Origin: Clostridiales bacterium
GTDB lineage: Bacteria > Bacillota > Clostridia > Oscillospirales > Oscillospiraceae
DNA: 35,138 bases
Reading direction: 5' to 3'
Assembly: GCA_021201475.1 (NCBI GenBank)
Contig: JAJQEV010000033.1
Location: forward strand, 8,638 to 43,775
Each line of letters starts with the position of its first letter. Positions within the stretch are counted from its first letter, which is position 1. Of the stretch, positions 1-35,138 are shown one piece after another. A program made the position numbers and the translations under genes. A model generated the notes under the pieces. It did not search any database. It had not been told where the DNA came from and was given only the letters and a program-made list of their open reading frames with translations.

Positions 1-660
1 GAGACCGCCACCACCACGGCGGCGCTGAACCTCCGCTCCGGCGCAGGCACCGGTTACAGTGTGGTGACCGTGCTGCCCAAGGGGGCCACCGTCACCGTAC
101 TGAGCAAGACCAATTCCAAGTGGTATCAGGTGTCCTACACCAACAGCGCCGGAACGAAATGGACGGGCTACGCCAGCGCCTCCTACCTGAAGGACAGCAG
201 CAGCTCCGGCAGCGCTGACAGCAGCGACAGCAGCGCCTCCGGCGAGACCGCCACCACCACGGCGGCGCTGAACCTCCGCTCCGGCGCAGGCACCGGCTAC
301 AGCGTGGTGACTGTGCTGCCCAAGGGGGCCACCGTCACCGTGCTGAGCAAGACTAATAGCTCCTGGTATCAGGTGTCCTACACAGACGCTTCCGGCGACA
401 CATGGACGGGCTATGTCAGCGCCTCCTACCTGGCCACCGGCAGCTCCGGCTCATCTGATGCCTCCTCCACCGCCACCACCGTCTGCGCGCTGAACCTCCG
501 CTCCGGCGCAGGCACCGGCTACAGCGTGGTAAAGGTGTTGCCCAAAGGGGCCACGGTGACGGTGCTGGACAAGACCAACAGCAGCTGGTACAGGGTGTCC
601 TACACGGACGCATCCGGCGACACATGGACAGGCTATGCCAGCGCAAGGTATCTGCAATAA
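1..660 (+). CDS. SH3-domain repeat protein, 5'-truncated by window edge
   Basis: The reading frame is open from base 1, so the true start lies upstream. The visible 219 residues hold three bacterial SH3 (SH3b) repeats of about 60 residues. Each carries the motif LNLRSGAGTGYS, then VLPKGATVTVL, then a W-Y-x-V-S-Y segment and a final W-x-G-Y. Ser/Gly-rich linkers separate the repeats. Such repeats usually bind cell-wall peptidoglycan in exported hydrolases or wall-anchored proteins (family knowledge). The gene ends at TAA 658-660 with the third repeat at the extreme C terminus, so any catalytic domain and the signal peptide would be upstream and unseen. The repeats are also nearly identical at DNA level, which suggests recent duplication. 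The next gene is a penicillin-binding-protein carboxypeptidase, consistent with a cell-envelope neighbourhood. Confidence 0.85.
   Translation, partial: ETATTTAALNLRSGAGTGYSVVTVLPKGATVTVLSKTNSKWYQVSYTNSAGTKWTGYASASYLKDSSSSGSADSSDSSASGETATTTAALNLRSGAGTGYSVVTVLPKGATVTVLSKTNSSWYQVSYTDASGDTWTGYVSASYLATGSSGSSDASSTATTVCALNLRSGAGTGYSVVKVLPKGATVTVLDKTNSSWYRVSYTDASGDTWTGYASARYLQ
22..520 (+). repeat. Tandem in-frame DNA repeats encoding SH3b units
   Basis: The string GCGCTGAACCTCCGCTCCGG starts at 22, 265 and 487, giving in-frame spacings of 243 and 222 bp. Long tracts after each start are almost identical. Units 1 and 2 also share the preceding ACC/GCC-rich run. These are duplicated SH3 modules and a likely site of copy-number change by recombination. 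Confidence 0.8.
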
Positions 661-679
661 CCGCCCATCGGTGGACAGG

Positions 680-721
680 GCCGCACAGGTACGCGGCGGG
701 AACGCTGCCTGTGCGGCTTTT
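680..721 (+). terminator. Rho-independent terminator after SH3 protein
   Basis: Arms GCCGCACAGG (680-689) and CCTGTGCGGC (708-717) are perfectly complementary and are followed by TTTT. It sits 20 bp after the SH3 stop codon and separates that gene from dacF. Confidence 0.7.
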
Positions 722-800
722 CGCCCACGGGGCGAAATCAGGCAGCGGACGCCGCAGGAGAGGGACGACGTCCGCTGCATCATCAGAAGGGAGAACGGGT

Positions 801-2168
801 ATGAAAGGAATCAAGCGGGCCATTTCTCTGCTGTTGGCATTGTCGCTGGCGGTCTGCTGCACCGGTACGGCCTTCGCCGCCACCCGGACGGAGGACACCG
901 GCCTGACGGCCAGCTACCTGCCGGAGGAGCTGACCGACGCGCCGGACATCCAGGCCGGAGCTGCGGTGCTGATGGACGTGAAGACGGGCACCATACTGTA
1001 TGAGAAGAACGCAGACGAGCAGCTATACCCCGCCAGTATCACCAAAATCATGACCGCGCTGGTCACGCTGGAGGAGTGTGAGCTGGAGGACATCGTCACC
1101 TTCTCCGACAACGCGGTGTACGGCACGGAGGCGGGCAGTAGCACCGCAGGCATTGCCGCCGGAGCAGAGCTGACCGTGGAGGAGACGCTGTACGCCATGT
1201 TGCTGGTGTCCGCCAACGAGGCGGCCACCGCCCTGGCGGAGCACGTCTCCGGCAGCGTGGAGGACTTTGCCGCACTGATGACCCGGCGGGCCCAGGAGCT
1301 GGGCTGCACCGGCACCCAGTTCACCAACGCCAACGGGATGCCGGATGAGGAGCATTACACCACCGCCCACGATATGGCGCTGATGCTGGAGGAGGCGCTG
1401 CACTATGAGGCGTTCCGCACTATCTCCGGCTCCAAGACCTATACCATCGCGGATCGGGACACCCTTTACAGCGAAATCGAGCTTTGGAACCACCTGAAAA
1501 TGCTCTACTCCACCCATGAATACTATTATGAGTATGCGGAGGGAGGCAAGACCGGCTACACCACTGTGGCAAACTCCACTCTGGCCACCTTTGCGGCCAA
1601 GGACGGGGTGGAACTGCTGTGCATCATTCTGAACGATACCGGCAGCGGGAATCACTATAAGGACACGGAGGCCCTGTACGAGTGGGGCTTTGCCCAGGTG
1701 GCCTACGCTACGCCCCTGGAAGGATACGATATCACAGCATCCCTCAGCGAGGAGCAGCTGGCCCTGTACGAGACGCTGGGCTGCACCTATGAGAGCGACT
1801 GCACCCTGCTGGTATCCGCCGGGGCGGAGGATCTGACTGTCTCCTTTGTGGAGTCGGCAGACCAGACGGGCGGCATTTTTGGCTACCTGCTGATTCAGGA
1901 CGGTGATGAGACGGCGAACCGGGTGCCGGTGACCTTTGACACCTCCACTGAGGCCGCCCAGAGCTACCTGTACCCGGAGGCGGAGGTGACGGAAGCCGAA
2001 GCCGCTCCGGAAGCCTCCACGGAACAGGAAGAAGGGATGCTGAAATACCTCCTGGTGCTGGCGGCGGTGGCCGTGGTGATCCTGGCCCTGGTGCTGCTCC
2101 GGCTGTGGGGGGCCAGGCAGCGGCACAGCCGCTCCGGCACCTATCGGGGCAGACGCCGCAGGCGGTGA
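801..2168 (+). CDS. dacF: D-alanyl-D-alanine carboxypeptidase (DacF/PBP5 type, peptidase S11)
   Basis: The product is 455 residues. It removes the terminal D-Ala from peptidoglycan pentapeptides outside the membrane. All three serine-PBP motifs are present: S79-I-T-K82, S137-A-N139 and K250-T-G252. The N terminus (MKGIKRAISLLLALSLAVCC...AFA) is a signal peptide. The C terminus has a hydrophobic anchor (LLVLAAVAVVILALVLLRLW) followed by an Arg-rich tail, so the enzyme is probably held by this segment. The ATG at 801 is chosen over upstream in-frame starts because AGAAGGGAG at 785-793 forms a ribosome site and the signal peptide begins exactly there. It lies 140 bp after a terminator, so it has its own promoter. 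In spore formers such enzymes may act in vegetative wall or spore cortex; the sequence does not decide between these. Confidence 0.9.
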   Translation: MKGIKRAISLLLALSLAVCCTGTAFAATRTEDTGLTASYLPEELTDAPDIQAGAAVLMDVKTGTILYEKNADEQLYPASITKIMTALVTLEECELEDIVTFSDNAVYGTEAGSSTAGIAAGAELTVEETLYAMLLVSANEAATALAEHVSGSVEDFAALMTRRAQELGCTGTQFTNANGMPDEEHYTTAHDMALMLEEALHYEAFRTISGSKTYTIADRDTLYSEIELWNHLKMLYSTHEYYYEYAEGGKTGYTTVANSTLATFAAKDGVELLCIILNDTGSGNHYKDTEALYEWGFAQVAYATPLEGYDITASLSEEQLALYETLGCTYESDCTLLVSAGAEDLTVSFVESADQTGGIFGYLLIQDGDETANRVPVTFDTSTEAAQSYLYPEAEVTEAEAAPEASTEQEEGMLKYLLVLAAVAVVILALVLLRLWGARQRHSRSGTYRGRRRRR

Positions 2169-2213
2169 GCTGCTCCGGCAGGGCTTTGCCCCTGCGGAGC
2201 TGTGACTGACGCA

Positions 2214-2251
2214 AAAACGCACCTGAACCATAGCGGTTCAGGTGCGTTTTG
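2214..2251. terminator. Bidirectional terminator between dacF and tRNA-Thr
   Basis: The hairpin AAAACGCACCTGAACC / GGTTCAGGTGCGTTTT has perfect 16-nt arms and a 5-nt loop. Each arm gives a T run on its own strand, so it can end both dacF (plus) and the tRNA (minus). Confidence 0.85.
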
Positions 2252-2254
2252 TTA

Positions 2255-2329
2255 TGGAGCTTCTGGTCAGAATCGAACTGACAACCTTCTCATTACGAGT
2301 GAGATGCTCTGCCATTGAGCCACAGAAGC
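2255..2329 (-). tRNA. tRNA-Thr (anticodon CGT)
   Basis: On the minus strand a full cloverleaf folds. The acceptor is GCTTCTG/CAGAAGC, the D stem is GCTC/GAGC, and the anticodon stem is TCTCA/TGAGA with loop CTCGTAA (anticodon CGU, reading ACG). The T arm is GTCAG-TTCGATT-CTGAC. CCA is encoded (TGG at 2255-2257 on the plus strand). Confidence 0.93.
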
Positions 2330-2344
2330 ATTTCAGCGTTGCCT

Positions 2345-2373
2345 ATTCTACCATGAAACAGGGGAAAAGTCAA
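2345..2373 (-). promoter_or_regulatory. Sigma-A type promoter for tRNA-Thr
   Basis: Minus strand TTGACT (2368-2373), a 17-bp spacer and TAGAAT (2345-2350) lie just upstream of the tRNA 5' end at 2329. This matches 5 of 6 in each hexamer with ideal spacing. Confidence 0.7.
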
Positions 2374-2448
2374 CCGGAAATCATCTCCGGCGCGAAAAGT
2401 TTTCCGTCCGGCGCAGCGCGTTCCAGGCCGCCCCGCAGAGGCAAACAA

Positions 2449-2475
2449 CAGCCCTTCGGGTTTCCCCCGAAGGGC
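2449..2475 (-). terminator. Terminator after kdgK
   Basis: On the minus strand, CAGCCCTTCGGG and CCCGAAGGGCTG form a 12-bp stem with a short loop, followed by TTGTTTG. It lies about 45 bp past the kdgK stop codon. Confidence 0.65.
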
Positions 2476-2518
2476 TGCTGCCGGTGATGTAGGAAAGAAG
2501 CGCTGAGGCGCTGCCCGC

Positions 2519-3547
2519 TTACCGCTGGATACGGCCGGAGCCGTCGCCGCCGGCCAACTTCTCCACCTCGGAGACGGAGACCATATTGTAGTCGCCCTCA
2601 ATGGTGTGCTTCAGCGCGGAGGCCGCCACGGCGAACTCCACCGCAGCCTGGGTGTCCTTGCCGTTCAGCAGAGCATAAATCAGGCCGCCGCCGAAGCTGT
2701 CGCCGCCGCCCACGCGGTCAATGATGCGCAGCTCATACTTCTTGCTGAAGCAGTACTCGTCCGTGGCGACGTTGTACAGCATGGCGCTCCAGCCGTTGTC
2801 AGAGGCGCTGTGGGATTCCCGCAAGGTGATGGCCACCTTCTCAAAGCCGAACTTGTCCGCCAACTGCTTGGCCACGGACTTGTAGCCCTCATGGTTCAGG
2901 GTGCCGCCGTAGATGTCGGTGGCCTCGGCTTCGATGCCGAACACGTCCTTGGCATCCTCCTCGTTGGAGATGCACACGTCCACATACTGGCACAGGTCGG
3001 TCATGGCGGCGCGGGCCTCGTCACGGGTCCACAGCTTGCCGCGGTAGTTCAGGTCGCAGGAGATTTTCACGCCCTTGGCCTTGGCGGCCTTGCAGGCGTC
3101 CTTGCAGATCTCCACTACGTTGGGGCCCAGGGCCGGGGTGATGCCGGTGAAGTGGAACCAGTCGGCGCCCTCAAAAATCTTGTCCCAGTCAAAGTCGGCG
3201 GGCTGAGCCAACTGGATGGCGCTGTTGGCCCGGTCATAGATGCAGACACTGCCACGCTGGGAGGCACCCTTCTCGTTGTAATAGATACCCACACGGTCGC
3301 CGCCCCGGACGATCATGCTGGTGTCCACACCGTAACGGCGGAGGCTGTTGATGGCGGCCTGGCCGATGGCATGGGCGGGGAGCTTGGTGACAAAGGCGGC
3401 ATCCAGCCCGTAGTTGGCCAGGGAGACGGCTACGTTGGCCTCGCCGCCACCGAAGGTGAACTCCAGATTGCTGGCCTGGACGAAACGCTCATAGTTGTAG
3501 GGCTGGAGGCGAACCATCAGTTCGCCGAAGGTGATAACTTTACCCAT
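2519..3547 (-). CDS. kdgK: 2-dehydro-3-deoxygluconokinase (KDG kinase, PfkB family)
   Basis: The product is 342 residues. It phosphorylates 2-keto-3-deoxygluconate to KDPG, the step between UxuA and KdgA. The PfkB fold is seen from the N-terminal VITFGELMVRL, the sugar-site motif GGGEANVAVSLANYG, and the C-terminal catalytic motif DRVGGGDSFGGG. In that motif the last Asp is the expected general base, and the anion hole reads GGGD rather than the commoner GAGD. The start at 3547 (MGKVITFG) is supported by AGGAGC about 8 bp upstream; longer readings lack a ribosome site. The gene is divergent from uidA across a 268-bp promoter region, so the kinase is probably co-regulated with the glucuronate operon but transcribed separately. 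Confidence 0.9.
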   Translation of the reverse strand: MGKVITFGELMVRLQPYNYERFVQASNLEFTFGGGEANVAVSLANYGLDAAFVTKLPAHAIGQAAINSLRRYGVDTSMIVRGGDRVGIYYNEKGASQRGSVCIYDRANSAIQLAQPADFDWDKIFEGADWFHFTGITPALGPNVVEICKDACKAAKAKGVKISCDLNYRGKLWTRDEARAAMTDLCQYVDVCISNEEDAKDVFGIEAEATDIYGGTLNHEGYKSVAKQLADKFGFEKVAITLRESHSASDNGWSAMLYNVATDEYCFSKKYELRIIDRVGGGDSFGGGLIYALLNGKDTQAAVEFAVAASALKHTIEGDYNMVSVSEVEKLAGGDGSGRIQR

Positions 3548-3665
3548 AATCAAGTGCTCCTTTTTCTTCAAAGATTTCAAGATGGCTGCCGCTGCCACCG
3601 GCTGCGGCGCTCTGCTGCGGCGGTGAGTTTGCAGCGCAGCAGCCTGCCATTCCAGTTCAATTTAC

Positions 3666-3693
3666 TATTTTACACAATCTTTTGCAAAAATCA
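3666..3693 (-). promoter_or_regulatory. Candidate promoter for kdgK
   Basis: Minus strand TTGATT (3688-3693), a 16-bp spacer and TAAAAT (3666-3671) lie about 120 bp before the kdgK start, in a very AT-rich stretch that contrasts with the GC-rich genes. The call rests on hexamer matches only. Confidence 0.5.
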
Positions 3694-3742
3694 AGAGGCA
3701 TATCACAATTATCCAATTATTTCATAAAATCGTCCTAGATTT

Positions 3743-3771
3743 TTGAGCAAAAATACGATAGAGTATTTAAT
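3743..3771 (+). promoter_or_regulatory. Candidate promoter of the glucuronide operon
   Basis: TTGAGC (3743-3748), a 17-bp spacer and TTTAAT (3766-3771) precede the uidA start by 45 bp. The AT-rich block 3660-3780 holds this and the divergent kdgK promoter about 50 bp apart, so one regulator bound between them could control both. I could not pick out a convincing operator palindrome. Confidence 0.5.
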
Positions 3772-3815
3772 AATAGGAATCTAATGCAAAAGTTTCATGC
3801 GAAAGCGAGGAAATT

Positions 3816-5639
3816 ATGATGAAAACGTCCCTTTTGTACCCTGTAAACTCCACTTCTCGCCGTTTTTCCAGCCTGGACGGTATGTGGCGCTTCCAGTTTG
3901 ACCCGGAAAGCGCAGGCGTAGCAGCCAACTGGGCAGGCGGTCTGCCCGACTCCGTCACCATGCCCGTTCCCGCCAGCTTTTGCGACTTCTTTACCGATAA
4001 AGACAGCCGTGAGTATACCGGCGACTTCTGGTATGAGACGGATTTCTTTGTCCCCGGCGAATGGGAGGGTTGCGAGCTGAACATCCGCTTCGGCAGCGTC
4101 ACCCACCGCGCCCGGGTCTTTGTGAACGGCGTTGAAGTGGTCAGCCATGAGGGCGGCTTCCTGCCCTTCCTGGCCCCTGTCACCGACGTGGTGAACTACA
4201 ACGGCATGAACAAGCTGGTGGTTTTGGCCAACAACGAGCTGAATGAGTATATGCTCCCCGCAGGCACCACCGGCATCCTGTCCAACGGCAAGAAGATGAG
4301 CGCCCCCTACTTTGACTTCTACAACTACGCCGGTATCCACCGCCCGGTGAAGCTGGTAGTCACCCCCAAGGAGAACATTGTGGACTACACCGTCAGCTAT
4401 CGCCTGGACGGGGCGGACGCCTATGTGGACTATACGGTGGAAACGAGCGGCAGCTCCCCCGTCGCGGTGGAGCTGTATGATGCCGAGGGCGCGAAGGTGG
4501 CCGAGAGCGCCGGAGCCTCCGGCACCCTGACGGTGAAGGACGCCCATCTGTGGGGTGTTCACGCCTCCTACCTGTACAAAATCGTCATCCGCATTGTGGC
4601 GGGCGGCAATGTGGTAGACGAATACTATGAGAAGATCGGCATCCGCACCTTCGAGGTGAAGGACAAGCACTTCCTCCTGAACGGCAAGAGCGTCTACCTT
4701 CGGGGCTTCGGCAAGCATGAGGACGCCGACATCCGTGGCCGCGGCCTGGATCTGGCCACCGTGAAGCGGGACTTTGAGTGCATGAAGTGGATCGGCGCCA
4801 ACTGCTTCCGCACCAGCCACTACCCCTATGCCGACGAGGTCTACCAGATGGCCGATGAGGAGGGCTTCCTGATTATCGACGAGGTGCCTGCCGTTGGCTT
4901 TATGGAGAGTACCATGAACTTCCTGGCCGCCAACCAGGGCAACGGCAAGAAGGTGGGCTGGTTCGAGAAGGAGACCACCCCCCAGCTGCTGGTCAACCAC
5001 AAGCAGGCCCTGCGGGAGATGATCACCCGGGACAAGAACCACGCCTGCGTGGTGGCCTGGAGCATCCTGAACGAGCCCCAGTGCACCAGCGACGGCACCG
5101 AAGCCTACTTCAAGGAGGTCTTTGACTACGCCCACGAGCTGGACGTGCAGAAGCGCCCCCGCACCTATGCCATCGTGATGATGAGCCTGCCCAACACCAG
5201 TAAGGGCTGGCAGTTCAGCGACTTCCTCTCCCTGAACCGCTACTATGGCTGGTACGTCATGGGCGGCTATCAGATGTGCGACGCCGAGGCCGCCTTCCAC
5301 AAGGAGCTGGACGGCTGGCAGGCTATCGCCGGAGAGCGGCCCCTGATTTTCACCGAGTACGGTGCGGACACTCTGCCCAGTGAGCATAAGCTCCCCTCCG
5401 TCATGTGGAGCCAGGAGTATCAGGACGAGTATCTGGAGATGAACCACCGGGTCTTTGACAGCTATGACTTCATCCAGGGCGAGCTGGTGTGGAACTTCGC
5501 GGACTTCCAGACCACTGAGGGCATCATGCGGGCCAACGGCAACAAGAAGGGCGTTTTCACCCGTCAGCGCCAGCCCAAGGACGCCGCCTTCGTCTTCAAG
5601 GCACGGTGGGAGTCCCTGCCCCTGGACTATAAGGGCTGA
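3816..5639 (+). CDS. uidA: Beta-glucuronidase (GH2), Loop-1-like
   Basis: The product is 607 residues, close to E. coli GusA (603), and colinear with it from memory. It hydrolyses beta-D-glucuronides to free glucuronic acid. Domain order is sugar-binding jelly roll (about 15-185), Ig-like (about 186-285) and TIM barrel (about 286-600). The acid/base is E420 in SILNEP and the nucleophile is E514 in TEYGAD. N576-K-K578 in GNKKGVFTR is the N-x-K motif that contacts the substrate carboxylate and separates GUS from beta-galactosidase. Between VGF and the next conserved helix lie 40 residues versus 38 in the E. coli enzyme, so it has a long Loop 1. No signal peptide is present, so it is cytoplasmic and needs glucuronide import by genes not in this window. 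Two ATGs (3816, 3819) follow GCGAGGA; either could start. First gene of the operon. Confidence 0.93.
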   Translation: MMKTSLLYPVNSTSRRFSSLDGMWRFQFDPESAGVAANWAGGLPDSVTMPVPASFCDFFTDKDSREYTGDFWYETDFFVPGEWEGCELNIRFGSVTHRARVFVNGVEVVSHEGGFLPFLAPVTDVVNYNGMNKLVVLANNELNEYMLPAGTTGILSNGKKMSAPYFDFYNYAGIHRPVKLVVTPKENIVDYTVSYRLDGADAYVDYTVETSGSSPVAVELYDAEGAKVAESAGASGTLTVKDAHLWGVHASYLYKIVIRIVAGGNVVDEYYEKIGIRTFEVKDKHFLLNGKSVYLRGFGKHEDADIRGRGLDLATVKRDFECMKWIGANCFRTSHYPYADEVYQMADEEGFLIIDEVPAVGFMESTMNFLAANQGNGKKVGWFEKETTPQLLVNHKQALREMITRDKNHACVVAWSILNEPQCTSDGTEAYFKEVFDYAHELDVQKRPRTYAIVMMSLPNTSKGWQFSDFLSLNRYYGWYVMGGYQMCDAEAAFHKELDGWQAIAGERPLIFTEYGADTLPSEHKLPSVMWSQEYQDEYLEMNHRVFDSYDFIQGELVWNFADFQTTEGIMRANGNKKGVFTRQRQPKDAAFVFKARWESLPLDYKG

Positions 5640-5679
5640 TTTGAGCAACTGAGCATCGGTTTTATCCGTTGGACACGCC

Positions 5680-5707
5680 GCGCTCCGGAGCGGCCGCTGC
5701 GGAGCGC
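5680..5707 (+). other. Intercistronic stem-loop, uidA-uxuA
   Basis: GCGCTCCG and CGGAGCGC form perfect outer arms enclosing AGCGGCCGCT, itself a palindrome. No T run follows, so it looks like an mRNA processing or stability element rather than a full terminator. Confidence 0.55.
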
Positions 5708-5752
5708 AGGCTTCCATAAATGTAAATCTAAATCAAGCAAGGAGGAATTACT

Positions 5753-6847
5753 ATGGCTATGAAAATGGGCTGGCGTTGGTATGGCGAGGGCAATGACCCC
5801 GTCACCCTGAACGACATCAAGCAGATTCCGGGCGTGGAGAGCATTGTCTGGGCCCTGCATGACAAAATGCCGGGCGAGATTTGGGAGGTCGATGAGATTC
5901 AGAAGGTCGCCGACCTGATTCACGCCTATGGCTTTGATATGGATGTGGTGGAGTCCGTCAACGTCCATGACGACATCAAAATCGGCCTGCCCACCCGCGA
6001 CCAGTATATTGAGAACTACAAGCAGTGCATCCGCAACCTGAGCAAGTTCGGCGTCAAGGTCATCTGCTACAACTTTATGCCCATCTTTGACTGGACCCGC
6101 ACCGACCTGTTCCATCCGGTGGGCGACGGCTCCACCGCCCTGTTCTATGACCCCAAGGAAATCAAGGGCGATTACCGCGCCATGGCGGACTATATCATGA
6201 GCTTCACCGAGAAGTACAACATGACCTTCCCCGGCTGGGAGCCGGAGCGGATGGCCAAGTTGGACGAGTTGTTCCAGGCCTACGCCCCCGTCACCAAGGA
6301 GAAGCTGTGGGACAACCTGAAATACTTCCTGGAGGCGCTGATGCCCACCTGCCATGAGTGCGACATCAAGATGGCCATTCACATGGACGATCCCCCCTGG
6401 GACATCTTCGGCCTGCCCCGCCTGCTGGTGGATTCTGAGTCCATTGACAAGTTCCTGGCCATGGTGGACGACCCCTATAACTGCCTGACCCTGTGCTCCG
6501 GCAGCCTGAACGCCAACCCGGAGAACAACGTGGCCGACGTCGTCCGCAAGCACTGCGACCGCATCGCCTTCGCCCACATCCGCAACATCCATCACTTCCC
6601 CGACGGCTCCTTCTCCGAGGCGGCCCATCGGGACTGCTGCGGCGAGACCGGCATCATCGACATCCTGCGGGCCTATCATGACGGCGGCTTCAACGGCTAC
6701 ATCCGTCCCGACCACGGTCGTCAGCTGTGGGAGGAAGGCCCCGGCGTCTGCCGCCCCGGCTACGGCAAGTATGACCGCGCTCTGGGCATCCAGTATATGC
6801 TGGGCGTCTGGGACCTGCTGGACAAGCTGGACGCGGAGAAGCAGTAA
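5753..6847 (+). CDS. uxuA: D-mannonate dehydratase
   Basis: The product is 364 residues, the usual length of the Gram-positive form. It converts D-mannonate to 2-keto-3-deoxygluconate. The N terminus MGWRWYGEGNDPVTLNDIKQ and IPGVESIVWALHDKMPGEIW are family hallmarks. Conserved residues fitting the metal site are H210 (AIHMDDPP), C248 (TLCSGSL), H275 (FAHIRNIH) and D320 (RPDHGRQ). AAGGAGGAATT just before ATG 5753 is a near-perfect ribosome site. It lies 113 bp after uidA with a stem-loop in the gap, on the same strand as the rest of the pathway, consistent with an operon. Confidence 0.94.
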   Translation: MAMKMGWRWYGEGNDPVTLNDIKQIPGVESIVWALHDKMPGEIWEVDEIQKVADLIHAYGFDMDVVESVNVHDDIKIGLPTRDQYIENYKQCIRNLSKFGVKVICYNFMPIFDWTRTDLFHPVGDGSTALFYDPKEIKGDYRAMADYIMSFTEKYNMTFPGWEPERMAKLDELFQAYAPVTKEKLWDNLKYFLEALMPTCHECDIKMAIHMDDPPWDIFGLPRLLVDSESIDKFLAMVDDPYNCLTLCSGSLNANPENNVADVVRKHCDRIAFAHIRNIHHFPDGSFSEAAHRDCCGETGIIDILRAYHDGGFNGYIRPDHGRQLWEEGPGVCRPGYGKYDRALGIQYMLGVWDLLDKLDAEKQ

Positions 6848-6881
6848 GCCCCCGTTCCATTTTCAACGAATGTTCACCCTG

Positions 6882-6915
6882 CCGGAGGGGAAGGCGCAGC
6901 TGCCAACCCCTTCGG
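6882..6915 (+). other. Intercistronic stem-loop, uxuA-uxuB
   Basis: CCGGAGGGG (6882-6890) pairs with CCCCTTCGG (6907-6915), with one G-U pair and a 16-nt loop. No T tract follows. Confidence 0.45.
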
Positions 6916-6958
6916 TGCTCCTGAATCCGTTAAATTTTAAGAAAAGAAGGTCATTCCC

Positions 6959-8569
6959 ATGAAAATGAATCTCGCCTCCCTGAACGATAAGGCCGGTTGG
7001 GCCGCCGCTGGCGTCACCCTGCCCCAGTACGACGTTCCTGCCGTCATCGCCAACACCAAGGCCAACCCCGTGTGGATTCACTTTGGCGCAGGCAACATCT
7101 TCCGCGGCTTCATCGGCTCCCTGGCCCAGCGTATGCTGAACGCCGGTGTCACCGACAAGGGCATCATCGCCGCCGAGACCTTTGACTACGGCATCATCAC
7201 CGACATCTATGACCCCTATGACAACCTGACCCTGAACGTCACCCTGAACGCCGACGGCTCCTTTGGCCGCGAGATTCAGGCTGGCATCGTGGAGGGCATC
7301 CAGGTGGACAGCACCAACCCCGCCATGATGGCCCGGATGAAGGAAATCTTCACCAACCCCGGCCTGCAAATGCTCTCCTTCACCATCACCGAGAAGGGCT
7401 ACGCCCTGCGCCGGGTGGACGGCTCCCTGATGCCTGTGGTGGTGGCCGACATGGCGGAAGGCCCCGCCTCCGCCCGCCACGCCATGAGCATCGTCTGCGC
7501 CATGCTGCTGGAGCGGTTCAAGGCCGGGAAGTATCCCGTGGCCGTGGTGTCCATGGACAACTGCTCCCACAACGGTGAGAAGCTCCAGGCCTCCGTCATG
7601 GAAGTGGCCAACGCCTGGCTGGCCAACGGCTTCGTGGGTCAGGACTTCATTGACTACCTGACCGACGAGAGCACCGTCACCTTCCCCTGGTCCATGATCG
7701 ACAAAATCACCCCCCGTCCCGCCCCCGTGGTGCAGGAGGCCCTGGAGGCTTCCGGCATTGAGGACATCGCCCCGGTCAAGACCGCCAAGGGCACCTTCAT
7801 CGCGCCCTTCGTCAACGCCGAGCGTCCTCAGTACCTGGTGGTGGAGGATAAGTTCCCCAACGGCCGCCCGCCGCTGGAGAAGGCCGGCGTCTACTTCGGC
7901 GACCGGGACACCGTCAACAAGTCCGAGACCATGAAGGTCACCACCTGCCTGAACCCGCTGCACACCGCCATGAGCGTCTATGGCTGTATGCTGGGCTACA
8001 CCCTGATTGCTGACGAGATGAAGGACCCCGACATCGTGGCCCTCATCAAGCGGCTGGGCTATGTGGAAGGTCTGCCGGTGGTGGTTGACCCGAAGATCCT
8101 CTCCCCCAAGGCGTTCATCGACGAAGTGGTGGAGGAGCGCCTCCCCAACCCCTTCATGCCTGACACCCCCCAGCGTATCGCCACCGACACCTCCCAGAAG
8201 GTTCCCGTCCGTTATGGCGAGACCATCAAGAGCTATATCAAGAACGGCATGGATCTGAACAACCTGGTCTCCATCCCCCTGGCTATCGCAGGCTGGATGC
8301 GTTACCTGCTGGGCGTGGGCGACGACGGCCAGCCCATCGAAGTCTCCGACGACCCGATGAAGGCAGACATCCAGGCCAAGCTGGCCGGTATCAAGGTGGG
8401 CGCCCCCGCCTCCTACAACGGCGAGCTGAAGGAGATTCTGGCGAACCCTGTCCTGTTTGGCACCGACCTGACCCAGACCGTCCTGGCCGACAAAATCGAG
8501 GAGATGTTCGTCTCCGAGCTGGCTGGCCCCGGCGCTGTCCGCGCTACCCTGCAAAAGTATCTGGCCTAA
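6959..8569 (+). CDS. uxuB: D-fructuronate reductase / mannonate oxidoreductase (mannitol dehydrogenase family)
   Basis: The product is 536 residues, typical for the Gram-positive UxuB branch of the long-chain mannitol dehydrogenase family. It reduces D-fructuronate to D-mannonate with NAD(P)H. An N-terminal Rossmann segment reads WIHFGAGNIFRGF. The catalytic region carries ETMKVTTCLNPLHTAM, matching the family K-x4-N-x2-H pattern, in its C-terminal half. The ATG at 6959 follows AAGAAGG at about 6946-6952. Tagaturonate reductase (UxaB) and mannitol dehydrogenase are alternatives within the family, but position between uxuA and uxaC favours UxuB. Confidence 0.88.
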   Translation: MKMNLASLNDKAGWAAAGVTLPQYDVPAVIANTKANPVWIHFGAGNIFRGFIGSLAQRMLNAGVTDKGIIAAETFDYGIITDIYDPYDNLTLNVTLNADGSFGREIQAGIVEGIQVDSTNPAMMARMKEIFTNPGLQMLSFTITEKGYALRRVDGSLMPVVVADMAEGPASARHAMSIVCAMLLERFKAGKYPVAVVSMDNCSHNGEKLQASVMEVANAWLANGFVGQDFIDYLTDESTVTFPWSMIDKITPRPAPVVQEALEASGIEDIAPVKTAKGTFIAPFVNAERPQYLVVEDKFPNGRPPLEKAGVYFGDRDTVNKSETMKVTTCLNPLHTAMSVYGCMLGYTLIADEMKDPDIVALIKRLGYVEGLPVVVDPKILSPKAFIDEVVEERLPNPFMPDTPQRIATDTSQKVPVRYGETIKSYIKNGMDLNNLVSIPLAIAGWMRYLLGVGDDGQPIEVSDDPMKADIQAKLAGIKVGAPASYNGELKEILANPVLFGTDLTQTVLADKIEEMFVSELAGPGAVRATLQKYLA

Positions 8570-8576
8570 TTCGCGT

Positions 8577-8604
8577 GATACCGGCTCCCTCCGGAGCCGG
8601 TATC
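8577..8604 (+). other. Intercistronic stem-loop, uxuB-uxaC
   Basis: GATACCGGCTCC and GGAGCCGGTATC are perfect 12-bp arms around the loop CTCC, located 7 bp after the uxuB stop. The sequence after it is TCTGAAAGG, so it is not a canonical terminator. Confidence 0.6.
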
Positions 8605-8627
8605 TCTGAAAGGAAAAGGAACCGTAT

Positions 8628-10028
8628 ATGAAAGCATTTATGGATCAGGACTTCCTGCTGACCACCGATACCGCCAAGGCGCTGTATCACAACGTGGCGG
8701 AGAAGCTCCCCATCATCGACTATCACTGCCACATTCCCCCCGAGCAAATCGCGGAGGATGTGAAGTTTGACACCATCACCCAGGTCTGGCTGGGGGGCGA
8801 CCACTATAAGTGGCGCGTCATGCGGGCCAACGGCGCTACCGAGGATTTAGTCACCGGCGATGCCCCCGACCGGGAGAAGTTCCGCGCCTTCGCGGAGACC
8901 ATGCCCAACCTGATTGGCAACCCTCTGTACCACTGGAGCCATCTGGAGCTGCAGCGGGGCTTCGGCATCACCGAGCCACTGACCCCCAAGAACTGTGACC
9001 GCATCTTTGACGAGGCCAACGAGCAGCTGAAAAACTACTCCGCCCGTCAGCTGATGGAGAAGTTCAATGTCAAGGCCATCTGCACCACCGACGACCCCAT
9101 TGATGACCTGCATTGGCACAGGCAAATCGCGGAGGACGAGAGCTTCTCCATCAAGGTGCTGCCCGCCTTCCGCCCGGACAAGGCCGTGAACGTGGATAAG
9201 CCCACCTTCGCGGGCTATATCCCCCAGCTCAGCGCCGTGGTGGGCTACCCCATCACCTGCACCGCCGATGTCATCCGTGCGCTGGAGGACAGAGTTGACT
9301 TCTTCGCCGCCGCCGGGTGCCTCTGCGCCGACCACGGCCTGGACTACTGTATGTACGCCGAGCCTGACCTGGCGGTGGCCGACCAGGCCTTTGCCGTAGC
9401 CATGGCAGGCGGCAAGCCGGACAAGGCCTCCGCCGACGCCTTCAAGACCGCCGTCACCATCGCCTGCGCCAAGGCCTATGCCGACCACGGCTGGGTCATG
9501 CAGATTCACTTCGGCTGCCTGCGGGACAACAACAAGCCCGCCGTAGCAGTGATGGGCCCCGACCACGGCCATGACGCCGTGAACAGCCAGAGCGGTGTGG
9601 AGAACCTCTCCCCCCTGCTGAACGCCTTCGTGGAGAACGACGGCCTGCCCAAGACCATCCTGTACAGCCTGTCCCCGGCGGACAACACCGCCATCGCCAC
9701 CATCATGCAGTGCTTCCAGGGCGGCGGCGTCCCCGGCAAGCTCCAGCAGGGCAGCGCCTGGTGGTTTAACGACAACCTGCCCGGCATGCGCCAGCAGATG
9801 ACCGACCTGGCCTGCAACGGCGTGCTGGGCCGCTTCGTGGGTATGCTGACCGACAGCCGCTCCTTCCTGAGCTACACCCGGCACGAGTACTTCCGCCGCA
9901 TCCTCTGCCAGCTCATCGGTGAGTGGGTGGAGTCCGGCCAGTATCCCGCCGACATGGAGCAGCTGGAGAAGCTGGTGGCCGACATCTGCTTCAACAACAC
10001 CAACGAGTTCTTCGGATTCCAGGTGTAA
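8628..10028 (+). CDS. uxaC: Glucuronate (uronate) isomerase
   Basis: The product is 466 residues, the standard length. It interconverts D-glucuronate and D-fructuronate (and galacturonate with tagaturonate). The family signature near the N terminus is IIDYHCHIPPEQI with metal-type H33-x-H35. Further conserved blocks are WLGGDHYKWRVMRANG, FNVKAICTTDDP and, late in the protein, GMLTDSRSFLSYTRHEYFRR. Start ATG 8628 follows AAAGGAAAAGGA. It performs the first intracellular step on glucuronate released by UidA, and the order uxuA-uxuB-uxaC-kdgA matches a dedicated glucuronate operon. Confidence 0.95.
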   Translation: MKAFMDQDFLLTTDTAKALYHNVAEKLPIIDYHCHIPPEQIAEDVKFDTITQVWLGGDHYKWRVMRANGATEDLVTGDAPDREKFRAFAETMPNLIGNPLYHWSHLELQRGFGITEPLTPKNCDRIFDEANEQLKNYSARQLMEKFNVKAICTTDDPIDDLHWHRQIAEDESFSIKVLPAFRPDKAVNVDKPTFAGYIPQLSAVVGYPITCTADVIRALEDRVDFFAAAGCLCADHGLDYCMYAEPDLAVADQAFAVAMAGGKPDKASADAFKTAVTIACAKAYADHGWVMQIHFGCLRDNNKPAVAVMGPDHGHDAVNSQSGVENLSPLLNAFVENDGLPKTILYSLSPADNTAIATIMQCFQGGGVPGKLQQGSAWWFNDNLPGMRQQMTDLACNGVLGRFVGMLTDSRSFLSYTRHEYFRRILCQLIGEWVESGQYPADMEQLEKLVADICFNNTNEFFGFQV

Positions 10029-10065
10029 CCGGAACCAATCAAATTTCATCAGGAGGTTTTGTCTT

Positions 10066-10707
10066 ATGAATGAATTTAACTCCGCCATTGCCAAAATCGG
10101 CGTTGTGCCCGTCATCAAGCTGAACAACCCGGAGCGGGACGCCGCCCCCCTGGCCAAGGCCCTGTGCGAGGGCGGCCTGCCTGTGGCTGAAGTCACCTTC
10201 CGCGCCGCCGGTGCGGACAAGGCCATCAAAATCATGAAGGAGACCTGCCCTGACATGATCGTGGGCGCGGGCACCGTGCTGACCGTGGCCCAAATCGAGA
10301 CCGCTGTGGCCGCTGGCGCGCAGTTCATCGTCTCCCCCGGCTTCAACTACAAGCTGGCCGACAAGTGCCAGGAGCTGAACCTGCCCTACTACCCCGGCTG
10401 CACCACCCCCACTGAGTATCAGATGGCGCTGGAGTACGGCTATGAGGTGCTGAAGTTCTTCCCCGCCGAACAGAGCGGCGGCCTGGCCAAGATCAAGGCC
10501 ATGAGCGCCCCCTTCGCCATGTTCAAAATCATGCCCACCGGCGGCATCTCCCTGAAGAACCTGGAGGAGTACCTCTCCTGCCCGGTCATCGCGGCCTGCG
10601 GCGGCAGCTACATGGTCAAGGCTGACGACATCGAGAGCGGCAACTGGGACAAGATCATCGACCTGTGCAAGCAGTCCCGCGCCATCGTGGACAAAGTGCG
10701 CGGCTAA
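10066..10707 (+). CDS. kdgA: KDPG aldolase (2-dehydro-3-deoxyphosphogluconate aldolase)
   Basis: The product is 213 residues. It cleaves KDPG to pyruvate and glyceraldehyde-3-phosphate, ending the pathway. It is a small class I aldolase barrel with E42 in VAEVTFR and the Schiff-base lysine K130 in VLKFFPAEQSGG, close to E45/K133 of E. coli Eda (from memory). The phosphate-binding MPTGGIS motif is also present. ATG 10066 is chosen over an earlier in-frame start because AGGAGG lies at 10051-10056 and the earlier start would run 110 bases into uxaC. The gap to uxaC is only 37 bp and, unlike the other gaps of this operon, has no evident hairpin. Confidence 0.95.
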   Translation: MNEFNSAIAKIGVVPVIKLNNPERDAAPLAKALCEGGLPVAEVTFRAAGADKAIKIMKETCPDMIVGAGTVLTVAQIETAVAAGAQFIVSPGFNYKLADKCQELNLPYYPGCTTPTEYQMALEYGYEVLKFFPAEQSGGLAKIKAMSAPFAMFKIMPTGGISLKNLEEYLSCPVIAACGGSYMVKADDIESGNWDKIIDLCKQSRAIVDKVRG

Positions 10708-10727
10708 TTCTCCGACTTGTGTACCTT

Positions 10728-10758
10728 GCCCGGAGCCCGGCTCCACCCGGCTCCGGGC
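10728..10758 (+). other. Intercistronic stem-loop, kdgA-GH2
   Basis: GCCCGGAGCC (10728-10737) pairs with GGCTCCGGGC (10749-10758) around an 11-nt loop that itself repeats CGGCTCC. No T run follows. It may partially attenuate transcription into the second GH2 gene. Confidence 0.55.
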
Positions 10759-10798
10759 GTTCCACTATCCTCCATTATGAAAGGAAAGCAGGTATCCC

Positions 10799-13039
10799 AT
10801 GAAAGAAATCATCTCCATCAATGACGGCTGGACCCTCACCTTCCCCAAGGGCGAGCGCCCCACGGAGGTCGTAGACCTCCCCCACACCTGGAACGCTGTG
10901 GACGGCATGGACGGCAACGGCTCCTACCTCCGCACCACCGCGGTCTACACCCGCAGCTTTGACACCCCCGTGCAGCCCCTGGCCGGTGGCCGCACCTATG
11001 TGGAGGTGCTGGCGGCGGCCCTCCAGGCCACCGTTTACGTCAACGGCGAGAAGGTGGTCTACCACGAGGGTGGCTACTCCCGCTTCCGCGCCGACATCAC
11101 CGACCTGTGCAAGGACGATGGCAACGAGCTGAAAATCGAGGTCTCCAATGAGGAGAAGTCCAGCGTCTATCCCCAGAGCGCCGACTTCACCTTCTACGGC
11201 GGCCTGTATCGGGGCGTGAACCTGATCAGCGTCCCTGAAACCCACTTCGACCTGGACTACTACGGCGGCCCCGGCATCATGGTCACCCCCAAGCCCACCG
11301 ACTGCGGCGGCGCCACCTTTGAAATCGAGAGCTGGGTCACCAACCCAGACCCCAACTTCACCGTGCTGTACACCGTGGAGGACATTGAGGGCAACGAAGT
11401 GGCCTCCGGCACCCGTCCCGCCGACGACACGAAAATCACCCTGTTCGTCCCCGACGCCCACCTGTGGGGCGTGGACGACCCCTACCTCTACACCGTCACC
11501 GCCACCCTCCAGCGCCGCAACGAGGCCTATGACGAACTGGTAGTCTCCGCCGGTGTCCGCTCCTTCAGCTGCACCCCCGATGAGGGCTTCATCCTGAACG
11601 GCGTGCAGACCCCCCTGCGGGGCGTGTCCCGCCACCAGGATAGGCTGTATGAAGGCAACGCCCTGACCCCGGAGGAGCATTATGAGGATGCCCTCATCAT
11701 CAAGGAGCTGGGGGCCAACACCATCCGCCTGGCCCACTATCAGCACAACGAGTACTTCTACGATGCCTGCGACGAACTGGGCTTCGTCGTCTGGGCGGAA
11801 ATTCCCTTCATCTCCGTGTTCAACAAGGACCCGGACGCCCACCAGAACTGCATCAGCCAGCTGAAAGAGCTGATTATTCAGAACTACAACCACCCCTCTA
11901 TCTGCTTCTGGGGCATCTCCAACGAAATCCTGATTGGCGGCATCAGCCAGAAGCTGGTGGACAACCATCACGAGCTGAACGACCTGGCCAAGCAGTTGGA
12001 CCCCACCCGTCTGACCACCATCGCCCACGTCTCCACCACCCCCATCCAGTCCCCCATCCACAACATCACCGACGTGGAGAGCTACAACCACTACTTCGGC
12101 TGGTACGGCGGCAAGGTGGAGGACAACGGGCCCTGGCTGGATAACTTCCACAAGGTTCACCCGGAAATCTGCCTGGGCGTCAGCGAGTACGGCTGTGAGG
12201 GCATCATCACCTACCACGGCCCCAACCCCGCCTGCAAGGACTACTCCGAGGAGTATCAGGCCCTGTACCATGAGCATATGGCCCAGGTCTTTGACGAGCG
12301 CCCCTGGATTTGGTCCAGCCACATCTGGAATATGTTCGACTTCGGCTGCGCGGCCCGGAACGAGGGCGGCGTCGCCGGACGGAACAACAAGGGCCTGGTC
12401 ACTATGGACCGCAAGACCCGGAAGGACAGCTTCTATGTCTATCAGGCCTACTGGACGAAGGAGCCCATGGTGCATCTGGCGGGCCGCCGGTACGCCCAGC
12501 GGGCTGGTGACACCACGGTGGTAAAGGTCTACTCCAACCAGCCCGAGGTGGCCCTGTACCTGAACGGCGAGCTGCTGGAGAAGCAGGAGGGCTACCGTGT
12601 CTTCTCCTTCACCGTGGCGCTGAAGGACGGCTTCAACGTGCTGGTGGCCGAGGCCGGCGACGTGAAGGACTCCATGACCCTGGAGAAGGTGGAGCAGGAG
12701 CCTGAGATTTACGTCCTGCCCGAGGTGAACGAGCGGGCCGAAGGCGTCGCCAACTGGTTCAAGCAGGTGGGCGATATGGACTTGAAGGCCCCCATGGAGT
12801 TCCCCGAGGGCTATTACAGCATTAAGGACACCATGGAAGAAATCGCCAACAACGAGGAAGCCATGGCGCTGACCGCCAAGGCCATCAAGCTGGCCACCAA
12901 CTTTGACGTGGCCCCCGGTGTGGGTATGTGGGGCATGATGAAGTCCATGTCCCCTGAGAGCATGACGACCATGATGCCTAACGTCCCCGACGGCTTCATG
13001 GAGAGCCTGAACGCCCAGCTCATCAAAATCAAGAAGTAA
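10799..13039 (+). CDS. Glycoside hydrolase family 2 enzyme with C-terminal helical tail
   Basis: The product is 746 residues, with no signal peptide. Domain order is GH2 sugar-binding (about 1-150), Ig-like (about 165-255), TIM barrel (about 260-560), an Ig-like C-terminal domain (about 565-640) and a tail of about 100 residues. The acid/base is E376 in GISNEI and the nucleophile E463 in SEYGCEG. GRNNKGLVTMDRK places N529-N-K531 where GUS has its N-x-K motif, but many beta-galactosidases have a similar N-D-K-G there, so specificity is not settled. The candidates are beta-glucuronidase/galacturonidase and beta-galactosidase. As last gene of the glucuronate operon, a second uronide-active enzyme is the contextual guess. 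The tail (about 640-746) is Met-rich and helical, ends in LNAQLIKIKK, and is absent from UidA. ATG 10799 follows GAAAGGAAAG. Confidence 0.85.
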   Translation: MKEIISINDGWTLTFPKGERPTEVVDLPHTWNAVDGMDGNGSYLRTTAVYTRSFDTPVQPLAGGRTYVEVLAAALQATVYVNGEKVVYHEGGYSRFRADITDLCKDDGNELKIEVSNEEKSSVYPQSADFTFYGGLYRGVNLISVPETHFDLDYYGGPGIMVTPKPTDCGGATFEIESWVTNPDPNFTVLYTVEDIEGNEVASGTRPADDTKITLFVPDAHLWGVDDPYLYTVTATLQRRNEAYDELVVSAGVRSFSCTPDEGFILNGVQTPLRGVSRHQDRLYEGNALTPEEHYEDALIIKELGANTIRLAHYQHNEYFYDACDELGFVVWAEIPFISVFNKDPDAHQNCISQLKELIIQNYNHPSICFWGISNEILIGGISQKLVDNHHELNDLAKQLDPTRLTTIAHVSTTPIQSPIHNITDVESYNHYFGWYGGKVEDNGPWLDNFHKVHPEICLGVSEYGCEGIITYHGPNPACKDYSEEYQALYHEHMAQVFDERPWIWSSHIWNMFDFGCAARNEGGVAGRNNKGLVTMDRKTRKDSFYVYQAYWTKEPMVHLAGRRYAQRAGDTTVVKVYSNQPEVALYLNGELLEKQEGYRVFSFTVALKDGFNVLVAEAGDVKDSMTLEKVEQEPEIYVLPEVNERAEGVANWFKQVGDMDLKAPMEFPEGYYSIKDTMEEIANNEEAMALTAKAIKLATNFDVAPGVGMWGMMKSMSPESMTTMMPNVPDGFMESLNAQLIKIKK

Positions 13040-13070
13040 CGCCATACACGTTTTCACCGGGTAACTGGTT

Positions 13071-13112
13071 CCTCCCGTCCGCAGCTTGCTGCGGACGGGA
13101 GGTTTTCTCTTT
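13071..13112 (+). terminator. Strong terminator ending the glucuronide operon
   Basis: CCTCCCGTCCGCAG / CTGCGGACGGGAGG form a perfect 14-bp stem with a 4-nt loop, followed by TTTTCTCTTTT. It lies 31 bp after the GH2 stop codon. Confidence 0.93.
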
Positions 13113-13146
13113 TGCGCAAAAAGTCGGCGGTTTTCGCATTTTACTA

Positions 13147-13175
13147 TTGTAACTTCCCGCAAGATTCGTTATAAT
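13147..13175 (+). promoter_or_regulatory. Promoter for the araC-type/malY unit
   Basis: TTGTAA (13147-13152), a 17-bp spacer and consensus TATAAT (13170-13175). It follows the operon terminator and leads into an 85-bp leader before the regulator. Confidence 0.65.
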
Positions 13176-13260
13176 AGACAGCAGAAACTGGGTCATCAGA
13201 AGACGTCAGTCTGCCAGGCGCAGCTTTTTTCTGTATCTCCATGTCTAAGGGGTTGATACT

Positions 13261-14055
13261 TTGGCAGAATTTACGGCGAATTTGCAGCTTGGCATGAGCG
13301 ATGCCTCTGAGCCGGATTTAGAGGCCATCACCTTCCGCTATAATTTCGAGCAAGAACTGATGAAGGCCGTCACCGCTGGGGACAGGGTGTGGGTGCGCAG
13401 TCTGAACCAGAAGCGGGTGGAGAACATCCATTACTATGACTTTTCCTACCGCCTGCCGGAGGATCCCCTCCGCGTTCAGAAGAACAACCTCGTCATCCTC
13501 AACACCCTGATGCGGGTGGCCGCCTACAACGGCGGGCTGCCGCCGCTGTATCTTCACATCATCAGCGAGAAGTACGCCAAGGCCATTGAGCGCGCCTCCT
13601 CCATAGAAGAGTTGGGGGTCGATATGCACGATCAGCTAATCATGGAGTATACCGACGCCGTCCACCGCCTGTCCACCCACGGGCACAGCAAAAAGGTGGA
13701 GGAGATTTTGGAGTATATCTCCGCCAATATCCGCTCTGAACTGTCCCGCAGCAGCATTGCGGAGGCGTTCCACATCTCCTCCAGCCACCTGTCCCAGATT
13801 TTCAAGGAGGAGATGGGCATTTCCATCGTCCAGTATATCCAGCGCCAGCGCATTGACCTGGCCAAGTACTATTTTGAGTTGGGGGAGACCAACGTCTCCG
13901 AGGTGGCCAGTCTGGTGGGCTACACTGACTCCAGCTACTTCACCCGGGTGTTCCGCAAGGTGACGGGGGAATCCCCCAGCGCCTGCCTGGCTTCCCTGCA
14001 TCAGAAGCCCTCTCGCACCTCCGGCGCAGAAAGGAATGATACCCATGCAGTATGA
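13261..14055 (+). CDS. AraC-family transcriptional regulator
   Basis: The product is 264 residues. The C-terminal 100 residues hold two helix-turn-helix motifs: RSSIAEAFHISSSHLSQIFKEEMG and NVSEVASLVGYTDSSYFTRVFRKVTGESP, the AraC/XylS DNA-binding domain. The N-terminal part (VQKNNLVILNTLMRVAAYNGGLPPLYLHIISEKYA) is the type seen in AraC regulators that lack the cupin sugar pocket. The start is TTG 13261, with AAGGGG about 11 bp upstream; an ATG at 13294 is an alternative but shortens the conserved-looking region. Lying just after the operon terminator with its own promoter, it is the best candidate regulator of the glucuronide genes in this window, but it could equally serve malY, which it overlaps. 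Confidence 0.85.
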   Translation: MAEFTANLQLGMSDASEPDLEAITFRYNFEQELMKAVTAGDRVWVRSLNQKRVENIHYYDFSYRLPEDPLRVQKNNLVILNTLMRVAAYNGGLPPLYLHIISEKYAKAIERASSIEELGVDMHDQLIMEYTDAVHRLSTHGHSKKVEEILEYISANIRSELSRSSIAEAFHISSSHLSQIFKEEMGISIVQYIQRQRIDLAKYYFELGETNVSEVASLVGYTDSSYFTRVFRKVTGESPSACLASLHQKPSRTSGAERNDTHAV

Positions 14056-15241
14056 TTTCACCTCGATTTTAGACCGGGCCGGGAAGGACTCCATCGCCGT
14101 AGACAGAGGCGTCACCTTCGGCTCCAGGCCCCGCCGGGAGGGGTTTGACTTCCTACCCATGTGGGTGGCGGACATGAACTTCCCCACCGTCCCCACCATT
14201 CAGGAGGCGGTGATCCAGCGGACGCAGCACCCCGCCTTTGGCTACTTCCCCACCTCTCAGGCGTATTATGACAGCATCATCCGCTGGCAGAAGGTGCGCA
14301 ACGGCGTGGAGGGGCTGGAGCAGGCCCACATCGGCTATGAGAACGGTGTGCTGGGCTGCGTGGTCTCCGCCCTACAGGCCTTTACCGCCCCTGGCGACCC
14401 GGTGCTGCTCCACAGCCCCACCTATATCGGCTTCACCCACTGCATCACCGATAATGGCCGCGAAATCGTCCACTCCCAGCTGAAGCGGGATTCAAGCGGC
14501 GTCTGGCGCATGGACTATGAGGACATGGACCGGAAGCTGAAGGAGCGGAACATCCACTTCGCAGTGTTCTGCAACCCACACAACCCCTGCGGGCGGGTGT
14601 GGACGCCGGAGGAGATTCAAAAGGCCATGGAGGTCTACCGGGCCAATGACGTAGTGGTGGTGTCCGACGAGATTTGGAGCGACCTGATTCTGGACGGCCA
14701 CAGGCACACCCCTACCCAGAGCGTCAGCGAGGACGCGAAGCAGCGCACCATCGCCGTCTACGCCCCCAGCAAGACCTTTAACCTGGCGGGGCTCATCGGC
14801 TCCTATCATATCATTTACAACAAGTACCTCCGGGACCGGGTGCGGGCCCAGAGCAGCAAGTGCCACTATAACGCTATGAACGTGCTGTCCATGCACGCCC
14901 TCATCGGCGCGTACAAGCCGGAGGGTGAGGTCTGGGTGGACGAGCTGTGTCAGGTGCTGTCCACCAACGTGGAGCTGATGTACCGCTACCTGAATGACGA
15001 GGTAGAGGGGGTCAGCCTGGCCAAGCCGGAGGGCACCTATATGCTGTACCTGGACTGCGAGGGCTGGTGCAAGGCCCACGGCAAGACCCTGGACGAGCTG
15101 CTGGACGACGGCTACGAGGTGGGCGTGGGCTGGCAGGACGGCCGCCCCTTCCATCGGCCCTATGCCATCCGCATGAATCTGGCCCTGCCCACCGCAAGGG
15201 TGGAGGAGGCCATTCGGCGGCTCAGGGAGTACGTATTTTAA
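14045..15241 (+). CDS. MalY/PatB-type PLP-dependent C-S lyase (aminotransferase class I/II fold)
   Basis: The product is 398 residues. Members of this family cleave cystathionine and other cysteine S-conjugates to pyruvate, ammonia and a thiol, and MalY also modulates a regulator in E. coli. The N-terminal block FDFLPMWVADMNFPT and the PLP lysine K243 in YAPSKTFNLAGL are diagnostic. CNPHNPCGRVW and VVSDEIWSDL are the other cofactor-site motifs. ATG 14045 is preferred to ATG 14036, which sits 1 base from the AAAGG ribosome site; 14045 has a 10-bp spacing. It overlaps the regulator by 11 bp, so the two genes are translationally linked. Its link to glucuronate use is unclear; processing of S-conjugates is speculation. 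Confidence 0.85.
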   Translation: MQYDFTSILDRAGKDSIAVDRGVTFGSRPRREGFDFLPMWVADMNFPTVPTIQEAVIQRTQHPAFGYFPTSQAYYDSIIRWQKVRNGVEGLEQAHIGYENGVLGCVVSALQAFTAPGDPVLLHSPTYIGFTHCITDNGREIVHSQLKRDSSGVWRMDYEDMDRKLKERNIHFAVFCNPHNPCGRVWTPEEIQKAMEVYRANDVVVVSDEIWSDLILDGHRHTPTQSVSEDAKQRTIAVYAPSKTFNLAGLIGSYHIIYNKYLRDRVRAQSSKCHYNAMNVLSMHALIGAYKPEGEVWVDELCQVLSTNVELMYRYLNDEVEGVSLAKPEGTYMLYLDCEGWCKAHGKTLDELLDDGYEVGVGWQDGRPFHRPYAIRMNLALPTARVEEAIRRLREYVF

Positions 15242-15254
15242 TTGACGGCTTTTT

Positions 15255-15299
15255 GTGGGCGCACTGTAGAAGTTTTTCTGCGGTGCGCCCGCTTTTTTT
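15255..15299 (+). terminator. Terminator after malY-like gene
   Basis: GTGGGCGCAC (15255-15264) pairs with GTGCGCCCGC (15283-15292) including one G-T position, and is followed by seven T residues. Confidence 0.85.
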
Positions 15300-15820
15300 G
15301 AGTTGCGGCGTCAGAAATCCCCCCTGTTTTCCGACTTAACAGGTGAAAGGGAAAAGGAAATCAAAGTCATCAACTCAAGGACTTGCTTCTCTTAGGAAAT
15401 GTTCGCTATAAAGGATTTGTCCGGCATTCCCTTGCCAGGGAAGTGGGGCCTGCTTTTCTTGCTCCGCCAAGAAAAGTAGCAAAAGAAGGCGGCTCAAGAG
15501 GGGGGCCTGTGGCCCCCCTCTTAAGAATCTCCCCGTATCCCGTCGGCGGCTTACGCCTTGTCCCTCAATCAGGTGGTCTGTTCCGCTATAGACGATGTGA
15601 CTTGATACGCACCAAAGCTGCCGCCGATGGCGGCTGGCAGGGATTGCCGCCACGTCCCTCGCCGTCAAGCGGCATTTCCGCTTCGCTCCCTAGCCTTACG
15701 GCGGGACGGTCGGCAATTTTGTTATCCTTTGATTGCGGAAATCTGGCAGAAACGGCACACTGCCCTCCATAACCCAGGATAGATTGCATCTTAAAGTTAA
15801 CAAAGAAAGGAGGTACCCTC
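15300..15820. repeat. Non-coding gap with hairpins and dispersed repeat (copy A)
   Basis: I see no supportable gene here. Two strong hairpins are present. CTTTTCTTG/CAAGAAAAG lies at 15453-15476, and AAGAGGGGGGCC/GGCCCCCCTCTT at 15496-15522. From about 15549 to 15787 the sequence matches, in inverted orientation, the last 350 bp of the window. Shared blocks are CTTGTCCCTCAATCAGGTGG, GGCGGCTGGCAGGGATTGCC, AAGCGGCATTTCCGCTTCGC and CAATTTTGTTATCCTTTG, ending in AGGATAGATTGC. A dispersed intergenic repeat is the simplest reading. Confidence 0.75.
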
Positions 15821-16369
15821 ATGGAGGACGAAGCCATCATCGCGTTATACTGGGCCCGGTCGGAGGAAGCCATCTCCGAGACCGACCGGAAATATGGCCG
15901 CCTGCTGGCCCAGGTGGCCCGGAACATCCTGCAAAACCGGCAGGACGTGGAAGAGTGCGTCAACGACAGCTACCTGGGGGCCTGGAACGCCATGCCGCCC
16001 CAGCGCCCTACCCTGCTGCGGAGCTTCCTCTGCCGCATCACCCGGAATCTGGCGCTTGACCGGTCGGATTACCACCACGCCGCCAGGCGCAGCGTCAGCT
16101 GCACCGCTTCCCTGGAGGAGCTTGACCGGCTGGGGGACGGTCGGGAGAGCGTGGAGGAGGAAGTGCTGCTGGCCCAGCTGATGAACGACTTTCTGGCCGG
16201 GCTAAAGCCAGAGCAGCGGGTGATTTTCCTGCGGCGGTACTGGTTCTTCCAGCCGGTGGGGGAAATTGCCCGGTTCCTGGGCTGGACGGAGAACCGGGTC
16301 AGCGCCAGCCTTTCCCGCACCCGCAGGAAGCTGCGGGACTACCTGGAACAGGAGGGATACACGCTATGA
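15821..16369 (+). CDS. Sigma-70 family (ECF-like) RNA polymerase sigma factor
   Basis: The product is 182 residues. Region 2 spans about 20-85 (YGRLLAQVARNILQNRQDVEECVNDSYLGAW and LRSFLCRITRNLALD). Region 4 spans about 125-178 (LKPEQRVIFLRRYWFFQPVGEIARFLGWTENRVSASLSRTRRKLRDYL), with the expected helix-turn-helix. No region 3 is present, as in ECF sigma factors. It starts at ATG 15821 after AAAGGAGGT, an excellent ribosome site. It overlaps the next gene by 4 bp (ATGA), the common arrangement for a sigma factor and its membrane anti-sigma partner. Its stimulus and target promoters are unknown. Confidence 0.9.
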   Translation: MEDEAIIALYWARSEEAISETDRKYGRLLAQVARNILQNRQDVEECVNDSYLGAWNAMPPQRPTLLRSFLCRITRNLALDRSDYHHAARRSVSCTASLEELDRLGDGRESVEEEVLLAQLMNDFLAGLKPEQRVIFLRRYWFFQPVGEIARFLGWTENRVSASLSRTRRKLRDYLEQEGYTL

Positions 16370-17802
16370 ATCAGAAGGACATACGCAGGATGCTGGCCCT
16401 GGTGGACGACCGGTATCTGGACGAGGCCCAGGACTGGCGGCCCCAGCGCCACCGGTGGCCCCGGTGGGTGGCCCTGGCCGCCTGCCTGTGCCTGGTTGTG
16501 GGGCTGGGGGGATTTGCCCTCTCCCAGTGGCGCGTGGGCAGCACCAACAGCACTGGCGACCTTGACAGTTCCGGCAGCGCCCCCACCAGCTTTAGCAGCT
16601 ACGCCGGGCCAGTCCTCCAGCTGACGTTGGGGGAGGAAACTGACGCTGTCGCCGCTCGGCGGCAGCTGACCTACAGCCTGACGCCGGGCATCTGGCGGCA
16701 GGACCTGGAGGTGGTGGACGGCTACAGCCTGACCAACGCCTCGGAGGAGGACGTGACCCTGACGGTGTACTACCCCTTCGTCGGCACTCTGGGCGACCTG
16801 GCCACTCCCTCCCTGACCCTGGACGGGGAGGAGCTGGCGGAGAACAGCCTGCTGGCCGGGGCGGTGATTTGGCATCAGGGGTCGGAGGGCGACTTGGGCG
16901 GCAATTACGCCTCGGACTGGGAGGACTATCAGGCCGCTCTGGAGGACGGCAGCTATCTGGCTCAGGCTATCGCCGGAGTGGGGGAGCTGACCGACACGGT
17001 GACGGTCTACTGGCTGCAAAACGCGGACTGCTCCGCTGCGGAGGGGGAGAACCCCACCCTCCAGTTCTCCGCCGCCATTGACCCGGAGGCCACCGCCTGC
17101 TTCTCCTACGGCATGAACGGCAGCCAGTGGGACAACGAAACCGGCATCTTTGGCTCCAGCTTCTCCGTGGACGAGGAGGACTTTGAAAGCGACAATCTCC
17201 ACTGCGTCATCCTCTGGGGGGAGGACGTGACGGACTACACCCTCCAGGGCTACGAGAACGGGGGCTGCTACGAGGGCATGGAGACGGAAGTCACCGCCAC
17301 CGTCCTCCGGGAGGAGACCACCTGGGCCGAGCTGCTCCCCCGACTGCTGGAGGACTATTTCAGCCGGAACCCGCTGGAGGGCGGGGCCTCGGAAGAATTG
17401 GTGGCGGAGGCTACCGCACAGTGGATCGCGGAGAACCGCTGGGCAGTGGGGATGCTGGACTACGACGGCATAAGCGAGATACTCAACGGAGCCCGGGTGT
17501 TCTGGCTGGAGGCGGAGGTCACGATTCCCGCCGGGGAGACGGTGACGCTGGAGGCCCACCTGACCCAGACCGCCAGCTACAACTACGCGGACTACTCCGA
17601 CAGCCTCCTGGGCTATGACCTGCTGCTGGAGGCGGGCAGCAATCTCACCGTCACTGAAACCGCCGTCACCCTGGCCACCCCATACGGTACCCAGGATTGG
17701 GACATTTACGCCCAGAATTACGGCTTCGACCTGGAGAATGGCGTCTCCACCGTCACCCTGGATGGGGAAGAAGTTCACTACTATCTGGAATTGAATCCGT
17801 AA
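16366..17802 (+). CDS. Membrane-anchored protein, probable anti-sigma/sensor partner of unknown family
   Basis: The product is 478 residues. A short cytoplasmic N terminus (1-31, MNQKDIRRMLALVDDRYLDEA...) is followed by one transmembrane helix (about 33-53, WVALAACLCLVVGLGGFAL). A large acidic extracellular region of about 425 residues follows. The ectodomain is rich in beta-strand-like alternation and contains DLEVVDGYSLTNASEEDVTLTVYYPF and a later IPAGETVTLEAHLTQ, both suggestive of Ig-like folds; I do not recognise the family. Overlap with the sigma gene (ATG at 16366 inside its stop) and the N-terminal cytoplasmic tail fit an anti-sigma factor whose ectodomain senses an envelope signal. 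This is inference from organisation: the cytoplasmic part is short and lacks a clear zinc-binding anti-sigma motif. Confidence 0.7.
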   Translation: MNQKDIRRMLALVDDRYLDEAQDWRPQRHRWPRWVALAACLCLVVGLGGFALSQWRVGSTNSTGDLDSSGSAPTSFSSYAGPVLQLTLGEETDAVAARRQLTYSLTPGIWRQDLEVVDGYSLTNASEEDVTLTVYYPFVGTLGDLATPSLTLDGEELAENSLLAGAVIWHQGSEGDLGGNYASDWEDYQAALEDGSYLAQAIAGVGELTDTVTVYWLQNADCSAAEGENPTLQFSAAIDPEATACFSYGMNGSQWDNETGIFGSSFSVDEEDFESDNLHCVILWGEDVTDYTLQGYENGGCYEGMETEVTATVLREETTWAELLPRLLEDYFSRNPLEGGASEELVAEATAQWIAENRWAVGMLDYDGISEILNGARVFWLEAEVTIPAGETVTLEAHLTQTASYNYADYSDSLLGYDLLLEAGSNLTVTETAVTLATPYGTQDWDIYAQNYGFDLENGVSTVTLDGEEVHYYLELNP

Positions 17803-17806
17803 AAAT

Positions 17807-17855
17807 AACACGCTGTTATAGAGAGCCTGACGGTTCTTTGTAGCAGCGTGTTTTC
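17807..17855 (+). terminator. Terminator after sigma/anti-sigma operon
   Basis: AACACGCTG (17807-17815) pairs with CAGCGTGTT (17844-17852), followed by TTCGTT. The loop is 28 nt, so strength is moderate. Confidence 0.6.
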
Positions 17856-17955
17856 GTTGCCTCGCCCACATCAGCCTGAAAAAAGCGTCTGTTCCGCCCA
17901 CTGTGGGTTACGTTGCCTGACGCCGCAAAAATTTAAAAAAGATTTAATTTTTATC

Positions 17956-17987
17956 TTGACAAATTCCTTGCGGGGGGGGGGTATTAT
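17956..17987 (+). promoter_or_regulatory. Promoter with a G10 tract in the spacer (phase-variation candidate)
   Basis: Consensus TTGACA lies at 17956-17961 and TATTAT (5 of 6) at 17982-17987. The 20-bp spacer contains ten consecutive G residues (17972-17981). The optimal spacer is about 17 bp, so loss of two or three G would restore a strong promoter and the present length should be weak. It drives the zinc-ribbon/lipoprotein cassette, whose first ATG is at 18036. Confidence 0.6.
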
Positions 17988-18035
17988 GATAGTGGCATTT
18001 ATTCAATGCACGATAAATATACGGAGGGGTAAACG

Positions 18036-18854
18036 ATGTTTTGTTCGAAGTGTGGGGCGCAGAACGACGACGGCGCGCGGTTTTGCGTAAAATGCGGCAA
18101 TGACCTTTTTTCTGCCAACGGGGGCGATGCCAATGCCGGAGTTGCAAATCAGAACCAGGGCGCTGCCTTCAACGGCGCGGGTTTGAAGTATACTCCCGTT
18201 GTAGGGACAGATGGAATTACCCGCAACGTTTCGGTAAAATGGTCGCCTGAGGAGTTTGACAGGATGAATCCGGCACAGCTCATTCAGGCTTTGACGGAAA
18301 TATTTCCCGTTATTGATGAGTTGACCAGTCTCGTCGATAACCAAATAAACCTTGAAAACGAATGCAAGAAGCTTGAAGCCATTAAACCAAAGGATACACC
18401 AAAATTAGCGGCAAATGTCATACTTCTCTTGGCAGCAGTGATTCTTTGCTTTGTTATAGGTTGGTTTGGCATTTTTTTGGTGATAGGTGCTCTCGTGTCT
18501 TTTGCTGCTTCTATGCTTCCAGACGCAGGAAGAAAAAAAGCACATCAGAATCGCTACGACACCACCTGCAAAGAGTTGGATGAGGCAAAACGGCGTGTGA
18601 ATGATTATATAGATCAGAATGCTCTGATTATACGGAGCGCTCACGCCGTTCTTCCTGATTATTGTTACGATGAGAATGCACTCTCGCACATATTAACATC
18701 CCTTAGAAATTATAGAGCAACATCCCTTGAAGAGGCATTGAATTTGTTTATAACCGACAAGAACGCAATGGAACAGCATCGACAGTTGCAAGGCCGGATT
18801 CATGCAATCGAATTGGCTGCGGAAAACGCCAGCAGGGCCGCAACAAATTCCTAA
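18036..18854 (+). CDS. Zinc-ribbon membrane protein, function unknown
   Basis: The product is 272 residues. The N-terminal zinc ribbon uses C3-x2-C6 and C17-x2-C20 (MFCSKCGAQN...RFCVKCG). A Gly/Asn/Ala linker (about 25-50) leads to a helical region. A hydrophobic stretch at about 124-160, probably two membrane helices, is followed by a charged, coiled-coil-like C-terminal half. SHILTSLRNYRATSLEEALNLF near the end is a pattern I have seen in other Firmicute zinc-ribbon proteins of unknown role. ACGGAGGGG at about 18020-18028 provides the ribosome site for ATG 18036. Base composition is visibly more AT-rich than the flanking genes, suggesting later acquisition. First gene of the cassette under the G-tract promoter. 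Confidence 0.8.
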   Translation: MFCSKCGAQNDDGARFCVKCGNDLFSANGGDANAGVANQNQGAAFNGAGLKYTPVVGTDGITRNVSVKWSPEEFDRMNPAQLIQALTEIFPVIDELTSLVDNQINLENECKKLEAIKPKDTPKLAANVILLLAAVILCFVIGWFGIFLVIGALVSFAASMLPDAGRKKAHQNRYDTTCKELDEAKRRVNDYIDQNALIIRSAHAVLPDYCYDENALSHILTSLRNYRATSLEEALNLFITDKNAMEQHRQLQGRIHAIELAAENASRAATNS

Positions 18855-18986
18855 TGCAGCAATTTAAGGAACCGCTAAACCAGCTTGGCCGATTGTGCTG
18901 AAAAGTTAATTTCAACAGAGCTGTAAACAATTCCGCAGGAGGTCGGCTGTCACCACAACAAATCACGTTACAAAGGAGAAATCAAT

Positions 18987-19478
18987 ATGTTTTGTACAAA
19001 TTGTGGAACGCAAAATCCAGATGAAGCACGCTTTTGCTCTGGTTGCGGATGCGACCTGCACCCGGACTGGGCGGCGAGAACGCAGCCTGCAAAGGGCGAG
19101 GCTCCCAGGTCCAACGGGCAGGAGAAGAAGGTAGAAATTAAAAGCCCGGCGTCCGCCAAAAGCGGAATGACACTGGGGATTCTTGCGATGGTTCTGGCGG
19201 GAGTTTCGATGCCGATTTGCATCTTTGCTCCGAGCATTTGCAGAATGTCCGGGCCGCTGTCCATCATTTTGAGTGTTCTGGCAATCGTGCTCAGCGCAAA
19301 GGGTTTAAACCGGGTCAACCGGAACTATCGGGAAATCGCCATGCAGAACATTGTCTACCGAGATGAATACAACAGTGCAAAATACGCTTCCTACGTCGGT
19401 ATCATCTGCGGCATCATTGCAATTTTCTTCGGCCTCATCGTGACGTATGGCAGCATAAGAGCAATGTCATGGTATTAA
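18987..19478 (+). CDS. Zinc-ribbon multi-pass membrane protein (DUF4190-like)
   Basis: The product is 163 residues. The zinc ribbon has the same cysteine spacing as the upstream gene (C3, C6, C17, C20 in MFCTNCGTQN...RFCSGCG). Three hydrophobic segments follow: about 61-85 (MTLGILAMVLAGVSMPICIF), 89-107 (PLSIILSVLAIVLSAKG) and 133-157 (YASYVGIICGIIAIFFGLIV). The small helical membrane pair resembles DUF4190-type proteins. A 132-bp gap separates it from the first zinc-ribbon gene, and AAAGGAGAA precedes ATG 18987. Function unknown; shared ribbon architecture suggests that the two proteins act together. Confidence 0.8.
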   Translation: MFCTNCGTQNPDEARFCSGCGCDLHPDWAARTQPAKGEAPRSNGQEKKVEIKSPASAKSGMTLGILAMVLAGVSMPICIFAPSICRMSGPLSIILSVLAIVLSAKGLNRVNRNYREIAMQNIVYRDEYNSAKYASYVGIICGIIAIFFGLIVTYGSIRAMSWY

Positions 19479-19541
19479 GTGCGTTCCCGCAGCGGGCGAC
19501 GCCTGGCACAGGAACTGGAAAGAGAGAATCAGGAGGTTATG

Positions 19542-20897
19542 ATGCGTAAGAAATTAGTTACCATGCTGCTCATGGCCGCTGTGATGGTTTTTGCTGTCAG
19601 CGGCTGCGGCAGCTCCAGCGGCAGCGAAACAGGCGGCACAGACGGCGAAAACGGCAGCACACAGACCGCGACGAGCGCAAACGATGCGGTTGCGGAGTTT
19701 GAAACCTGCGCAAAGGCCGGAGAATATCGGGATGCGATAGACCTCTATACTTCCGAAATTGAAGGCAGCACAAGCACCGAAAGTGAAGTGGTCAGCTTTC
19801 TTGAGGACTGGATGGTCGAAATCGCCGAAAATATCTGTGATGCGGACGGCGTCATCTCCTCCGACTATAAGGATGAGATGTATACGCTGCTGAAAATCAA
19901 TGATTCTCTGGCGCTGATCGATACCGGTGACCTGCTCCTGTTACAGTCTGGCATTGAAGACTATAACGAGGGCGATTACGAGAGCGCGGTGGTCAGTCTG
20001 AACGATATTGCAGACGACGACATCGACACAGATGCCGTTGAAACGTTCAAAGCAGTGGTCAGCGAAAAATATGTGGAGAGCGTTGTGCAGAAGGCGTGGG
20101 CCTATATTGACGCCGGAGAATATACCTCTGCGGTGGATTTGCTGAACGCAATGCAGTATACCGATGATACCGTTGAGGAAATCATGACGGAGGCCATGAC
20201 GGCCCGCTTTGAGGAGGCAATGGAAGCCGAAACGGATTTTGCGACCATAATGAGTCTGTACGAGGCCGCGTTGGATAACCGGTATATCGAGGTCAGCGCG
20301 GATATGACCGAGGTTTACGCCGCCGCGGAAACCAGCTACCGCGAGGGTGTGATTGCATCGGTGGACGACTATGTGGACAGCTTCGCATTTGGCTCTGCGC
20401 TGACGCTTCTTGACGAGGCGCTGACCGTTCTGGAAAACGACGATCAGCTTCTGGCCTGCAAGACGGAGACGGAGGAAGCCCAGGAATATTATCTGTTGCA
20501 TACAACCGTTGTGGATTTAACGGATTTGACACCGTATGATGAGTCTAATACAAGTACCGCTGGAGCCGATGATAAGGATACGGATGCGTTTGGCAACGTG
20601 TATCAGACAAATGTTCATGGTGATTGGAGTGATGGAGGATACGCTACATACAGGCTAGATGGCGTTTACGTAGAATTTACCGGCACAGTATATTCGAGAA
20701 TTGATAAGAGCAGAACTGTAAGCATTTATGGAGACGGCGTCCTTCTCTATGAAGCAACCCTTACGAAAACAGACGATCCGGTTCCGTTTTCTGTTGATAT
20801 AACAGGCGTAAGAGACTTAAAGATAGTCTTTGACGGTCAAAAAATTTATATTGGAAACCCGACCTTAACCCCCGATGGGAATGGCAGCATGGAGTAA
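19542..20897 (+). CDS. Lipoprotein with helical repeats and C-terminal NPCBM-like domain
   Basis: The product is 451 residues. The signal peptide ends in a lipobox (AVSGC, C22), so the mature protein is a lipid-anchored surface protein. A Ser/Gly-rich spacer (23-50) is followed by about 290 residues of TPR-like helices with repeated EY/SAVD-type units (GEYRDAIDLYTSEI, GDYESAVVSLNDI, GEYTSAVDLLNAM). Residues about 348-451 (AFGNVYQTNV...YRLDGVYVEFTGTVY...VDITGVRDLKIVF) match the NPCBM-type galactose-binding-like fold as I recall it. ATG 19542 is chosen for its 5-bp spacing from AGGAGG (19531-19536); an in-frame GTG at 19479 would bury the signal peptide. It follows the second zinc-ribbon gene by 63 bp and likely forms one operon with it. 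Confidence 0.8.
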   Translation: MRKKLVTMLLMAAVMVFAVSGCGSSSGSETGGTDGENGSTQTATSANDAVAEFETCAKAGEYRDAIDLYTSEIEGSTSTESEVVSFLEDWMVEIAENICDADGVISSDYKDEMYTLLKINDSLALIDTGDLLLLQSGIEDYNEGDYESAVVSLNDIADDDIDTDAVETFKAVVSEKYVESVVQKAWAYIDAGEYTSAVDLLNAMQYTDDTVEEIMTEAMTARFEEAMEAETDFATIMSLYEAALDNRYIEVSADMTEVYAAAETSYREGVIASVDDYVDSFAFGSALTLLDEALTVLENDDQLLACKTETEEAQEYYLLHTTVVDLTDLTPYDESNTSTAGADDKDTDAFGNVYQTNVHGDWSDGGYATYRLDGVYVEFTGTVYSRIDKSRTVSIYGDGVLLYEATLTKTDDPVPFSVDITGVRDLKIVFDGQKIYIGNPTLTPDGNGSME

Positions 20898-20930
20898 CAC
20901 AAAATTAGTAAAATCATCCACTGAACGGGA

Positions 20931-20980
20931 AAACGCTGATGCGGCGGAGCCTCCTCCCTGCATCAGCGTTTCTCTTTTTT
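20931..20980 (+). terminator. Terminator of the zinc-ribbon/lipoprotein cassette
   Basis: AAACGCTGATGC (20931-20942) pairs with GCATCAGCGTTT (20960-20971), followed by CTCTTTTTT. The T run overlaps the stop codon of convergent truA. Confidence 0.85.
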
Positions 20981-21716
20981 AATAATCCACCTTCATCAAA
21001 CACAGCCCCTCCGGCGGGGCGGTTGGCCCGGCCTGGCTGCGGTCCTTCGCTGCCAGGATCTCCCCCACCCGCTCCGGGGGCAGGTTGCCATAGCCCACCT
21101 CCAGCAGGGTACCCACCATGATGCGTACCATATGCTGGAGGAATCCGCTGCCGTGGACGGTGACGGTAAGGTAGCCCCCGGTTCGGACGATGTCAATGGC
21201 ATCCACCCGGCGGACGGTAGACTTCTTCATGTGGGGGTTGCCGCAAAAGCTCTTGAAATCGTGTTCCCCCACCAGGTAAGCCGCCCCCTGGCGCATGGCA
21301 TCCACGTCCGCGGACTGTTCCAGCCGGGTGACGTAGCGCCGGTCAAAAATCGGCTTCATGGGGCCGTCATAGCAGGTGTAGCGATAGGTCTTGCCCACAG
21401 CCTTATAGCGGGCGTGGAACCGCGCCGCCGCCGGGCGCACCTCCCGCACGCCGATGTCCTCCGGCAGGTAGCGGTTCAGGTAGTCCCGCACCTCCTCCGG
21501 CATCAGCGCCGTGTCCAGCCAGACGTTGGCCACCATGCCTCTGGCGTGAACCCCGGCGTCCGTCCGGCCTGCGCCGATGACCTCCACCGGCTCCCCCACC
21601 AGCCGCGCCAGCACCCCCTCCAGCTTGCCCTGAATGGTGGCCTGGCCCGGCTTATCCTCCCAGCCGTGGTAGCGGGTGCCGTCATAGAGGATGGTCAGCT
21701 TGTAATTTTGCCGCAT
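20979..21716 (-). CDS. truA: tRNA pseudouridine(38-40) synthase TruA
   Basis: The product is 245 residues, a standard TruA length. It isomerises uridines 38-40 in the tRNA anticodon stem. The catalytic aspartate lies in AGRTDAGVHARG. Other family blocks are YDGTRYHGW at the N terminus and GSGFLQHMVRIMVGTLLEVG near the C terminus. The start at 21716 (MRQNYKLT) has AGGAGC 6 bp upstream, and earlier in-frame codons have no ribosome site. The C terminus converges on the lipoprotein terminator. It is divergent from rmuC, with a 98-bp shared promoter region containing TATAAT (21750-21755). Confidence 0.93.
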   Translation of the reverse strand: MRQNYKLTILYDGTRYHGWEDKPGQATIQGKLEGVLARLVGEPVEVIGAGRTDAGVHARGMVANVWLDTALMPEEVRDYLNRYLPEDIGVREVRPAAARFHARYKAVGKTYRYTCYDGPMKPIFDRRYVTRLEQSADVDAMRQGAAYLVGEHDFKSFCGNPHMKKSTVRRVDAIDIVRTGGYLTVTVHGSGFLQHMVRIMVGTLLEVGYGNLPPERVGEILAAKDRSQAGPTAPPEGLCLMKVDY

Positions 21717-21814
21717 AAGATGCTCCTTTCCTTTTCCGGCTGCTTCTGGTATAATAGAATAGTATATCACAAAGCACGCAAAGACGTAAGCGTTTTTTCG
21801 GAAGGAGATAACCT

Positions 21815-23047
21815 ATGGAAGTTGCGATTTTCGTTCTATTGGCGGTGGTGCTGGCGGTGCAGGGGGTAACGCTGTACCAGCTCAACGTTGCCCGGCAGCA
21901 GGCCGGGGACACCGCAAAGCTGGAGCAGGCCCTTCAGGCGTCGGAGGAGCGGCAGCAGAAGCAGCTCAATGCCCTGAAGGAGGACCTTCACCTGACCCTG
22001 CAAAGCCTGTCCACCATGGGGCAGGACGCCACCGCCCGCCAACTGGTGCAGATGGAGCAGCGCCTGCAAACCCTGGAGGCCACCAACGAGGCCAAGCTGG
22101 AGGCCATCCGCCAGACCATGACCCAGAGCCTGGACCGCCAGCGGCAGGAGAACAGCCGGAAGCTGGATGAGATTCGCGGCACCGTGGACGAGCGGCTGCA
22201 AACCACCCTGGAGAAGCGCATTGCGGAGTCCTTCCAGTCGGTCAGCGCCCAGTTGGAGCAGGTCTACAAGGGCCTGGGAGAGATGAAGACCCTGGCCAGC
22301 GACGTGGGTGGCCTGAAGCAGGTGCTGTCCGGCGTCAAGACCCGGGGCATCCTGGGGGAGGTGCAGCTGGAGGGCATTTTGCAGGAGATTCTGGCCCCGG
22401 AGCAGTACGACACCAACGTGGCCACCATCCCCGGCAGCAGCAATCGGGTGGAATTCGCCATCCGCCTGCCGGGGCAGGAGGATGGCAATGTGGTCTACCT
22501 GCCCATCGACTCCAAGTTCCCCGGCGACCGGTACGCCCAACTCCAGGACGCCCAGGCCGCCGGCGACAAGGCGCAAATCGCCGCCGCCTACAAGGCCCTG
22601 GAGACGGTGCTCCGCAGCGAGGCCAAGGACATTCGGGACAAGTACCTGGAGGAGCCCTATACCACCAACTTCGGCATCATGTTCCTGCCCTTTGAGGGGC
22701 TGTACGCCGAGGCGGTGAACCGGGGCATGGTGGAGGTGCTACAGCGGGAGTACCACGTCAACATCGCCGGCCCCAGCACCATGGCGGCGCTGCTGAACGC
22801 GCTGCAAATGGGCTTCCACACCCTGGCCATCCAGAAGCGGAGCAGCGAGGTTTGGGCGGTGCTGGGGGAGGTCAAGACGGAGTTCGGCAAGTTCGAGGAC
22901 GGCCTGCTGAAAATGCAGAAGCATCTGAACCAGACCTCCAGCGACCTGGATTCCCTCATCACCACCCGCACCCGGGCCATCAACCGGAAGCTGCGTGATG
23001 TGCAGGCGCTGGACAGCCTGCCTGCCGGGGAGGAGACTCCCGATTGA
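21815..23047 (+). CDS. rmuC: RmuC-family DNA recombination protein
   Basis: The product is 410 residues. An N-terminal membrane segment (about 3-22) precedes a long coiled coil (about 35-165, Gln/Glu/Leu-rich). The RmuC domain (about 165-390) has the nuclease-like core: VEFAIRLPG, YLPIDSKFPGDRY, IRDKYLEEPYTTNFGIMFLPFEGLYAE and NIAGPSTMAALLNALQMGF. In E. coli RmuC limits inversions at short inverted repeats (family knowledge). ATG 21815 follows GGAAGGAGA. It is notable that this gene lies within a region rich in dispersed and inverted repeats. Confidence 0.92.
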   Translation: MEVAIFVLLAVVLAVQGVTLYQLNVARQQAGDTAKLEQALQASEERQQKQLNALKEDLHLTLQSLSTMGQDATARQLVQMEQRLQTLEATNEAKLEAIRQTMTQSLDRQRQENSRKLDEIRGTVDERLQTTLEKRIAESFQSVSAQLEQVYKGLGEMKTLASDVGGLKQVLSGVKTRGILGEVQLEGILQEILAPEQYDTNVATIPGSSNRVEFAIRLPGQEDGNVVYLPIDSKFPGDRYAQLQDAQAAGDKAQIAAAYKALETVLRSEAKDIRDKYLEEPYTTNFGIMFLPFEGLYAEAVNRGMVEVLQREYHVNIAGPSTMAALLNALQMGFHTLAIQKRSSEVWAVLGEVKTEFGKFEDGLLKMQKHLNQTSSDLDSLITTRTRAINRKLRDVQALDSLPAGEETPD

Positions 23048-23113
23048 ACGGCACTTCCCTTAAAATAAGCTCGATATAGAGGCTTTCCCCGGCCTTCCGC
23101 CCCCTAGTAGGAC

Positions 23114-23319
23114 GTGAAGCCTAAATCTTCATTTTTTTGTAGGGGCGACCCTCGGCCGCCCGCGAAAACCACCTGTTTATCCGAGGCGGCCAAGGGCCGC
23201 CCCTACACAGACGATTGCAAAAATTGGAACAATTTGCTCATCTGAACAGTATCACAGGCAGTTCTGTTGGTATTTTATGGCGGTTAAACAAAACAAAGTT
23301 TTAGTTTTCACGTTCTACC
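23114..23319 (+). repeat. 206-bp dispersed repeat, copy 1
   Basis: It begins GTGAAGCCTAAATCTTCA and ends TTTTCACGTTCTACC. It aligns without gaps to 28444-28649, with 27 mismatches by hand count (about 87% identity). It contains an inverted repeat, GTAGGGGCGACCCTCGGCCG with GGCCAAGGGCCGCCCCTAC, that can fold as a long hairpin. It lies 66 bp after rmuC and may also serve as its terminator. Confidence 0.85.
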
Positions 23320-23332
23320 AGGCTGACCCTGT

Positions 23333-23377
23333 TGCCAGCCAGTTCCCTTTTCAGGGGAGCTGGCTGGCAGCGGTTTT
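23333..23377 (+). terminator. Hairpin terminator in the rmuC-PTS gap
   Basis: TGCCAGCCAGTTCCC (23333-23347) pairs with GGGAGCTGGCTGGCA (23355-23369) with one G-U pair, followed by GCGGTTTT. Confidence 0.6.
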
Positions 23378-23755
23378 CAGAATCAGACGCAAAACGTAGC
23401 CAAGCACAGCCATAGGCCTGTAGCCAAACGGCAGCAAGATTGCCACTGCGGTTTCCTCAGAGGAACGGGTGGAAATTTTACCAGCCGCTATCGGCGGCAG
23501 CTCCGTGTTGCTCGTATCCGGCCGCAAGCCGGTTGCCTGATACAGGAGGATTCTTAAGCGGGTTTTGCGCAAAAATCTGCCAGCGGCATATTTTTGCAAA
23601 ATCCTAAGTCGGCTATGCTGGCGAGGACACTCCCTCCGGTTCCTTCTGCAAGCCTCATCTAAGGGAAACTCCTCACGGAATACGGCGCACACAGGATGCT
23701 TTCGGGCAATCCACCAGGATTCAGGGGAAAATCCTGCCTTTTTTTGCCGATTTCT
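23378..23755. other. Gap without a supportable gene
   Basis: No reading frame here has a ribosome site plus recognisable protein features. One imperfect hairpin of about 55 nt lies near 23545-23605, where GGGTTTTGCGCAAAAATCTGCC faces GGCATATTTTTGCAAAATCC. The rest looks like degenerate intergenic sequence. Confidence 0.5.
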
Positions 23756-23758
23756 TTC

Positions 23759-23787
23759 TTGACGGAAAGGGCAGCGGCGGTTATAAT
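23759..23787 (+). promoter_or_regulatory. Near-consensus promoter of the PTS-IIC-like gene
   Basis: TTGACG (23759-23764), a 17-bp spacer and TATAAT (23782-23787). This is 11 of 12 consensus bases with ideal spacing, 69 bp before the start codon. Confidence 0.85.
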
Positions 23788-23795
23788 TGACATAA

Positions 23796-23813
23796 CACCT
23801 GTCAAGACAGGTG
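23796..23813. promoter_or_regulatory. Palindromic operator candidate at the transcription start
   Basis: CACCTGTC-AA-GACAGGTG is an 18-bp perfect palindrome placed where transcription from the adjacent promoter should begin. A dimeric repressor bound there would block initiation. The regulator is not identifiable here. Confidence 0.55.
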
Positions 23814-23855
23814 AATAGTACTCTTCGCCGTTGGGGAAGGGAAGGAAGTAGGAGC

Positions 23856-24932
23856 ATGAAAGAATTTTTAAAACGGAAAAACATCGTCATTTCCCTGAAG
23901 CGCTATGGTATTGACGCCATGGGCTCCATGGCCCAGGGGCTGTTCTGTACCCTGCTGATTGGCACCATTCTGAACACGCTGGGCACCCAGTTCAACATTG
24001 GCTTTCTGACCGCCGACATCGGCGGTACCGGCTACACCATTGGCGGCTTCGCCACCGCCATGTCCGGTCCGGCCATGGCCGCCGCCATCGGGAACTCCCT
24101 GGGCGCGCCGGGGCTGGTGCTGTTCTCCCTGATTCCGGTGGGCTTCGCCACCAACACCCTGGGCGGAGCAGGCGGCCCGCTGGCCGTCCTCATCGTCGCC
24201 ATCGTGGCGACAGAGTTTGGCAAGGCCGTTTCCAAGGAGACGAAAATTGACATCCTGGTGACCCCCTGCGTCACCATCCTGGTGGGCGTAGGGCTGGCCG
24301 CCCTGATTGCCGCCCCCATCGGCAAAGCTGCCAGCGCCCTGGGGCAGGTCATCATGTGGGCCACCGATTTGCAGCCCTTCCTGATGGGCATTGTGGTGTC
24401 CGTGCTGGTGGGCATGGCGCTGACGCTGCCCATCTCCTCCGCCGCCATTTGCTCGGTGCTGGGCCTGACCGGACTGGCGGGCGGCGCGGCGGTGGCCGGG
24501 TGCTGCGCCCAGATGGTGGGCTTCGCCGTGATGAGCTTTAAGGAGAACCGCTGGGGCGGCCTGGTCAGCCAGGGCATCGGCACCTCCATGCTGCAAATGC
24601 CCAACATCGTAAAGAATCCACGCATCTGGATCCCCCCCACGCTGGCCTCCGCCATCACAGGCCCCATCGCCACCTGCGTGTTCCGCCTGACCATGGACGG
24701 CGCGCCGGTGTCCTCTGGCATGGGCACCTGCGGCCTTGTGGGGCAGATCGGCGTCTACACCGGTTGGCTGGCGGACATTGAGGCGGGGACGAAGGCCGCC
24801 ATTACCGCCTTTGACTGGGTGGGGCTGGTTCTGATTTGCTTTGTGCTGCCCGCCGTGCTGTCCGTGCTGTTCTGCGAAGCCGAGCGGAAGCTGGGCTGGA
24901 TTCAGGAGAATGACCTGAAGCTGGAAGGGTAA
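23856..24932 (+). CDS. PTS sugar transporter subunit IIC-like membrane protein
   Basis: The product is 358 residues, very hydrophobic with about eight to ten membrane segments. Family features are ISLKRYGIDAMGSMAQGLFCTLLIGTILNTLG at the N terminus, Gly/Ala-rich helices, and the NPxI-like segment around FKENRWGGLVSQGIGTSMLQMPNI. I assign it to the PTS_EIIC_2-type group. No EIIA, EIIB or HPr partner is in the window, so its role as a sugar permease is uncertain; some members may be sensors or non-PTS transporters. ATG 23856 is selected by TAGGAG at 23849-23854, and an earlier in-frame start lacks a ribosome site. It is a single-gene unit with strong promoter, operator candidate and terminator. 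Confidence 0.8.
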   Translation: MKEFLKRKNIVISLKRYGIDAMGSMAQGLFCTLLIGTILNTLGTQFNIGFLTADIGGTGYTIGGFATAMSGPAMAAAIGNSLGAPGLVLFSLIPVGFATNTLGGAGGPLAVLIVAIVATEFGKAVSKETKIDILVTPCVTILVGVGLAALIAAPIGKAASALGQVIMWATDLQPFLMGIVVSVLVGMALTLPISSAAICSVLGLTGLAGGAAVAGCCAQMVGFAVMSFKENRWGGLVSQGIGTSMLQMPNIVKNPRIWIPPTLASAITGPIATCVFRLTMDGAPVSSGMGTCGLVGQIGVYTGWLADIEAGTKAAITAFDWVGLVLICFVLPAVLSVLFCEAERKLGWIQENDLKLEG

Positions 24933-25013
24933 CGGATAAATGATATATCATAGCAGGCAAAAGAAACTCCGCCCCCTCTGAATTGCCGGAACAGGTTTCC
25001 TTTTCAGCGAGAA

Positions 25014-25068
25014 AGAAAACTACGGTCATGTGAAAGCGAAGCCGCTTTTTGCATGGCCGTAGTTTTCT
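25014..25068. terminator. Long-stem hairpin between PTS-IIC-like gene and the convergent pseudogene
   Basis: AGAAAACTACGGTCATG (25014-25030) pairs with CATGGCCGTAGTTTTCT (25052-25068) with one mismatch. The T/A-rich ends allow termination from either side. Confidence 0.7.
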
Positions 25069-25123
25069 GCGATAAACGTCAGCGTCACCCGCTTTGTTTT
25101 TACAGCGGCTGCGTCCTGTTTGT

Positions 25124-25887
25124 TCAAATAAACTCAAGCAGTTTGTTTTTCACACAGACTTTGTAGCTCAGTTTTTTCTCACCTGCGTTGGCAAACGAAA
25201 CCGTTATAACTATCCCGGCAATGTCAGTGATAACCCCCTCCCCGAAGGATTTATGCTTCACTTTCCGCCCGATGAGATCCGGCGGTACAGTTATCTTCGG
25301 CTTCAAAGGATGAGAAGATGCAGTCGGAACATCTGGCGTTGGTTTTAACTCCGGCTGCTTTCCGGAGTTCTTCTTTTCTGTCATCATTTTATGATATTCG
25401 GCGTCCACGTTTGCACCCCGTGTCCGATAATCGTCCATATCCCGGAACACAAACATGGGGGGCTTCTTCACATCATTCTCCGGAACGGGGCGAATCGGAA
25501 ACATCCAAACCTTTCTGTCGTTTCCGTCCTCACCGGGCTGATTGTCAACATAAGGGGTGCCCGCAAGCGCTATTCTGCCGCAATACACAATTTGTCGGCA
25601 TTCATCACTTCGAACAGATGAACGTCCACACCATTGCTTCCACATTCCGCAAGTATAGCGTTCTGGGCCCAATGAATATCCTGATCTCCGGATTTGCCCA
25701 TTCCGGTATAGTGGAGTACGTCCCCAATCCATTTATCGTGGTAAAGGCCCTTCGTGTAATCAGAAATGAGCACCAGTGTATTCGTCACGTTTGACCGGCG
25801 CATTCCGCCCATGTTGCCGCATTTGAAAATGGCTACGAGCTCCGAATTTTTTACGGTCTGCCCGATTGTTAAGCCTGGATTGAACAT
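25124..25887 (-). pseudogene. Frameshifted SRA/McrA-like protein with C-terminal Tudor-like domain
   Basis: Two overlapping frames make one product. The 5' part (25887 to about 25593) encodes MFNPGLTIGQTVKNSELVAI-type sequence with FKCGNMGGMRRS, LVLISDYTKGLY, VLHYTGMGKSGDQD and VDVHLFEVMNADK. The 3' part (about 25590 to 25124) continues with VYCGRIALAG and VWMFPIRPV. It ends in VKHKSFGEGVITDI, similar to the C-terminal Tudor-like domain of UvrD helicases. The break is at plus positions 25585-25593: restoring one base after GACAAAT would join both frames. The first domain resembles the N-terminal SRA-like part of HNH restriction endonucleases (ScoMcrA type), which read modified DNA; no HNH motif is visible. 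It is either a decayed defence gene or an assembly indel. ATG 25885-25887 has AGGAA upstream. Confidence 0.6.
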
Positions 25888-26120
25888 TGGTGATTTCCTA
25901 CTTTCTGTTTTATTCCCTGCATAAATTAGGTCGTTTGAAAAATTACGGCATTCTCTTTACAGGCCGCTGCGTACAGTAATCCTCATTTTGGACCATAAAA
26001 TTTCATTTGTTCTATTATATCCGCAGCTGCCGCAGCCGTCAATTCCCTTTTATCCTCTCTGCGAAAAGGATAGGCTGGAGCGCCGCCTGCGTCCAAATCG
26101 GCCAAACCGGAAATTTTCCC

Positions 26121-26150
26121 TTGACTTTTCCCTCACTCCCGTGATACACT
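26121..26150 (+). promoter_or_regulatory. Candidate promoter of glyS
   Basis: TTGACT (26121-26126), an 18-bp spacer and TACACT (26145-26150) lie immediately upstream of the T-box leader. Confidence 0.5.
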
Positions 26151-26156
26151 TACTCC

Positions 26157-26405
26157 AAACCAATAGGCGCTGACAGGGAAGCTGCCGCATCCCCGTCCTA
26201 CAGAGAGGAGCCATCCGGTGCAAGGCTTCGGACGGACTGCGGCACAGGCCCCCTTGAGCCGCGGCAGGAACGGTGCCAGTCACCCAGTAAACGCCGCCGG
26301 TCGCCCCCGTTACGGGCTGAGAGTGTACAGCGCTTTCGCTGTAAATTCAGGTGGTACCACGGATGTAAGTTCGCCCTGAGCAGTAGTTGCTCAGGGCGTT
26401 TTTTC
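26157..26405 (+). promoter_or_regulatory. T-box riboswitch leader of glyS
   Basis: The conserved T-box AGGTGGTACCACGG is at 26349-26362. Upstream lies a long Stem I region including ACAGAGAGGAGCC with a distal GGTG loop. A Stem III hairpin ACAGCG-CTTT-CGCTGT precedes the T-box. Downstream is an intrinsic terminator, CGCCCTGAGCA/TGCTCAGGGCG plus six T (26372-26404). Uncharged tRNA-Gly should pair with the specifier and T-box and prevent termination. A GGC at about 26252-26262 could be the glycine specifier, but I could not fix the Stem I fold. The 5' boundary is approximate. Confidence 0.9.
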
Positions 26406-26460
26406 GTGGCCCATCCGCCGCAAAACCCGGCAAATGTAAACGACAATGGAGGACTATGTG

Positions 26461-27891
26461 ATGGAAAACAGCAACAAAACTATGGAAAAAATCATCGCCC
26501 TGTGCAAGGGGCGGGGCTTCATCTTCGCAGGCAGCGAGATTTACGGCGGCCTGGCCAACACCTGGGACTACGGCCCCCTGGGCGTGGAGCTGAAGAACAA
26601 CGTGAAGGCGGCCTGGCGGAAGAAGTTCATCCAGGAATCCCCCTACAACGTGGGGCTGGACTCCGCTATCCTGATGAACCCTCAGACCTGGGTGGCCTCC
26701 GGCCATCTGGGGGGCTTCAGCGACCCGCTGATGGACTGCAAGGAGTGCCATGAGCGGTTCCGCGCCGACCAGCTCATCGAGGGCTGGGCGGAGGAGAACG
26801 GCTATGCCCTGGAAAAGCCCATCGACGGCTTCACCCAGGAGGAGATGGCCGCCTTCATTGAGGAGCACCACGTCTGCTGCCCCACCTGCGGCAAGCACAA
26901 CTGGACGGACATCCGCCAGTTCAACCTGATGTTCAAGACCTTCCAGGGGGTGACGGAGGACGCCAAGAACACCGTCTACCTCCGTCCGGAAACGGCCCAG
27001 GGCATTTTTGTCAACTTCCCCAACATTCAGCGCACCACCCGTAAGAAGCTGCCCTTCGGCGTGGCCCAAATCGGCAAGAGCTTCCGCAACGAGATCACCC
27101 CGGGCAACTTCACCTTCCGCACGAGAGAGTTTGAGCAGATGGAGCTGGAGTTCTTCTGCAAGCCGGGCACTGACCTGGAGTGGTTTGCCTACTGGCGGCA
27201 GTTCTGCCATGACTGGCTCATCGGCCTGGGGATGCAGGACGAGAACCTCCGCCTGCGGGACCACGAGCCGGAGGAGCTGAGCTTCTACTCCAAGGCCACC
27301 ACCGACTTTGAGTATCTCTTCCCCTTCGGCTGGGGCGAGCTGTGGGGCATTGCCGACCGGACGGACTACGACCTGACCCAGCACCAGAACACCTCCGGCA
27401 AGGACATGACCTATTTCGACCCCACCGACAACACCCGCTATATCCCCTACGTCATCGAGCCGTCCCTGGGCGCCGACCGGGTGGTGCTGGCCTTCCTGAT
27501 CGAAGCCTACGACGAGGAAGTGGTGGGCCAGGACAAGAAGGGCAACGACGATGTGCGGGTGGTCATGCACCTCCATCCCGCCCTGGCCCCCTTCAAGGCG
27601 GCGGTGCTGCCCCTGTCCAAAAAGCTGGGCCCCAAGGCCCAGGAGGTGCAGCAGATGCTGAGCAAGTATTATATGGTGGACTATGACGACACCGGTTCCA
27701 TCGGCAAGCGCTACCGCCGTCAGGACGAGGTGGGCACCCCCTACTGCATCACTGTGGACTTCCAGACCGTGGGCGACGAGAACACCCCCGCCGACAACGC
27801 TGTCACCATCCGCGACCGGGATACCATGGAGCAGGTGCGGGTGCCGATTGCAGAACTGAAAAATTGGCTGGACGAGAAGCTGGCGTATTGA
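26461..27891 (+). CDS. glyS: Glycyl-tRNA synthetase, homodimeric class II type
   Basis: The product is 476 residues. It charges tRNA-Gly with glycine. It is the single-chain (alpha2) GlyRS used by many Firmicutes and Actinobacteria, not the GlyQ/GlyS tetramer. Class II motifs are seen: [14 protein letters not shown] and TWDYGPLG at the N terminus, [15 protein letters not shown], and motif 2-like [29 protein letters not shown] motif 3 region with [14 protein letters not shown] follows, then the anticodon-binding domain (about 360-476). A zinc-type CxxC pair is present (CKECH and CCPTCGK). ATG 26461 is used because TGGAGG (26447-26452) is its ribosome site and would lie inside the message if ATG 26446 were used. 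T-box controlled; a tRNA-Gly gene lies downstream. Confidence 0.95.
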
Positions 27892-27898
27892 TTGACTA

Positions 27899-27936
27899 CT
27901 TCCGCAGGCAGCCCCTTCAGGGGTTGTCTGCGGAAG
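27899..27936 (+). terminator. Stem-loop after glyS
   Basis: CTTCCGCAGGCAGCCCC faces GGGGTTGTCTGCGGAAG with a 4-nt loop. The stem is strong but the following sequence (GTTCCGC) has few T, so termination is probable rather than certain. Confidence 0.6.
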
Positions 27937-28038
27937 GTTCCGCGTTGTTCCCCTGAACGGCAACTTTGCGGCGGCGGGAGCGGTTCCCCTGACAGCGGAG
28001 CGTTTCGCCGGAAATTTTCAGCAATTTTGTTTTTCCGC

Positions 28039-28066
28039 TTGACAATTTTGAGAAAAATGCTATAAT
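28039..28066 (+). promoter_or_regulatory. Full-consensus promoter of tRNA-Gly
   Basis: TTGACA (28039-28044), a 16-bp spacer and TATAAT (28061-28066) sit 12 bp before the tRNA 5' end. Both hexamers match consensus completely. Confidence 0.92.
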
Positions 28067-28078
28067 ATGCTTTGTTGT

Positions 28079-28154
28079 GCGGGAGTAGCTCATCTGGTAG
28101 AGCGCCACCTTGCCAAGGTGGAGGTAGCGAGTTCGAGCCTCGTCTTCCGCTCCA
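28079..28154 (+). tRNA. tRNA-Gly (anticodon GCC)
   Basis: The cloverleaf folds with acceptor GCGGGAG/CTTCCGC and D stem GCTC/GAGC. The anticodon stem CCACC/GGTGG has loop TTGCCAA, giving anticodon GCC. The T arm carries GTTCGAGC, and CCA is encoded at 28152-28154. It is the cognate of the glyS T-box upstream. Confidence 0.95.
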
Positions 28155-28226
28155 TCGTAGAGGGTATCTGATATGTTCAGGTACCCTCTTTCGTTTTGGC
28201 TATTTCCTCGAACGCGCTGCCTCCAC
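28122..28226 (+). repeat. 105-bp direct repeat, unit 1 (tRNA-Gly 3' end and flank)
   Basis: It begins AGGTAGCGAGTTCGAGCC within the tRNA variable/T region and ends GCGCTGCCTCCAC. It is identical over all 105 bp to 28301-28405. It includes the hairpin GAGGGTATCTGA...TCAGGTACCCTC with TTTCGTTTT, the probable tRNA terminator. Confidence 0.95.
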
Positions 28227-28300
28227 CAAAATCCGCGTGTCGCGCGGATTTTTGCAATCAGAGGTACCCGGTACCCGGAAAAGCCCCGCTTTTCCGGGGC
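28227..28300 (+). other. 74-bp spacer between the tRNA-derived repeats
   Basis: It contains AAAATCCGCG/CGCGGATTTT (terminator-like, followed by T and GC) and a second fold around GGAAAAGCCCCGCTTTTCC. There is no coding capacity. Confidence 0.7.
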
Positions 28301-28405
28301 AGGTAGCGAGTTCGAGCCTCGTCTTCCGCTCCATCGTAGAGGGTATCTGATATGTTCAGGTACCCTCTTTCGTTTTGGCTATTTCCTCGAACGCGCTGCC
28401 TCCAC
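28301..28405 (+). repeat. 105-bp direct repeat, unit 2 (tRNA-Gly 3' fragment)
   Basis: This is a perfect copy of 28122-28226. Only the last 33 nt of the tRNA (T arm, acceptor 3' strand, CCA) are present, at 28301-28333, so it is not a functional tRNA. It resembles an attachment-site remnant or a partially deleted second tRNA copy. Confidence 0.9.
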
Positions 28406-28443
28406 TGTGCGCCGCTTCGCGGCCCCCTACTCAGCAGTGGACT

Positions 28444-28649
28444 GTGAAGCCTAAATCTTCACTTTTCTGTAGGGGCGGCCCTCGGCCGCCCGTGGAAACC
28501 ACCTGCTTACTTCGGGCGGCCAAGGGCCGCCCCTACACATACGATTGCAAAAATCAGAACAATTTGCCCGTCTGAACAGTATGACAGGCAGTTCCGCTGG
28601 CATTTTGTGACGGTTGAATAAAACAAAGCTTTAGTTTTCACATTCTACT
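28444..28649 (+). repeat. 206-bp dispersed repeat, copy 2
   Basis: Same orientation and length as 23114-23319. The inner inverted repeat GTAGGGGCGGCCCTCGGCCG / GGCCAAGGGCCGCCCCTAC is more nearly perfect here than in copy 1. The remaining gap from 28650 to 28834 shows no supportable gene. Confidence 0.85.
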
Positions 28650-28834
28650 AGCAGGGCCGCACACTGTTCGCCCGCCCCTTTCCTCCTTAAATAAGGATGG
28701 ACAAAGGAAGCAGGCGCTTCCCCTCCTGGCGGGGGGTATTCCTTTCTAAGCGCCGGATACTGGCGCCAACCAAAAACACTCCCCCGCACAGCCCAGACCG
28801 GGGCGTTTGCGCAGGGGAGCGTTGTCCTTCCGTA

Positions 28835-29665
28835 TTACTTCAGCAAGGTGGTGATGAGCATGGCAGTGTTGTTCAGCTCGCCGCTTTCCAGCGTCTCCAC
28901 CTGTCCTGCATCCACGGCGGCGGCAATGGCCGGGTCGATGGGCAGCTGGGCCAGCACCGGCAGATGGCAGGCCGCAGCCACCTCCGCCACATGGCTCTTG
29001 CCGAAGATCTCGTGCCGCCCGCCGCAGTCCGGGCACTGATAATAGGCAAAGTTTTCCACCAGACCCAGCACGGGCACGTTCATCAGCTGGGCCATGTTCA
29101 CTGCCTTAGTGACGATCATGCTGACCAGATCCTGGGGGGAGGTGACCACGATGATGCCGTCAATGGGCAGACTCTGGAAGACGGTCAGAGGTACGTCGCC
29201 GGTTCCGGGAGGCATATCCACGAACATATAGTCCACATCGCCCCAGTTCACATCCGTCCAGAACTGCTTCACCACACCGGCGATCACCGGACCACGCCAT
29301 ACCACGGGGTCGGTCTCGTTCTCCGTCAGCAGATTCAGGCTCATCACCTCTACCCCGCCGACGCTGACCGCCGGGAGGATGCCGCTTTCGTCCCCCATGG
29401 CATGCTCATGGATGCCGAAGGACTTGGGGATGGAGGGGCCGGTGATGTCTGCGTCCAGCACGGCTACCCGGTAGCCCAGCTTCGCCGTGGCGGAGGCCAG
29501 GCAGGCCGTGACCATGCTCTTGCCCACGCCGCCCTTGCCGCTCATCACGGCGATGACGTGCTTGCAGGAGGAGTGGGCGTTCAGCTCTTCCTTTGGAATC
29601 GTATTTTCACGGCTGCTGCAGGCGGCAGAGCAGCTGGAACAATCATGGGTACATTCTTCTGCCAT
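28835..29665 (-). CDS. mrp: Mrp/NBP35-family iron-sulfur cluster carrier ATPase
   Basis: The product is 276 residues. It is a P-loop ATPase that holds and delivers Fe-S clusters to apoproteins in the cytoplasm. The deviant Walker A motif is MSGKGGVGKS (41-50). Walker-B-like and switch segments are DYMFVDMPPGTGD and VLDADITGPSIPKSFG. The C-terminal CxxC is in YYQCPDCGGRH, the bridging cluster site of Mrp dimers. The N terminus has an extra cysteine group (C5, C9, C12, C16), reminiscent of the N-terminal cluster of NBP35-like proteins though with different spacing. The start at 29665 (MAEECTHDC) has AAGGAGCG upstream; a longer frame adds a segment without a ribosome site. Confidence 0.9.
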   Translation of the reverse strand: MAEECTHDCSSCSAACSSRENTIPKEELNAHSSCKHVIAVMSGKGGVGKSMVTACLASATAKLGYRVAVLDADITGPSIPKSFGIHEHAMGDESGILPAVSVGGVEVMSLNLLTENETDPVVWRGPVIAGVVKQFWTDVNWGDVDYMFVDMPPGTGDVPLTVFQSLPIDGIIVVTSPQDLVSMIVTKAVNMAQLMNVPVLGLVENFAYYQCPDCGGRHEIFGKSHVAEVAAACHLPVLAQLPIDPAIAAAVDAGQVETLESGELNNTAMLITTLLK

Positions 29666-29917
29666 AATCTTTCGCTCCTTAGCGCTTTTTGTACCTGTAA
29701 GCATACCACAAACCCCTTCATTTTACAACTGCTTTTTTCCTTCCGCCTCAAATTCCTGTTTTAGACCGATGTGATTGGCCGGAAAGAGCCTCTCCTAAAG
29801 GAAACCCTCCACTGCCTGACGGAAGGGAGGGCCGGACGAATCCTCTGGCATGAACGGGTTCCGGGGAAGCGAGATTCCCTTGAACTGACGGCATTGGCCG
29901 ATGGCGGACAGGGCCGA

Positions 29918-30589
29918 TTACGCGCAAAACCGATGCTTCCCGATGACGGTGATCAGCGGCCTGGACCAGATCCAGGCGCTGGTGGCTGTGTCCGGGTTGA
30001 AATAGTATAGGGCGCCGCCGGAGGGGTCGGCCCCGTTCAGGGCGTCCCGGGCCGCCTGGTAGGCGGAGTCCGCCACAGGCTGGTCGATCTGACCGTCCAC
30101 CATGCAGGTAAAGGCGCCCGGCTCATAGACCACGCCCGCAATTGTGCTGGGGAAGGAGGGGTTGTTCACCCGGTTCAGGATGACCGCCCCCACCGCCACC
30201 TGGCCGGAGTACGGCTCCCCCCGGGCCTCAGCGGAGATCACTTTGGCCAGCAGGGCCACGTCAGCGTTGGTGGAGCTGTTAGTGGCCGCGCCGCTCTCCA
30301 TCCCCAGGGCGCGGAGGGTGGCCGCCCCCACAACACCGTCCTCCGTCAGGCCGTTGGAGCGCTGGAAATATTTTACCGCCGACACCGTGCTGGAGCCGTA
30401 GATGCCGTCCACCGCGCCAGTATAGTAGCCCCAGCGCTTCAGCTTGGTCTGGATGGTGACGACGGTGTCGCCGGAGTCCCCCTGCCGATAGCTGGCTGCG
30501 CTGGCGCTGACAGCAAAGCAGGTGAGGAACAGGCCGGCTGCTAACACAAAAACGGTGGTGCGTACAAACCGCCCGCTGAACTTCTTCAT
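29918..30589 (-). CDS. sleB: Spore cortex-lytic enzyme SleB
   Basis: The product is 223 residues. A signal peptide (about 1-31) precedes a peptidoglycan-binding domain (about 33-95, GDSGDTVVTIQTKLKRWGYYTGAVDGIYG...AVKYFQRSNGLTEDGVVG). The catalytic hydrolase_2 domain (about 108-223) has LLAKVISAEARGEPYSGQVAVGAVILNRV, PSTIAGVVYEPGAF and a terminal IGKHRFC. SleB is a lytic transglycosylase that opens the spore cortex at germination. ATG 30589 has GGAGG at 30598-30602. YpeB, the usual partner, is not adjacent here. The gene marks the organism as an endospore former. CwlJ-type homologues lack the binding domain, so SleB is preferred. Confidence 0.9.
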   Translation of the reverse strand: MKKFSGRFVRTTVFVLAAGLFLTCFAVSASAASYRQGDSGDTVVTIQTKLKRWGYYTGAVDGIYGSSTVSAVKYFQRSNGLTEDGVVGAATLRALGMESGAATNSSTNADVALLAKVISAEARGEPYSGQVAVGAVILNRVNNPSFPSTIAGVVYEPGAFTCMVDGQIDQPVADSAYQAARDALNGADPSGGALYYFNPDTATSAWIWSRPLITVIGKHRFCA

Positions 30590-30839
30590 GGTACAAACCT
30601 CCACACGTCAGAGACGTTCGATGTTATCACAGCCGTCCCGGGTTGGCCCGATGTCGGCCCCGTAGCGCTGTGAACAGGATGCAGCGTTATGGTCTGTTGC
30701 TGGAGGTTCTTTTATGCTGGAACTGTTTTCCAATCCTGAAAAAGCTGCAAAATGGCAGTATATTTGCACAAAAAAGTTCAAACAGCCAATGGAAAGGCAG
30801 GGCGGCAGGCACTGCCCCGGCAAGCGGCCCCGTTTCCCC

Positions 30840-30869
30840 TTCCGCCGTAAGACCGGTCTTACGGCGGAA
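30840..30869. promoter_or_regulatory. 30-bp perfect palindrome upstream of yaaL-bofA
   Basis: TTCCGCCGTAAGACC followed directly by its reverse complement GGTCTTACGGCGGAA. There is no loop and no T tract, so an operator or a cruciform is likelier than a terminator. It lies 93 bp before the yaaL start codon. Apart from it, the gap 30603-30939 shows no supportable gene. Confidence 0.6.
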
Positions 30870-30961
30870 TGTATAAAATCCGGCATAAGCGGGTATGATT
30901 TTCCATAAATTGGAACAGAGAACGGGCATAAAGCTGCCCGGGGAAAGGAGGCTGTGTCCTA

Positions 30962-31243
30962 TTGCTGGACGAAAAGAGGGAGCGGATACGCCGGAAACGA
31001 GGCCGCCAGGAGGAGCTGCGCACATTGCAGGAGGAGCTGAGCGCCATTCGGTTGGCCCTGCGCCAGGCTGAGGGAAAGTTTAACACCGCCAGCGACCCTC
31101 AGCTGGTGGAGGCCGCCGTGTTTGAAATCAAGGCGCTGCAGGCCCGCCACGCCTACCTGCTGCGGAGCATCAAGGAGGAGCTGGCGGTGGCAAACGCCGC
31201 ATCCTGCCCCCAGGACGGGGCCAACCCGGCAGGCAGCCTATGA
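30962..31243 (+). CDS. yaaL: DUF2508 family (YaaL-like) protein
   Basis: The product is 93 residues, helical and highly charged, without membrane segments. It matches the YaaL/DUF2508 pattern: an Arg/Glu-rich first helix, then FNTASDPQLVEAAVFEIKALQARHAYLLRSIKEE. The start codon is TTG 30962, with AAAGGAGG about 11 bp upstream; no ATG lies in a suitable place. In B. subtilis yaaL directly precedes bofA, the same order as here, which supports both identifications. Function unknown; a sporulation context is implied by the partner gene. Confidence 0.85.
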   Translation: MLDEKRERIRRKRGRQEELRTLQEELSAIRLALRQAEGKFNTASDPQLVEAAVFEIKALQARHAYLLRSIKEELAVANAASCPQDGANPAGSL

Positions 31244-31500
31244 CCCAGGAGGAGCTGCTGACGGTGGGACTGCTGGCAACGGTGCTGGCAGTGGCCTTTT
31301 TGCACAGGCCCCTGGGCTGGCTGCTGAAGCTGGCGGGGCGCTCCGCCGTGGGGGTGACGGTGCTGGCGGTGCTGAATCAGGTGGGCAGCGGTCTGGGGCT
31401 CGGGCTGGGGGTCAACTGGTTTAACGCCCTGGTGCTGGGGGTGTTTGGCGCCCCCGGGCTGGGCCTACTGCTCCTGGCAAAATGGTGGATTTCGTGTTAA
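31240..31500 (+). CDS. bofA: BofA-family pro-sigma-K processing inhibitor
   Basis: The product is 86 residues with two to three hydrophobic segments (about 5-21, 33-50 and 58-82). BofA sits in the outer forespore membrane of sporulating cells and inhibits SpoIVFB cleavage of pro-sigma-K (family knowledge). The family features are the C-terminal NWFNALVLGVFGAPGLGLLLLAKW, with the conserved N-x-x-T/N...G-x-P-G pattern. It overlaps yaaL by 4 bp (ATGA). The recR gene that precedes yaaL in B. subtilis is absent upstream. Confidence 0.88.
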   Translation: MTQEELLTVGLLATVLAVAFLHRPLGWLLKLAGRSAVGVTVLAVLNQVGSGLGLGLGVNWFNALVLGVFGAPGLGLLLLAKWWISC

Positions 31501-31664
31501 GACTATGTCAATGGATACAGCTTCAGCGGAATCCGGGTCGGCTGCGCCTTGGATAAGATACTTTGATGGAAAAGGGAGTTGCGCCTGGCTTAAAAGCAAT
31601 AAGAAATGAACATGGCCTTATCAGCTGTTAGCCGACAAAATCGGGTGTGCATAGCAGAAGTGAT
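31501..31664. other. Gap after bofA without recognised features
   Basis: There are no supportable genes, no clear terminator and no promoter in this stretch. It leads into the inverted repeat at 31665. Confidence 0.4.
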
Positions 31665-31721
31665 ATAGTCCCCTTAGGGTAGACACTCAAAAAATTCGAG
31701 CATCTACCCTAAGGGGACTAT
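31665..31721. repeat. 19-bp perfect inverted repeat
   Basis: ATAGTCCCCTTAGGGTAGA (31665-31683) and TCTACCCTAAGGGGACTAT (31703-31721) are exact reverse complements with a 19-nt spacer. No T run follows. It lies just before a short ORF and an IS-like remnant, so it may be a mobile-element end or an operator. Confidence 0.75.
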
Positions 31722-31725
31722 TTAT

Positions 31726-31860
31726 ATGACATGGGAAAAGAACAGTTTTAAATTGCCGCAGCGTAAGCCTGTTCTGCAGGAGAGGGGAGTCAACGGGAAG
31801 TCTGCAAAAGGCTTCCTATACCGGCAAAACGAACGTTGGAAGTATGGATATGCACTATAA
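31726..31860 (+). CDS. Short hypothetical ORF, possible remnant
   Basis: A 44-residue basic ORF (MTWEKNSFKLPQRKPVLQE...WKYGYAL) begins 4 bp after the inverted repeat. No good ribosome site is visible and I do not recognise it. It may be part of the decayed element that continues in the next feature. Confidence 0.25.
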   Translation: MTWEKNSFKLPQRKPVLQERGVNGKSAKGFLYRQNERWKYGYAL

Positions 31861-32040
31861 TGGTCATAAAGAGCTTAAGCGGCCCAGTGCTGTGAGAGGA
31901 GCGCTTTACATGACCAAGGGAAAGAAAACCGCCCGGCAGGAACGGGCAGTGATGGTTGCCTTCTGCCTGGAGCATGGTAAGGATTATCTGCTGACCGTGG
32001 TGCATAAGCTGTACCTGAGTACTATTTTAGACTTGTGCGA
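31844..32040 (+). pseudogene. IS3/IS150-type transposase OrfA remnant
   Basis: The frame encodes a basic start then TARQERAVMVAFCLEHGKDYLLT, which resembles the helix-turn-helix entry of IS150-type OrfA proteins (pattern: ERxxMVxYCxEHGxDYxxTA). The expected continuation (xSYQQVYxWVxKYE) is missing, and the frame runs on into sequence antisense to the phosphatase gene. I read it as a truncated insertion-sequence fragment. Identification is from memory of the motif and is tentative. Confidence 0.4.
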
Positions 32041-32092
32041 CAGACGAATCGTTGTATTCTTTATTCCATGTCTGGTTCTGCAATCGCAGCCT

Positions 32093-32626
32093 TCACCAGG
32101 TATAGGTTCTCACTTCGCAGTTCCCGATACCGAATGCGGCAAATTCCTCGTTCGTCATGTCATGGAAATACGAATGTATCGCGCGGGAAATGCCGTTATG
32201 CGCCACCAGTAAATATGTCCGGTCACTGGCCCGGATATCATCGAGCAGATTGTAGATCCGCTGACACAGCTGCATCATTGTCTCCCCGCCATCATAATGA
32301 TCCAGGAAATGCGTCTTTGCGATCTGAAATTCCTTCCCGTCTCTGGGAGTCGTTTCGTAGCGGCCAAAGTTCTGTTCCTTCAGGCGCGGCTCCATCCGCA
32401 TGGGGATACCGGTTTCCTCTGAAATGTGGCGCGCCGTCTCAGACGCCCGCACCAGCGGCGAATACAGAATTTCGTCCATCGGCAGTTTTTCGGCGGCAAG
32501 CCGCCTGCCAAGCGCAATCGCCTGCGCATGGCCAAGCTCCGTTAGCGCGATGTCCGTCGCGCCGCAGATTTTATTCTCGACATTCCAGACAGTCTGCCCA
32601 TGTCTGGTGAAATAGAGTTTGCCCAA
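32093..32626 (-). CDS. Histidine phosphatase family (phosphoglycerate mutase-like) protein
   Basis: The product is 177 residues. The N-terminal RHG motif (YFTRHGQTVWNVENKICG) holds the phospho-accepting histidine. The second active-site region is LYSPLVRASETARHI, and the later histidine is in YLLVAHNGISRAI. The family covers sugar- and nucleotide-phosphatases, and the substrate cannot be told from sequence. The start codon is TTG at 32624-32626, with AGGAGG 8 bp upstream on the minus strand. Length is shorter than metabolic phosphoglycerate mutases, so it is likely a general phosphatase of the CobC/GpmB type. Confidence 0.85.
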   Translation of the reverse strand: MGKLYFTRHGQTVWNVENKICGATDIALTELGHAQAIALGRRLAAEKLPMDEILYSPLVRASETARHISEETGIPMRMEPRLKEQNFGRYETTPRDGKEFQIAKTHFLDHYDGGETMMQLCQRIYNLLDDIRASDRTYLLVAHNGISRAIHSYFHDMTNEEFAAFGIGNCEVRTYTW

Positions 32627-33027
32627 TATATTCTCCTCCTCAGAACAGATGCGCCAGAAAGCTGCCCTCCGGCTGCAGTTCCGGTATCACCGCAAACTAC
32701 TAATCCGGAAGCGCATACATTCCGTTCGAAAAAATGTAGTTGAAACCGAAAACCTGCCTTCGCAAACAGAAGGTTCCCTAAAAGAAGCGCAAGCTGTCGC
32801 TGTGAAGACTGCGCTGTCACCGGATACATAAGATGACGTTAAAGGCTGGCTCCAAGCGTTCATACTATTACCGGTAATTTTGATGATTGGCAACAGGAAT
32901 GCAGCCCTGCCGGAAGGGCAGGAACGCTTTCCTTCAAAGAACTGTAATCTGAGGAGTTCAACCCCCGCCGGGAGAGCAAGAGCGGCGAGCGCTCCGTCCA
33001 ACCGCTTTGCCTGAGGAAAGGAGGCCC
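32627..33027. other. Gap without a supportable gene
   Basis: Frames present lack ribosome sites and recognisable features. A small hairpin GCCCTGCCGGAAGGGCAGG lies near 32904. I see no promoter of note. Confidence 0.4.
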
Positions 33028-33762
33028 TCATGTCGATGCCGGCCCCTCTCCCCTGGCTGCGGCCAGTTCCTCCCCCGTCAGCGCCTGCACCACATAGCCG
33101 CCGATCATCAGCCCCGCCGCCGCCGGGACGAAGGCGGTACTGCCGGGGATGGCCCGCCGCCCCGGCTCCGTCAGCGGGGAAAGGGGCTGCTCCGTGGAGT
33201 AGAGCACCGTCAGGTGCCGGATGCCCCGCTGCCGCAGCTCATAGCGCATGACCCGGGCCAGGGGACACATGGAGGTTTTCGAGATGTCCGCTATTTTCAG
33301 CTGGGCGGGGTCCAGCTTGTTCCCCGTCCCCATGCAGCTGATGAGGGGAGTGTGCGCCGCCAGGCACCGTTCCGCCAGCTCCAGCTTGGCGGCCACGGTG
33401 TCCACCGCGTCCACCACATAGTCGTAGGCGGCGAAGTCAAATTCCCCCGCCGTCTCCGGCAGGAAGAAGCGTTTGCGGGTGGTGACGGTCACGGCGGGGT
33501 TGATGTCCCTGGCCCGCTCCGCCATCACGTCCACCTTGTACCGGCCCAGGGTGGTGTGGGTGGCGATGATTTGCCGATTCAGGTTGCTCAAGGCCACCGT
33601 ATCCGGGTCCACCAGCTCCAGCGACCCGACGCCGCTGCGCACCAGGGCCTCCGCCACATAGCCGCCCACGCCGCCGATGCCGAACACCGCCACCCGGCTC
33701 CCTGCCAGCCGCTCCATGGCGGTCTTGCCCAGCAGCAGCTCCGTTCTTCCAAATTGTTCCAT
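33028..33762 (-). CDS. tcdA: tRNA threonylcarbamoyladenosine dehydratase (ThiF/E1-like)
   Basis: The product is 244 residues. TcdA cyclises the t6A base at tRNA position 37 to ct6A using ATP. The E1-like nucleotide-binding start is AVFGIGGVGGYVAEAL, followed by LELVDPDTVALSNLNRQI (Asp and the N-R-Q pair of the ATP site). VVDAVDTVAAKLEL and the LISCMGTGNKLDP block are typical of TcdA. RRAIPGSTAFVPAAAGLMIGGYVVQAL closes the protein. HesA/MoeB-type adenylyltransferases are the alternatives, but the GTGNKLDP region and lack of zinc CxxC pairs favour TcdA. It starts 16 bp after larE on the same strand and probably shares its transcript. Confidence 0.9.
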   Translation of the reverse strand: MEQFGRTELLLGKTAMERLAGSRVAVFGIGGVGGYVAEALVRSGVGSLELVDPDTVALSNLNRQIIATHTTLGRYKVDVMAERARDINPAVTVTTRKRFFLPETAGEFDFAAYDYVVDAVDTVAAKLELAERCLAAHTPLISCMGTGNKLDPAQLKIADISKTSMCPLARVMRYELRQRGIRHLTVLYSTEQPLSPLTEPGRRAIPGSTAFVPAAAGLMIGGYVVQALTGEELAAARGEGPAST

Positions 33763-33778
33763 AGCGTGCGCACCTCTT

Positions 33779-34585
33779 TTATAGCGTCTCGTTCATGCTG
33801 CCTGTCCGATAGCCCTGCAAGTCCAACGCCACATAGGTGAAGCCCAGCCCCCGGAGGGCCTGCACGACCCCGGTTCGGGTTTCCGGCTCCATCAGCCGGG
33901 GGAACTCCTCTGGCAGCAGCTCGATGCGTGCCATGGACCCGTGGACCCGCACTCTGGACTGGGTGAAGCCCAGCTCCGTCAGCAGCTGCTCCGCCCTGTC
34001 CACCCTGTCCAGCCCGTCCCGGGTGATGGTCTCCCCGTAGGCGAAGCGGGAGGCCAGACAGGCCAGGGAGGGCTTGGCCCAGGTGGGCAATCCGGCCTCC
34101 CGGCTCAGGGCGCGGATATCCGCCTTGGTCAGCCCGGCGGCGCGCAGAGGGCTTTCCACCCCCAGCTCCGCGATGGCTCGCATTCCGGGGCGGTAGTCCC
34201 CCTCATCGTCCAGGTTGGAGCCTTCCGAGACGGCGGCCATGCCCTGCTCCGCCGCCACCGCCTGAATTTGGCGGAAGAGATGGCGCTTGCATCGGTAGCA
34301 GCGGTCGGGCGGGTTCTCCGCAAAGCCGGGGATTTCCAGCACGTCCAGGTCTACCCAAACCTGCCGTATCCTGGCCTGGGCGCAGAACGCCTCGGCCTCC
34401 GCCGTCTCCCGCCGGGGGAAGGCGGAGGCGCGGACGGTGACGGCGATGGCCCTGTCCCCCAGCGCCTCGTGGGCCGCATACATTAAATATGCGGAGTCCA
34501 CCCCGCCGGAAAAGGCCACCGCCGTGCTGCCCAGGCGCAGCAGTTCGGCCCTGAGCCGCGCCGCTTTTTCATGGAGCGTATCCAT
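33779..34585 (-). CDS. larE: ATP-dependent sacrificial sulfur transferase LarE
   Basis: The product is 268 residues. LarE donates sulfur from its own cysteine to the nickel-pincer nucleotide cofactor of lactate racemase and related enzymes. The PP-loop SGGVDS is at 26-31. C176 in KPSLACLASR aligns with the sacrificial cysteine C176 of the L. plantarum enzyme (from memory). The DRCYRCK motif adds two cysteines at 96 and 99, which some LarE-like proteins have. No larA, larB or larC is in the window. The start at 34585 (MDTLHEKAARL) has AGGAAG upstream; the longer frame lacks a ribosome site. Transcribed toward tcdA. Confidence 0.88.
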   Translation of the reverse strand: MDTLHEKAARLRAELLRLGSTAVAFSGGVDSAYLMYAAHEALGDRAIAVTVRASAFPRRETAEAEAFCAQARIRQVWVDLDVLEIPGFAENPPDRCYRCKRHLFRQIQAVAAEQGMAAVSEGSNLDDEGDYRPGMRAIAELGVESPLRAAGLTKADIRALSREAGLPTWAKPSLACLASRFAYGETITRDGLDRVDRAEQLLTELGFTQSRVRVHGSMARIELLPEEFPRLMEPETRTGVVQALRGLGFTYVALDLQGYRTGSMNETL

Positions 34586-34729
34586 ACTACATTCACTTCC
34601 TGAAATTCCTACTCTTTTTCTATGAAATATACCATGAAACCGCACCCCTGTCAACCGCCGCACCACCGGGCCATGTTTAGGTCAAATGTCCCAAAGAAAC
34701 CCCTCAGTCTGGCCAAAAGCCAGCCAACT

Positions 34730-34923
34730 CCGCCGTCAAGCGGCATTTCCGTTGCGCTCCCTACCCTTTCAGGACAATGTCATCAACTTAAAAAGCAATC
34801 TATCCTAGGCTGAAGGGAATAACACAGCCGTACAGCCAGATTTCCGCGACCAAAGGATAACAAAATTGCCGCCCGTCCCGCCGTAAGGCTAGGGAGCGAA
34901 GCGGAAATGCCGCTTGACGGCGG
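34730..34923. repeat. MITE-like segment bounded by 33-bp inverted repeat
   Basis: 34730-34762 and 34891-34923 are reverse complements at 31 of 33 positions. Both contain the GTCAAGCGGCATTTCCG block of the dispersed repeat. The 128-bp interior is non-coding. Confidence 0.65.
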
Positions 34924-35138
34924 AGGGACGAGGCGGCAATCCCTGCCAGCCGCCATGGGCGGCAGTCTCACCTCGTCGGCGTTAGCTCCGTATCGCTCGC
35001 ATCCGTCTGTAAGCCGAATGCTCGTTCGCTCCGCAACGCCTCCTCTCAAAATCGAACCCGCTTCGCTGGGCTTCGATTTTGTTTCGTCTCTAACGGGATA
35101 GACCACCTGATTGAGGGACAAGGCGCTAGCCGCCAGCG
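34797..35138 (-). repeat. Dispersed repeat (copy B), inverted relative to copy A
   Basis: On the minus strand it runs from GCGCCTTGTCCCTCAATCAG (near 35125) through GGCGGCTGGCAGGGATTGCC, AAGCGGCATTTCCGCTTCGC and AATTTTGTTATCCTTTG to AGGATAGATTGC (near 34797). These are the same blocks in the same order as 15549-15787. Copy B has about 100 extra bases after the first block. It continues past the window end. Confidence 0.8.

Follow-up and report, generated by a model that had tools for sequence, protein, structure and literature searches.

A candidate poly-G spacer-length switch in the promoter of a three-gene envelope operon of a Clostridiales bacterium

The stretch of DNA analysed here (the window; 35,138 nucleotides of a Clostridiales bacterium, contig JAJQEV010000033.1) carries on its forward strand a three-gene envelope operon at 18036-20897. 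The first gene (18036-18854) specifies a predicted zinc-ribbon membrane protein of 272 amino acids, with PF13240 (Zn_Ribbon_1) at 2-24 and, by eye, a hydrophobic stretch at approximately 124-160; its Shine-Dalgarno sequence, GGAGGGG, was re-read by script at 18023-18029, ahead of the ATG at 18036. A second zinc-ribbon protein (163 amino acids; 18987-19478; PF13240 (Zn_Ribbon_1) at 2-24) possesses hydrophobic segments, and the third product (451 amino acids; 19542-20897) is a lipoprotein with an NPCBM domain (PF08305, E 6e-6) and a lipobox, VSGC, recognized by eye. The first-pass annotation had described the controlled genes as encoding zinc-ribbon membrane proteins and a surface lipoprotein; by sequence the two zinc-ribbon products look like membrane proteins, which may or may not face outward, and the third is a lipoprotein. 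The operon is followed on the same strand by a hairpin and T run (20927-20974; -32.5 kcal/mol, z -7.0) which is probably its terminator and was missed by a simple scanner. Ahead of it lies another forward-strand hairpin with a T-rich tail (17808-17851; 20 pairs, loop of 4; -32.8 kcal/mol, z -8.3), which is on the scanner list and probably terminates the upstream gene.

Further upstream is a sigma factor gene (15821-16369; regions 2 and 4), which overlaps the start of the next gene, ending at 17802. The product of the latter has a hydrophobic N-terminal segment and gave no Pfam match at E 0.01; it is possibly an anti-sigma factor.

Between the upstream terminator and the first gene, on the forward strand, are a -35 hexamer TTGACA (17956-17961), a 20-bp spacer consisting of AATTCCTTGC followed by ten G residues (17962-17981), and a -10 hexamer TATTAT (17982-17987). 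The uninterrupted G10 tract (17972-17981) adjoins the -10 hexamer and is the proposed site of slippage. All of these elements had been described previously, and re-reading by script returned exactly the same coordinates. A homopolymer is thus present between the -35 and -10 hexamers, the promoter itself being judged by sequence and conservation rather than by a mapped transcript. It is absent from the list of our promoter scanner because that program takes spacers of 16-18 bp only. Across 17700-21050 the scanner reported four promoters (3.4 in shuffled sequences) and three terminators (3.3 in shuffled sequences), that is, no excess of either. The promoter is flanked by a single weak inverted pair (12 nt, 83%; 17947-17958 and 18009-18020, 50 nt apart), which by eye is poorer in the congener G020; an invertible promoter is therefore unlikely here.

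Within the genome to which the window belongs, 13 runs of eight or more G residues were found on both strands, where approximately 224 would be expected from the composition of the window with independent bases; the genome avoids long G runs. Five of the 13 lie at the end of a contig or close to it (one in C34, three in C51 and one in C115), and the G10 of the window is the only run of ten or more away from a contig end. A looser pattern (TTGAC-N4-16-G6-N0-2-TANNAT) matched this genome once, at the window, and we therefore consider this a single locus here rather than a regulon.

A search of the genus (32 genomes) found the window promoter, apart from its own genome, in G020 and G002; in four others the match is limited to the tail of the upstream gene with its hairpin. 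In G020 the promoter reads TTGACA-AATTCGC-G7-TACAAT, with a spacer of 14 bp, and precedes an orthologue of the first zinc-ribbon gene. That of G002 reads TTGACA-AATTCCTGGCGTGGGGGA-TATTAT, with an 18-bp spacer in which the G tract is interrupted, and stands before a different zinc-ribbon gene. The hexamers and leader are thus conserved across the three genomes while the spacing is 20, 14 and 18 bp. With the flanks conserved, G10 in the window is matched by G7 in G020, so that tract length, which the first-pass annotation wished to see compared among relatives, differs between the two; the window's species is represented by one genome, and the comparison is one between species. Three spacer bases outside the G run also differ between G020 and the window, and slippage alone is therefore not enough to account for the difference. 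The non-G part of the G020 spacer is shorter, and its best G count would accordingly differ. Since the tract of G002 is interrupted, the switch has not been retained in every relative.

A comparison of the first-gene protein with 250 genomes of the family gave matches in 42. Apart from its own genome, alignment over most of the length was confined to G020 (in two pieces, at 73% and 65%) and, as a remote match, G306 (28%), the remaining matches being short and nearly all at the zinc ribbon. The G020 orthologue consists of two overlapping pieces (L135, G020:C124:18691-19561), pointing to a frameshift or a misassembly. Two further congeners, G008 and G016 (L288, L290), have C8 within promoter spacers of 15 and 16 bp before related lipoprotein genes, which by eye are orthologous to one another.

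The same layout was sought in other genomes, with the reversed pattern as a control. TTGACA-N6-16-G7-N0-6-TATNAT was found in 8 of 98 related genomes, including the window's own, and backwards in none (0/98; Fisher p 0.007). A second search, in which no -35 hexamer was required, covered 394 genomes of the order, a set that partly overlaps with the 98; G7 abutting TATAAT occurred at 27 sites in 15 genomes, with a backwards control of 0/394 (p 5e-5 by genome). Exact TTGACA is present 14-20 bp upstream at 19 of these 27 sites and TTGACG at two; one further site has TTGACA at 11 bp. At the remaining five no TTGAC precedes the run, and these have the look of fortuitous occurrences. A single genome, G818, contributes nine of the 27, and its sites match those of G616 (Hydrogenoanaerobacterium saccharovorans An564). 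In a sample of the class, seven G7-TATAAT sites were present in 5 of 291 genomes (-35 hexamer TTGACA in six and TTGACT in one), and the backwards control gave two sites in two genomes of the 291. Sites from one genome are not independent, and the p-values are therefore too small; nevertheless, chance seems an unlikely source of the layout. Poly-C occupied the same place in 3 of the 98 relatives, G008 and G016 among them, which is not significantly fewer than the eight with poly-G (p 0.21), and we therefore do not claim that G alone is used. The poly-C equivalent was found in 0 of 20 genomes, 18 of which had been picked for poly-G.

A wider scan, with one genome per species and the pattern TTGACA-N4-14-G8-TATNAT, returned at least 117 stretches with at least 123 sites, several of them from one genome. 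Among the 80 matches listed with titles are Clostridia and Bacilli, many from gut samples, as well as Saccharibacteria, Treponema, Streptobacillus, Helicobacter and Streptococcus; some, such as one Verrucomicrobia and one Alphaproteobacteria record, look like chance. Among the matches listed, the tract varies from 7 to 14 residues across loci and the spacer changes along with it, and the spacer measures 15-20 bp at 113 of 123 sites (chi-square p 4e-23 against a uniform distribution over 12-22). From these sequences, the distance between -35 and -10 appears to be under selection. Among the matches listed (L017-L133), in which lineages repeat, the G run is preceded by C at 75 of 122 sites, by T at 34 and by A at 13; at one of the 123 sites the spacer is all G. 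Viral contigs, in which within-species length variation was sought, yielded four stretches.

These tracts mostly precede genes for secreted or membrane proteins. Among the matches listed, 74 of 96 first ORFs encode an N-terminal signal peptide or membrane segment (27 of 123 sites being dropped because no ORF was found by rule); in two control sets, made up of ordinary promoters from the same loci, the counts are 3 of 16 and 10 of 33 (7 of 23 and 26 of 59 dropped). ORFs and signal peptides were called by simple heuristic rules, and the controls are small. For the sites from the order the corresponding figure is 18 of 22, with five of 27 dropped for want of an ORF. Zinc-ribbon-like N-termini recur by eye (L072, L122, L132, L167).

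Some genomes hold many copies. Eighteen genomes picked from the listed loci, each having at least one site, contain 138 sites by sum (31 in G604, 21 in G602, 20 in G603 and 13 in G600) and none backwards. G604, of the Bacilli (Lapin-017__bin44, a name that may point to a rabbit source), has a genome of 1.4 Mb; several of its 31 poly-G promoters (L225-L244) are situated at contig ends, where a single locus may have been counted twice. Of the 22 sites fetched from among the 31, 17 stand before members of one paralogous signal-peptide family and two before other genes, and the remaining three run off the contig. A common spacer, ATACCACCCT, is shared by 19 of the 31, followed by eye by G9 (11 sites), G10 (six) or G11 (two); among the 11 fetched sites with distinct flanks, these lengths occur five, four and two times. 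Tract-length differences of the same kind are seen in G603, G606 and G607. G602 (Streptobacillus notomytis, L245-L264) has 21 poly-G promoters, and 13 of 14 first ORFs begin with a signal peptide or membrane segment; a literature search combining Streptobacillus with phase variation gave no relevant report.

RNA polymerase prefers a spacing of approximately 17 bp, and the assembled 20-bp spacer is therefore probably weak or OFF; spacers near 17-18 bp would be strong. The expectation of the first-pass annotation, weak at ten G and strong at seven or eight, is likewise a rule-of-thumb prediction. From its sequence and its relatives, we consider it probable, with good though not complete confidence, that the G10 tract is a slipped-strand, spacer-length phase-variation element in a SigA-type promoter, of the porA and vlp kind. 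Slipped-strand mispairing during replication would add or remove G residues, shifting the distance between the hexamers one base at a time and thereby altering transcription of the operon; a tract shortened by two or three Gs would give more transcript. We infer that the tract varies among cells of the window's species, with switching as the consequence, and that the benefit would lie in a population with mixed surface proteins when phages or the immune system exert pressure. The suggestion of the first-pass annotation that this is a poly-G switch thus stands as a candidate, supported by a conserved promoter with altered spacing in congeners, an excess over the backwards control and, elsewhere, a variable tract behind an identical spacer.

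Accounts of phase variation in gut bacteria mostly concern DNA inversion, and those of homopolymer switching mostly a few Proteobacteria and mycoplasmas. The fim system of Bordetella pertussis, for example, combines poly-C with an activator. Among the closest kinds is porA of Neisseria meningitidis, which like the window has poly-G between its hexamers, and in which changes of a single base affect how a surface protein is transcribed (PMC3639595, PMC3899988, both as far as the excerpts go). In the excerpted text of the former, variants with 11G, 10G and 9G have changed expression levels, and a change from 11G to 10G alters PorA expression and allows escape from PorA antibody (PMC3639595). PorA is a Gram-negative porin, whereas the window carries a Clostridia envelope operon known here from sequence; the window tract directly abuts the -10 hexamer. 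The vlp family of Mycoplasma hyorhinis (PMC10502178, excerpt) is likewise among the closest kinds, although it uses poly-A in a gene family and the window poly-G in a single copy. Repeat tracts in promoters also control phase-variable surface structures in B. pertussis (fim) and Haemophilus influenzae (hif), by spacing in the latter (PMC3899988, excerpt); hif uses TA repeats, unlike the poly-G of the window. Invertible promoters of gut Bacteroides and Clostridioides provide stochastic control of surface or signalling genes (PMC11868660, excerpt), but do so by site-specific recombination, while the window has only the one weak inverted pair. The Clostridioides examples in the excerpt of that 2025 review operate via promoter inversion, with no poly-G promoter among them (PMC11868660), and a 2010 survey, in the portion available, concerns homopolymers within coding genes. 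It had been remarked that such switches are rarely described in gut Clostridia; consistent with this, our literature search, with subscription journals mostly outside it, gave no report of the poly-G spacer layout in Clostridia among the matches listed.

Other explanations of the tract can be weighed against this evidence. It might act as an evolutionary tuning knob, drifting between species and setting a fixed promoter strength without frequent switching within a population. The length variation documented here is indeed between species and paralogues only, and, in the excerpted part of the review, homopolymer indels of Mycobacterium tuberculosis are described as not shown to be reversible, such that they cannot be termed phase variation (PMC11868660). 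Against such slow drift, the tract persists in a genome which otherwise avoids long G runs, and tracts of this type lie mostly before secreted or membrane proteins, as contingency loci would; we regard the tuning knob as improbable, though it deserves to be kept in mind. A protein operator, for instance for a metal sensor of the CsoR/RcnR type, would account for a G-rich spacer element ahead of zinc-ribbon products and for the C directly before the tract at 75 of the 122 sites among the matches listed. Operators of the CsoR/RcnR type have their G/C tracts within inverted repeats of fixed length, whereas no inverted repeat involves the tract of the window and, among the matches listed, tract length runs from 7 to 14 with the spacer following and the products look by eye unrelated across phyla. 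An operator of any description is thus very unlikely, and the CsoR type was rejected, the G tract being part of no inverted repeat and variable in length across loci.

That the run is a chance occurrence in an ordinary fixed promoter would agree with the single site in its own genome, with the five chance-like sites among the 27 elsewhere and with the two backwards sites in 291 genomes. It is difficult to reconcile with backwards controls of 0/98 and 0/394 and with a promoter conserved while its spacing changes, and we give it hardly any credence. Scarcer still is the prospect of an assembly or sequencing artefact, whereby a shorter tract was read too long or poly-G made by the sequencer entered the assembly: the same assembly does have poly-G/C runs at contig ends (C34, C51), yet the tract in question is mid-contig within a conserved promoter, a congener has its own G7 at the same place, and the layout occurs also in a strain record (Streptobacillus notomytis AHL 370-1). 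An error of one G in the assembled tract length is possible.

Mutations in mismatch repair raise mononucleotide switching 100- to 1,000-fold, according to the available part of the source (PMC3639595). Of 16 genomes queried, 13 gave a match to MutS domain I and three (G608, G610 and G612) did not; loss of mismatch repair was therefore rejected as a general cause, and is not a rule. The only match to this domain in the window's own genome is a 477-aa protein encoded on the reverse strand (G000:C45; L285:2352-3782), in which a portion of domain I runs in frame straight into domain IV, without domain II and the greater part of domain III. Residues 48-478 of the 480-aa MutS-like frame correspond, at 96% identity, to the end of an 896-aa open frame of G020. 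Since the contig bearing this gene is only 4,251 bases long, an assembly error is possible; the deletion, if real, would probably raise slippage of G tracts.

Returning to the poly-G spacer switch, the surprise is the frequent recurrence of the layout, and its multi-copy arrays, in other, mainly gut, bacteria. We would put at about even the odds that promoters of the form TTGACA-N-G(7-14)-TATAAT constitute a widespread slippery class in host-associated Clostridia, Bacilli, Saccharibacteria and others, and that some gut species rely on them chiefly for surface variation, a single small genome carrying up to 31 copies that switch independently and mostly precede members of a paralogous surface-protein family. 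G counts at known promoters can be read from existing raw metagenome reads, so that the question is testable with present data. If true, a poly-G spacer switch across gut Clostridia and Bacilli would give many unstudied commensals a ready-made source of surface diversity against phages and antibodies.
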